Shown here one piece after another: positions 1-41,327 of a stretch of DNA of 41,327 nucleotides. The notes under the pieces were generated by a model. It was given only the letters and a program-made list of their open reading frames with translations. It made no database searches and was not told the DNA's origin. Each line of letters begins with the position of its first letter. Position 1 is the stretch's first letter. A program made the translations under genes and the position numbers. This DNA comes from Nitrospinota bacterium (GTDB taxonomy: Bacteria > UBA8248), in the NCBI GenBank assembly GCA_026706735.1, contig JAPOYD010000150.1, positions 1-41,327 of the forward strand, in the 5' to 3' direction.

Positions 1-55
1 ACAAATACAAAAACAAAGTCCCTGGATTCCGGCATGCGCCGGAATGACGATCAAA
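1..55. repeat. dispersed repeat, copy A
   Basis: This stretch nearly repeats positions 9887-9941, with two mismatches in 55 bases. Its core is a short dyad, ATTCCGGC and GCCGGAAT around a 4-base loop. A shorter fragment, GCCGGAATGACGATCA, recurs at 27598-27613. The copies lie in spacers, so this is probably a REP-like or MITE-derived intergenic repeat. The remaining spacer up to argH (56-222) shows no other gene. Confidence 0.75.
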
Positions 56-222
56 GACCACCTACGTGAACGAACCGCAAGGACTTTTCCAACAACCCGC
101 AAGCGGGGCGGGGCGATCCTCCATGATTTCCGTTTCCCCCGGTTGCCCTTGACGCCCGCTATCGTGTAAGCAGTTCTCTTTGCGTACCTTGGCGAAAGAT
201 CAGGTGCGCTGCGTGGCTCATC

Positions 223-1650
223 ATGGGAAGCAAGAAAATGGCGAAACGAGTTGCGAAGTCTCGGAAGACGAAATCCAATAAACCCTGGGGCGGGAGGTTC
301 CAGGGGGGGACGGACGCGCGCGCCGAGGCTTTCACCGAGAGCGTTTCGTTCGACTACCGTCTGGCGCCGTATGACGTCTTGGCTTCCATCGCCCACGCGG
401 AGATGCTGGGAGCGCAGGGCATTATTGCGAAAAAAGATGCCCGCTCCATCGTCTCAGGCCTCAAGGCCATTCTACGGGAAGTGGAGGCTGGCAAGTTCGA
501 GTTCCGGGCCGAGCTCGAAGACGTGCACATGAACGTCGAGGCGGCGCTCACGGAGCGAATCGGTGCCGCCGGCGGCAGGCTGCATACGGCCCGGAGCCGG
601 AACGACCAGGTGGCCACGTCGCTCAGGCTGTGGCTCAGAGACCGGGTCGACGAGACGCAGGAAGCGCTCTTGGCGCTCAGGCGCGCTCTTCTCGCGCAGG
701 CGGAAGCGCACGCCGGCACCGTGATGCCCGGCTACACGCATTTGCAGCGCGCGCAGCCCGTCTCGCTGGCGCATCATCTGCTCGCGTATACCCAGATGCT
801 CAGGCGCGACGGGGAGCGTTTCGCCCAGGTGCGCGAGCGCGTGAACGTTTTGCCGCTGGGGGCCGGGGCGCTGGCCGGCACGAGCCACCCGGTAGACAGG
901 AAAATGGTGGCGAAAAAGCTCGGGTTCGCCTCCGTCGCCGAGAACAGCATGGACGCGGTGAGCGACCGGGATTTCGCGCTCGAGTTCGCGTCCGCCGCCG
1001 CCATCGCCATGATGCACTTGAGCCGCCTGGGGGAGGAGGTCATCCTCTGGGCGAGCGGGGAGTTCGGCTTCGTGGAGCTGGCCGATTCGTTCGCGACGGG
1101 CAGCTCCCTGATGCCGCAGAAGAAAAACCCCGACGTGGCCGAGATCGTCCGGGCCAAGAGCGGGCGCGTGTTTGGAGATCTCATGGCCCTGCTCACCTTG
1201 ATGAAAGGGCTGCCGCTCACCTATAACCGCGATATGCAGGAGGACAAGGAATCCCTGTTCGACGCCGCGGATACCCTGCTGGCCTGTCTGGGGGTCATGG
1301 CGCCCATGGTCGAGTCCATGCGGTTCAGACCCGAGGCGATGGCTCAGGCCGCGGAAGGCGGGTACATGACGGCGACGGACCTGGCGGACGCCATGGTGCG
1401 GCGCGGGGTTCCGTTCAGGGAGGCGCACGAGGCGGCGGGGCGCGCCGTGCGAATCGCGGTCGACAAGGGAGTGGCCCTCGGGAAGTTGAGCGCCGAGGAC
1501 CTGAAAGAAGCGGACTCCCGGCTCGACGCGGGCGATCTGGCGGAAACGGATCTGGAGAAATCCCTGCGTGCGAGGAGCAGCGCGGGCGGGGCTTCTGTGA
1601 GAAGCGTGAGGGCCCAGATACGGGCCGAAAAAAAACGATTGGGAATATAG
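223..1650 (+). CDS. argH: argininosuccinate lyase
   Basis: Cytoplasmic enzyme of the last arginine step, splitting argininosuccinate into arginine and fumarate. The protein is 475 residues, the usual size plus a short Lys/Arg-rich N-terminal extension. The fumarase/aspartase superfamily signature GSSLMPQKKNPD lies near residues 293-304. A catalytic-His segment (GYTHLQRAQP) is near residue 170, and the substrate-binding HTARSRNDQV is also present. The start is uncertain: ATG 238 is in frame and has a purine-rich stretch just upstream, but ATG 223 is equally possible. The lptM-like gene begins 4 bases after the stop, followed by lysA and dapF, an order common in proteobacteria. No argG is visible upstream inside the window. 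Confidence 0.97.
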   Translation: MGSKKMAKRVAKSRKTKSNKPWGGRFQGGTDARAEAFTESVSFDYRLAPYDVLASIAHAEMLGAQGIIAKKDARSIVSGLKAILREVEAGKFEFRAELEDVHMNVEAALTERIGAAGGRLHTARSRNDQVATSLRLWLRDRVDETQEALLALRRALLAQAEAHAGTVMPGYTHLQRAQPVSLAHHLLAYTQMLRRDGERFAQVRERVNVLPLGAGALAGTSHPVDRKMVAKKLGFASVAENSMDAVSDRDFALEFASAAAIAMMHLSRLGEEVILWASGEFGFVELADSFATGSSLMPQKKNPDVAEIVRAKSGRVFGDLMALLTLMKGLPLTYNRDMQEDKESLFDAADTLLACLGVMAPMVESMRFRPEAMAQAAEGGYMTATDLADAMVRRGVPFREAHEAAGRAVRIAVDKGVALGKLSAEDLKEADSRLDAGDLAETDLEKSLRARSSAGGASVRSVRAQIRAEKKRLGI

Positions 1651-1654
1651 AGCG

Positions 1655-1771
1655 ATGAAGAGAATTCTACTGGCGGGCGTCCTGATCCTCGGGATGGCCT
1701 GCATGGCTGCGGGTTGCGGCGTCAAGGGACCGCCGAAACCCCCCGGGAGTCCGGTCGCCGGGAGTTTGTGA
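1655..1771 (+). CDS. lptM: small LptM/YifL-like lipoprotein
   Basis: A 38-residue protein with a basic start (MKR), a hydrophobic segment, and a lipobox-like MAAGC with Cys21 as the likely lipidated residue. The mature part is only 18 residues, begins CGVKGPPKPP and is Pro/Gly rich. Known LptM (YifL) proteins start their mature region with a GCGxKGP motif. LptM is an outer-membrane lipoprotein that assists LPS-transport assembly (LptD/LptE), and its gene typically sits just before lysA or dapF, as here. The Ala at lipobox -3 is weaker than the usual Leu. The mature part is shorter than in Escherichia coli, so the LPS role is inferred from motif and synteny. Confidence 0.75.
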   Translation: MKRILLAGVLILGMACMAAGCGVKGPPKPPGSPVAGSL

Positions 1772-1812
1772 GAACCCGGCGCTTCGCAGGACTCGGAAAG
1801 TGAGCTTTCAGA

Positions 1813-3090
1813 ATGCACCATTTCGAGTACAAAGACGGCGAGTTGTGCGCCGAAGACGTATCCCTGACGCGGCTGGCGGAGGAGGTGGGGACGCCTTTTT
1901 ACGTCTACAGCCACGAGACGCTTACGAGGCATTTCCGCGTCTTCGACGAGGCGTTCGCATCCGTCCCGCACCTCATCTGCTTCGCCATGAAGAGCAACTC
2001 GAACCTGGCGATACTCAGGCTGTTCGGCGCGATGGGCGGGGGGCTGGACATCGTATCGGGCGGGGAACTGTTCCGCGCGGTGAAGGCCCGGATGCCCCTC
2101 GATCGGGTCGTGTTCGCGGGCGTCGGCAAGTCGGATGAGGAGATCGCCTATGCGCTCGAAATGGGCGTTTTGTTGTTCAACGTGGAGAGCGAGGAGGAGT
2201 TGGTGAACATCGGCTCCGTGGCGAGCCGGGTGGGCAAGCAGGCGCAGGTCGCGATTCGGGTGAACCCCGACGTCGACCCCCAGACGCATCCCTACATCAC
2301 CACCGGCCTCAAGAAGAGCAAGTTCGGCATCGACATCAACCGGGCGCGGGAGCAGTACCGAACGGCGGCGAAGCTCGATGGCGTCGAACCCTCCGGCGTG
2401 CATTGCCATATCGGCAGCCAGATAACGACGAGCAGCCCGTTCGCCGATTCGGTGGAAATCGTGGCGCGGCTGGTGCGTGAGTTGCGCGGAGACGGCCACG
2501 ACATCCGCTACCTGAACCTGGGCGGCGGCCTCGGCATCACCTATCACGACGAGGCGCCGCCCCTGCCGAAAGACTACGCGGCGGCCATATTGCCGAAGCT
2601 CGAGGATTTGGGATGCACGCTCATTTTCGAGCCGGGCCGCGTCATCACGGGCAACGCAGGGGTGCTCGTCACGCGCGTGCTGTACGAGAAGGAAAATCCG
2701 GAGAAACGCTTCGTTATCATCGACGCCGGCATGAACGACTTGATCCGCCCCAGCCTCTATCAGGCATTCCAGGACGTGTGGCCCGTGGAGGAAGCGGCAA
2801 GGAGCCGCACGAAGCACATCACGGACCTGGTGGGCCCTGTATGCGAGAGCGGGGACTATCTGGCAAAGGACCGCGATCTGCCCGAGCTTCACCGCGACGA
2901 TCTGGTGGCCGTCATGAGTTCGGGCGCGTACGGCTTCACCATGGCGTCGAACTACAACTCGCGCCCCAGGCCGCCCGAGATTCTTGTGCGCGGGGACGAG
3001 TATCATATAATCAGGGAGCGCGAGACGTACGACGACCTCGTTCGCGGCGAGCACATACCGGCATTCATCGAAGAAAGGCGGATTCCGTGA
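1813..3090 (+). CDS. lysA: diaminopimelate decarboxylase
   Basis: PLP enzyme that decarboxylates meso-diaminopimelate to lysine, the last step of the pathway. The 425 residues match the family length. An N-terminal alanine-racemase-like barrel carries the PLP lysine K60 in FAMKSN. HCHIGSQ starts at about residue 197, the Gly-rich phosphate-binding segment NLGGGLGI follows, and EPGR is also present. The C-terminal domain holds CESGD with Cys344, which contributes to the active site across the dimer. It ends in GTGA, where the dapF start codon overlaps the lysA stop, so the two are translationally coupled. Confidence 0.97.
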   Translation: MHHFEYKDGELCAEDVSLTRLAEEVGTPFYVYSHETLTRHFRVFDEAFASVPHLICFAMKSNSNLAILRLFGAMGGGLDIVSGGELFRAVKARMPLDRVVFAGVGKSDEEIAYALEMGVLLFNVESEEELVNIGSVASRVGKQAQVAIRVNPDVDPQTHPYITTGLKKSKFGIDINRAREQYRTAAKLDGVEPSGVHCHIGSQITTSSPFADSVEIVARLVRELRGDGHDIRYLNLGGGLGITYHDEAPPLPKDYAAAILPKLEDLGCTLIFEPGRVITGNAGVLVTRVLYEKENPEKRFVIIDAGMNDLIRPSLYQAFQDVWPVEEAARSRTKHITDLVGPVCESGDYLAKDRDLPELHRDDLVAVMSSGAYGFTMASNYNSRPRPPEILVRGDEYHIIRERETYDDLVRGEHIPAFIEERRIP

Positions 3091-3911
3091 GCAGAATCGC
3101 TTTTACCAAGTTCAGCGGAAGCGGCAACGATTTCATATTCATCGACAACAGGAACCTGGAGCACCGGGCCGATGAGATGATCGATTTCGTCAAGAGGGTC
3201 TGCCGCAGGGGCCAGTCCGTGGGTGCGGACGGGCTGATGTTCATCGAACCGAGCGATCGGGCCGATTTCAAGTGGCGGTTCTTCAACGCCGACGGCTCGG
3301 AGGGCGAGATGTGCGGGAACGGCGGGCGCTGCGCCGCGCGCTTTGCCAAAGAGCTGGGCATCGCGGCGGATTCGGTGTCGTTCGAGACCATCGCGGGCGT
3401 CATTGACGCGACGATGAACGGCTCGAGGGTCAAGCTGCGGATGACCCAGCCCTTTGATTACCGGGCAGGCATTGAACTTGAGGCCAACGGAAGGGGAGTG
3501 GTGGTCGATCACCTGAATACCGGCGTCCCCCATGCGGTGGAATTCATGAGCGACGTGGAGTCCGTGGACATCGTGGGCGATGGCCGGGCGATCCGCACCC
3601 ACGATGCCTTTGCGCCCGCGGGCGCGAATGCGAACTTCGCCCGGGTGGGCGGGGAGAATTCGGTAATCTTGAGAACCTATGAGCGGGGCGTGGAGAACGA
3701 GACCCTGGCATGCGGCACGGGCGCGGTGGCGACGGCGATACTCGCCGCGGCGCGCGGGCTCGTGAGCGCTCCGGTGGACGTGAACGTGCGCAGCGGCGAA
3801 ATCCTCAAAATCTATTTCGAGGGCGCAGGATCAGATGTGCGCGACGTCTACATGGAAGGGGAGACCCGGCTCGTCTACGAGGGGGAGATGACGGAAGAGG
3901 CCCTGCTGTGA
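3087..3911 (+). CDS. dapF: diaminopimelate epimerase
   Basis: Cofactor-independent epimerase converting LL- to meso-diaminopimelate for lysine and peptidoglycan. It has 274 residues with the two catalytic cysteines in place: C76 in MCGNGGR and C209 in ACGTGA. The N-terminal TKFSGSGNDF is typical. The start is GTG 3087, overlapping the lysA stop. The open frame extends far upstream inside lysA, but the homologous protein begins at SRIAFTKF, which supports this start. It is followed after 22 bases by the AT-rich reverse transcriptase gene, where dapA would be expected in many genomes. Confidence 0.97.
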   Translation: MSRIAFTKFSGSGNDFIFIDNRNLEHRADEMIDFVKRVCRRGQSVGADGLMFIEPSDRADFKWRFFNADGSEGEMCGNGGRCAARFAKELGIAADSVSFETIAGVIDATMNGSRVKLRMTQPFDYRAGIELEANGRGVVVDHLNTGVPHAVEFMSDVESVDIVGDGRAIRTHDAFAPAGANANFARVGGENSVILRTYERGVENETLACGTGAVATAILAAARGLVSAPVDVNVRSGEILKIYFEGAGSDVRDVYMEGETRLVYEGEMTEEALL

Positions 3912-3933
3912 ATGAATTTTGGGTATCTAAATA

Positions 3934-5511
3934 GTGAAACCACAAGACGCTGCAAAACTGTCCTTAAAGAATGTTTTAAAAGATGGCATTGATGATGTTT
4001 TTGAAAAACCCTTCGAACTCGATTTGATTCGCTCCAATCAAAAATTGCAAGAAGAAATAATAAAACGAATAACCAAATGTTTGAATGGGAAATCCTTTCA
4101 AGCACTTGCTATTGGCTCACCAATCTATATGCACAGGCCAAAGAGTAAACCTTTTGACTACAGACGATGTGCTTTGTTGGATCCAATTGATGCGATGAAA
4201 TATCTTGCATTGACTTTAATGGCTGCCGAAAAAATTGAATCAAGTCGCATTCCCCCCAATAGACGAAGGGTATTTTCATATCGTTTCAAACCACAAGGTC
4301 AAAACATATTTAATCAGAAACTCACTTATCAAGCTTTTCAAAAAAGACATTCACAAAAATTAAACGCTTCTAAAACACCGATTATCGTATACTGTGACAT
4401 TGCTAACTTTTATGATCGTCTAAATCTTCATCGGTTAGAGTCGGTACTTCACTCCATCGATATTGAGCCGTGGCTTATCAATACAATAAATGAGTTGTTA
4501 TTTTTTTGGTCCAACAGAGATTCTTATGGGCTTCCCGTAGGAGGTAATGCCAGCCGAATATTAGCAGAAGCCGCTCTAATTGAAGTTGACAATTTCCTGC
4601 TTGCGAGAGACGTGGATTTTATCCGGTTTGTAGATGATTATCGACTTTTTGCGCCAAACATAGAGATTGCTCACCATTGGCTAGTCCTTCTTATGGAAAG
4701 GCTTAGCATGGAAGGTCTTTCGATTAACTCTGGAAAGACCAGTATTGTTGATGGAGCAGAACTAAAAAAAGAACGAGAAGAAGAAACGACAGGGCCTGTC
4801 CGAATAATTGCTGGGTATGGGGGTTCTATTCCGACTAAATTTCGCCAGCCATCAAGCAGAGAAAAGGAAAGACTTGGTGATATTGATGTTGATGACGCAA
4901 TTGAGAAAGCAGCAGAGCAGACAATAATTACCGCAGATCAAATGAAGGATTTAATTAAAGCAATTGCCTATCAAGAACGCTATGAGGATATCCCTCGACT
5001 TATTAGGTTGCTAAAACGATATCCTCAATTTCTGCTTTTTTTTGTAGATATGTTGATTAAAAATGCTTCTGAAATTCCTGCAAACTTGAAAAATAAAACT
5101 AGAGATTTACTATCAAATTGGTTCAAAAAATTAGAACTGCAACCTGAGTTTTTATCCATTTCTTTTGCCAAGATTCTCACTGATGACAATTATTTAGATA
5201 AAGATATTGTCATAAACTATTTCCGAAATATGCGAAGAAACGCAGGTGCATATGTTGGGCGAGTCGTTATAGAGAAGCTAATTCCTCATTTATCTCGGGG
5301 AGAAGTATTGGAGTTAAGAAATTATTATGATAGAGCCAATGACTGGGAGCGAAGAGCAATCATTCATATGGTGAATGAAAGGCTTCCTGATACGGAAAAA
5401 AGACCTTGGCTCAAGAATGTGAAGAATCGCGAGCGAAAAAATCTTTTGTCTATTGAAATTTTTGAAAAGTTTGGAGAAAAGAAGAAAAGCAAAAGAAGCC
5501 GAAAAAGATAG
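3934..5511 (+). CDS. UG/Abi-type reverse transcriptase, putative anti-phage
   Basis: A 525-residue RNA-directed DNA polymerase. Seen directly: motif A at 153-163 with D155 (CDIANFYDRL), motif B at 199-212 (GLPVGGNASRILAE), motif C at 232-235 (FVDD, D234 and D235), and motif D at 261-269 (GLSINSGKT). All three catalytic aspartates are intact. Residues from about 300 to the end are mostly helical-looking and end in a Lys/Arg-rich tail. An RT followed by an alpha-helical repeat region is the layout of the UG/Abi reverse transcriptases, many of which are phage-defence proteins (AbiA, AbiK, DRT types). The N-terminal LSLKNVLKDGIDDVFEKPFE also resembles that group. The start is GTG 3934, because TAA at 3928-3930 closes the frame upstream; there is no strong Shine-Dalgarno sequence. 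The gene is strikingly AT-rich with Asn/Lys/Ile codons ending in A or T, against a GC-rich background, which suggests horizontal gain. No intron, HNH or maturase domain is visible. The exact UG class cannot be fixed here. Confidence 0.85.
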   Translation: MKPQDAAKLSLKNVLKDGIDDVFEKPFELDLIRSNQKLQEEIIKRITKCLNGKSFQALAIGSPIYMHRPKSKPFDYRRCALLDPIDAMKYLALTLMAAEKIESSRIPPNRRRVFSYRFKPQGQNIFNQKLTYQAFQKRHSQKLNASKTPIIVYCDIANFYDRLNLHRLESVLHSIDIEPWLINTINELLFFWSNRDSYGLPVGGNASRILAEAALIEVDNFLLARDVDFIRFVDDYRLFAPNIEIAHHWLVLLMERLSMEGLSINSGKTSIVDGAELKKEREEETTGPVRIIAGYGGSIPTKFRQPSSREKERLGDIDVDDAIEKAAEQTIITADQMKDLIKAIAYQERYEDIPRLIRLLKRYPQFLLFFVDMLIKNASEIPANLKNKTRDLLSNWFKKLELQPEFLSISFAKILTDDNYLDKDIVINYFRNMRRNAGAYVGRVVIEKLIPHLSRGEVLELRNYYDRANDWERRAIIHMVNERLPDTEKRPWLKNVKNRERKNLLSIEIFEKFGEKKKSKRSRKR

Positions 5512-5525
5512 AATAATTCTAATCG

Positions 5526-5681
5526 TCAGAATTTCTCTAAAGATACCGGGTGGGAAAAATCGTCCCGCCGGAGTTCTCTCAGGAGAAGGCACACCATCCC
5601 CGTCGTGATGAGGATGGCGCTAATCAGGGCGAAATCGAGTAGATCGTAACCGGCGTATACCTCATACATCAAAATCCACAT
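5526..5681 (-). CDS. possible 51-residue single-span membrane protein
   Basis: A short reading frame from ATG 5681 to TGA 5526 with GGAG six bases before the start. The product begins MWILMYEVYAGYDLLDFALI, continues through a hydrophobic stretch (about residues 16-34, ALISAILITTGMVCLLL), and ends in a charged tail (RELRRDD). The base composition matches the GC-rich host rather than the adjacent reverse transcriptase. It lies on the same strand as the stress operon, downstream of its hairpin. No family is recognised, and coding status rests only on the RBS, the TM segment and composition. Confidence 0.4.
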   Translation of the reverse strand: MWILMYEVYAGYDLLDFALISAILITTGMVCLLLRELRRDDFSHPVSLEKF

Positions 5682-5707
5682 GGCGGCTCCAACCGATGGG
5701 CCCGGAG

Positions 5708-5743
5708 GCCCCGGGGCATGGTTTTCACGCCATGCCCCGGGGC
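5708..5743. terminator. perfect 14-bp hairpin after the stress operon
   Basis: GCCCCGGGGCATGG and its exact reverse complement flank an 8-base loop. On the - strand the hairpin lies 10 bases after the stop of the Spy-like gene. No T-run follows on either strand, so it is not a classical intrinsic terminator. It may be a transcript-end stabiliser or a non-canonical terminator. Confidence 0.5.
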
Positions 5744-5753
5744 GTCGGGATGT

Positions 5754-6368
5754 CTAGTAGGTCTGGGGTTTGTTCTTCGAACCGTGGTCTTCGAACATCT
5801 GTTTATGGAACCTGGATCCCCAGCCGGGACGCTTCCGGGCGATTTTCGACAGCTGCTTCTGCTGGTCGTCGTTCAGGACGGATTTCCCCTCCTGAATCGC
5901 CTTTAAGCGCGCAATTCTCAAATCCACCCGCATGTTCGAGATCTCGCGGATTTTCTTCTCCACGTCGACGAGGTCGACTTTCTCGGCGTCGAGCGCGCGT
6001 TTGAGGTCGACTCCGCGGGCCTTGATTTCAGCGCTTTCTTTCACCGACTTCTTGGAGAACGCGTCCCGGATGTCCTTGAGGCGTTTCATCTGATCGTCGG
6101 TGAGCTTGAGCTCTTCGTGGTTCCTGAGCGCGATGGAAACCAGCGGGCGCGCCGAGAAGGGCCGCGGGCCGCGCATTCCGCGGCGTCCCCGGTGGCGGGG
6201 GCCGAAGAAATGCGCGTCTTCCATCATCTTTTCGATGATTTGCGGAAAATTCGGCGCGGGAGCCCGGGAAGATTCATCATCGGCGGCCCAGGATGCGCCG
6301 ACGAGACCAAGGCTGAGGACGGCGGCCAAGACGGCTGTCGAAAAGGTACGGCGTTTGTGGCGTTTCAT
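5754..6368 (-). CDS. Spy/CpxP-like periplasmic LTxxQ protein
   Basis: A 204-residue exported protein. The start is ATG 6368, with GGAGG 9 bases upstream; the frame stays open further upstream but without a signal peptide. Residues 1-28 are a signal peptide (MKRHKRR then a hydrophobic core, ending GASWA). The mature protein has an LKLTDDQMKRLKDI segment, the LTxxQ motif of the Spy/CpxP family, followed by Lys/Arg-rich long helices and a second, similar helix (SVLNDDQQKQLSKI). Family members are periplasmic chaperones or stress-pathway inhibitors. It is the last gene of an operon led by the ECF sigma factor, so it is plausibly a regulon product or feedback element. The His/Arg/Gly-rich stretch HFFGPRHRGRRG could bind metal, but that is inference. 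Confidence 0.8.
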   Translation of the reverse strand: MKRHKRRTFSTAVLAAVLSLGLVGASWAADDESSRAPAPNFPQIIEKMMEDAHFFGPRHRGRRGMRGPRPFSARPLVSIALRNHEELKLTDDQMKRLKDIRDAFSKKSVKESAEIKARGVDLKRALDAEKVDLVDVEKKIREISNMRVDLRIARLKAIQEGKSVLNDDQQKQLSKIARKRPGWGSRFHKQMFEDHGSKNKPQTY

Positions 6369-6432
6369 GTTCGATTTCCTCCGGTGTGGCGTTCGTGTTT
6401 CATTCTGTGGCGGCGTTGCTTCCTGCATGAAC

Positions 6433-6984
6433 TTACTGCTTCTTCGACTGACCGGCCGGGTCGTCTGGGCGGTGCTTTCTGTACTTCCTCCATCTGCGTT
6501 TGCGTCTTTCCTCTCTTCTTTTCTCGAATTTCTGAACCATCTCGTCGAAAGATGTTTTCTGCGCATCGTCCAGGAAAGAGCGCACGTCTTTGCGTATTTC
6601 CTGCATGATGGAGTTGATCTGCGGCCTCATTTGGCTCCTGATGTCGCGTATCCGCTCGTAATGGCGCTCGAGCGCGCGGTCCACGTTCGTCCGCTGCGCG
6701 GGGTTCAGGTTCAAGTCACGTTCCAGGCGGCGCATGAAGCGTCTTTCACCCCTGGAGCGGCGTCTGGCGCTTTCGGCTTCTCTGGCGCGTTGGGAGCGGA
6801 CTATGGACGCCGAGAGTCCTTTGGTTTCGGTGCGGGACTTCATGACGCGGGAGGTGTATTCCTTATGAAACTTGTATTCCGCGAATTTATGTCCGCCGAC
6901 ATAGCCGGTGCCCGCGCCCGCCAGGAACACGATCAACAGCACCGCCGACGCCTTCATGAATTCTTTCGTGAACCAGTTTTTCAT
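6433..6984 (-). CDS. membrane-anchored heavy-metal-sensor-like protein
   Basis: A 183-residue protein with an N-terminal membrane segment (about residues 11-31, ASAVLLIVFLAGAGTGYVGG) and a long, highly charged helical periplasmic part. The core (residues about 80-150) has LNLNPAQRTNVDRALERHYE and FLDDAQKTSFDEMVQKFEKR. This pattern is shared by CnrR/ZraP-type periplasmic metal-sensor and Spy-like proteins. The C-terminus is very basic (RREERRKRRWRKYRKH). It lies 17 bases downstream of the anti-sigma gene and 64 bases before the Spy-like gene, so it is probably co-transcribed and may tune the sigma/anti-sigma switch. No Cys is seen, so metal binding, if any, would use His/Asp/Glu. Confidence 0.7.
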   Translation of the reverse strand: MKNWFTKEFMKASAVLLIVFLAGAGTGYVGGHKFAEYKFHKEYTSRVMKSRTETKGLSASIVRSQRAREAESARRRSRGERRFMRRLERDLNLNPAQRTNVDRALERHYERIRDIRSQMRPQINSIMQEIRKDVRSFLDDAQKTSFDEMVQKFEKRREERRKRRWRKYRKHRPDDPAGQSKKQ

Positions 6985-7001
6985 CGTCTCAATCTCACAG
7001 G

Positions 7002-7460
7002 CTAACGCTCTTGCGAGCCGTAGGCAACGAATTGAAGCAAATCTTCGCCCCTCTGCGCCTCGAGTTCGCCCCCGATCATCACAATGGGGTTCAGGGGATT
7101 CCTGTCTGTATAAAGGGCCAATACCGCCTCGCGTTCCAGGATGCGCGCCTGCCGCCTCTCGACGCCCTGGCTCCAGAAAAGGCTCGCAACGATGAGCAGA
7201 ACGCCCAGGGCCGCCACGGCGAATCTCGGCCCCGTAGCGGCCAACGCCGCGGTGAAGGAGAAGGCGCCCTGGGCTTGCCCTTCATGGGCGGCGAGCTGGG
7301 GGCGCAGCTTCTCCCAGAGCTTATCGTCGGGCGCTGGCGCATCATCGCGCGCGGCCTCGAACAGGGCCTTGAGTTCCGCGACCGTCTCGTCTTCCTGACG
7401 GGGGGCGTCCCAGTCCTGTGTGCTTCGACCTCTGTTAAAAATGTTTTCCCACCAGCGCAT
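7002..7460 (-). CDS. probable anti-sigma factor, single TM
   Basis: A 152-residue protein starting at ATG 7460, whose first base overlaps the sigma-factor stop (TGATG); GGGAGG is nearby upstream. An in-frame GTG at 7463 is a less likely start. A cytoplasmic-looking acidic N-terminal half (TVAELKALFEAARDDAPAPDDKLWEKL) is followed by one membrane helix (about residues 80-96, FAVAALGVLLIVASLFW) and a short periplasmic C-terminus. Size, topology and translational coupling to an ECF sigma factor are typical of anti-sigma factors. No zinc-binding HxxxCxxC motif is present, so it is not a ZAS-type anti-sigma. The function is inferred from context. Confidence 0.7.
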   Translation of the reverse strand: MRWWENIFNRGRSTQDWDAPRQEDETVAELKALFEAARDDAPAPDDKLWEKLRPQLAAHEGQAQGAFSFTAALAATGPRFAVAALGVLLIVASLFWSQGVERRQARILEREAVLALYTDRNPLNPIVMIGGELEAQRGEDLLQFVAYGSQER

Positions 7461-8083
7461 CACTTCGCCTCCCGGATGCTCTCGGCTACGCGCAGAATGC
7501 CAGCGCGCGCTCTGTTGAGTCTCGAGCGCACCGTGCCGGGCCTGATCTCGAGCACTTCGCCTATCTCATCGTAACTCATTCCCTCCAGTTCGCGCATCAC
7601 CAGGATTCGGCGATGTTTCTCCGGCAATTGTGCCAGGAGCGTTTGGAGTTCATCGCTCGCGCGCTTTTCCTGCTTTTCTCGCAGTCTATCCTGCCCTTCC
7701 CTGTCTTCCGGCAGGGGGTCATCGGCGATTTGTTCTTCGTGAAGTTCCAGCGGCAACGGCCCCCCGCGCTTCAGGTAGTCGCGGCAATGATTGACCGCTA
7801 TCCGGTAGACCCAGGTGGAAAACCTGGCGTCTCCCCGGAATCTGGGCAAGGCGATATACGCCTTGATGAATATCTCCTGAACGATGTCGTCGGTGTCTTC
7901 TCTCCGTTCACCCAGCATCCCCCACACGAGGCGCTGTATTTTCCCGGCGTTTTGGCGAACCAGGGGCTCGAAAGCGTCCTTGTCGCCGTTCTGGCAGCGT
8001 TTGATCCAGGACGACTCATCGAGTTCTTCGTGCGGGGCTTCCAAAAGTCCAAATCCCCATGCCGGTATCGCCAGAGAGAACAT
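7460..8083 (-). CDS. ECF RNA polymerase sigma factor, RpoE-like
   Basis: A 207-residue extracytoplasmic-function sigma factor. Region 2 spans about residues 30-100, with DIVQEIFIKAYIALPRFRG and FSTWVYRIAVNHCRDYLKR; DIVQE.F and FSTWVYRIA are hallmarks of the family. After an acidic linker, region 4 (about 140-200) has LPEKHRRILVMRELEGMSYDEIGEVLEIRPGTVRSRLNRAR, a helix-turn-helix that reads the -35 element. It leads an operon of anti-sigma, metal-sensor-like and Spy-like genes and is divergent from dapB. The start ATG 8083 is tentative, because the purine-rich AAGG is too close to it. Together these genes look like an envelope or metal stress response unit. Confidence 0.92.
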   Translation of the reverse strand: MFSLAIPAWGFGLLEAPHEELDESSWIKRCQNGDKDAFEPLVRQNAGKIQRLVWGMLGERREDTDDIVQEIFIKAYIALPRFRGDARFSTWVYRIAVNHCRDYLKRGGPLPLELHEEQIADDPLPEDREGQDRLREKQEKRASDELQTLLAQLPEKHRRILVMRELEGMSYDEIGEVLEIRPGTVRSRLNRARAGILRVAESIREAK

Positions 8084-8252
8084 CCTTGTCGCCTTATAGT
8101 ATCAAATAAGCTGCCAGAATACGGGCGTTTTCACGTTTCCTCTTCCTGCACCCCTTATGACGCGCCCAGGTTCCCACTTACGCGCGATGCGCGTATAATA
8201 CTTTACAATCAATGACTTGTTGATATTTCCTTAAGCTTGGAAGGGGAATCCC

Positions 8253-9050
8253 GTGTCGATACGAATCGTCGTGGCCGGAGCCGGCGGCAGGATGGGGGGC
8301 CGCATCATCCACCAGATCGCCTCATCGAGCGATCTCTCCCTCTCGGGCGCGCTCGAGCGCGAAGGGTTCGAGGGTTTGGGCGGGGATGCGGGCGCGCACG
8401 CTGGCTGCGGGGATATGGGCGTCGCTCTCACCAGTGATTCATCCGCTCTGAGCGGCGACGTGCTCGTTTCTTTTGCGATCCCTGAGGCCAGCGTCACCCA
8501 CGTGCGCCTCGCCGCCGAGAAGGGGTTGGCGGCCGTCGTCGGCACCACGGGCTTCAGCGATGCGCAGCGCGAGGAAATCGCAGGTTTTGGCGACAGAATC
8601 GCCTGTGTCGTCGCACCGAACATGAGCGTGGGCGTGAACGTCTCGTTTCGCCTGATAGAAGAGGCCGCCCGGCTCCTGGGCGACGCATACGACATCGAGG
8701 TAATCGAAACGCACCACAACCAGAAAATAGACGCCCCCTCGGGAACGGCGGTGCGCATGGGCGAAATTCTGGCGCGTGTGACGGGCAAGAAATATCCCGA
8801 AGACGCGGTGTTTCACCGCGAAGGCCAGACCGGCGTGCGCCCCGAGGGCGTCATCGGCATGCAGACGCTTCGCGGCGGCGACGTTCCCGGCGAGCACACC
8901 GTGTATTTCTTCGGCATGGGCGAGCGGGTCGAAATCACGCACAGGGCGGGCAGCCGCGATAATTTCGCTGCCGGCGCCGTCCGCGCGGTGCGCTGGGTGG
9001 CGGATAAACCCCCCGGCATCTACGGCATGGCGGACGTGCTCGGGCTTTGA
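8253..9050 (+). CDS. dapB: 4-hydroxy-tetrahydrodipicolinate reductase
   Basis: NAD(P)H-dependent reductase making tetrahydrodipicolinate. The 265 residues are the family size. The nucleotide-binding loop GAGGRMGG is at 9-16, and the substrate motif ETHHNQKIDAPSGTA begins at E152, with catalytic H154/H155 and K158. GTTGFSDAQ and APNMSVGVNV are typical. The start is GTG 8253 with GGAAGGGGA upstream. Its product would feed directly to DapL (11.6 kb). dapA, normally just upstream in this pathway's clusters, is not in the window. Confidence 0.97.
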   Translation: MSIRIVVAGAGGRMGGRIIHQIASSSDLSLSGALEREGFEGLGGDAGAHAGCGDMGVALTSDSSALSGDVLVSFAIPEASVTHVRLAAEKGLAAVVGTTGFSDAQREEIAGFGDRIACVVAPNMSVGVNVSFRLIEEAARLLGDAYDIEVIETHHNQKIDAPSGTAVRMGEILARVTGKKYPEDAVFHREGQTGVRPEGVIGMQTLRGGDVPGEHTVYFFGMGERVEITHRAGSRDNFAAGAVRAVRWVADKPPGIYGMADVLGL

Positions 9051-9093
9051 TACTTGTGATCTGTGTGTTCACGACATCGTGAGGAGATAACGG

Positions 9094-9615
9094 ATGGCTG
9101 GGGAAATCGAAGCGGCGGGCGTCGAGTACGTGAAGGCTGCGGACGGGAGAACGCTGGCGCTGGTCATCAGGAACAACTTTGATGATTACGCCGCGTTCCC
9201 ACCCTACCTGGATTCAGAAGAAGAGCGCGCCCATCTGGCGGAAGCCTACTCCGGCGCCGACCCCGAAACCGAGCGAAGAACCAAAGCGCACATGACGCCG
9301 GACGAGAACCCGCTTCAAATCGTCATGCTGAACCGGAACCCCGGCGCCGTCGTGAACCCCCACTACCACGAGGTGACGGATCGCCCCACGAATACGACGC
9401 GCCACCAGATCATGATCTGCCGCTCGGGCCGGATGCGAATCGGGGTCTACGCCAAAGAGGGCGACCATGCCGCCGACGTGGACCTGGCGCCCGGCGATCT
9501 GATTCTCATGTACGAGGGCCACCGCATCGAGTTTCTCGAAGCGGGCACGAAGGCCATCGAGATCAAGGAAGGCCCCTTTCCGGAGACCGACGAGGCCGAT
9601 AAGGTGGATTTTTGA
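9094..9615 (+). CDS. cupin-domain protein of unknown substrate
   Basis: A 173-residue soluble protein with an RBS (GAGGAG) 8 bases before ATG. The single cupin core covers about residues 75-155. It includes a His-rich motif 1 (NPHYHEVTD) and TTRHQIMICRSGRMRIG, then VDLAPGDLILMYEGHRIEFL as motif 2 with a final His. These positions suggest a bound metal. It follows dapB after 43 bases and may share its transcript. Cupins cover isomerases, dioxygenases and small-molecule sensors, and I cannot assign one. The spacer that follows is filled with repeats. Confidence 0.65.
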   Translation: MAGEIEAAGVEYVKAADGRTLALVIRNNFDDYAAFPPYLDSEEERAHLAEAYSGADPETERRTKAHMTPDENPLQIVMLNRNPGAVVNPHYHEVTDRPTNTTRHQIMICRSGRMRIGVYAKEGDHAADVDLAPGDLILMYEGHRIEFLEAGTKAIEIKEGPFPETDEADKVDF

Positions 9616-9756
9616 TTTCTTGAAGCGGTAATGCCCGGCCCCGCGCTAGACGAGATTACCGTCATTCCGGCATTCCTCCCCCCCATATACGTGTGACCCT
9701 TTGTGTTCCGCAGAATGCGGGGTGTATGTCCTTGCCGACCGGTGGCGTGATGACCT

Positions 9757-9784
9757 GTAGGGGCGGTTCGCGAACCGCCCCTAC
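9757..9784. repeat. perfect 28-bp palindrome
   Basis: GTAGGGGCGGTTCG followed by its exact reverse complement, with no loop. Part of the 9616-10324 non-coding spacer. Palindromes of this GTAGGGGCGG type recur in the spacers of many bacterial genomes as far as I recall. A full hairpin would form in transcripts from either strand. Confidence 0.7.
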
Positions 9785-9804
9785 TACAATCGAGGTTACC
9801 CACC

Positions 9805-9941
9805 GTCATTCCGGCGAATGCCGGAATCCAGAGCAGACGGGGATACCGAATCGCAGGACGACCAGGAAAAACGATAAAGCGAAAAGACAAATACAAAAAC
9901 AAAGTCCCTGGATTCCGGCATTCGCCGGAAAGACGATCAAA
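9805..9941. repeat. inverted repeat pair with dispersed repeat copy B
   Basis: Arms 9805-9831 and 9908-9934 match in inverted orientation at 26 of 27 positions (core TTCCGGCGAATGCCGGAA), separated by 76 bases. The right part, 9887-9941, is the same sequence as window positions 1-55 with two mismatches. The layout of two inverted palindromic units resembles a BIME or small MITE. A third trace of the same family (GTCATTCCGGCATTCCT) is near 9661. Confidence 0.75.
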
Positions 9942-9963
9942 ACCAAATTCATCCGTTAAGGGC

Positions 9964-10293
9964 CATATAAGGGGTTGTTGAAAAAGTCGGCCCTGAGAGC
10001 GAGCGCGTTTAATACTCGTCTTGTATGGCCGCCCTCTCGACCTCATCCTGAGTAGGCGCGCAAGCGCCGTATCGAAGGATGGGAGTCGCTCCTCCTCCGC
10101 AGGCGCGCATTTCGCCCTTCGATACGCCGCCTTCGGCGGCTACTCAGGGTGAGGATGTTGGGGGTACGGCGGAGTCTGCCCCGAGTGAAGTCGAGGGGCC
10201 ACTATTCAGGGTGAGGATGGTATTACGGGCAAGGGCGACAAATGCGCCGAAGGCATTTTCCTTTGGGAGGGGTTTTCAACAGCCCCATATATG
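9964..10293. repeat. MITE-like element with 21-bp terminal inverted repeats
   Basis: The ends 9964-9984 and 10273-10293 are inverted copies matching at 19 of 21 positions. The 330-base interior has no convincing gene. It contains a second inverted pair (CATCCTGAGTAGGCG with CTACTCAGGGTGAGGATG, both around TATCGAAGG/CCTTCGATA) typical of abundant intergenic repeats. It fills the gap between the cupin and the ferredoxin-fusion gene. No transposase is nearby, so it would be a non-autonomous element or its remnant. Confidence 0.6.
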
Positions 10294-10324
10294 CGCCTAC
10301 AGCGCCTTAAGGCCTATCCCCGCC

Positions 10325-11293
10325 CTATGCGCCGGATTCTGCGATACCGAATTGTTTGGCGAGCGTTTTCGCCGCCTCCTGGTAGGATTTCTGCAGTTCG
10401 GGGTTCGGCTGAATCGGGTTGTGGTACCGGCCCAGGAAGCGGTTCTCCTTGCTCCAGATTTCCCGGACCTGGAGGATGGAATCGACGGTGCCGTCGCTCT
10501 TGTCGTCAACGAACGTGTAATAGTAGCGGCTGTACTGGTTCGTGACGTTGTCGAAGAATTTCTCGTCCTTGTGGTAAATCCTCTGAATCGGGCCGGCCGG
10601 CGCCTGGAGCCTTAAGGTCCTTCCGCCGAATATCGAATCTGAAACCTCAAGCGTGTATTTCTTGTCCCCGATCGTCTGGTTGACCGAGTAGACGCTGCCC
10701 GAGAGCGTCGGTTTCCTGTCCCCCAGCGCGAAGGCGCTCAGTTTCCCGTAGAGGCTGGTGTTCACGGATTTCGAAAAGTTGTTCGAGATGCCGTAGACCA
10801 TGAGCAGTATGACCGCCGCGGCCAGGAAAATGAGGGTGGGGGAGCGCTTCGTCGATTTGCCTTCTTCTTCCCTGCCCCGGTTGGTGGCCACGTCTTCCCT
10901 GATTTCGGAGAGTTCCTTGTACATCTCCTCGATCGAGAGCTCCAGAGGCTCGGGCAAGGGTTCTGGTTCGGGCGCCGCTTTCTTTGCCGGTGCGGCCGCC
11001 GCCGCGCCACCGCCTGCCGCCGCTGCCGCCGGGGCCGCCGCGCCGCCTCCAGCGAAGAAATCCGCGTTTATCTGCGTGTATTTGCTCCACTGGGAGGGCA
11101 GGTCGCCTTCCTCGAAAATGGCGTCCACCGGGCAGGCCGGCACGCAGGCCGCACAGTCGATGCACTCCACGGGGTCGATATAGAGCATGGGGCTCGAGCC
11201 GTCCGCCGCCTCATGAATGCAGTCGACCGGGCATACGTCGACGCATGCGGTGTCCTTGGTGTCGATGCATGGTTCCGCGATGACGTGGGTCAT
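10325..11293 (-). CDS. 7Fe-type ferredoxin fused to membrane anchor and extracytoplasmic domain
   Basis: A 322-residue three-part protein; AGGAG lies 9 bases before ATG. Residues 1-80 look like a complete FdxA-type 7Fe ferredoxin: C9, C17, C21 and C25, then C44, C47, C50 and C54, and the usual tail QWSKYTQINADFF. Residues 81-110 form an Ala/Gly/Pro linker and 111-150 an acidic then basic helical stretch. Residues 152-169 are a membrane helix, with KSTKR before it (positive inside). The last about 150 residues lie outside and match no family I recognise. The ferredoxin would therefore be tethered at the cytoplasmic face. FdxA-like ferredoxins are normally free small proteins, so this fusion is unusual. 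No partner oxidoreductase is adjacent. Confidence 0.85.
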   Translation of the reverse strand: MTHVIAEPCIDTKDTACVDVCPVDCIHEAADGSSPMLYIDPVECIDCAACVPACPVDAIFEEGDLPSQWSKYTQINADFFAGGGAAAPAAAAAGGGAAAAAPAKKAAPEPEPLPEPLELSIEEMYKELSEIREDVATNRGREEEGKSTKRSPTLIFLAAAVILLMVYGISNNFSKSVNTSLYGKLSAFALGDRKPTLSGSVYSVNQTIGDKKYTLEVSDSIFGGRTLRLQAPAGPIQRIYHKDEKFFDNVTNQYSRYYYTFVDDKSDGTVDSILQVREIWSKENRFLGRYHNPIQPNPELQKSYQEAAKTLAKQFGIAESGA

Positions 11294-11647
11294 CGGAATG
11301 CGCTCCTAAAATAAAAAATCAGGGCGATTGGCTCGCGCCGCCTAAGAGAGAGGCGCTCTCTTGAACGTCGGGATGTTAGCACTATTTTCCGGGGAAACAC
11401 AATCCGCGCAGGGGATAAGGGTGAGGTTTTGGGGTTTGCGATGAGAAATGGCGGGGATGAGCGAATGTCCCCCATCCACCCCCCAAACCTTGCCGTGATT
11501 TTCAACCCGTGTTAGGTTTCCGGCTCATGGAGCGCGGGAAACCGTATAGCATGCAAGAAACTGCATCAGGAATGCCTTGCAAAATGCTGAAATATTGCAG
11601 ATAACGAGAACAACCACTTCTGTCCCACACCACACTTGAGGAATTTC
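11294..11647. other. spacer between divergent ferredoxin-fusion and dapL genes
   Basis: 354 bases without a convincing gene; small frames on either strand lack family similarity or a good start. It must carry promoters for both divergent genes. One plausible dapL promoter is listed separately. A short dyad (AGAGAG, 3 bases, CTCTCT) near 11345-11360 is the only other structure noticed. Confidence 0.6.
11577..11605 (+). promoter_or_regulatory. candidate sigma70 promoter for dapL
   Basis: TTGCAA at 11577-11582, a 17-base spacer, then GATAAC at 11600-11605, about 43 bases before the dapL start. Two mismatches to each consensus hexamer make this only a candidate. Confidence 0.3.
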
Positions 11648-12823
11648 ATGGCGTCAATAAACATCGAACGCGCGCACAGGCTCAAGCGCCTGCCTCCCTA
11701 TCTCTTCGCGGAAATCGACCGGATGAAGGCGGAAGTGGCAGATTCGGGAATGGACATCATCAGCCTCGGCATCGGCGACCCGGACCTGCCTACCCCAGAG
11801 CACATCATCGAAGAATTAGACGCGGCCTCGCGCAAGATCACGAACCACCAGTATCCCTCCTATGAGGGCATGCCGTCCTACCGCAAGGCCGTCGCCGACT
11901 GGTACGGCTCGCGCTTCGGGGTCGCTCTCGACCCGGCTTCCGAGGTCATTTCCCTCATCGGCTCGAAGGAGGGCATCGCCCACATTCCGCTTGCGTTCGT
12001 GGACCCCGGCGACCACGTGCTCGTGCCGGATCCGGCCTATCCCGTCTACGAGATAGGAACCTATTTCGCGGACGGGAAGGTGCACTTCATGCCCCTGACG
12101 GCGGAGAACGATTTTCTCCCCGATCTGGGCGCGATTCCCTCCGACGTGGCGAAGAACGCGAAGCTCATGTTCATCAACTACCCGAACAACCCCACCGCCG
12201 CCTGCGCGGAAGTGGATTTCTACAACGAACTCGTCGAGTTCGCCCGCTCGCACGACATCATCGTGTGCAGCGACAACGCCTACTCCGAGATGGCCTTCGA
12301 CGGCTATGAGCCCATCAGCTTCCTGAACGCGGAGGGTGCCAAGGACGTGGGCGTCGAGTTCCACTCGTGCTCGAAGACCTACAACATGACGGGCTGGCGC
12401 ATCGCGAGCGCCGTGGGGAACGCGGAAGTCCTGGCGGGCCTGGGTGCCATCAAGACGAACGTGGACTCGGGCGTGTTCGGCGCGGTGCAGGAAGCGGGCA
12501 TCAAGGCGATGAGCGCGGACCAGGCCTGCGTGGCCGAGATGCGAAAGATTTACCAGGGCAGGCGCGACGTCGTGATGGAGGGCCTGAAAAAGCTCGGCCT
12601 CGAAGCCAATACACCCAAGGCCACGTTCTACGTCTGGGTGCGGTGCCCCGAGGGCTTCACGTCGGCCGAGTTCACGGCGCATGTTTTGAGAAACTGCGGC
12701 GTCGTCACCACGCCGGGGAACGGCTTCGGCCCCTCCGGCGAGGGATATATCCGCTTCGCCCTGACGGTTCCGGAAGCCAGGCTCACCGAAGCCCTGGAGA
12801 GAATCGAGAAGGCGGGCTTTTGA
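11648..12823 (+). CDS. dapL: LL-diaminopimelate aminotransferase
   Basis: PLP aminotransferase converting tetrahydrodipicolinate directly to LL-diaminopimelate with glutamate, bypassing the DapD/DapC/DapE route. It has 391 residues from ATG 11648, preceded by GAGG at a good distance; a TTG at 11636 is an unlikely start. Class I fold features: [32 protein letters not shown], and the PLP lysine K243 in [12 protein letters not shown]. The Lys-pathway context (dapB upstream; dapF and lysA nearby; no dapD or dapE seen) supports DapL over a generic aspartate aminotransferase. The stop overlaps the folK start. Confidence 0.88.
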
Positions 12824-13329
12824 TCGATAAGGCGCGTGCTTTCATCGGCGCGGGCGCCAACCTGGGCGAGCCGGTACGCCAGATTCGCCAGGCTCAGGAG
12901 CAGTTGGGGAAAGCCCCGGGGGTGAAATTTCTCGGCGCCTCGTCCTTGTATCGCACGCAGCCGATGGGGCCTGTCGAGCAGCCTCCCTTCGTCAACGCCG
13001 TTTTCTCGCTCGAACCCGAAATCGGCCCGCACGAACTTCTTTCGCTCCTCCTGGATATAGAGCAAAAAATGGGCCGCGTGAGGAAGGAACGGTGGGGTCC
13101 ACGGGTGATCGACCTGGATTTGATATTTTACGGCGAAGAGGTCATCAACGAGCAGGGTATTAAAGTCCCGCATCCAAGACTTCACGAGAGGCGCTTCGTC
13201 CTCGCACCTTTGGCCGAAATCGCGCCCGACTTCGTTCACCCGGTCCTCAAGAAAACCGTTTCCGAACTGCTTGCCGAGCTTCCCGCCGTGGATTTCTGGG
13301 TCGAGAAGCTGGAACCAGAATCCCCCTGA
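12820..13329 (+). CDS. folK: 6-hydroxymethyl-dihydropterin pyrophosphokinase
   Basis: Folate-pathway kinase that transfers pyrophosphate from ATP to 6-hydroxymethyl-7,8-dihydropterin. It has 169 residues starting at TTG 12820, overlapping the dapL stop (TTGA). The frame extends upstream inside dapL, but the family begins at the [11 protein letters not shown] motif, which fits this start. The signature [16 protein letters not shown] carries the Mg-binding Asp pair, and [22 protein letters not shown] follows. Coupling to dapL implies one transcript. Confidence 0.93.
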
Positions 13330-13848
13330 ATGCTACGCCATCGCAAAGTGACAACCATTTTGGGGCTATTGAAGAAGCCCCATTGACGGAAAAACTCCTT
13401 AGGAGCAATCCCTTGGCTGCCTTGTCAGGGGATAAAGGCAACCCCCCCTACCCCCCCTTGTCAGGGGGGCAAGAAAAAACAAAAGCCCCTCTACCCGGTG
13501 GGGGCATCGCCTTTTTATACCCCCCTGACAAGGGGGGGTAGGGGGGGGTTGGTTTTTCAGTCGAGAGGGATGTCCTCTCTATCCCCTAAAAAGGGGGTGG
13601 CATCGGGCATTCTCCTCGGGATGCCCGACCCCTCAATGGGGGAGTGGTTTTTCCGCTACTCGGTCGGAAATGACCCTAAGGGAGGAGTCATCCCATAAGC
13701 GTATGTCGATTGAGAATGCCGTTTCCCCTCATCAGGAGGACATTCAACACTCCCTTTTTTCCGCCCTTGTTTTTCCCTCTGATTTTTAAGAAGATAGAAT
13801 ACCGCCGCCCACTACGGTGCGTGTTGTCCGTTTTCCCTGAGATTCCCG
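13330..13848. other. repeat-rich spacer between folK and panC
   Basis: 519 bases with no supported gene. It holds a small hairpin just after folK (GGGGCT and AGCCCC, 13362-13381, no T-run), the large GC-rich inverted repeat listed separately, a TCGGGCAT/ATGCCCGA dyad near 13603-13628, and a more AT-rich end (13740-13848) that probably contains the panC promoter. The only frame on the ORF scale (13498-13698) is made of repeat sequence. Confidence 0.6.
13440..13550. repeat. C/G-tract inverted repeat
   Basis: Arms 13440-13469 and 13520-13550 are reverse complements over about 30 bases, differing by one C in a homopolymer. Each contains TACCCCCCCTTGTCAGGGGGG or its complement. The 50-base centre is unrelated. 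It looks like a dispersed intergenic repeat able to form a long hairpin; the homopolymer runs are also prone to sequencing error. Confidence 0.7.
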
Positions 13849-14703
13849 ATGAAAGTTGTTGATACGCCTCAAGATATGCGTGAGCTGGCCGAAGTTTTAA
13901 GGCGGGGCGACGCGCCGCTCGGGCTGGTTCCCACGATGGGAGCGCTGCACGAGGGGCACAAGAGCCTCATCACCCGGGCGATGGATGAGTGCGGCGCCCT
14001 CATTGTGAGTATTTTCGTGAATCCGGCCCAATTTGCGGCCGGCGAGGATTATGACACCTACCCGAGGACTTATCATGCGGATCTGGAGGCCTGCCGGGAG
14101 ATGGGCGTAGCATGCGTCTATGCGCCCAAGGCGAATTCCATGTATCCCGGCGGATACGACACCTGGGTGGACGTGCCCGGCCTGGGTGCGCCTCTTTGCG
14201 GGGCTCACCGGACAGGGCACTTCCGGGGCGTCGCCACGGTCGTGCTCAAGCTGTTCACAGCTTGCCTCCCGCACCGGGCGTATTTCGGAGAGAAGGATTA
14301 CCAGCAACTCGTCCTGATCCGGCGGATGGCGGATGATCTGGATTTAGGCGTAAAGATTGTTCCATGCCCGATAGTCCGCGAAGACGACGGGGTGGCGCTC
14401 AGCAGCAGGAACGCTTATCTGTCGGCTGATGAGCGCTCCCGCGCGCGCGCCATCAGCGGCGCCTTGTTCGATGCGAAAAAGACGGTGGCGGCAGGGGAGC
14501 GGTTTTCCGCCGCCATCATTCAGTCTTGCGTGGATGAGTTGGAAAAAGCAGGCTCCAGGGTCGATTACGTGGAAATCGTGGACCCTGCGACACTCGAAAG
14601 GGTAGAAACGATCAACGGCGCCGCCCGGATGGCCGTGGCGGCCTATATCGGCGAAACCAGGCTTATCGACAATATCCTATTGGAGCCTGACGATGAGGCG
14701 TAG
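13849..14703 (+). CDS. panC: pantothenate synthetase
   Basis: ATP-dependent ligase joining pantoate and beta-alanine to make pantothenate. It has 284 residues, normal size. The nucleotidyl-transferase motif PTMGALHEGHKSLI is near residues 28-41. FVNPAQFAAGEDYDTYPRT, YFGEKDYQQLVLIRRM and the KMSKS-like loop VREDDGVALSSRNAYLS follow. It overlaps the downstream TPR gene by 11 bases and so heads the TPR-Ton operon, an unusual partner for a vitamin gene. Confidence 0.97.
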   Translation: MKVVDTPQDMRELAEVLRRGDAPLGLVPTMGALHEGHKSLITRAMDECGALIVSIFVNPAQFAAGEDYDTYPRTYHADLEACREMGVACVYAPKANSMYPGGYDTWVDVPGLGAPLCGAHRTGHFRGVATVVLKLFTACLPHRAYFGEKDYQQLVLIRRMADDLDLGVKIVPCPIVREDDGVALSSRNAYLSADERSRARAISGALFDAKKTVAAGERFSAAIIQSCVDELEKAGSRVDYVEIVDPATLERVETINGAARMAVAAYIGETRLIDNILLEPDDEA

Positions 14704-17356
14704 TCTCCTCATTATCGCGGTGTTCATTCTGGCGGGGTCCGCCCTCGCGCCGATATCCCTGGTTCGGGCGCAGTTCAAGGAAACCCCGCAATCTCATCTC
14801 GAATTCGGCCTGAACACCTACCGGGATGGATTTTATGAGCCTGCGATTGATGCTTTCAGGGCTTATCTCAAGGCGGCGGGGAACAGCAAAGCGGCTTCGA
14901 TCGTGCGCTATCTGCTCGCCGAAGCGCTTCGTCGTGAGGGTCGACTCAAAGAGGCCATCACGGCGTATCAGGGATTCGTGAACCGGCACCCTCGCCACGA
15001 GAGGGCCGGCGAGGTTCAGTTTCGAATCGGAGTGCTCGCCGAGCGGATCGGGGACAGAAAAAAGGCGATACGCGCCTATTCTTCCGTGAAACCCGGGCGC
15101 TACCGGATAGAGGCCGTCTACCGGGTCGCCGCGCTCAGGCTGGCGAAGCGCGAGTGGCGAGGCGCGGTCTCCTCGCTCGATGAATTCATCAAATCCGCGC
15201 CCAAAGACCCACGGGTGGAGGATGCCCTGTTCGAACGCGCCATCGCCCTGGATCACATACCGCTGATCAAGGAGGCCGAGAAGGCGTACAGTCTGGTCGT
15301 GCGCCGTTTCCCGCGCAACCCGAGAGCGCATGCCTTCAGGCTCAGGCTCGCGAAGATACAGCTTGAGCTCAAGAAGTTCGGTTCGGCGGAGAAGACGTTT
15401 GACTCTTTGTTTCAGGGAAGGCCCGGTGAGAAAAAACGCGCTGACTTGAGGCTGGGCCAGGCCGCGAGTCTTTTTGCGCAAAAGAAATACAAGAAGGCGG
15501 GTTCCGCATTCGAAGCCGTCTTGAAAATGGAGCTTTCAGGACCACAGCGCACGACGGCGGAGCGGGGCCTGGCGTCCTCCTGGTGGCGCGCCGGTGAATA
15601 CGCTAAAGCCGCGCCGGCCTATCAACGGTTGATTCGGGAGCCGGCCAGGGACGGCGCCTATCTCCTGTTTTTCTTGCAAAGCGTGGAAAAAGCGGGGCTT
15701 TGTGCGGATGGAGGCAGGAAATATCTCGTTTTTGCGCTGGGCGCCCTCGGCAACGGCGCGCCGCTGCCTTCTTCTTCACGCTTCCGGATGGCGGATTGCC
15801 TGTTTCGCGCGGGCTTGAAGAAAGAGGCGCTAAGCCAATACGGCGAACTCATCCGGCGCGCTCCGAACACGCGTGAGGCGGTATGGTCCGGGCTGCGCCT
15901 GGCCGACAAGCTGGAAAAAGAGCCGAAGCGAAACACGCAAGAACTTCTCGGGCGCTATCAGCAGATATTGGCGTCATTTGGCGGGCTTAAGGCTTCGCAG
16001 AAAAAAGTCGAGCCCGAGATGATGCGGGCCGTATATCAAGGCGTTCTGCGGGCGGCGTTTATCCACAACGCGCGAAAGGATTGCGCAAGGTCCGTTGCCC
16101 AGCTGAAAGTGGTTCCCAAAGAGTTTGTCCCCCGGTCCTTGCGCTCGGAGGTGGCCTTCATGAGAGCCGAATGCGCATGGAAAGCCGGAAAATTCGATGA
16201 GGCGGGCAAGTATTTTCGACAAGTCGCCTCAGGCTCAAGACGTCCCGAACTCGCGGTTCGGGCGCGGTATCGCCTGGGCGAGTTGTCGGAGAAGCGCGGA
16301 GACAAAAAAGAAGCCTTGAAGCGTTTTCAGAGCGTATTGCCGCTTCTTCCCGAAGAGTTGAAGCGCGAGGCGCGCCTTAAAATCGGCAACCTGTATCGAG
16401 CGCAGGGCGATTTTCAAAATGCTCAGGATTTTCTCCTTCCGCTCGCGGGCGATGAGGCGGTGAGCGTTACGAGGAGACGCTCGATCTGGTATTTCCTGGC
16501 GCGAAATGCCTTCGGCGCGCGAGACTGGAAAGGCGCGGACGAGGCCTTCTCGTCCTGGATTGCGCTTGGACCGCCCGAGCCCGGCGAGGGGCTCAGGCTG
16601 TGGGCGCTTGTGTTGTTCGAGCAAAAAGACTGCGCTCGAGCCGTGAAGACGTCTCAGCGGGCGCTGCAGCATGAGAGGACGAAGAACGAGAAGTTGGCTT
16701 TACACCGGCTGCGGGCGTCATGTTTTCTGAAAGAGAACAATTTGCAGGAATTCGCGGGTGCGCTGCGCCAAATACTGGCCCTTGCGCCCCAAGACGCCGA
16801 GGTGGCTCTGAGGCTGGGGGAAGCCTTCGAGAACATGGGCGATAACGACAAAGCCGCTCAAGCCTACACGGATTTCCTGGGCAAATTTCCTGAAAACGTC
16901 AAAGCGGGTATGGTGGCCTTGCGGCTCGGCACGATTGAACTGCAAAGAAAAAGGCCCGAAGCGGCGACGGCGGCTTTTCGGACAGCATCGAAATCCAGTG
17001 ATGTGAACATTTCCGGCCCCGCGTTGTTTCAAATCGCGGCGGGCTTTGAGAGGGAGGGAGAAAGAGCCAAGGCGCTGGGTCTCTTCGAGTCGTTGATGCG
17101 CACAGGTCCAGGCCATAGGGAGTGGGTGCGCCTGGCGACCTGGCGCGCCGCGGCGATTCGTGAATCTCGCCGGGAGTGGAAGAAGGCCATCGTCCATTAC
17201 CAAAGCATTGCGGCGCTCGATAACGGCCATGTTTCGGGACGCATGAGAGAGGAAATCAAGAAAGCGAGGTTGAGGATTCGCCGGCTTGAGTCATATTTGG
17301 CTTCGGTAAAGGAGCGTGACTGGAAAATGAAGAATCAAAAGCCGATGCTGCGATGA
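14693..17356 (+). CDS. large periplasmic TPR protein 1
   Basis: An 887-residue exported protein with a signal peptide at 1-26 (MRRSLLIIAVFILAGSALAP, then LVRA before the cleavage site). The rest is a continuous series of TPR-like helix pairs. Typical units include FGLNTYRDGFYEPAIDAFRAYL, YQGFVNRHPRHERAGEVQFR and GEAFENMGDNDKAAQAYTDF. Such solenoids are protein-binding scaffolds, resembling CpoB/YbgF-like repeats but much longer. The start overlaps panC; the second TPR gene begins 7 bases after the stop. With exbB, exbD and tonB downstream it is probably a structural or regulatory partner of that motor. Specific function is unknown. Confidence 0.85.
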   Translation: MRRSLLIIAVFILAGSALAPISLVRAQFKETPQSHLEFGLNTYRDGFYEPAIDAFRAYLKAAGNSKAASIVRYLLAEALRREGRLKEAITAYQGFVNRHPRHERAGEVQFRIGVLAERIGDRKKAIRAYSSVKPGRYRIEAVYRVAALRLAKREWRGAVSSLDEFIKSAPKDPRVEDALFERAIALDHIPLIKEAEKAYSLVVRRFPRNPRAHAFRLRLAKIQLELKKFGSAEKTFDSLFQGRPGEKKRADLRLGQAASLFAQKKYKKAGSAFEAVLKMELSGPQRTTAERGLASSWWRAGEYAKAAPAYQRLIREPARDGAYLLFFLQSVEKAGLCADGGRKYLVFALGALGNGAPLPSSSRFRMADCLFRAGLKKEALSQYGELIRRAPNTREAVWSGLRLADKLEKEPKRNTQELLGRYQQILASFGGLKASQKKVEPEMMRAVYQGVLRAAFIHNARKDCARSVAQLKVVPKEFVPRSLRSEVAFMRAECAWKAGKFDEAGKYFRQVASGSRRPELAVRARYRLGELSEKRGDKKEALKRFQSVLPLLPEELKREARLKIGNLYRAQGDFQNAQDFLLPLAGDEAVSVTRRRSIWYFLARNAFGARDWKGADEAFSSWIALGPPEPGEGLRLWALVLFEQKDCARAVKTSQRALQHERTKNEKLALHRLRASCFLKENNLQEFAGALRQILALAPQDAEVALRLGEAFENMGDNDKAAQAYTDFLGKFPENVKAGMVALRLGTIELQRKRPEAATAAFRTASKSSDVNISGPALFQIAAGFEREGERAKALGLFESLMRTGPGHREWVRLATWRAAAIRESRREWKKAIVHYQSIAALDNGHVSGRMREEIKKARLRIRRLESYLASVKERDWKMKNQKPMLR

Positions 17357-17363
17357 GGGATGT

Positions 17364-20300
17364 ATGATTAGATACGTGGCGTATCATCTCGGGTGCAGGC
17401 TTCTCCTTGGCCTGGCGGTCATATGCTGTGGCGGTCTGGGAGCGGAAAGCGCCGCATGGGCCCAGGATCAAAACGCCGCCAAGGCGAAGCAGCTGTCTGT
17501 CGCCTTGCCAGAAGTCGTGATCGAGTCGCCCAGTATCGAGCATCTCATCGCGGCTCGTGTGCGTCCCGTCCCACCCAAGCGATTGGGTGTTCGTCTTCCC
17601 GTCGTTTTTGTAGAGCCTCAAATCCCGCCCGTTCGCTTGCCCGCTCGCCCGATGCCGCCTGAGAAAAAACCGGACTTGGATTTGACGCTATACTTCGGCG
17701 CTCAGTCGGATGATTTTGTCGATGAAAGCGAGCATTTCAACACGGCGCTTGCGTATCTGCAAAAAGGCTCGCCGGTGGAGGCGCTCGCTCTTTTCGATGG
17801 ATTGGCGAAAAAAACGAAGGTTCATTTCTGGCGCGCGGCGGCTCTCTTCTGGGCGGGAGAGACGCTTCTTGGTCTGAGAAAACCTCAAGAAGCCAGGGAG
17901 AGAAAAGAAAGGTTGTTGAACTCGCTGCTGACCGCCGGTCTGCATTACGTGTCGGCTGCAAGATATGCCCTGGCGCAAGAACATTGCGAGGTGCGTGATT
18001 ATGAAGGGTGCCTCAGCATGTTGGAAGGGCAGTCGTGGGAAACGGGCGAACTGGCCTATGAGGAGACGATTTTCCTGAAAGGCTGGGCGCAGGCGAAAGC
18101 GGGCACCGTCGATGAAGCGATCGAGACATGGACGACGCTCGCGGATGCGAAGGGGCGTCTCGCGTTTCAGGCCCTTGTGGCGCTCGGACATCTCCATCTT
18201 CAGAGAGGAAACTATGCTCAGGCGGAAGAACGCTATGCGGCGGCTGAGGCACTCGGTTCAGGGACAGGTAGGCTCGCTGACGTTCTACAGGGCGAAGCGC
18301 TTTACGGTATGGGATGGACCCGGTTGTTCCTGGGCCGGATCGAAGGAGCAAAAAGCGCTTTTTCTCTGTTCATGCGTCATCACTCGAAGCATCCCCTCAA
18401 AGTTTTCGTGCAGGCGGGTTTGATTTCCACTGAAATCGAGTCGATTCATCATAAACCCCGTGAAAGATTAGAAAAATTAAAAGCCCGCCTTCTGAGATTC
18501 TCTAGCGCGAATCGCCGAAAAAAGCTCTCTGGCGCTTTGCGCCTTCAATTGGCCTGGAAGCTGTTCCGAATCGGAGTGCATGAAGAAGCATCCATTCTGG
18601 CGGGAAAGGTAAGCGATGAGTTTCCGCTCGGCAGAATCTATCGCATAGCGAGAATCGTGGAAGGGCTGTCTCAATACCATCTTGACAAAGTGAAGCGCGC
18701 CTACGGGATCCTGCGCTTGGGTGCTGATTACCCGCCGGTTTCGGTTGATCGTCTTGCGGAACAGGATGCTGCTCGTTCTGCGGCGATGGCGACGGCCTTT
18801 GCCGCATTCAGGCTCCGGGATTTCAAAGGCGCTTTGGATGTATTGAAACATTGGGCTTTCTTGCCGGGCAGAGGCCCCGCGATATCGCCGGATGGCCTGG
18901 CCATGTTGTGGTATGGAGAGGCGGCCTTCGAATCAGGCAATCTGGATGAGTCTGCTCGCGCTTTTCGGGCGGTTCCCAGGCAGTCGCCCGAGTATTACCG
19001 CGCCTTGGGAGGTCTTGCGTGGGTTCAGTACCGGAAGAAGAACTGGAAAGAAGCGGCGCTCGCCTTCGATCGCGTATTCGAGCATACACCGGGGGGCGCC
19101 CTGGCGGCGGAAGCTCTCGCTCGCGCCGGTGAGGCTCGCTTCAACCTCAGAAACTACGACGGCGCTTTACAGTCTTTCGAAAGAATAGAGAAGAAATACA
19201 GGGGAAGCGATGTCGCCAAGGAAGCGTTGTATCAGAAGGCGAAATTGCTGTTCAGGCGCAATCGTTTCGATGCGGCGGAGAAGAACTTTCATGATTTTTT
19301 GAAGCGCTACCCCAAAAGCAAAGCGGTGGCAGAGGTACAATATATACTGGCGCTGATTCCTTTCCGGAAGGGCGATTACTCCTTGGCGCGCAAGAAACTT
19401 CTTGAATTTCGCGAAACATATAAAGATTCCGCCCTGGCGGGCGATGCATATTTGCGCCAGGCCGACGCATCGTACAACGAAAGACGATACAGAGAAGCGA
19501 ATCTCTTATACCGTCTGATGATGAATAAATATCCTTCTCACCGGAAGTTCTCGGAAGCCGTCTATGGCCGTTTGCTCAGCCACCTTCAGCTCGGGGAGTA
19601 TGTGAAGTTCTTGTCAGGCGCGCGCGAGTATATTGACCGGTATCCGGAGAGCAACCTGAGCATTTCCCTGGCTTTTCAGATGGGCGAGGTTTTGCTCACG
19701 CAGAGGAACACGGGAGATGCCCTGAAAGCGTATAAGGATGTCATCGCACAATATCCGAGCAACGACCTGGCCGCTTATGCCCTTTTGCGAATGGCGGGCA
19801 TCCATCGAGGCAAAAAAGATATCGACAAAGCCCTTGATTCATACGAGACTTTGTTGACCCGGTATCCGGAAGGCGGCTTTCGTGCTGATGGGCTTTTTGG
19901 CGTTGGGGAAACCCTGGCCGGCATTGGACGGTGCGCAGAGGCGAAACAGAAGCTTACGGAATTTTTGGAGACATTCCCGGGTCATGACTATGAAATGCTG
20001 GCTCGATTCGCCTTGGGGCGCTGCCTGGTTCGGCTGGTTGAAAATGCTGAGGCGCTCTCTCACCTTGTGATGGTCATGAACAATGAATTCGCAGGTATGG
20101 ACTTGCGAAGTCAATCCGCGCTCCTGGCGGCCGAGCTATACAGGAAGCGAAAAAAATATGCCGATGCGCAACGCGCGCTGGGCTTCGTGGTCGAGTTTGG
20201 TGCGCGGGAACTGGCGGCGGAGGCGTTTTTCGCGCATGCGCGGATTTCTTCTGAGCGCAGAGGTCCGGGAGCGGCGGCTGAATACTTGAAGTTGACCTAT

Positions 20301-20501
20301 CGATACCCGGATCAGAAAATGTGGGTAGCGCGGGCATTTGATCGTGCCGGTGGGTTGTATGAAAGAGCGGGCAAACGCACGCTTGCCCTCCGGATTTACC
20401 GGAAGATGAGTAAAGCAGTTGAAATTCCCGCGTTTAAACGAAAAGCCCGAATCGCCATCAGGCGAATAACGAAGCAAATCAAGAAGCGTGCACGTCGATG
20501 A
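17364..20501 (+). CDS. large periplasmic TPR protein 2
   Basis: A 1045-residue protein with GAGGG just before ATG. The N-terminus (MIRYVAYHLGCRLLLGLAVI then AESAAWAQ) is a signal peptide cut near residue 33. A Pro-rich segment (about 60-105, PVFVEPQIPPVRLPARPMPP) precedes TPR-like repeats to the end; clear units are FERIEKKYRGSDVAKEALYQ, FLKRYPKSKAVAEVQYILAL and YETLLTRYPEGGFRADGLFG. The xxYPxS/xA spacing resembles BamD/CpoB-type TPRs. A Pro-rich region next to the signal peptide could span part of the periplasm. It lies between TPR protein 1 and ExbB in the same operon. No enzymatic domain is visible. Confidence 0.85.
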   Translation: MIRYVAYHLGCRLLLGLAVICCGGLGAESAAWAQDQNAAKAKQLSVALPEVVIESPSIEHLIAARVRPVPPKRLGVRLPVVFVEPQIPPVRLPARPMPPEKKPDLDLTLYFGAQSDDFVDESEHFNTALAYLQKGSPVEALALFDGLAKKTKVHFWRAAALFWAGETLLGLRKPQEARERKERLLNSLLTAGLHYVSAARYALAQEHCEVRDYEGCLSMLEGQSWETGELAYEETIFLKGWAQAKAGTVDEAIETWTTLADAKGRLAFQALVALGHLHLQRGNYAQAEERYAAAEALGSGTGRLADVLQGEALYGMGWTRLFLGRIEGAKSAFSLFMRHHSKHPLKVFVQAGLISTEIESIHHKPRERLEKLKARLLRFSSANRRKKLSGALRLQLAWKLFRIGVHEEASILAGKVSDEFPLGRIYRIARIVEGLSQYHLDKVKRAYGILRLGADYPPVSVDRLAEQDAARSAAMATAFAAFRLRDFKGALDVLKHWAFLPGRGPAISPDGLAMLWYGEAAFESGNLDESARAFRAVPRQSPEYYRALGGLAWVQYRKKNWKEAALAFDRVFEHTPGGALAAEALARAGEARFNLRNYDGALQSFERIEKKYRGSDVAKEALYQKAKLLFRRNRFDAAEKNFHDFLKRYPKSKAVAEVQYILALIPFRKGDYSLARKKLLEFRETYKDSALAGDAYLRQADASYNERRYREANLLYRLMMNKYPSHRKFSEAVYGRLLSHLQLGEYVKFLSGAREYIDRYPESNLSISLAFQMGEVLLTQRNTGDALKAYKDVIAQYPSNDLAAYALLRMAGIHRGKKDIDKALDSYETLLTRYPEGGFRADGLFGVGETLAGIGRCAEAKQKLTEFLETFPGHDYEMLARFALGRCLVRLVENAEALSHLVMVMNNEFAGMDLRSQSALLAAELYRKRKKYADAQRALGFVVEFGARELAAEAFFAHARISSERRGPGAAAEYLKLTYRYPDQKMWVARAFDRAGGLYERAGKRTLALRIYRKMSKAVEIPAFKRKARIAIRRITKQIKKRARR

Positions 20502-20538
20502 AAATTGAAGGCTCCCATTTATTCAAAGGTACATATTG

Positions 20539-21138
20539 ATGTTCGAATTTTTGGCCAGAGGCGGGGTGTTGATGATTCCGTTGGGTGTTTGCTCCATCTT
20601 GGCCTTGGCCATTGTTCTGGAGCGGACCCTGAATCTACGCACCAAGAAAATCATTCAGCTCGATATTTTGCAGCAAGTCAGGGATTTGGTTGCGGAGAAC
20701 CAGGTTTCTGACGCCATGACGCTTTGTCGGCGCTATCCATCCGTCATGGGCAGGATACTGCTCGTTACGATAGCCAATCACGATAGAGAACGGGAAGAAC
20801 TCCGCTCTGTCGTAGAAGACGCGGGCAGACAGGAGGTTACTACGCTCGACAGGAATCTGGGCGCCTTGGGAACGATTGCCGCCATCGCGCCATTGCTGGG
20901 CCTCACCGGCACGGTTTTCGGCATGATTCGCACCTTCGCCATCATCAGTGAGAAGGGAATTGCTCATCCCAGCCAACTTGCCGGCGGCATCAGCGAGGCC
21001 CTCATCACGACGGCGACCGGACTCGTCATCGCGATACCCACGCTCATTTTTTACAACTATTTCACCAATAAGGCGGACCGCCTCATCCTGGAAATCGAAA
21101 AACATTCTTACCGGGTCGTCGAGACGCTGAAGAGGTGA
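20539..21138 (+). CDS. exbB: MotA/TolQ/ExbB proton-channel protein
   Basis: A 199-residue inner-membrane protein. ATG 20539 is preferred over the TTG immediately before it. Three membrane helices are seen: about 8-28 (GGVLMIPLGVCSILALAIVL), about 110-135 and about 148-170. The second carries the family signature APLLGLTGTVFGMIRTF and the third ALITTATGLVIAIPTLIFYN, where the conserved Thr lines the proton path. With ExbD it forms the channel that drives TonB/TolA-type proteins. It is 7 bases from exbD. Whether it is the Ton or Tol version cannot be told from this protein alone; the tonB next door favours Ton. Confidence 0.92.
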   Translation: MFEFLARGGVLMIPLGVCSILALAIVLERTLNLRTKKIIQLDILQQVRDLVAENQVSDAMTLCRRYPSVMGRILLVTIANHDREREELRSVVEDAGRQEVTTLDRNLGALGTIAAIAPLLGLTGTVFGMIRTFAIISEKGIAHPSQLAGGISEALITTATGLVIAIPTLIFYNYFTNKADRLILEIEKHSYRVVETLKR

Positions 21139-21145
21139 GGAAAAA

Positions 21146-21562
21146 ATGAGGTTTCGAGAACTCCGGCGGGTACGGGCCGAACCCGGCATGACGGCAATGA
21201 TCGACATCATCTTTTTGCTGCTCTTGTTCTTTGTCCTGAGCTCTTCATTCGTCCTCCAGCCGGGCGTCAAGGTGGAGTTGCCACGGACTGTCACACAGGA
21301 ACATCCTGTCCGCAAGGATTTAATCCTCATCATCTCGCGAGATAAAAGGGTGTTTCTGAATAATGATCAGGTGCCCCTGAAATCGCTGTGGGGCCGGTTG
21401 ATAGAAGAGCTGAAAGTGCAGCCGGAGGGCCTGATGATCATTCGAGCGGACAAGGGCGTGCCGCATGGTCTCGTGGTGCAGGTGATGGATATCGCCAAAC
21501 AAGCGGGCGCCCTTCGAATGTCGATTGCGACGGCGCCGACGAAACGGGTGCAGAAAAAGTAG
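21146..21562 (+). CDS. exbD: ExbD/TolR family motor protein
   Basis: A 138-residue single-span protein. The N-terminal PGMTAMIDIIFLLLLFFVLS contains the essential membrane aspartate (D20), equivalent to E. coli ExbD D25. The periplasmic domain covers about residues 45-130. It works with ExbB to turn proton flow into TonB movement. It starts 7 bases after exbB with GTGAGG upstream. Confidence 0.92.
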   Translation: MRFRELRRVRAEPGMTAMIDIIFLLLLFFVLSSSFVLQPGVKVELPRTVTQEHPVRKDLILIISRDKRVFLNNDQVPLKSLWGRLIEELKVQPEGLMIIRADKGVPHGLVVQVMDIAKQAGALRMSIATAPTKRVQKK

Positions 21563-21598
21563 ACGAAATAGCCCCGAAGGAGGCAGGCTCAAAATACC

Positions 21599-22438
21599 AT
21601 GAGCTTTTCACTTGTCCTGACGATCCTGGTTTCCATCGCCCTTCATATGGGATTGATTCTGCTCGGTCCTGCCGTCAAAATGCCGACGATATTCGCCGGA
21701 CAACCCGAAAGAATGGAAGTCGACCTTGTGCGCCGTGAGGTTCCCATCCCTGAAGCGCTGCTTCCGAAAGTACTGCCCGAAGTTCCTTTGCCGAAACCAC
21801 TTGATTTGAGCCGTATGCTTCAAAAAGAAGTTATGACGGAGCGGGACTTGAATCTGGACGCAAATACGAAGCTCGAAGCGCCGGATCCGGGGACTTTGCC
21901 TGAGAGCAAGCCGCTGCCCGACGCCCCCGCATTGGATATGCCGAAGCCGTTGCTCACACCTGGCGGGATACCCTCGGTGGGCGCTTTGCAGGCGGACGGG
22001 GCGCTGGAGGATATTGTTTTGCCGATAGAAGAAAAAGCGGGAGAGTCGAGGGGTTTGAAGCGCAGAAAAAAAGTAGCTTTACCGGCTTCCGAAACGGACC
22101 GGAAAATGTTGGAGCAATTATCGCGCCTGAGCTTCTCCCGCCCTTCCAGGCAGAAGAGGCGAACCAACATCGCGGGGCCTGCGGCAAGGCGAAGAATCCT
22201 GTTTCAGCCGAAACCCCCGAAGCTCGAGAGGCTCGAAAGCACAACGGAGATCGTTCTCAAGTTTTGGGTGTTGCCCGACGGCACGGTCGGCCGCGTCATT
22301 CCGACCAGAAAAGCGAGCGCTTACCTCGAAGGCCTGGCCTCGAACCACCTGAAGCGCTGGCGTTTCAGTCCACTTCCCCCGGGCGCCGAAGACAAGGAAC
22401 AATGGGGCGAAATCACCTTCCGATTTCTCTTGCGCTGA
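21599..22438 (+). CDS. tonB: TonB family energy transducer
   Basis: A 279-residue protein. The N-terminal helix SFSLVLTILVSIALHMGLIL contains the SxxxH pair (S12, H16) that couples TonB to ExbB/ExbD. A Pro-rich middle (about residues 45-120, with many LPKPL-like units) spans the periplasm. The C-terminal 60 residues (TTEIVLKFWVLPDGTVGRVI then LKRWRFSPLPPG) fit the TonB C-terminal fold. No TonB-dependent receptor is found nearby; the two TPR proteins are the obvious partner candidates. Its stop is 11 bases before the MaoC-like gene. Confidence 0.9.
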   Translation: MSFSLVLTILVSIALHMGLILLGPAVKMPTIFAGQPERMEVDLVRREVPIPEALLPKVLPEVPLPKPLDLSRMLQKEVMTERDLNLDANTKLEAPDPGTLPESKPLPDAPALDMPKPLLTPGGIPSVGALQADGALEDIVLPIEEKAGESRGLKRRKKVALPASETDRKMLEQLSRLSFSRPSRQKRRTNIAGPAARRRILFQPKPPKLERLESTTEIVLKFWVLPDGTVGRVIPTRKASAYLEGLASNHLKRWRFSPLPPGAEDKEQWGEITFRFLLR

Positions 22439-22449
22439 GGAGTATTGTT

Positions 22450-22908
22450 TTGGAATATGAAGCTACGGGTTTGTTTTACGAGGAATTCGAAGAGGGCAGG
22501 GCGTGGAAGACCGCCGCGCGAACGATAGGGGAGTCCGACGTCAACGCCTTCTCCGCCTTGACGGGCGACTACACCTATCTGCACACCGATGCGGAAGCGG
22601 CGGCCAAGACGCCTTTCGGGGAAAGGGTGGGCCACGGGCTGCTCGGGCTTTCCTTTCTCATGGGCTTGGTGACCAGACTCGGGATCGTCGAGGGGACGGT
22701 GGAGGCGTTTTTGGGCCTGGAGTGGCGCTTCCGCGGTCCGATTTGCTTCGGCGATACGATTTCCGGCGAGGTCGTGGTGAAATCAAGGCGCATCTCCAGC
22801 AAGGGGCAGGGGTTGGTGACGCTCGCGCTCAGGCTCCTGAATCAGCGCGATGAGCTCATCCACGAGGGCGACGTCACCATCATGGTGGAACGAAGAGAAA
22901 AGGAATAG
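22450..22908 (+). CDS. MaoC-like (R)-specific enoyl-CoA hydratase
   Basis: A 152-residue hot-dog-fold protein. The start is TTG 22450, eight bases after GAGGAG; the frame also runs upstream within tonB but there is no better start. The hydratase motif FSALTGDYTYLHTD places the catalytic dyad at D40 and H45 (D-x4-H). GHGLLGLSFLMGLVT and GDTISGEVVVKSRR complete the fold. It could supply or consume (R)-3-hydroxyacyl-CoA. It is the last gene of the TPR-Ton operon, perhaps only by read-through. Confidence 0.85.
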   Translation: MEYEATGLFYEEFEEGRAWKTAARTIGESDVNAFSALTGDYTYLHTDAEAAAKTPFGERVGHGLLGLSFLMGLVTRLGIVEGTVEAFLGLEWRFRGPICFGDTISGEVVVKSRRISSKGQGLVTLALRLLNQRDELIHEGDVTIMVERREKE

Positions 22909-23055
22909 ATATATTTATCCGATGTATTATCCGTTAGTTATGATGCTAATTCGAAGAATCCACTAGAAGGATTTCCTCGCCCGGTTCTCTCCGGTTGGGC
23001 ATTATCAGTGGTACAGGTGATGTCAGCCCCTGTGTCTGTCCCGAGCAGGGAACCC

Positions 23056-23298
23056 TCACCCCCCAACGATGGGCGGGAACACGCAGAGCTCGGCTCCCTC
23101 TGGAATCACGACAGATTTCTTCGCGTGCCGCCCGTCGAGCAGGACGATATAGGCTTCCTCATAAGGTATCTCGAAGCGGTCGAGTACGTCGTAAATGCTG
23201 GTTCCTTCCGGCAGGGTGATTTCGGCGGCGCCCTCCGCATCCTGTTCGGCGGGCATCTTCTCCGCAAAATCGGCGAACAATTTGATGCGGATCTTCAT
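23056..23298 (-). CDS. MoaD/ThiS-like sulfur carrier
   Basis: An 80-residue beta-grasp protein starting at ATG 23298 with GAGAGG upstream; a frame extending to 23334 lacks a better RBS. It ends PPIVGG, the C-terminal Gly-Gly that is adenylated and thiocarboxylated in MoaD and ThiS. MKIRIKLFADFAEKMPAE and the ITLPEGTSIYDVLDRFEIP segment match the family. It is 69 bases downstream of larC on the same strand, so it may be part of the lar operon. A molybdopterin or thiamine role cannot be excluded; no moaE, thiG or activating enzyme is near. Confidence 0.85.
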   Translation of the reverse strand: MKIRIKLFADFAEKMPAEQDAEGAAEITLPEGTSIYDVLDRFEIPYEEAYIVLLDGRHAKKSVVIPEGAELCVFPPIVGG

Positions 23299-23367
23299 GG
23301 AATACCTCTCGAATCTTTCTTCCTGGGCCAGCACAGTGCCTTATGCATCACTTGTTAAGTCGTATCT

Positions 23368-24603
23368 TCAAGACCCGCTACCCGGCATCTCTCTCGCGCG
23401 CGCGAGGGCCGCCTCGATCACCCCCTTGAGGGGCACTCCGCTTTCCTCCGCAAGCCGCCTGCAGTCCTCGTATTCGGGTGCGAGGTTCGTGACGGCTCCC
23501 TCGAAGGTTCCTTTCTTGACGCGCACTACACCCCACGGCAATTCGACCTCCATCCATTCGCGCTCGGCCACCGCGCGATGCGTCGTGCGATGGCGAACGC
23601 CAAGGGTCGAAGTTTCGCGGAACAGGAAGCGGGTTAAGGCGTCTTGTTTCGCCAGGGGACTTAAAATCGTGAGCAGTTGCCCGGGCCTTCCCTTCTTGCC
23701 CGTCACGGGTATCGAGAATGCGTCGAGCGCGCCCGCCTTCAAGGCCCCTTCGATGACGTGGGGGAAAAGCTCAGGAGTCATATCGTCGATGTTGGCTTCG
23801 AGCACGGCGATGGTGCTAGGCGGCGCATCGCCTTCCTCACTCGTCTCGCTTTCGCCCAGAAAGGCGCGGACTACGTTGGGAGTGTCCGGCTGATCCTTAT
23901 CGCCCGCGCCGTAGCCCACCCGCGTTATCGTCATTTCGGGCACGGGGCCGAAAAATTCCGCGCTCTCGGTGAGCAGCAAGGCCCCCGTGGGCGTCAGAAC
24001 CTCGCCCTCGAGATTGTTCTGCGCTACGGGCACGCCTTCGAGCAGCTTCGCCGTCGCGGGTGCTGGAACCGGCATTCGCCCGTGAGCGCACTGCACGAAA
24101 CCGCTTCCCGTCGGCAGGGGAGAGGCCGCCACCCTCTCGATTCCCAGCATGTGGAGACCCAGGAAATAGCCCGTGACGTCGATAATCGAATCCACCGCGC
24201 CGACTTCATGGAAATGGATTTCGTCCAGCGAGACGCCGTGGATGCCCGCCTCCACGACGCCCAGGCGGTGAAAGGCTTGGATGGCGCGGCTCTTGGGAAC
24301 TTCCGGGATCGGCGCTTTTTCGAGGATTTCCCGAATCTGGCTGTAGGAGCGGCCATGATGGTGCGCGCCGTGGGGGCCTTCTCCTTCGGGATGATGGTGC
24401 GTTTCATGGGTAATGTTTACTCTGAACTTACTCGACGTAACTCCTTGTTTCAAAATGCTATCATTCGATAGCGAATAGCCTTCGATTTCCAGCTTCGCAA
24501 GCTCGCCTTCGAGGGCCGTGAAGTCCAGCCCCAGATCCAGCAGGGCGCCCACGAGCATATCCCCGGCAGCCCCCGCAAAGCAGTCGAAATAGATCGTTTT
24601 CAT
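23368..24603 (-). CDS. larC: nickel-pincer cofactor insertion protein LarC
   Basis: A 411-residue protein that inserts nickel into the pyridinium-bisthiocarboxylate precursor of the NPN cofactor. YFDCFAGAAGDMLVGALLDLG is the conserved start. A His-rich stretch (about residues 67-84, ETHHHPEGEGPHGAHHHG) fits nickel handling. Further matches are EIHFHEVGAVDSIIDVTGYF, VLTPTGALLLT and LEANIDDMTPE. In Lactobacillus, larC is split into larC1 and larC2 and read through by frameshift; here it is one continuous frame. Its ATG overlaps the larB stop (ATGA). Confidence 0.95.
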   Translation of the reverse strand: MKTIYFDCFAGAAGDMLVGALLDLGLDFTALEGELAKLEIEGYSLSNDSILKQGVTSSKFRVNITHETHHHPEGEGPHGAHHHGRSYSQIREILEKAPIPEVPKSRAIQAFHRLGVVEAGIHGVSLDEIHFHEVGAVDSIIDVTGYFLGLHMLGIERVAASPLPTGSGFVQCAHGRMPVPAPATAKLLEGVPVAQNNLEGEVLTPTGALLLTESAEFFGPVPEMTITRVGYGAGDKDQPDTPNVVRAFLGESETSEEGDAPPSTIAVLEANIDDMTPELFPHVIEGALKAGALDAFSIPVTGKKGRPGQLLTILSPLAKQDALTRFLFRETSTLGVRHRTTHRAVAEREWMEVELPWGVVRVKKGTFEGAVTNLAPEYEDCRRLAEESGVPLKGVIEAALARAREMPGSGS

Positions 24604-25358
24604 GAGGCGGCCGTCTGCTGGTTGATGAGGTGCGCCTGGCAGGCCGCGCCGAAGCCGTTGTCGATGTTCACCACGCTAAGCCCCGAAGCGCACGAGTTCA
24701 GCATGGCGAAAAGCGCCGTCAGTCCGCCCAGGTTCGCGCCGTAGCCCACAGACGTGGGCACCGCGATGACGGGGCAGGCCACCAGGCCTGCGACCACCGA
24801 GGGCAGGGCGCCCTCCATGCCCGCCACGGCGATGATGACGTTAGACTCGCGCAGGGTCTCGACTTCCGCCAGGAGGCGGTGCAGGCCCGCCACGCCCACG
24901 TCGTAGACGCGCGTCACCTCGGAGCCCAGAACCCGCGCGGTCACCGCCGCCTCCTCGGCGACGGGCATGTCGGAGGTGCCAGCGCAAACGACCGTGACGG
25001 AGCCGACCGGAGCGGGCGGAGTGCTGCACGGGATTTCGACGATGCGTGCGGTTTCGTGGTGGTTCGCGCGTGGTGAGAGTTCGAGCAGGGCTTCGGCCTG
25101 TTCCGCGCCTGCGTGAGTGACCATGACCGTCTGGTCTCTCGCCATCAGGCTCCTTGCGATTTCGACTACTTGTTCCCTGGTTTTCCCCGCGCCGAAGATG
25201 ACTTCTGGAAATCCGTTTCTGAGAGCGCGGTGGTGATCCACCCGCGTGTGGCCCAAGTCCTCGAAGGGCAGGTCCCGAAGACGCGCGGCGGCTTCATCAG
25301 GCGCGAGACGGCCCCCTTTCACCTGCTCGAGGAGTTCGAGGATGAGGTTCGGGTTCAC
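24600..25358 (-). CDS. larB: NPN cofactor synthase LarB
   Basis: A 252-residue enzyme that carboxylates and hydrolyses nicotinic acid adenine dinucleotide to start cofactor synthesis. The start is GTG 25358, overlapping the larE stop (GTGA); the frame extends upstream inside larE without homology. The PurE-like C-terminal half has [47 protein letters not shown] and [12 protein letters not shown]. The N-terminal part ([17 protein letters not shown]-like segment near residue 42-56) binds substrate. Translationally coupled on both sides. Confidence 0.95.
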
Positions 25359-26203
25359 GAGAGGATGAGAAGATCGGGCTTGCGCTCGGTCTTGAGTACT
25401 TCGTTCATGCTCCCCGAGCGGAAACCTTCGAGATCGATGGTCACATAGATGAAGCCGGCCTCTTTCATCTGGGCGATCACTTTCCTGGAAATCTCCCCAT
25501 CGACCAGCCGGGCAATGTCGGCTCTGGGCACCTCGATTCTGGCGACGTCGCCGTGGTGGCGCACCCGCAACTGGCGGAAGCCCAACTCCCGCAATCCGCT
25601 TTCCGCCTTTTCGACCTGGGCGATTTTCTCGGGCGTGATGCGGTCTCCGTAAGGGAACCGGCTCGAGAGGCACGCTTGCGCTGGCTTGTCCCAGGTGGGG
25701 AGGCCGAACGATTGCGAGAGGGTACGGATGTCCTCTTTCGTCATCCCGACTTCCATGAGCGGGCTTCGCACGCCCAGCTCCCGCGCCGCCTGCATCCCGG
25801 GCCTGTGGTCGCCCACGTCGTCGGCGTTCGAGCCGTCGACGATGACGGACGTCTTCTCTTGGGCCGCCACGCGGTTCAAGACGGTATAGAGTTCGTTCTT
25901 GCAGAAATAACAGCGGTTCGGCGGGTTGTTCCCGAACGATTCATCCGCTATTTCGTCGGTGTCCACGATGAGGTGGCGAATCCCGATTTGCGCTGCGAGT
26001 GTGCTGGATTCTTCGAGTTCGGATGCGGCCAGGGTGACGGAGCGGCCCGTGACGGCGAGCGCGCCTGAGCCCAGAGTGTCGTGGGCCACTTTGGCCAGAA
26101 AGGTGCTGTCCACGCCCGCAGAGAACGCGACCAGAACGCTCCCCATCTCCTTGAGGGTTTGTTCGAGTCTTTTCAGTTTCGTGTCGGGCTTCGCATCGCT
26201 CAA
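25355..26203 (-). CDS. larE: NPN cofactor sulfur transferase LarE, three-cysteine type
   Basis: A 282-residue PP-loop protein that installs the two sulfurs of the nickel-pincer cofactor. The ATP loop SAGVDSTF is at 28-35. Cysteines C98 and C101 (NRCYFCKNELY) and C178 (AQACLSSRFPYG) are present. C178 aligns with the sacrificial Cys176 of Lactobacillus LarE. LarEs with all three cysteines are thought to hold a [4Fe-4S] cluster and act catalytically, so this one is probably that type. The start is TTG 26203, six bases after GGAGG. First gene of larE-larB-larC-moaD-like. Confidence 0.95.
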   Translation of the reverse strand: MSDAKPDTKLKRLEQTLKEMGSVLVAFSAGVDSTFLAKVAHDTLGSGALAVTGRSVTLAASELEESSTLAAQIGIRHLIVDTDEIADESFGNNPPNRCYFCKNELYTVLNRVAAQEKTSVIVDGSNADDVGDHRPGMQAARELGVRSPLMEVGMTKEDIRTLSQSFGLPTWDKPAQACLSSRFPYGDRITPEKIAQVEKAESGLRELGFRQLRVRHHGDVARIEVPRADIARLVDGEISRKVIAQMKEAGFIYVTIDLEGFRSGSMNEVLKTERKPDLLILS

Positions 26204-26434
26204 GATGAACCTCCGTTCGACGGCTGATCCGCCATATTCTAGCCCGTCCGCCTCGCTGAGGGCAACGCATCGACATTCCGGGCTTCATGGCGTATGACAA
26301 TATCCGTCGCTCGGGCGAAGAACCCCACGACCGGAGGGTTGATTGGCCGGTGTGGCCAAATCACTTCGGATGGTCTATATGTTCGCCGTTCGGGGAGTTC
26401 GAGACGATGAAGAGGACATAGAGAGGGTGAGGCT

Positions 26435-27523
26435 TTGAACGTGGAAGAGCTGCTGAGAAAGGGCGTTTCGTCGCTTAAGGCTTATGTGCCGGGGCGCTCC
26501 ATCGAGGAGGTGGCCGCCGAGTACGGGCTGAGCGGGGTCGTGAAGCTTGCCAGCAACGAGAACGCGCTCGGACCCGTGCCTGGGTCGATGGATGCGATTC
26601 GCGGCGCGCTCGAGGGCCTGCACCGCTATCCCGACGGCGGGGCGAAGGCGTTGGTGGAACGCCTGGCGAAAAAACTGGACGTCTCCCCATCGAGCATATT
26701 TATGGGAAACGGAGGCGACGACGTGCTCTCTGTATTGAGCAGGACGTTTCTCAACGAAGGCGACGAGGTGATTATCCCCCAGCCCACCTTCAGCCCCTAT
26801 GCGCACGTGAGCCGGGTGATGGGCGCGAGGGTCGTTTTCTCGCCTCTGCTTGAGATGCGAATCGATTTGGCAGACGTTCTCGATAAAGTATCTGCGCGAA
26901 CGAAAATCATCTTCCTCTGTTCGCCGAATAACCCCACGGGCGGGATACTGGCTGAAGATGAACTCGTCGCCTTTCTCGAAAGACTGCCCGAAGGTCTTCT
27001 CGTACTCCTGGATGAGGCCTACGGCGATTTCGCCGACGATCCGGCCTATCCCGACAGTGTCTCCCTGATCGACCGCTTCCCGCTCGTCGTCCTGCGCTCG
27101 TTCTCGAAAATATACGGTCTGGCCGGCCTTCGTGTGGGTTTCGCCGTGAGCCGGGAGGGCGTCGTCGGGTACATGAACCGCGTCCGCGAACCATTCAACG
27201 TGAATCAGCTCGCGCAGGCGGCGGCCTTGGCCGCGCTTGAGGACGACGACTACAAAGAACGCGCCGTCGCCCTGGTGCGCGAGGGCAGGGAAGCGCTCTA
27301 TGCGGCGTTCGGCGAGATGGGGCTCGAATGCGTCGAAAGCCAGGCCAATTTCATCTTCGTGCGCGTGGGCGACGGCGACGCGGCGATGGACGCCCTGATG
27401 CGCGAGGGCGTCATCGTTCGTCCCGGCAGCGCATTCGGACATCCCGAATGGATTCGCGTGACCGTCGGACTGGAGGCGGAGAACGAGCGATTCCTCTCGA
27501 AGCTCAAGGATTTTCTCGCCTGA
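26435..27523 (+). CDS. hisC: histidinol-phosphate aminotransferase
   Basis: PLP enzyme of histidine synthesis (imidazole-acetol phosphate to histidinol phosphate); 362 residues. KLASNENALGP near 37-47, CSPNNPTGG, LDEAYGDF and the PLP lysine K225 in RSFSKIYGLAGLR are all present, as is the phosphate-binding RVTVG near the end. The start TTG 26435 has GAGG shortly upstream. It stands alone, outside a his operon, and is convergent with the HU gene. Some homologues also use aromatic amino acids. Confidence 0.93.
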   Translation: MNVEELLRKGVSSLKAYVPGRSIEEVAAEYGLSGVVKLASNENALGPVPGSMDAIRGALEGLHRYPDGGAKALVERLAKKLDVSPSSIFMGNGGDDVLSVLSRTFLNEGDEVIIPQPTFSPYAHVSRVMGARVVFSPLLEMRIDLADVLDKVSARTKIIFLCSPNNPTGGILAEDELVAFLERLPEGLLVLLDEAYGDFADDPAYPDSVSLIDRFPLVVLRSFSKIYGLAGLRVGFAVSREGVVGYMNRVREPFNVNQLAQAAALAALEDDDYKERAVALVREGREALYAAFGEMGLECVESQANFIFVRVGDGDAAMDALMREGVIVRPGSAFGHPEWIRVTVGLEAENERFLSKLKDFLA

Positions 27524-27649
27524 AGTTGCTGTGCATCAGTAATTCTCCCCTACGAATCCACCTCTGTCTCTTGCAGATCGACCTCATTGCGGCTCTTGCC
27601 GGAATGACGATCATCGGCGAAGGATTCGCCATGGAACGTATTTGAAAAT

Positions 27650-27695
27650 AAAAAGCCCCCGGCGCCGGACATTACACCTCCAGCGTCGGGGGTTT
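27650..27695. terminator. bidirectional intrinsic terminator
   Basis: CCCCCGGCGC (27656-27665) pairs with GCGTCGGGGG (27683-27692) in a 10-bp stem with one G-U. A-rich sequence lies on the left, giving a strong T-run on the - strand; TTT follows on the right. It lies between convergent hisC and the HU gene and best serves HU. Confidence 0.85.
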
Positions 27696-27744
27696 CATAT
27701 TGTATCTGGTGATTCTCGAATCAGGCGCCCTCAATAACCCGCGT

Positions 27745-28020
27745 TTATTTGTTCACTGCGTCCTTGAGGCTTTTGCCTGCGGAGAACTTGGGCGCTTTGC
27801 TCGCCTTGATGGAGATTGTTTCGCCCGTTTGCGGGTTGCGCCCCGTGCGTGCGCTTCGTTTAGAGACGGAAAAAGTTCCGAATCCGACCAGAGAAACGCG
27901 ATCTCCATTTTTCAGGGCTTGCGTCACGGAATCAAGCAGAGACTTGAGAGCCCGGTCCGCGGCTGCTTTCGAGATGCCGGCGTCCCCGGCGATTTTTTCT
28001 ATCAGGTCGGATTTCTGCAT
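27745..28020 (-). CDS. hup: HU-family DNA-binding protein
   Basis: A 91-residue nucleoid protein. The N-terminal helices [20 protein letters not shown] and the beta-arm region [28 protein letters not shown] are near-textbook, with the arm proline in RNPQTG that intercalates in DNA. AAGGGAG sits at a proper distance before ATG. A strong promoter lies about 80 bases upstream and a hairpin terminator follows, so it is a single-gene unit. Confidence 0.97.
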
Positions 28021-28096
28021 ATGGGTCTCCCTTCCACGTTCGATTACGGGCTATATAGAAACAATTGATGTCACAAATTTTTTCACGAGGAAGTTC

Positions 28097-28125
28097 AATC
28101 TATCGTAGCCGCGCGGAGAGGTCAA
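28097..28125 (-). promoter_or_regulatory. sigma70-type promoter of the HU gene
   Basis: On the - strand TTGACC (28120-28125), a 17-base spacer, then TAGATT (28097-28102). This leaves a leader of about 70 bases before the HU start. Five of six bases match the -35 consensus and four of six the -10. Confidence 0.6.
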
Positions 28126-28294
28126 TAGATAACATGTCAGAGCGCAGGATTTTTTCATCGACAGGCACACTTTTATACCTGCAAGTAACCTCGAATCAAA
28201 TGTTTAGAAAGTTCAAAATCTTTAACAAATCTTTAAGAGAAGGAGGCCGTATTGCGGCTAATTTGTATCACATTAACTGAGTGGGCGTTTCGAA

Positions 28295-30016
28295 CTAGCG
28301 GAGCGACAGACCGGTGCGGCGCGGCATTTTGCGGAGTCGCTCGTAGCGCGCGACTGTGGGCTGGTCGAGCAGGGGCTTGGGTTCGTTCTCGAGGTTTTGC
28401 TGGTGGACGTCGTCCGCGAAGCCCTGGATGCCGACCCTGGGAAGCGCCTTGCCGATGAAGCGTTCTATATTCTTGACGGGCGTGATTTCGCCGGGCGACA
28501 TGAGCGTCATGGCGTAGCCGATGCGGCCCGCGCGCGCTGTTCTGCCTGCGCGGTGGACGTAGTCCTCCGGGTATTCGGGCACGTCGTAATTGATGACGTG
28601 TGATATGCCCGTCACGTCGATACCGCGCGAAACGATGTCCGTCGCTACGAGGATGCGGTGCTTGCCCTGGCGAAAGCCCGCCAGCGCGCGCTCTCTCTGA
28701 CGCTGGCTTCTGTCGGAATGAATCTTGGCGACGGAGATTTTCTCGTTTACCAGGAAATCGCACAACACATCGGCGCCGGCCTTGGTTCTCGTGAAGATGA
28801 GAACGCTGGTGGGGTTGTATTTGTCGATGATGCCCAGTACGCCGCGCGGCTTGTTCACCATGCTGATGGGGTAGACCCCGTGGTGGATGCCCTCCGCCGG
28901 TGTCGATGGCGGCGAAATGTTGATTTGCACCGGGTCGCTCACCGCTCGATTCGCCAGGTCCTGAATTTTTTCGGGCATGGTGGCGGAGAAGAGCATGGTC
29001 TGCCGCTTTTTGGGCAGGCGTTTGAGGATTTCGGTGATTTCCTCGGCGAAGCCCATGTCCAGCATGCGGTCGGCCTCGTCGATGATGAGTATATCCAGTT
29101 TTCTGAAATGGACGGACTTCCGGTTCAGGTGATCGAGCAGCCTGCCGGGCGTGGCGACGACGATGTCCACCTTCTCCTGAAAAGCCTGGAACTGGGGTTC
29201 GTAGTCCACTCCGCCGTATATGACGGCGCACGATGTTTCAAGGTGTTTTCCCAACCGGTGGAATTGCTCCGAGACCTGGATGGCGAGTTCCCGTGTGGGC
29301 GTCAGGACGAGGCAACGCGTGCCCGAACCGCCTTGTAAGTGTTCGAGCGTAGGCAGTGCGAATGAGGCTGTTTTCCCCGTGCCCGTCTGGGCGCAGCCGA
29401 TGATGTCTCGGCCTTCGCGCGCGACGGGTATGGCCTCGCTCTGGATGGGGGTGGGGGCATCGAACCTGAGGCCATGAATCCCGCGGAGCAACTCCGGCCC
29501 GAAGCCGAGTTCACGGAAGCCCTCGGGCGCATCGTCGACGTTAAAATCGCCCACGCCGAAGTCGACCGGGTCTTTTTTGTATGTGACGCCGTTATACGAG
29601 GGATTCGGGGCTTTCTGGGGGGATTGCGGCGCGGCCTGCGCTCCCGCCGCCGCGTGTTTTTTGTTGCGGCGTTTTCTTTTCCTTCTGTTTTTGGGTGGTT
29701 GCCCGTCGTTTTCCGTTTTTTTCGATTCTATGTTTGTTGCGTTTTGCTTGTGCAAGGGTTCTCCATTACTTTGTCTTCTCCGTGACCGCCTGCGCCGACG
29801 GCGCGGTTTCGCGGCATTCGTCTCTTCCGGGTCGGTATTTCCCCGCGGGGATTCACCGTTGAGAGGTGTTGAGGCGGATAGCGGGTCTCTCCGCCCGGCA
29901 TGGTCTGCGGATGATATGGAAGCGGATTCCTGAACCTCGGGACTGGACTGGTTATCAGGGGCTTCTGCTTTGCTTTTGGAGCGTATGATGCTCGCTAAAC
30001 GTTTGATAATTCTCAC
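28295..30016 (-). CDS. RhlE-type DEAD-box RNA helicase
   Basis: A 573-residue RNA helicase. Motifs in order: Q-motif (TPIQ, about 189-192), Walker A AQTGTGKT at 209-216, PTRELA, TPGRLLDHL, DEAD, SAT, FTRTKAGAD, ATDIVSRGIDV and YVHRAGRTARAGR. It is preceded by about 160 low-complexity residues with two arginine/lysine blocks (PRRRRRRSRRR near 71-81 and RRKRKRRNKK near 111-120) that probably bind RNA. RhlE proteins usually carry their basic tail at the C-terminus, so this N-terminal placement is unusual. The start GTG 30016 has no clear RBS; a later start inside the low-complexity region is possible. Confidence 0.92.
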   Translation of the reverse strand: MRIIKRLASIIRSKSKAEAPDNQSSPEVQESASISSADHAGRRDPLSASTPLNGESPRGNTDPEETNAAKPRRRRRRSRRRQSNGEPLHKQNATNIESKKTENDGQPPKNRRKRKRRNKKHAAAGAQAAPQSPQKAPNPSYNGVTYKKDPVDFGVGDFNVDDAPEGFRELGFGPELLRGIHGLRFDAPTPIQSEAIPVAREGRDIIGCAQTGTGKTASFALPTLEHLQGGSGTRCLVLTPTRELAIQVSEQFHRLGKHLETSCAVIYGGVDYEPQFQAFQEKVDIVVATPGRLLDHLNRKSVHFRKLDILIIDEADRMLDMGFAEEITEILKRLPKKRQTMLFSATMPEKIQDLANRAVSDPVQINISPPSTPAEGIHHGVYPISMVNKPRGVLGIIDKYNPTSVLIFTRTKAGADVLCDFLVNEKISVAKIHSDRSQRQRERALAGFRQGKHRILVATDIVSRGIDVTGISHVINYDVPEYPEDYVHRAGRTARAGRIGYAMTLMSPGEITPVKNIERFIGKALPRVGIQGFADDVHQQNLENEPKPLLDQPTVARYERLRKMPRRTGLSLR

Positions 30017-30097
30017 GATGAATGTTTATAGGGAAGATGCTCGCGTCTGTCAAGCGCGAAACTCGAGGACTTGCAGCTGTTGGAGGAGAGCCTGTTC

Positions 30098-31099
30098 ATG
30101 AGGGAAAAAGGGGTCGTATTGTGGCATCAGGAGACCATCGACGCGCGCGAGGTTTCGCGATTCGCTAAGTGGTGCGAGGATTCAGGTCTGGATTCGCTCT
30201 GGATTCCAGAAACCTGGGTTCGCGACGGGAGCATTCTTATCGCCATGGCGGCGCAGGCGGTGGAGCATATCAAGCTGGGAGCCGCGGTGTTCAACATCTA
30301 CGGGAGAACGCCCGGCCTCATGGCCCAGACGGCGGCGGAGCTCGACGTGTTGAGCGATGGCCGCTTCCATCTGGGACTCGGCTCTAGCGGCCAAGTAGTG
30401 ATTGAGAACTGGCACGGGATTCCCTTCGGCAGTCCCCTGAAGCGCTCCCGGGAGATGGTCGAAGCCCTGCGCCAGGCGTTCCGGGGCGAGCGCGTGAAAC
30501 TGGACGGTGAAATCTACCGGATGAGCGGCTTCAAGCTCAGGCGAAAGCCGGTGCAGGAGCGCCTGCCCATCTATCTGGGCTCGAACGGCCCGAACTATAC
30601 GAGGCTGACCGGGGAGATAGCAGACGGTTGGATTCCTTTCTGCATCCCGTTTTCTAGAACAAGGGATGCGCTAAAATTCCTGGAAGAGGGCGCCGAATCG
30701 GCGGGTAGGGCGATCTCCGAAATTGACGTGGCGCCTTTCGTATACACGGCGCCTTTTGACGATATCGACCGCGCCCGCGCACTCGTGAAGCCCGAACTGG
30801 GCTTCTACATCGCCGCGATGGGCGACTACTACCAAGCCCAGCTCACGCGCTGGGGCTACGGGGAAGACGCCGACAACATCCGCGCGGCCTGGCGGAAGGG
30901 CGGCCGCAGGGCAGCGGGAGAGGCGCTTTCTGATGAACTTGTGGATGACCTCGCCATCTGCGGCCCCAAGTCCAGATGCAACGAAATGCTGGCCGCTCTG
31001 AGGGAAATGGGCGTCACGCAGCCGCTTTTCCGGATCCCCGACGAGACGCCCGAAGAAGACGTGAAGCGTGCGCTTGGGACATTGGGAGAACTCGACTAG
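30098..31099 (+). CDS. LLM-class (F420/FMN-dependent) oxidoreductase
   Basis: A 333-residue luciferase-like monooxygenase/F420 family TIM barrel. The start ATG 30098 is favoured by GGAGGAG about 10 bases before it; an earlier start at 30071 lacks an RBS. Seen: SGLDSLWIPETWVRDG, LGAAVFNIYGRTPGLMAQTAAELDVLSDGRFHLGLGSSG and ELADGWIP-like (EIADGWIPFC). The order resembles methylene-H4MPT reductase-like and F420 enzymes more than bacterial luciferase. The cofactor (F420 or FMN) cannot be decided here, and no F420 biosynthesis genes are in view. Confidence 0.82.
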   Translation: MREKGVVLWHQETIDAREVSRFAKWCEDSGLDSLWIPETWVRDGSILIAMAAQAVEHIKLGAAVFNIYGRTPGLMAQTAAELDVLSDGRFHLGLGSSGQVVIENWHGIPFGSPLKRSREMVEALRQAFRGERVKLDGEIYRMSGFKLRRKPVQERLPIYLGSNGPNYTRLTGEIADGWIPFCIPFSRTRDALKFLEEGAESAGRAISEIDVAPFVYTAPFDDIDRARALVKPELGFYIAAMGDYYQAQLTRWGYGEDADNIRAAWRKGGRRAAGEALSDELVDDLAICGPKSRCNEMLAALREMGVTQPLFRIPDETPEEDVKRALGTLGELD

Positions 31100-31103
31100 C
31101 AAA

Positions 31104-31628
31104 CTATGCGGGGTATCGCCCCCAACCTGCGATGTGGCCCCTCAGATAACAGATTTGTCCGATGTGCGAGAGGTGATCGCCGAGAAACCTTCCCAGGACC
31201 AGGCCGAGCTTGATGGGCTTCTTGGTGTAGAAATCGATTTCTTCCCGGTCGAGGTCCGCTGCGCTCAAGCCCGAGAGGCAGGGAAGCGTTTGCTCGCGTA
31301 CCGCTTCAAAATAGCCCATTAGGGCGTCCTTGCTGACTTCAAGGGCCAGGACTTGTTCGAGGGTGAACCCCACGCCCGTGCATTCGGCGTCGGGTTCCAT
31401 GCCGAACCGCTCGTGCCACTTCCCCTCTATCCAGAGTTCCGGGGTTCCGCCGAGGAACGAAAACGTCCTGTCCTCAAATCGCGTCATGTGCCAGATGAGC
31501 CAGCCCATGGGGTTGTCGTTCGGGCCGGGTTGAAACATGAGGTCTTCATCGGTGACGTCTTCCATGACCTCTCTGAGCCGCATACCGTAGGCTTCGAGGC
31601 GCTCCTTGATGATTGTCGGCGCATCCAT
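31104..31628 (-). CDS. DinB-like metal-binding four-helix protein
   Basis: A 174-residue protein of the DinB/YfiT-like superfamily. It has the helix with WLIWHMTRFEDRTFSF and the C-terminal DHLSHIGQICYLRGHI, which supply the metal-binding histidines. Many relatives are thiol transferases using bacillithiol or mycothiol, and others are of unknown role, so no reaction is assigned. It is convergent with the LLM gene (4 bases apart) and downstream of the selenoprotein gene, with a terminator between. Confidence 0.8.
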   Translation of the reverse strand: MDAPTIIKERLEAYGMRLREVMEDVTDEDLMFQPGPNDNPMGWLIWHMTRFEDRTFSFLGGTPELWIEGKWHERFGMEPDAECTGVGFTLEQVLALEVSKDALMGYFEAVREQTLPCLSGLSAADLDREEIDFYTKKPIKLGLVLGRFLGDHLSHIGQICYLRGHIAGWGRYPA

Positions 31629-31658
31629 TCCGGATTTCCTCCGTTCGTTACAGAAACG

Positions 31659-31690
31659 AAAAACGCCCCTCGAAAACAGGGGCGCTTTTC
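31659..31690 (-). terminator. intrinsic terminator of the selenoprotein gene
   Basis: CGCCCCT (31664-31670) and AGGGGCG (31678-31684) form a 7-bp stem with a 7-base loop. On the - strand it is followed by TTTTTCG. It lies 14 bases past the stop of the deiodinase-like gene and before the DinB-like gene, which is likely transcribed separately. Confidence 0.85.
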
Positions 31691-31704
31691 AAAGACGAAC
31701 TTCG

Positions 31705-32397
31705 CTAGATAGCCGTGCCGGCGCGTGCGGTGAAGACGGTGTGCTCCATTTTGGGCATCCCCTCGAACTTAGGGTCCTCGTTCACCATCTTGGCCAGATA
31801 TTCATCCACGTGCTCCGCATTGGACCAGGTGCACTTGTAGGCCACCTTCCCGTCCTTGCCGATGAGCCAGATGGTGTTCGGCAGGTCTCCGAGCATGGCG
31901 TGCACCTTCTGGTCCATCTCGTCGACCAGGATGTTGGTTTCCATGTTCTTTATCTCGGCCAGCTTCTGGGCATAGCTCTGCTTGTGCTCGTAGGATTCGT
32001 GGTTTCTGATCTCTGGAAATCCGCGCTCGCCCGCGTGGGGTTCCCTCACGTAGAGATTGAAGACGACCACGTCGCGGTCCGCGTATTTTTCCTGCAACTC
32101 CTCATAAAACGGCACCTGCCGCCTGTATGGCGGTCACGTGATGGCGCCCGTGGTGATCACCACGTATTTCTTGCCCAGATAATCCGACATGCGGTGGGTG
32201 TTTCCGTGAATGTCCTTGAGTTCGAAGTCGGGGAAGGGGGTGCCGGGAGGTAGTACGTTCGGAAATTTCTCATAAAAACTCTTGACCCGTTTGCTCGTGA
32301 CGAGTTTGATGGTCTTCCATAGATTCAGATACTGCCAGGACCAAAAACCCGCCAGCGGCCCCCAGGGTTTCGGGACGGAATCGTTAGCCGGCCTCAT
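31705..32397 (-). CDS. deiodinase-like thioredoxin-fold selenoprotein (Sec at UGA)
   Basis: One 230-residue gene read through an in-frame TGA at 32136-32134 (codon 88). Without read-through it would be called as an 87-residue frame (to 32134) and a 136-residue frame (32115-31705) in the same phase. Around the TGA the protein reads VVITTGAIT-U-PPYRRQVPFY, the T-U-P-P centre known from iodothyronine deiodinases and related thioredoxin-fold selenoproteins. The downstream part continues the fold: VFNLYVREPHAGERG (deiodinases have a similar Glu-x-His stretch), then NILVDEMDQKVHAMLGDLPN and IWLIGKDGKVAYK. Before the TGA, PPGTPFPDFELKDIHGNTHR matches AhpC/TSA-like folds. A SECIS-like hairpin directly follows. 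GGAG precedes ATG 32397. The substrate is unknown; bacterial homologues need not act on iodothyronines. Confidence 0.87.
32104..32136 (-). promoter_or_regulatory. bacterial SECIS-like element
   Basis: Read on the - strand from the UGA. CCGCC-ATACA-GGCGG can form an outer hairpin, and CGGC-AGGU-GCCG (32121-32110) forms a hairpin with an AGGU loop. The AGGU lies 20-23 bases from the U of UGA, close to the AGGUCU loop of the E. coli fdhF SECIS (about 21-24). SelB recognises such a loop. These stems share bases and cannot both form. Confidence 0.6.
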
Positions 32398-32594
32398 ATA
32401 AGGAAACTCCTCTGCGATGTGCGCTGAATTGTATGATGGCGTATGCCCAGTTCTCTTGTTTACCCAATCGCCGGATGAAAAACAACCGCCCGAACGTGGG
32501 ATCGAAAGACGGTTCCCGGAGGGCGAATTTCTTGAATTTTTTTCACTTTATATTTCAAATTCTAATGCCGTTTATCTAAAGCAGATTGTAGGAA

Positions 32595-33398
32595 TTAAAA
32601 ATCGAACGACAGTTGCGGCTCTTTCTCCGCCGAAGCGTCTTTTGGGGGATGATTCGAAGAAACATTCTCTTCTCCTTGGGTGCGTGGCGGTTTTGTCGGT
32701 GGTTTCTTTGCGCCGGCATCTCTTGATGGTGGAGAAGCGGACACTCTGGATTCGCCCGGAAGGGGCCAACTCGGATCTCTCGCTTCGGAGCGGGCTGCCC
32801 CGCTTGGTTGTTCCCGATTCTGATAATCGTTTCTCGACTTGGCGTCTGCGGCCGCCATTTCAAACGCCCTCGTCAAATTTTCAGGTTTTTGCCAGGCGGC
32901 CTCTTGCGGGGATGCCCGCTCCGCGCCCTTCATGCGCATGAGTTTGGTCTTGAGGTCCTCGATGCGCGCGTAAAAGCCGGGGCTGTGGGGCGTGGAGGGG
33001 ATTCGGAGCAGTTTTCGGTCGATGTGGTGCATGAGTTCGTGGATGAGGGTATCCAGAAACGTCTTGCCCGCGACGACCTGCTTGCGAATCGACGTGAGGT
33101 TGGCGATTTCGATTACCGCGCTGTCGCAGCGATAGACGCCGTAGAGCTTGTAGGCGAGTTTTCCGCCGCGCAGCTTGTGGGGTTGCCGCTCTGCGAACAC
33201 GCGCAGGTGCGCGGGGGAGATTTTGAGGCTGCGACAGATGTTGTCGAGCAGTTTCTGGCCCAGCGCTTCGCGCTCTTTTGCGCTCGTGGACGCGATGAGT
33301 TTTCCGGTGAGTTCGCGTTCCCGGGATGCGGGTTGGTATTCGAGTGCCGGGATTTTGTTGGAGCGGGTGAAGTCCGGCGTATCGCGGCGCCTGCCCAT
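32595..33398 (-). CDS. SprT-like zinc metalloprotein
   Basis: A 267-residue protein. Residues about 40-150 resemble the SprT/Spartan domain: HELMHH with H120, E121 and H124, and a third candidate ligand H138 in STPHSPGFYARI. The C-terminal third is low complexity (Pro/Ser/Lys/Glu-rich) and ends EPQLSFDF. That end resembles the bacterial sliding-clamp motif (QLxLF/QxxLxF), which would mirror the clamp-binding motifs of Spartan proteases; this is only a hint. It may handle DNA-protein crosslinks or unfolded substrate. It is on the same strand as the selenoprotein gene but 197 bases away. No RBS is obvious, so the start is unsure. Confidence 0.75.
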   Translation of the reverse strand: MGRRRDTPDFTRSNKIPALEYQPASRERELTGKLIASTSAKEREALGQKLLDNICRSLKISPAHLRVFAERQPHKLRGGKLAYKLYGVYRCDSAVIEIANLTSIRKQVVAGKTFLDTLIHELMHHIDRKLLRIPSTPHSPGFYARIEDLKTKLMRMKGAERASPQEAAWQKPENLTRAFEMAAADAKSRNDYQNREQPSGAARSEARDPSWPLPGESRVSASPPSRDAGAKKPPTKPPRTQGEENVSSNHPPKDASAEKEPQLSFDF

Positions 33399-33513
33399 GG
33401 GATAGCCGTTTCCGAGACGAGTCCGGGCGGAACAAGTCGCAGATATGCGATGGGTTAACGAGTCAGGATTATACGCGAATCAAGCGCCCGTGGCGAGAGA
33501 CCTGGTTTCCGGC

Positions 33514-34551
33514 CTAGTCGGTTTCCAGAATCTCCTCAATCGTCACGATCCGCCTTTCTGAATTGCTCTTGAGAATCGCCCGCATGATGGCGAGCGCCCG
33601 TACCCCGTGGCGTCCGGTAACTTCTGGGTCCCTGTCTTCCCGAATGGCGCCGACGAGGTCGTCGAATTGCTCGCGGTTGGCGAGGAGCCTTCCTTCCACC
33701 AGGTCGTGGTCGAGTTCCACGATTTTGGTTTCCAGACCACCCATCAGGTCGATGGGCCGCTTGAGGGTCGGGTTTTCCGTCGTGGAGAGGCTCAGGTTCG
33801 CCTCGGTGCCCTGAATGTCGTATGCGAAGTGAAACGGAGCCAGATAGCTGCTCGAAATGACGCCCATCAAGCCGCTCTTGAAGCGCAAGATGGCGGCGGC
33901 GGCATCTTCCTGGGGGTTGGGGCCGCCCACCTTGGCGCATGATCCGCTCACCTCGTCCACGTCGCCGAAGAGGTATTCCATCATGTCCGCAAGGTGGATG
34001 GTGTAGCTGTAAAGCGGCCCGCCCGGGTTCTCCGTGGCGTCCCACCGCATGCTCTGGGGACCGGAGGTGAATCCGTGGTTGTTGGAAAATGTGGCGACCG
34101 TGTAGTTCACCAGGCCCAAATCCCCGCTATCCACGATTTCCTTTGCCTTGCGGAACATCGGCCAGCGCCTGAAGTTCTGTCCCATGTGGAGTTTGACGCC
34201 GTGGTCTTTGCACGCCTGATCGATAGCTTTTGCGTCGGAGACGCTGAGCGCCATGGGTTTTTCCAGATGAATGTGCTTGCCCGCGCGGGCGGCGGCAATG
34301 GCGATCTCCTTGTGCACGGAGTTCGCCGTGGCTATGACGACAGCTTCAGTCTCAGAGTCGGCCATCACCTCGTCAATAGAAGAAAAATTCTTCCCGCCGT
34401 ATTTGCCGATAAACTCCTCGCGGGTAGTGGGCGTGCGGGCGAAGCCGCCGGTCACATTGACTTTTCCTGAGGCGAGAGCGGCGTCCGCAAGCACGGCGCC
34501 CCACCAGCCGAGTCCGATGAAAGCCATGCCGATTTTAGGAGCATCATTCAT
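33514..34551 (-). CDS. Gfo/Idh/MocA family oxidoreductase
   Basis: A 345-residue NAD(P)-dependent sugar or cyclitol dehydrogenase. The Rossmann segment begins IGMAFIGLGWWGAVLAD (a GxGxxG variant, GLGWWG). The conserved HLEKPMALSVSDAKAID (catalytic Lys in EKP) is near residues 94-110. The C-terminal half has the Gfo/Idh substrate domain (AAAILRFKSGLMGVISSSY). The substrate is unknown. It stands next to a crotonase-like protein, an M24 peptidase and an EamA transporter, suggesting small-molecule catabolism. Confidence 0.88.
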   Translation of the reverse strand: MNDAPKIGMAFIGLGWWGAVLADAALASGKVNVTGGFARTPTTREEFIGKYGGKNFSSIDEVMADSETEAVVIATANSVHKEIAIAAARAGKHIHLEKPMALSVSDAKAIDQACKDHGVKLHMGQNFRRWPMFRKAKEIVDSGDLGLVNYTVATFSNNHGFTSGPQSMRWDATENPGGPLYSYTIHLADMMEYLFGDVDEVSGSCAKVGGPNPQEDAAAAILRFKSGLMGVISSSYLAPFHFAYDIQGTEANLSLSTTENPTLKRPIDLMGGLETKIVELDHDLVEGRLLANREQFDDLVGAIREDRDPEVTGRHGVRALAIMRAILKSNSERRIVTIEEILETD

Positions 34552-34624
34552 CTATGGATTCCTCGTATGAAGATATATGCGCATTGCACCCAAAGTGAAT
34601 GGATAGGCGGATAGTTGATTTATT

Positions 34625-35392
34625 CTAACGGCCTTCCCATTCGGGTTTTCTCTTCTCCATGAATGCCGCGAGGCCCTCCTGCGTGTCGCGGGAGGTCTGC
34701 AGGCGGTAGCTGATGAGTTTGGCATTGACGATGCCCTCGCGCACGTCGGGCGTTCTGAGACCCTTGAGCACCGCCTCTTTCGTGTGCTGGACAGCCAGCG
34801 GCGCGTTCTGGTTGATGAGTTCGGCCATGGCGCGCGCCTCGTCCATCAGGGCGTCCTGGGGCACCACCTTGTTCACCATGCCCCAGCGCTCGGCCTCATC
34901 CGCGGTGATGTTCCTGCCGGTCAGCATGAACTCCATGGCGATGCCGGGCGGGATGGTCTTGGGCAGGCGCTGGTGTCCGCCGATGCTCATCGCGCCGTAC
35001 TTGGGCTGCGGGTAGCCGAAAACGGCGTTTTCCGAAGCGATGCGGATGTCGCACGAGAGCGCCATCGAGCACCCCCCGCCATAGGCGTAGCCGTTTACGG
35101 CGGCGATGATGGGCTTGTATATCTCGAATTCGCCGTACCAAAATGTGGGCGAGTCGTGCTCATTGTACTGGCCTTCGCTCGCAACGACCGAAGTGAGGTC
35201 ATGGCCGGCGCAGAACGCGCGATTCCCCGCGCCGGTGAGGATGGCCGTCCACACGTCGTTGTCTTTCATGAATTTCTGGCAGACGTCGTACAGATCGTCC
35301 ACCATTTCCTCGGTGTAGGAGTTGAGTTTCTCGGGCCGGTTCAGAGTGATGATGGCGGTTCTGTCTTCCACTTCATACAAGATGCCGCTCAT
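34625..35392 (-). CDS. crotonase-fold protein lacking both hydratase glutamates
   Basis: A 255-residue enoyl-CoA hydratase/isomerase family protein. The start ATG 35392 has GGAG seven bases upstream; the frame runs further upstream without homology. CAGHDL (61-66) and GYAYGGGC (101-108) form the oxyanion hole. Position 109, the first catalytic Glu of true hydratases (GGGCE), is Ser, and position 129, the second (QPE), is Gln (YPQP). It is therefore probably not a simple enoyl-CoA hydratase. It could be another crotonase-superfamily reaction (isomerase, hydrolase, decarboxylase). Confidence 0.87.
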   Translation of the reverse strand: MSGILYEVEDRTAIITLNRPEKLNSYTEEMVDDLYDVCQKFMKDNDVWTAILTGAGNRAFCAGHDLTSVVASEGQYNEHDSPTFWYGEFEIYKPIIAAVNGYAYGGGCSMALSCDIRIASENAVFGYPQPKYGAMSIGGHQRLPKTIPPGIAMEFMLTGRNITADEAERWGMVNKVVPQDALMDEARAMAELINQNAPLAVQHTKEAVLKGLRTPDVREGIVNAKLISYRLQTSRDTQEGLAAFMEKRKPEWEGR

Positions 35393-35650
35393 GGGGTTTC
35401 TCCATATTGATCTGGCGAATGTGCTCGCTGCGTGTCCTTTGTGCGAAAGTAGCGGGGCCGGGGGGGGTAAGTCAACGATGCGGTGCCCGCGCCCCCGTTT
35501 TCGGTAGCTCGCGCAACCCGCCCCGCACGCGTTTTCTTGACAGGTAAAGACGCGGGTGCTAGCGTCGCCGCGAATTTCATATTCTGAACGATTGTTTACG
35601 GACTCGATATTTTCAGGCCGAAATCTTTGTTTTTCGAGGAGGAATACGCA

Positions 35651-36889
35651 ATGACGGACTACCCCACGTGGGCGCGCGGCTCGATGATGGTCGACTGGGA
35701 GCACCGCATCGACATGGATCGCATGCGTCGAGAGCGCGTCGAGAAGACCCAGGCGGCGATGAAGGAAAAGGGCATCGACGCCCTCATTCTCTGGAAGGAT
35801 GAGAACGTGCGCTACCTCACCAGCGCGCGCGTCATCATGATTCAGTACCGCTCCTCCACCACCTACGGCGTGCTGCTCAGGCAGGAGGGCAACCCGACGC
35901 TGCTCGCCTCGAGCGGCGAGGCGCACCGCATCGAGGAGTGCATGCCCTGGATCGACGACTACGTGCCCATCGGCATCCTGGAGGAGCCGGGCCTCGTCGA
36001 GCACACGGTGGGCACCGACATCAAGGAGCGTTTTGATGAGTGGGGGGTTTCGAACGGGACTATCGGGCTGGATGGGCACACGTTCACCCAGCGGGCGATG
36101 ATCGAGAAATACTTCCCCGAAGCCACCTTCGTGGACGGCGAGCAGTTCATGTACATGAGCAGGGTGCAGAAGACGCCAGACGAGATTGCCTGCCTTCATC
36201 AGGCTTGCGCCATCGCCGACGCCGTGACCATCACCGCCTTAAATCACGCCGAGCCGGGCGTTCGCGAGTTCGACGTAGCGGCCGAGGCCATGAAGACGCT
36301 TTTCACCCACGGCGGCGAGTTCGGGCACCTGGCGTCTCCATTCGTTGCCTCGGGCGAGCATATGGCGCCACCGACGCGCTTTCCCACCGACAAGATCATC
36401 AGAAACGCGGACATCGTCTTCATCGACATCGGCGCCTGCTGGAACGGCTATTTCGGCGACTGCGGGCGCGCGAAGGTGGCCGGCGGCCCGCCCCATCCCA
36501 TGCAGAAAAAGGTGTATACGACCGTCTACAAGTCGCTCAAAGCAGGCATCGAAAAAATGCGCCCGGGCTACACGAACGACGACTCGGCGGCTGAGTTCCT
36601 GGAAGTCGCTCGTTCCGCTGGTCTGGAAGACAATTTCATCAAGCTCTTCATCGGACACGGCTGCGGCATATCGCCCAACGAGCCGCCCTACGTGGGCGAG
36701 GTGATGCCCGGGGCCGAGAGCGTGGAGTTCGTGCCGGGGATGACGTTCGCCATCGAGCCGCTCATTTTCGTACCGGGGATTCCGGGTGGGGCCGGCGTGC
36801 GCATCGAGGATCATATACTCATCACAGAAGATGAGCCGGTCTATATGACGCGCGCTCCCTACTGCGAGGAGTTGATCATCCAGGACTGA
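35651..36889 (+). CDS. M24 family peptidase (Xaa-Pro dipeptidase/creatinase-like)
   Basis: A 412-residue pita-bread-fold enzyme with GAGGAGG before ATG 35651. The metal-binding set of five is visible: VFIDIGACWNGYFGDCGR (two Asp), FIGHGCGISPNEPP (His), FAIEPLIFV (Glu) and GVRIEDHILI (Glu). The N-terminal creatinase-like domain is about residues 20-170. Relatives include Xaa-Pro dipeptidases, creatinase and ectoine hydrolase, which are hard to separate by sequence alone. A terminator follows, before the EamA gene. Confidence 0.92.
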   Translation: MTDYPTWARGSMMVDWEHRIDMDRMRRERVEKTQAAMKEKGIDALILWKDENVRYLTSARVIMIQYRSSTTYGVLLRQEGNPTLLASSGEAHRIEECMPWIDDYVPIGILEEPGLVEHTVGTDIKERFDEWGVSNGTIGLDGHTFTQRAMIEKYFPEATFVDGEQFMYMSRVQKTPDEIACLHQACAIADAVTITALNHAEPGVREFDVAAEAMKTLFTHGGEFGHLASPFVASGEHMAPPTRFPTDKIIRNADIVFIDIGACWNGYFGDCGRAKVAGGPPHPMQKKVYTTVYKSLKAGIEKMRPGYTNDDSAAEFLEVARSAGLEDNFIKLFIGHGCGISPNEPPYVGEVMPGAESVEFVPGMTFAIEPLIFVPGIPGGAGVRIEDHILITEDEPVYMTRAPYCEELIIQD

Positions 36890-36909
36890 TCAGGCGCTTG
36901 GTCGAATCG

Positions 36910-36941
36910 GCGCCCCTGGCCCAATGCCGGGGGCGCTTTTT
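36910..36941 (+). terminator. intrinsic terminator of the M24 peptidase gene
   Basis: GCGCCCCTGGC and GCCGGGGGCGC pair over 11 bp (one G-U) around CCAAT and are followed by TTTTTC. It begins 21 bases after the peptidase stop. The EamA gene starts about 28 bases later. Confidence 0.88.
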
Positions 36942-36968
36942 CATTGTGTTGGTTGTGAGGCAAGGCAT

Positions 36969-37829
36969 GTGTTGACAGAGATTCCCCTGGCCGTTGCGGC
37001 GTCGGCTTTTTTTGCGCTCACCTTCATCTTCTCGCGCCTGGCGACGCGGGAGGCGACTCCCGTGTTCGGCGGGTTCGTGGCTTCGGCCACGGTGACGCTG
37101 CTCTATCTGCCCTGGATAGCGGCGAGCGTACCGATGAGCGCTTTCGCCAACCCGCACCTGCTCTGGTTCGTGGGGCTCGGCGTCATCACCCCCAGTATAT
37201 CGAGGACGTTTCAGTTCGCGGGCGTGCAGCGCATCGGGGCGGCGCCCTCGGGCATCCTGCGCGGTCTGGGGCCGCTTTTTTCGAGCACGCTGGCCGTCTT
37301 GCTGCTGGGCGAGCGGCTCACGCCGATCCTCGCCCTCGGAACTGCGCTCATCATCTTCGGCATCGTCGTCTTGTCGATCAGGAAAGGGGAGATGCGCTCG
37401 TGGGCCCTCACCGGTATCGCTTATGCCATCGGCGCCACGCTCATATGGGTCATGCGCGACCTCATCATCCGCTACTCCTCGCCCGATGTGCCGTATAAGA
37501 CGCTCGCGATTTTCGTAATGGCGGGGACGTCGAGCATCGTTATGGCTCTGGTTCTGGCGAATTCCAAAAGCGGACGCAAGGACTTCACCGGGAAGGGTCT
37601 GTTTTATTTCATTCTTGTGGGACTCGCCAGTTTCTCGGCCCTGACATCGCTTTTCTTCGCCCTCGAGGAAGGGCGCATCGTCGTCGTGACGCCGATCACC
37701 TCGGCCCAGCCCCTGTTCGTGCTGCTTTTCTCGCGTTTTCTGCCGCAAGGCATGGAGCCGCTGACGCCGCTCATGGTGCTGGGCGCGGCCTTCATCGTCG
37801 CGGGAGGCGCACTGATCAGCCTGGCGTGA
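36969..37829 (+). CDS. EamA/DMT-family transporter
   Basis: A 286-residue membrane protein of about ten helices in two EamA repeats. The first repeat includes LTFIFSRLATREATPVFGG and SGILRGLGPLFSSTLAVLLLGERLTP, the second VVVTPITSAQPLFVLLFSRFL. The GERLTP-type end of helix 4 is typical. The start is GTG 36969 eight bases after GAGG; TTG 36972 is an alternative. DMT-family members export or import small metabolites, and the substrate is unknown. It converges directly with the Ldh_2 gene (adjacent stops). Confidence 0.88.
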   Translation: MLTEIPLAVAASAFFALTFIFSRLATREATPVFGGFVASATVTLLYLPWIAASVPMSAFANPHLLWFVGLGVITPSISRTFQFAGVQRIGAAPSGILRGLGPLFSSTLAVLLLGERLTPILALGTALIIFGIVVLSIRKGEMRSWALTGIAYAIGATLIWVMRDLIIRYSSPDVPYKTLAIFVMAGTSSIVMALVLANSKSGRKDFTGKGLFYFILVGLASFSALTSLFFALEEGRIVVVTPITSAQPLFVLLFSRFLPQGMEPLTPLMVLGAAFIVAGGALISLA

Positions 37830-38888
37830 TCAGTCGGCGAGTTTGTCCTCCAAGTCGAGTTCTTCGGCCAATCCCCTGAGCTGGACGACCACGGGCGCGG
37901 CGACGGGTACGCCGTCCCGGCGCATCTGCTCTTTTCGGCGTGCGAGGTTCTCGCCGGGAATCCGGATGGGGCCTCCCCCCTCCATGGGGGCGGAATTTCT
38001 GATCTCGCGGATTCTCAGGTCCATCTCAGTCTTGAATTCATCCAGATCGCGGAAGATGTCCGGCCGCATGGCGAAAAACACCTGGCCGGTATTCGTGGGC
38101 GTCTTGAAATCTTTGTTGAAATCGATGACGTCAGATCCAAAGGCCGCTCCGTTCAGCACGCCGGCGAGCGCGCCGATCATCATGTTCAGTCCATAACCCT
38201 TGTGGCCCCCGATGGGCAGCAGAAAACCTTCCTCGGCGCGCGAGGCGTCGGTGAGGGGCTTGCCGTCTTTGGTCATCATCCAGCCCTCGGGCATCGGCCT
38301 TCCCTCCTGGGCATAGACCTTCACCTTCCCGTAGGAGGTCTCGGTGGTGGCCATGTCGAGGACGAAGGGCGGCTCCTCGCCCGCCGGGATGGCGTAGGCG
38401 ATGGGGTTGGTGCTCAGGAGCATGTCGACGCCGCCCCAGGGCGGCATGTGGTTGGCGTTCGCGACGGCCATGTACATCCCGATCATGTCGTGCGCGAGGG
38501 GCAGGGCGGCGTAGACGCCTGCGGCGCCCGCATGGTTTCCGTGGTGTATGCCGATCCACGCCAGCCCGCTTTCTCGCGCCTTCTGGATGGCGAGTTCAGC
38601 CGCGAACGTCACGACCACTTGGCCGAAGCCGTTGTCCCCGTCCACCAGGGCGCTTACGTGGGTTTCGCGCTCGGCGCGGATGTCGGGCCTCAGGTTGTAG
38701 CCGCCCTCGCGGATTCTTCGGCAATATGGGGGGAGCCTGAAGATGCCGTGTCCGTGCATCCCGTGGAGGTCGGCTTCGATCATGCGGACGGCACAAATCC
38801 GCGCGTGATCGTCCAGGACGTCGTGCGCCGCCAGGACGGCGTGAATGAAGTTCTCCAGGCGTTCGACGGGGTAACGTATTTCGGACAT
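37830..38888 (-). CDS. Ldh_2/malate-lactate-type dehydrogenase
   Basis: A 352-residue NAD(P)-dependent oxidoreductase of the malate/L-sulfolactate/ureidoglycolate dehydrogenase family, which has a fold unlike classical MDH. Seen: ADLHGMHGHGIFRLPPYCRR, GFGQVVVTFA, WIGIHHGNHAGAAGVYA with the catalytic His region, NPIAYAIPAGEEPPFVLDMATT and GGHKGYGLNMMIG. The exact alpha-hydroxyacid substrate cannot be told. Its stop directly abuts the EamA gene stop. Confidence 0.9.
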   Translation of the reverse strand: MSEIRYPVERLENFIHAVLAAHDVLDDHARICAVRMIEADLHGMHGHGIFRLPPYCRRIREGGYNLRPDIRAERETHVSALVDGDNGFGQVVVTFAAELAIQKARESGLAWIGIHHGNHAGAAGVYAALPLAHDMIGMYMAVANANHMPPWGGVDMLLSTNPIAYAIPAGEEPPFVLDMATTETSYGKVKVYAQEGRPMPEGWMMTKDGKPLTDASRAEEGFLLPIGGHKGYGLNMMIGALAGVLNGAAFGSDVIDFNKDFKTPTNTGQVFFAMRPDIFRDLDEFKTEMDLRIREIRNSAPMEGGGPIRIPGENLARRKEQMRRDGVPVAAPVVVQLRGLAEELDLEDKLAD

Positions 38889-39128
38889 GGGTCTCCTCGC
38901 TCGAATGGTGGTTTCTGTACCTACGAGGCGCGCCTTCGCGGTGAATGTGCACTGTTCCAGCTATAAAGATTCCTTAATATCGGGTTTTCTCACGAATTGA
39001 TGAGATTTCTATGATATATTCCCAAAAGCCGTCATGGAAGGCGAATTCGCATCCATGGTTTTGCTCAAAACGATTCGCCTGTTCTGGAGGATACCCGCAA
39101 CTCCAGCCGCCACCCAAAAGGGGACGAC

Positions 39129-40133
39129 ATGAATTATATCAAAAAGCCCGAATGGTCGATGCCCGAGCGTGAGGCCACGCCCGAATCCGTTTTTTTGAAC
39201 CGCCGCAAGTTCTTGGCGGGCGGCGCGGGTCTGATGCTGAGCCAAATGGTGACGCCTCCCTACTGGCCCGAACGCGATGGCCCGGTCGCCCTGGCAAAGG
39301 CAAATAAGGGGGTTGCGCATCCCAAGGATCAAACGGTGGGCCTGTATCCGGCGCGCCGGAATCCCGCCTTCACGCTGGATCGGCCGCTCACGGACGAAAA
39401 AGTGGCGGGCGAGTACAACAATTTCTACGAATTCGGCTCCCACAAGGCGATCTCCTGGCTTGCAAAGCGGATGGAGACGCGCCCCTGGCAGGTGGAGGTG
39501 AAAGGCCACGTCAAGAAGCCCAAGACCTACGACATCGACGAGTTGATAAAAGGCATGATGCTCGAGGAGCGACTTTATCGTTTCCGCTGCGTGGAAGCGT
39601 GGGCGATGGCCGTTCCGTGGACAGGATTCAGGATTTCCGAGCTGATCAAGAAAGTAGAACCCACGAGCAAGGCGAAATACGTCAAATTCACTACTTTCCT
39701 GAACCGCAAGGTGGCATTGGGGCAGCTCCAGGTCTGGTACCCGTGGCCGTACGTGGAAGGCCTCACCATGAAGGAGGCCATGAACGAACTGGCGATTATG
39801 GGCACGGGTATTTACGGGCACCCCCTGCCGCAGCAGCACGGCGCGCCCCTGCGGCTGGTGGTTCCCTGGAAGTATGGGTTCAAGAGCATCAAGTCCGTCG
39901 TTTCCATCGAATTCACCGAAAAGCGGCCCCGTACTTTCTGGGAGAAGGCGGGACCCAGCGAATACGGCTTCTGGGCCAACATCAACCCGAAGTTCCGTCA
40001 TCCCAGGTGGTCCCAGGCTTCCGAGCGCATGCTGGGAACGAACGAGAGAAGGCCGACGCTCCTGTTCAACGGTTATGCGAAGTGGGTCGGGGATATGTAT
40101 CCGGACATGAACGACCGGAAATATTTCATGTAG
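39129..40133 (+). CDS. msrP: MsrP (YedY) methionine-sulfoxide reductase, catalytic subunit
   Basis: A 334-residue periplasmic molybdopterin enzyme repairing oxidised methionine. The twin-arginine signal (FLNRRKFLAGGAGLMLSQMV) is near residues 22-42. FRCVEAWAMAVPWTGF gives the molybdenum-ligand Cys and the sulfite-oxidase fold, and IYGHPLPQQHGAPLRLVVPWKYGFKS is characteristic. MsrQ, the haem membrane partner that normally follows, is absent, since a strong terminator and an unrelated gene come next. GGGGACGAC precedes ATG 39129; the RBS is weak. Confidence 0.93.
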   Translation: MNYIKKPEWSMPEREATPESVFLNRRKFLAGGAGLMLSQMVTPPYWPERDGPVALAKANKGVAHPKDQTVGLYPARRNPAFTLDRPLTDEKVAGEYNNFYEFGSHKAISWLAKRMETRPWQVEVKGHVKKPKTYDIDELIKGMMLEERLYRFRCVEAWAMAVPWTGFRISELIKKVEPTSKAKYVKFTTFLNRKVALGQLQVWYPWPYVEGLTMKEAMNELAIMGTGIYGHPLPQQHGAPLRLVVPWKYGFKSIKSVVSIEFTEKRPRTFWEKAGPSEYGFWANINPKFRHPRWSQASERMLGTNERRPTLLFNGYAKWVGDMYPDMNDRKYFM

Positions 40134-40152
40134 GCTTCGGATGTAGACAAAA

Positions 40153-40197
40153 AACCATCTTCCGGCCTTATCGGTCGCCGGAGGATGGTTTTTTTTT
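40153..40197. terminator. strong bidirectional intrinsic terminator
   Basis: AACCATCTTCCGGC (40153-40166) and GCCGGAGGATGGTT (40177-40190) pair over 14 bp (one G-U). TTTTTTTT follows on the + strand and A-rich sequence precedes it. It separates convergent msrP and the cystathionine-lyase gene. Confidence 0.92.
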
Positions 40198-40210
40198 GTG
40201 CGACAGAAGG

Positions 40211-41327
40211 TTACGCTTTCAGGGCCTGGTCGAGATCCTCGATTAAATCGTCTGCATCCTCGATTCCCACGGAGAGCCGGATCAAGGTATCGCTGATGCC
40301 AAGCGCTTCTCTGCTCTCCTCGGTCAGGGAGGCGTGGGTCATGATGGCGGGATGCTCCACGAGGGACTCGGTGCCGCCTAAGCTCTCGGCCAGGGTGAAT
40401 AGCCGGACGTTTTCCAGGAATCTGCGCGCCTCGGGCAGGCCGCCTTTCAGGTAGAACGCCAGCATACCCCCGAAGCCGCTCATTTGCCTTTTCGCCAGAT
40501 CGTGCTGGGGGTGAGTTTCCAGGCCCGGATATATGACTTTCTCCACCCCGGGGTGCCCCTCAAAATGCCTGGCGATTTTCATGGCATTTTCCTGGTGTTT
40601 TTCCATCCGCACGGGAAGGGTGTCGATGCCCCGCATGGTCATGTAGCAATCGAAGGGGGCGGGAGTCGCTCCGAGCGCGTTCTGGTAGTGTCTGATGCGT
40701 TCATGGAGCGCCTGGCTTTTCGTCACGAGCGCACCGCCGACTACGTCGCTGTGCCCGCCGATGTATTTCGTCGTGCTGTGAACGGCGATGTCCGCGCCCA
40801 GAGCGAGTGGTCTTTGGAAGTAGGGGCTCATGAAGGTGTTGTCCACGGCGACGATGGCGCCGTCTTTCCCGTAGGTTGAGGCGATGCTGCGGATGTCGGC
40901 CATCTTGAGCAGCGGGTTCGTGGGGCTCTCTATCCAGATGAGCCGCGTGTTCTCCCTGATTTTGCCGGCCAGGGATTCCTCATCCGCCATATCGACGTAA
41001 TCGCACGCAATCCCGAATTTCTCGAAACCCCGGAAATCCTTGCCCGTTATGAGGCGGAAGGTCCCGCCGTACACGTCGTCAGAGCAGAGCATGTGATCGC
41101 CGTGGGAAAGCAGGGCGAAGAGTATCGTGGTGGTTGCGCCCAGGCCCGAGGAGAACGCCAGCCCGTGGCATTCGGTGTCCGCGCCTTCGGGACGCTCGAG
41201 GCCTGCGATGTTCATCTCCAGGGCTTCCCGCGTCGGATTGCCCGAACGCGAGTATTCGAAATCGCCCACGGGCTCGCCGGGCGTGTGTTGCTTGAACGTG
41301 CTGCTCAGGCAGATGTCGGGCTTCACG
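40211..41327 (-). CDS. cystathionine gamma-lyase-like enzyme, 5' end outside window
   Basis: A PLP transsulfuration enzyme of at least 371 residues, cut at the N-terminus by the right edge; GTG 41326 is not a true start, because the family has about 20-30 more residues. EYSRSGNPTREALE, ASSGLGA-like FSSGLGATTTI, WIESPTNPLL, VDNTFMSPYFQRPLALGADI, the PLP lysine in HSTTKYIGGHSDVV and SLGGTESLVEHPAIMTHAS are present. Several stretches, notably VDNTFMSPYFQRPLALGADI and ISDTLIRLSVG, match animal cystathionine gamma-lyase closely. Cystathionine gamma-synthase or beta-lyase are alternatives. Confidence 0.9.
   Translation of the reverse strand, partial: VKPDICLSSTFKQHTPGEPVGDFEYSRSGNPTREALEMNIAGLERPEGADTECHGLAFSSGLGATTTILFALLSHGDHMLCSDDVYGGTFRLITGKDFRGFEKFGIACDYVDMADEESLAGKIRENTRLIWIESPTNPLLKMADIRSIASTYGKDGAIVAVDNTFMSPYFQRPLALGADIAVHSTTKYIGGHSDVVGGALVTKSQALHERIRHYQNALGATPAPFDCYMTMRGIDTLPVRMEKHQENAMKIARHFEGHPGVEKVIYPGLETHPQHDLAKRQMSGFGGMLAFYLKGGLPEARRFLENVRLFTLAESLGGTESLVEHPAIMTHASLTEESREALGISDTLIRLSVGIEDADDLIEDLDQALKA

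Follow-up and report, generated by a model that had tools for sequence, protein, structure and literature searches.

Bacterial relatives of the iodothyronine deiodinases, the animal enzymes that take iodine off thyroid hormone, were reported in 2005, when Zhang et al. described deiodinase-like proteins in Sec and Cys forms together with a bacterial SECIS element (PMC1088965); the table row for the family gives 4 and 6, which we take as the Sec and Cys counts. A 2008 table row reads 22, 12 and 21 and gives no motif; the 22 is taken here as the number of Sec forms (PMC2398784). In the lists of two reviews the deiodinase-like family appears as UxxC (PMC13188914, PMC9312934). For the vertebrate enzymes, a proton relay of Ser127, Thr129, Tyr157, Glu160, His162 and His182 has been proposed in Dio2 (PMC11592359), and a proximal Cys is described at Cys124 of DIO1 and Cys168 of DIO3, the former being needed for reduction by glutathione (PMC9141512).

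The gene analysed here lies in a window of 41,327 nucleotides, the whole stretch of Nitrospinota DNA under study. A preliminary description took deiodinase-like selenoproteins to be known in bacteria, as the 2005 report bears out, and called this one probably new. That word is too strong, the 2005 paper (PMC1088965) having already described such selenoproteins along with their bacterial SECIS. The less familiar part is the Cys-poor, multi-copy version within one lineage, and a limited literature search by title found no publication title on this lineage's deiodinase-like selenoproteins. The gene occupies one minus-strand frame, from ATG to TAG, whose sole in-frame TGA is codon 88; with UGA as Sec, the product has 230 residues and Sec88 falls within TTGAIT-U-PPYRRQ. 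The features of the gene are as follows.

31705..32397, minus strand: complete selenoprotein gene, 230 residues with Sec88 (frame; Pfam T4_deiodinase 40.8 bits, AhpC-TSA 50.1)
32134..32136, minus strand: in-frame UGA, in all likelihood read as selenocysteine, codon 88 (kept in 38/38 core family copies)
32407..32412, minus strand: GAGGAG, likely ribosome-binding site, 9 bases 5' of the ATG (read by eye)
31657..31691, minus strand: intrinsic-terminator-like stem and T run, just past the stop codon (terminator scan)

The terminator-like stem has weak statistics, with two such elements found against 1.9 expected by shuffling, and a promoter scan returned none. The preliminary reading of two same-phase frames separated by a single TGA, with no frameshift needed, and of the joined motif is confirmed by this frame and its translation. 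Its expectation of a two-fragment annotation also holds, in that mechanical ORF calling splits the gene into pieces of 87 and 136 aa. We consider it close to certain, judging from the sequence, that the gene encodes one deiodinase-like selenoprotein with UGA codon 88 decoded as Sec, by which two apparent gene fragments become one conserved enzyme.

Two fragments would also be left if the gene were dead or the TGA had been misread in sequencing, and the evidence on this point comes from relatives. The host assembly comprises 3.79 Mb in 191 contigs (93.7% complete, 3.2% contamination). A PF00837 search of this genome missed the window gene and returned a single paralogue, with matches in 0 of 14 control genomes. 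This second Sec deiodinase-like gene (L001:1390-2040, G000:C81) has a UGA at the same place and no Cys, and its product is 44% identical to the window protein. Searching with an alignment of the two gave 46 matches in 20 of 61 genomes. Within the family of the window's genome (18 genomes, its own included) there were 42 matches, consisting of two fragments that stop before the UGA site, a tandem pair in G011 and 38 core copies from 17 genomes. All 38 core copies have TGA at the site with homology on both sides; one of them is a few codons short, stopping at a TAA (G017:C58), and another is cut by a contig end (G010:C325). Four of the 17 genomes hold one core copy, five hold two and eight hold three. 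When the aligned sequences were sorted by eye into a window type, a C81 type and a third type, the C81 type was seen in all six same-genus relatives and the third in five of the six. The public assemblies among the same-genus genomes are MPNJ01 bin107 (G001), JAJDYR01 (G002), JAPPHK01 (G004) and WTGD01 (G006), three of the four being named Nitrospinae or Nitrospinota.

A sequencing error at the TGA can be dismissed because the UGA recurs in every core copy, from 17 genomes that include these four separate public assemblies. Moreover, the region 3' of the UGA is under purifying selection: for the window type, dN/dS was 0.098 before the UGA and 0.072 after it (15 pairs of 6 genes), and the C81 type gave 0.203 and 0.071 (28 pairs of 8 genes), the value after the UGA omitting 12 codons from the UGA on. 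With the same codon conserved throughout and dN/dS of about 0.07 downstream, two dead fragments are an exceedingly improbable account of the gene, and the claim that homology continues across the UGA stands.

More distant homologues were sought in a wider search of 386 genomes, with at most seven candidates scored per genome, in which at least 31 genomes had a match. Outside the family there were at least 15 matches in at least 13 genomes; among them, 11 have TGA at the site and four do not, with Cys (L173, L177), Asp (L175) or Ser (L176) in its place. Homologues with Cys at codon 88, for which the preliminary description had suggested looking, thus exist at a distance. The two tandem deiodinase-like genes in G011 (L064, G011:C1) are distant members; the site is a UGA in one of them, and the other reads SSDW there, which is neither Sec nor Cys. 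Viral contigs scanned for GAIT-UGA-PP(Y/F) gave two matches, both set aside as chance, since inspection by eye showed no in-frame deiodinase homology on either flank.

The frame is open when UGA is read, which would also be the case if the organism used UGA for a standard amino acid, as codes 4 and 25 do. However, UGA is the stop codon of 12 of the 24 main ORFs of the window (picked by eye), and seven deiodinase-like genes of relatives (L024, L025, L029, L032, L042, L043 and L061) appear to stop at a UGA where the family match ends. With tRNA-Sec and SelB present as well, reassignment is exceedingly unlikely.

The machinery for selenocysteine insertion, which the preliminary description had named as a check, was found in the same genome. 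SelB is full length (382.9 bits; cut-off 242), SelD scores 334.3 bits (cut-off 125), and tRNA-Sec scores 75.8 bits (gathering 47), with anticodon tca according to ARAGORN and 12 further matches under gathering. SelA is represented by an ORF upstream of SelB that runs off the locus edge; this 192-residue C-terminal part matches SelA 267-454 of 455, with 221.6 bits against a whole-protein cut-off of 267.9. The contig that carries SelB has a lower G+C than the window (0.486 vs 0.585), and contamination was considered as its source; we rejected this because the SelB is 91-95% identical to the SelB of the five same-genus genomes compared. The SelD of this genome (L145, G000:C112) has an in-frame UGA (U27, in GGUG) and is, on its sequence, itself a selenoprotein.

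Across the 19 genomes compared, tRNA-Sec was found in 18 and was missing in G014. SelB reached E 1e-50 in 17 genomes and scored over cut-off in 16 (missing in G004 and G013, partial in G014), and SelD was over cut-off in 15 (missing in G004, G010, G011 and G014); these 15 SelD genes also hold one TGA, L145 being the one that was read. The assemblies are incomplete, yet G011, which lacks a SelD hit, is listed as 96% complete. Among the 14 control genomes, two were over cut-off for SelB, two for SelD and five for tRNA-Sec, so that the tRNA-Sec family alone is weak evidence. In two genomes, a deiodinase-like gene and tRNA-Sec are about 4.5 kb apart (G011:C28 and G013:C154).

A hairpin follows the UGA, with positions counted here from the U of UGA as nt 1.

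32107..32124, minus strand: SECIS-like hairpin, nt 13-30, 7 pairs counting G-U (folding and comparison)
32114-32117, minus strand: hairpin loop, AGGU (folding)

The hairpin with its AGGU loop, which had been claimed to follow at the SECIS-typical distance, is thus present, although the window sequence taken by itself does not exceed chance (z -1.07, with 27 of 200 dinucleotide shuffles folding equally well). That it exceeds chance follows from comparative evidence, not from the window sequence alone. In a hairpin at nt 10-36, a G-bearing loop covers nt 22 in 42 of 43 distinct genes; in the exception, L064, the loop spans nt 23-27. When compared with synonymous recodings drawn from the codon use of each gene itself, the 43 genes had a mean z of -2.27, with p < 0.05 in 28 and z < -1.5 in 39; because the genes are related, these are not 43 independent tests. 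In contrast, 809 control windows of the same genes had a mean z of -0.09, with 8.5% below -1.5. Codon usage shows a similar constraint: codon 93 (Arg) is CGG in 38 of 38 core copies, although CGG accounts for 88 of the 376 other Arg codons of these genes, and codon 95 reads GTG in 35 copies, the other three having TTG (Leu). Copies with Pro96 form a 4-nt loop, and in those with Ala96 the stem lies one register along with a 5-nt loop. Over 45 nt, several copies prefer another best fold. Pair counting on 11 of the 29 distinct hairpin sequences, chosen by us and all Pro96, with the seven Ala96 sequences of the other register omitted, gave one pair with double changes; covariation was weak and the score was higher at register +1. 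This weakness arises because coding constraint fixes most stem positions. An Rfam scan of window positions 31000-33000 returned just a chance miRNA match under the gathering score. In sum, folding after the UGA, another of the suggested checks, revealed a conserved fold that passes the recoding control.

A low-level, non-selenium protein produced when an ordinary near-cognate tRNA reads the UGA is contradicted by no direct protein evidence. Nonetheless, this account is very unlikely in view of the SECIS-like hairpin, the Sec machinery and the position itself, which is occupied by Sec in the deiodinases and by Cys in L173 and L177. The machinery, the conserved UGA, the Cys homologues and the conserved fold instead support the earlier proposal that the host decodes UGA as Sec. 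In this model, SelB bound to the hairpin just 3' of the UGA would deliver Sec-tRNA(Sec) at codon 88, and the ribosome would read through rather than terminate.

The window protein is assigned to more than one thioredoxin-like family. In Pfam, AhpC-TSA (50.1), Redoxin (43.7) and T4_deiodinase (PF00837; 40.8, cut-off 27) are all over cut-off, and for two paralogues T4_deiodinase is best, at 60.2 and 75.3. The NCBIfam deiodinase family protein model NF038285 gives 77.6, far below its curated cut-off of 250. By sequence, the deiodinases come first: a 30-member profile matched DIO3 (E 2.6e-19) and DIO2 (9.4e-17) ahead of other PDB chains, with ResA next (2.1e-12), and G-x-x-T-U-P-P aligns with both, in agreement with the T-U-P-P redox centre noted in the preliminary description. 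An alignment of the gene products has 30 of the 43 distinct genes as rows, near-identical and some partial ones being omitted. The residues that do not vary in any of its 30 rows include Gly84, Thr87, Sec88, Tyr116, Glu119, His121, Asp159, Gly170, Pro173 and Trp191. In the DIO alignment, read by eye, all Dio2 relay residues but Ser have counterparts in the window protein.

32137..32139, minus strand: Thr87, equivalent to Dio2 Thr129 of the proton relay (30/30; DIO2/DIO3 alignment)
32050..32052, minus strand: Tyr116, equivalent to Dio2 Tyr157 (30/30; DIO alignment)
32041..32043, minus strand: Glu119, equivalent to Dio2 Glu160 (30/30; DIO alignment)
32035..32037, minus strand: His121, equivalent to Dio2 His162 and Dio3 His202 (30/30; DIO alignment)
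31999..32001, minus strand: His133, equivalent to Dio2 His182 (26/30; DIO alignment)

The relay Ser position is Ala85 in the window protein and Ala in 26 of 30 rows. At the position of the proximal Cys, Ile86 is found in 26 rows and Cys in none of the 30; DIO2 also lacks this Cys, its aligned row reading GSATC. Position 88 aside, Cys is entirely absent from 19 of the 26 family members in the alignment. The position of the FERLY Arg of DIO3, which we take to be Arg275, holds Met, Phe, Thr, Ser or Gly. Structure comparison did not separate the deiodinases from other thioredoxin-fold proteins: with an AlphaFold2 model of mean pLDDT 88.2, VIA Z values were 17.2 for DIO2 and 16.9 for DIO3, tied with other thioredoxin-fold chains at 16.8 and 16.4, and Foldseek placed ResA-type chains first, DIO3 12th and DIO2 23rd. 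The predicted model is thus of a thioredoxin/peroxiredoxin-type fold that would carry a deiodinase site, Thr87-Sec88-Pro-Pro.

The surroundings of the gene offer no clear partner among the neighbours in 12 compared loci, some of them short. A DinB/mycothiol-transferase-like gene occurs in 5 of the 12, all same-genus, and a luciferase-like gene in 7. In the window, the former (31104-31628; NF047843 119.8 bits, under the cut-off of 170) lies just downstream of the selenoprotein gene on the same strand, behind the terminator-like stem, and is a possible source of thiol chemistry. A luciferase-like monooxygenase (PF00296) is found near both the window gene (30071-31099) and the C81 gene (L096:4565-5686). 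Elsewhere in the window, a conserved ORF at 32595-33398 contains HELMHH, presumably a zinc-protease-like motif, and no Pfam family scored over cut-off on it (WLM 13.6 bits, cut-off 26); three minus-strand ORFs at 23368-26203, the last of which was scanned and gave weak PP-loop matches, look to us like LarC, LarB and LarE of the nickel-pincer cofactor; and a reverse transcriptase at 3934-5511 closely matches Drt8 of PADLOC (E 1.8e-121), which belongs to the defence reverse transcriptases.

The family suggests that the protein is a redox enzyme. The Sec selenolate would most likely attack the electrophilic atom of a small substrate, either a ring halogen or a peroxide or disulfide, and Tyr116, Glu119, His121 and His133 may then act as a proton relay, by analogy with animal deiodinases, and supply a proton. 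The oxidised selenium would be reduced by an outside thiol, which is likely because Ile86 occupies the proximal-Cys position and most aligned members have no Cys. We therefore lean towards a thiol-dependent Sec reductase. Of the two classes of substrate, the peroxide type is a plausible choice that stops short of being probable: a selenoperoxidase, or a disulfide or selenenyl reductase of peroxiredoxin type, would fit the AhpC-TSA and Redoxin matches above cut-off and the roughly equal structural closeness of peroxiredoxins and ResA-like proteins, but not the T-U active site and Tyr-Glu-His set of deiodinases or the lack of a conserved resolving Cys. The halogen type is a more doubtful guess, namely that the enzyme works by the deiodinase mechanism as a reductive dehalogenase whose substrates are halogenated phenols or tyrosines in marine sponges. 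The invariance of the deiodinase relay residues (30/30) and the ranking of DIO2/3 as best by sequence are in keeping with it. Furthermore, the same-genus G001 comes from the sponge Aplysina aerophoba, the binning paper for which lists MPNJ00000000 as bin107, Nitrospinae (PMC5649159), and brominated sponge metabolites are described as selecting debrominating bacteria (PMC12203066). On the other hand, the FERLY Arg is replaced, no halogen-metabolism neighbour was recognised among the genes looked at, and the sponge habitat comes from one named relative. In its fullest form, that sponge-associated Nitrospinota use two or three Sec deiodinase-type enzymes, which lack a conserved Cys and are reduced by an outside thiol, to debrominate or deiodinate halogenated phenols of the host reductively, the proposal is rather unlikely. 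The proposed route, if true, would be unlike that of the corrinoid reductive dehalogenases.

Compared with peroxiredoxin/AhpC-TSA and ResA-type oxidoreductases, the window protein shares the fold and an AhpC-TSA match above cut-off but has no CxxC and no conserved resolving Cys, and T-U stands in place of the peroxiredoxin motif. With the vertebrate deiodinases (4tr3, 9h48) it has in common G-x-x-T-U-P-P, crystallised there with Cys for Sec, and the relay Tyr, Glu, His and His. It differs from them in having Ile86 for the proximal Cys, Ala85 for Ser and no FERLY Arg, in a 5-residue gap in the inter-His loop when aligned with DIO3, and in a hairpin of bacterial type that lies within the coding sequence; thyroid hormone is not expected here. 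A form that retains the relay residues but is poor in Cys offers a clean way to ask whether a deiodinase site removes halogens outside animals. With the bacterial deiodinase-like selenoproteins described so far, the window protein shares T4_deiodinase above cut-off, Sec at an in-frame UGA, a bacterial-type hairpin with an apical-loop G, and Cys homologues elsewhere. Here, however, there are few or no cysteines, the active site reads U-P-P-Y/F without the Cys of UxxC, and 13 of 17 genomes of one family carry two or three Sec copies. This documents several Sec-type deiodinase-family genes within single genomes of an uncultured lineage that has at least one sponge-dwelling member.
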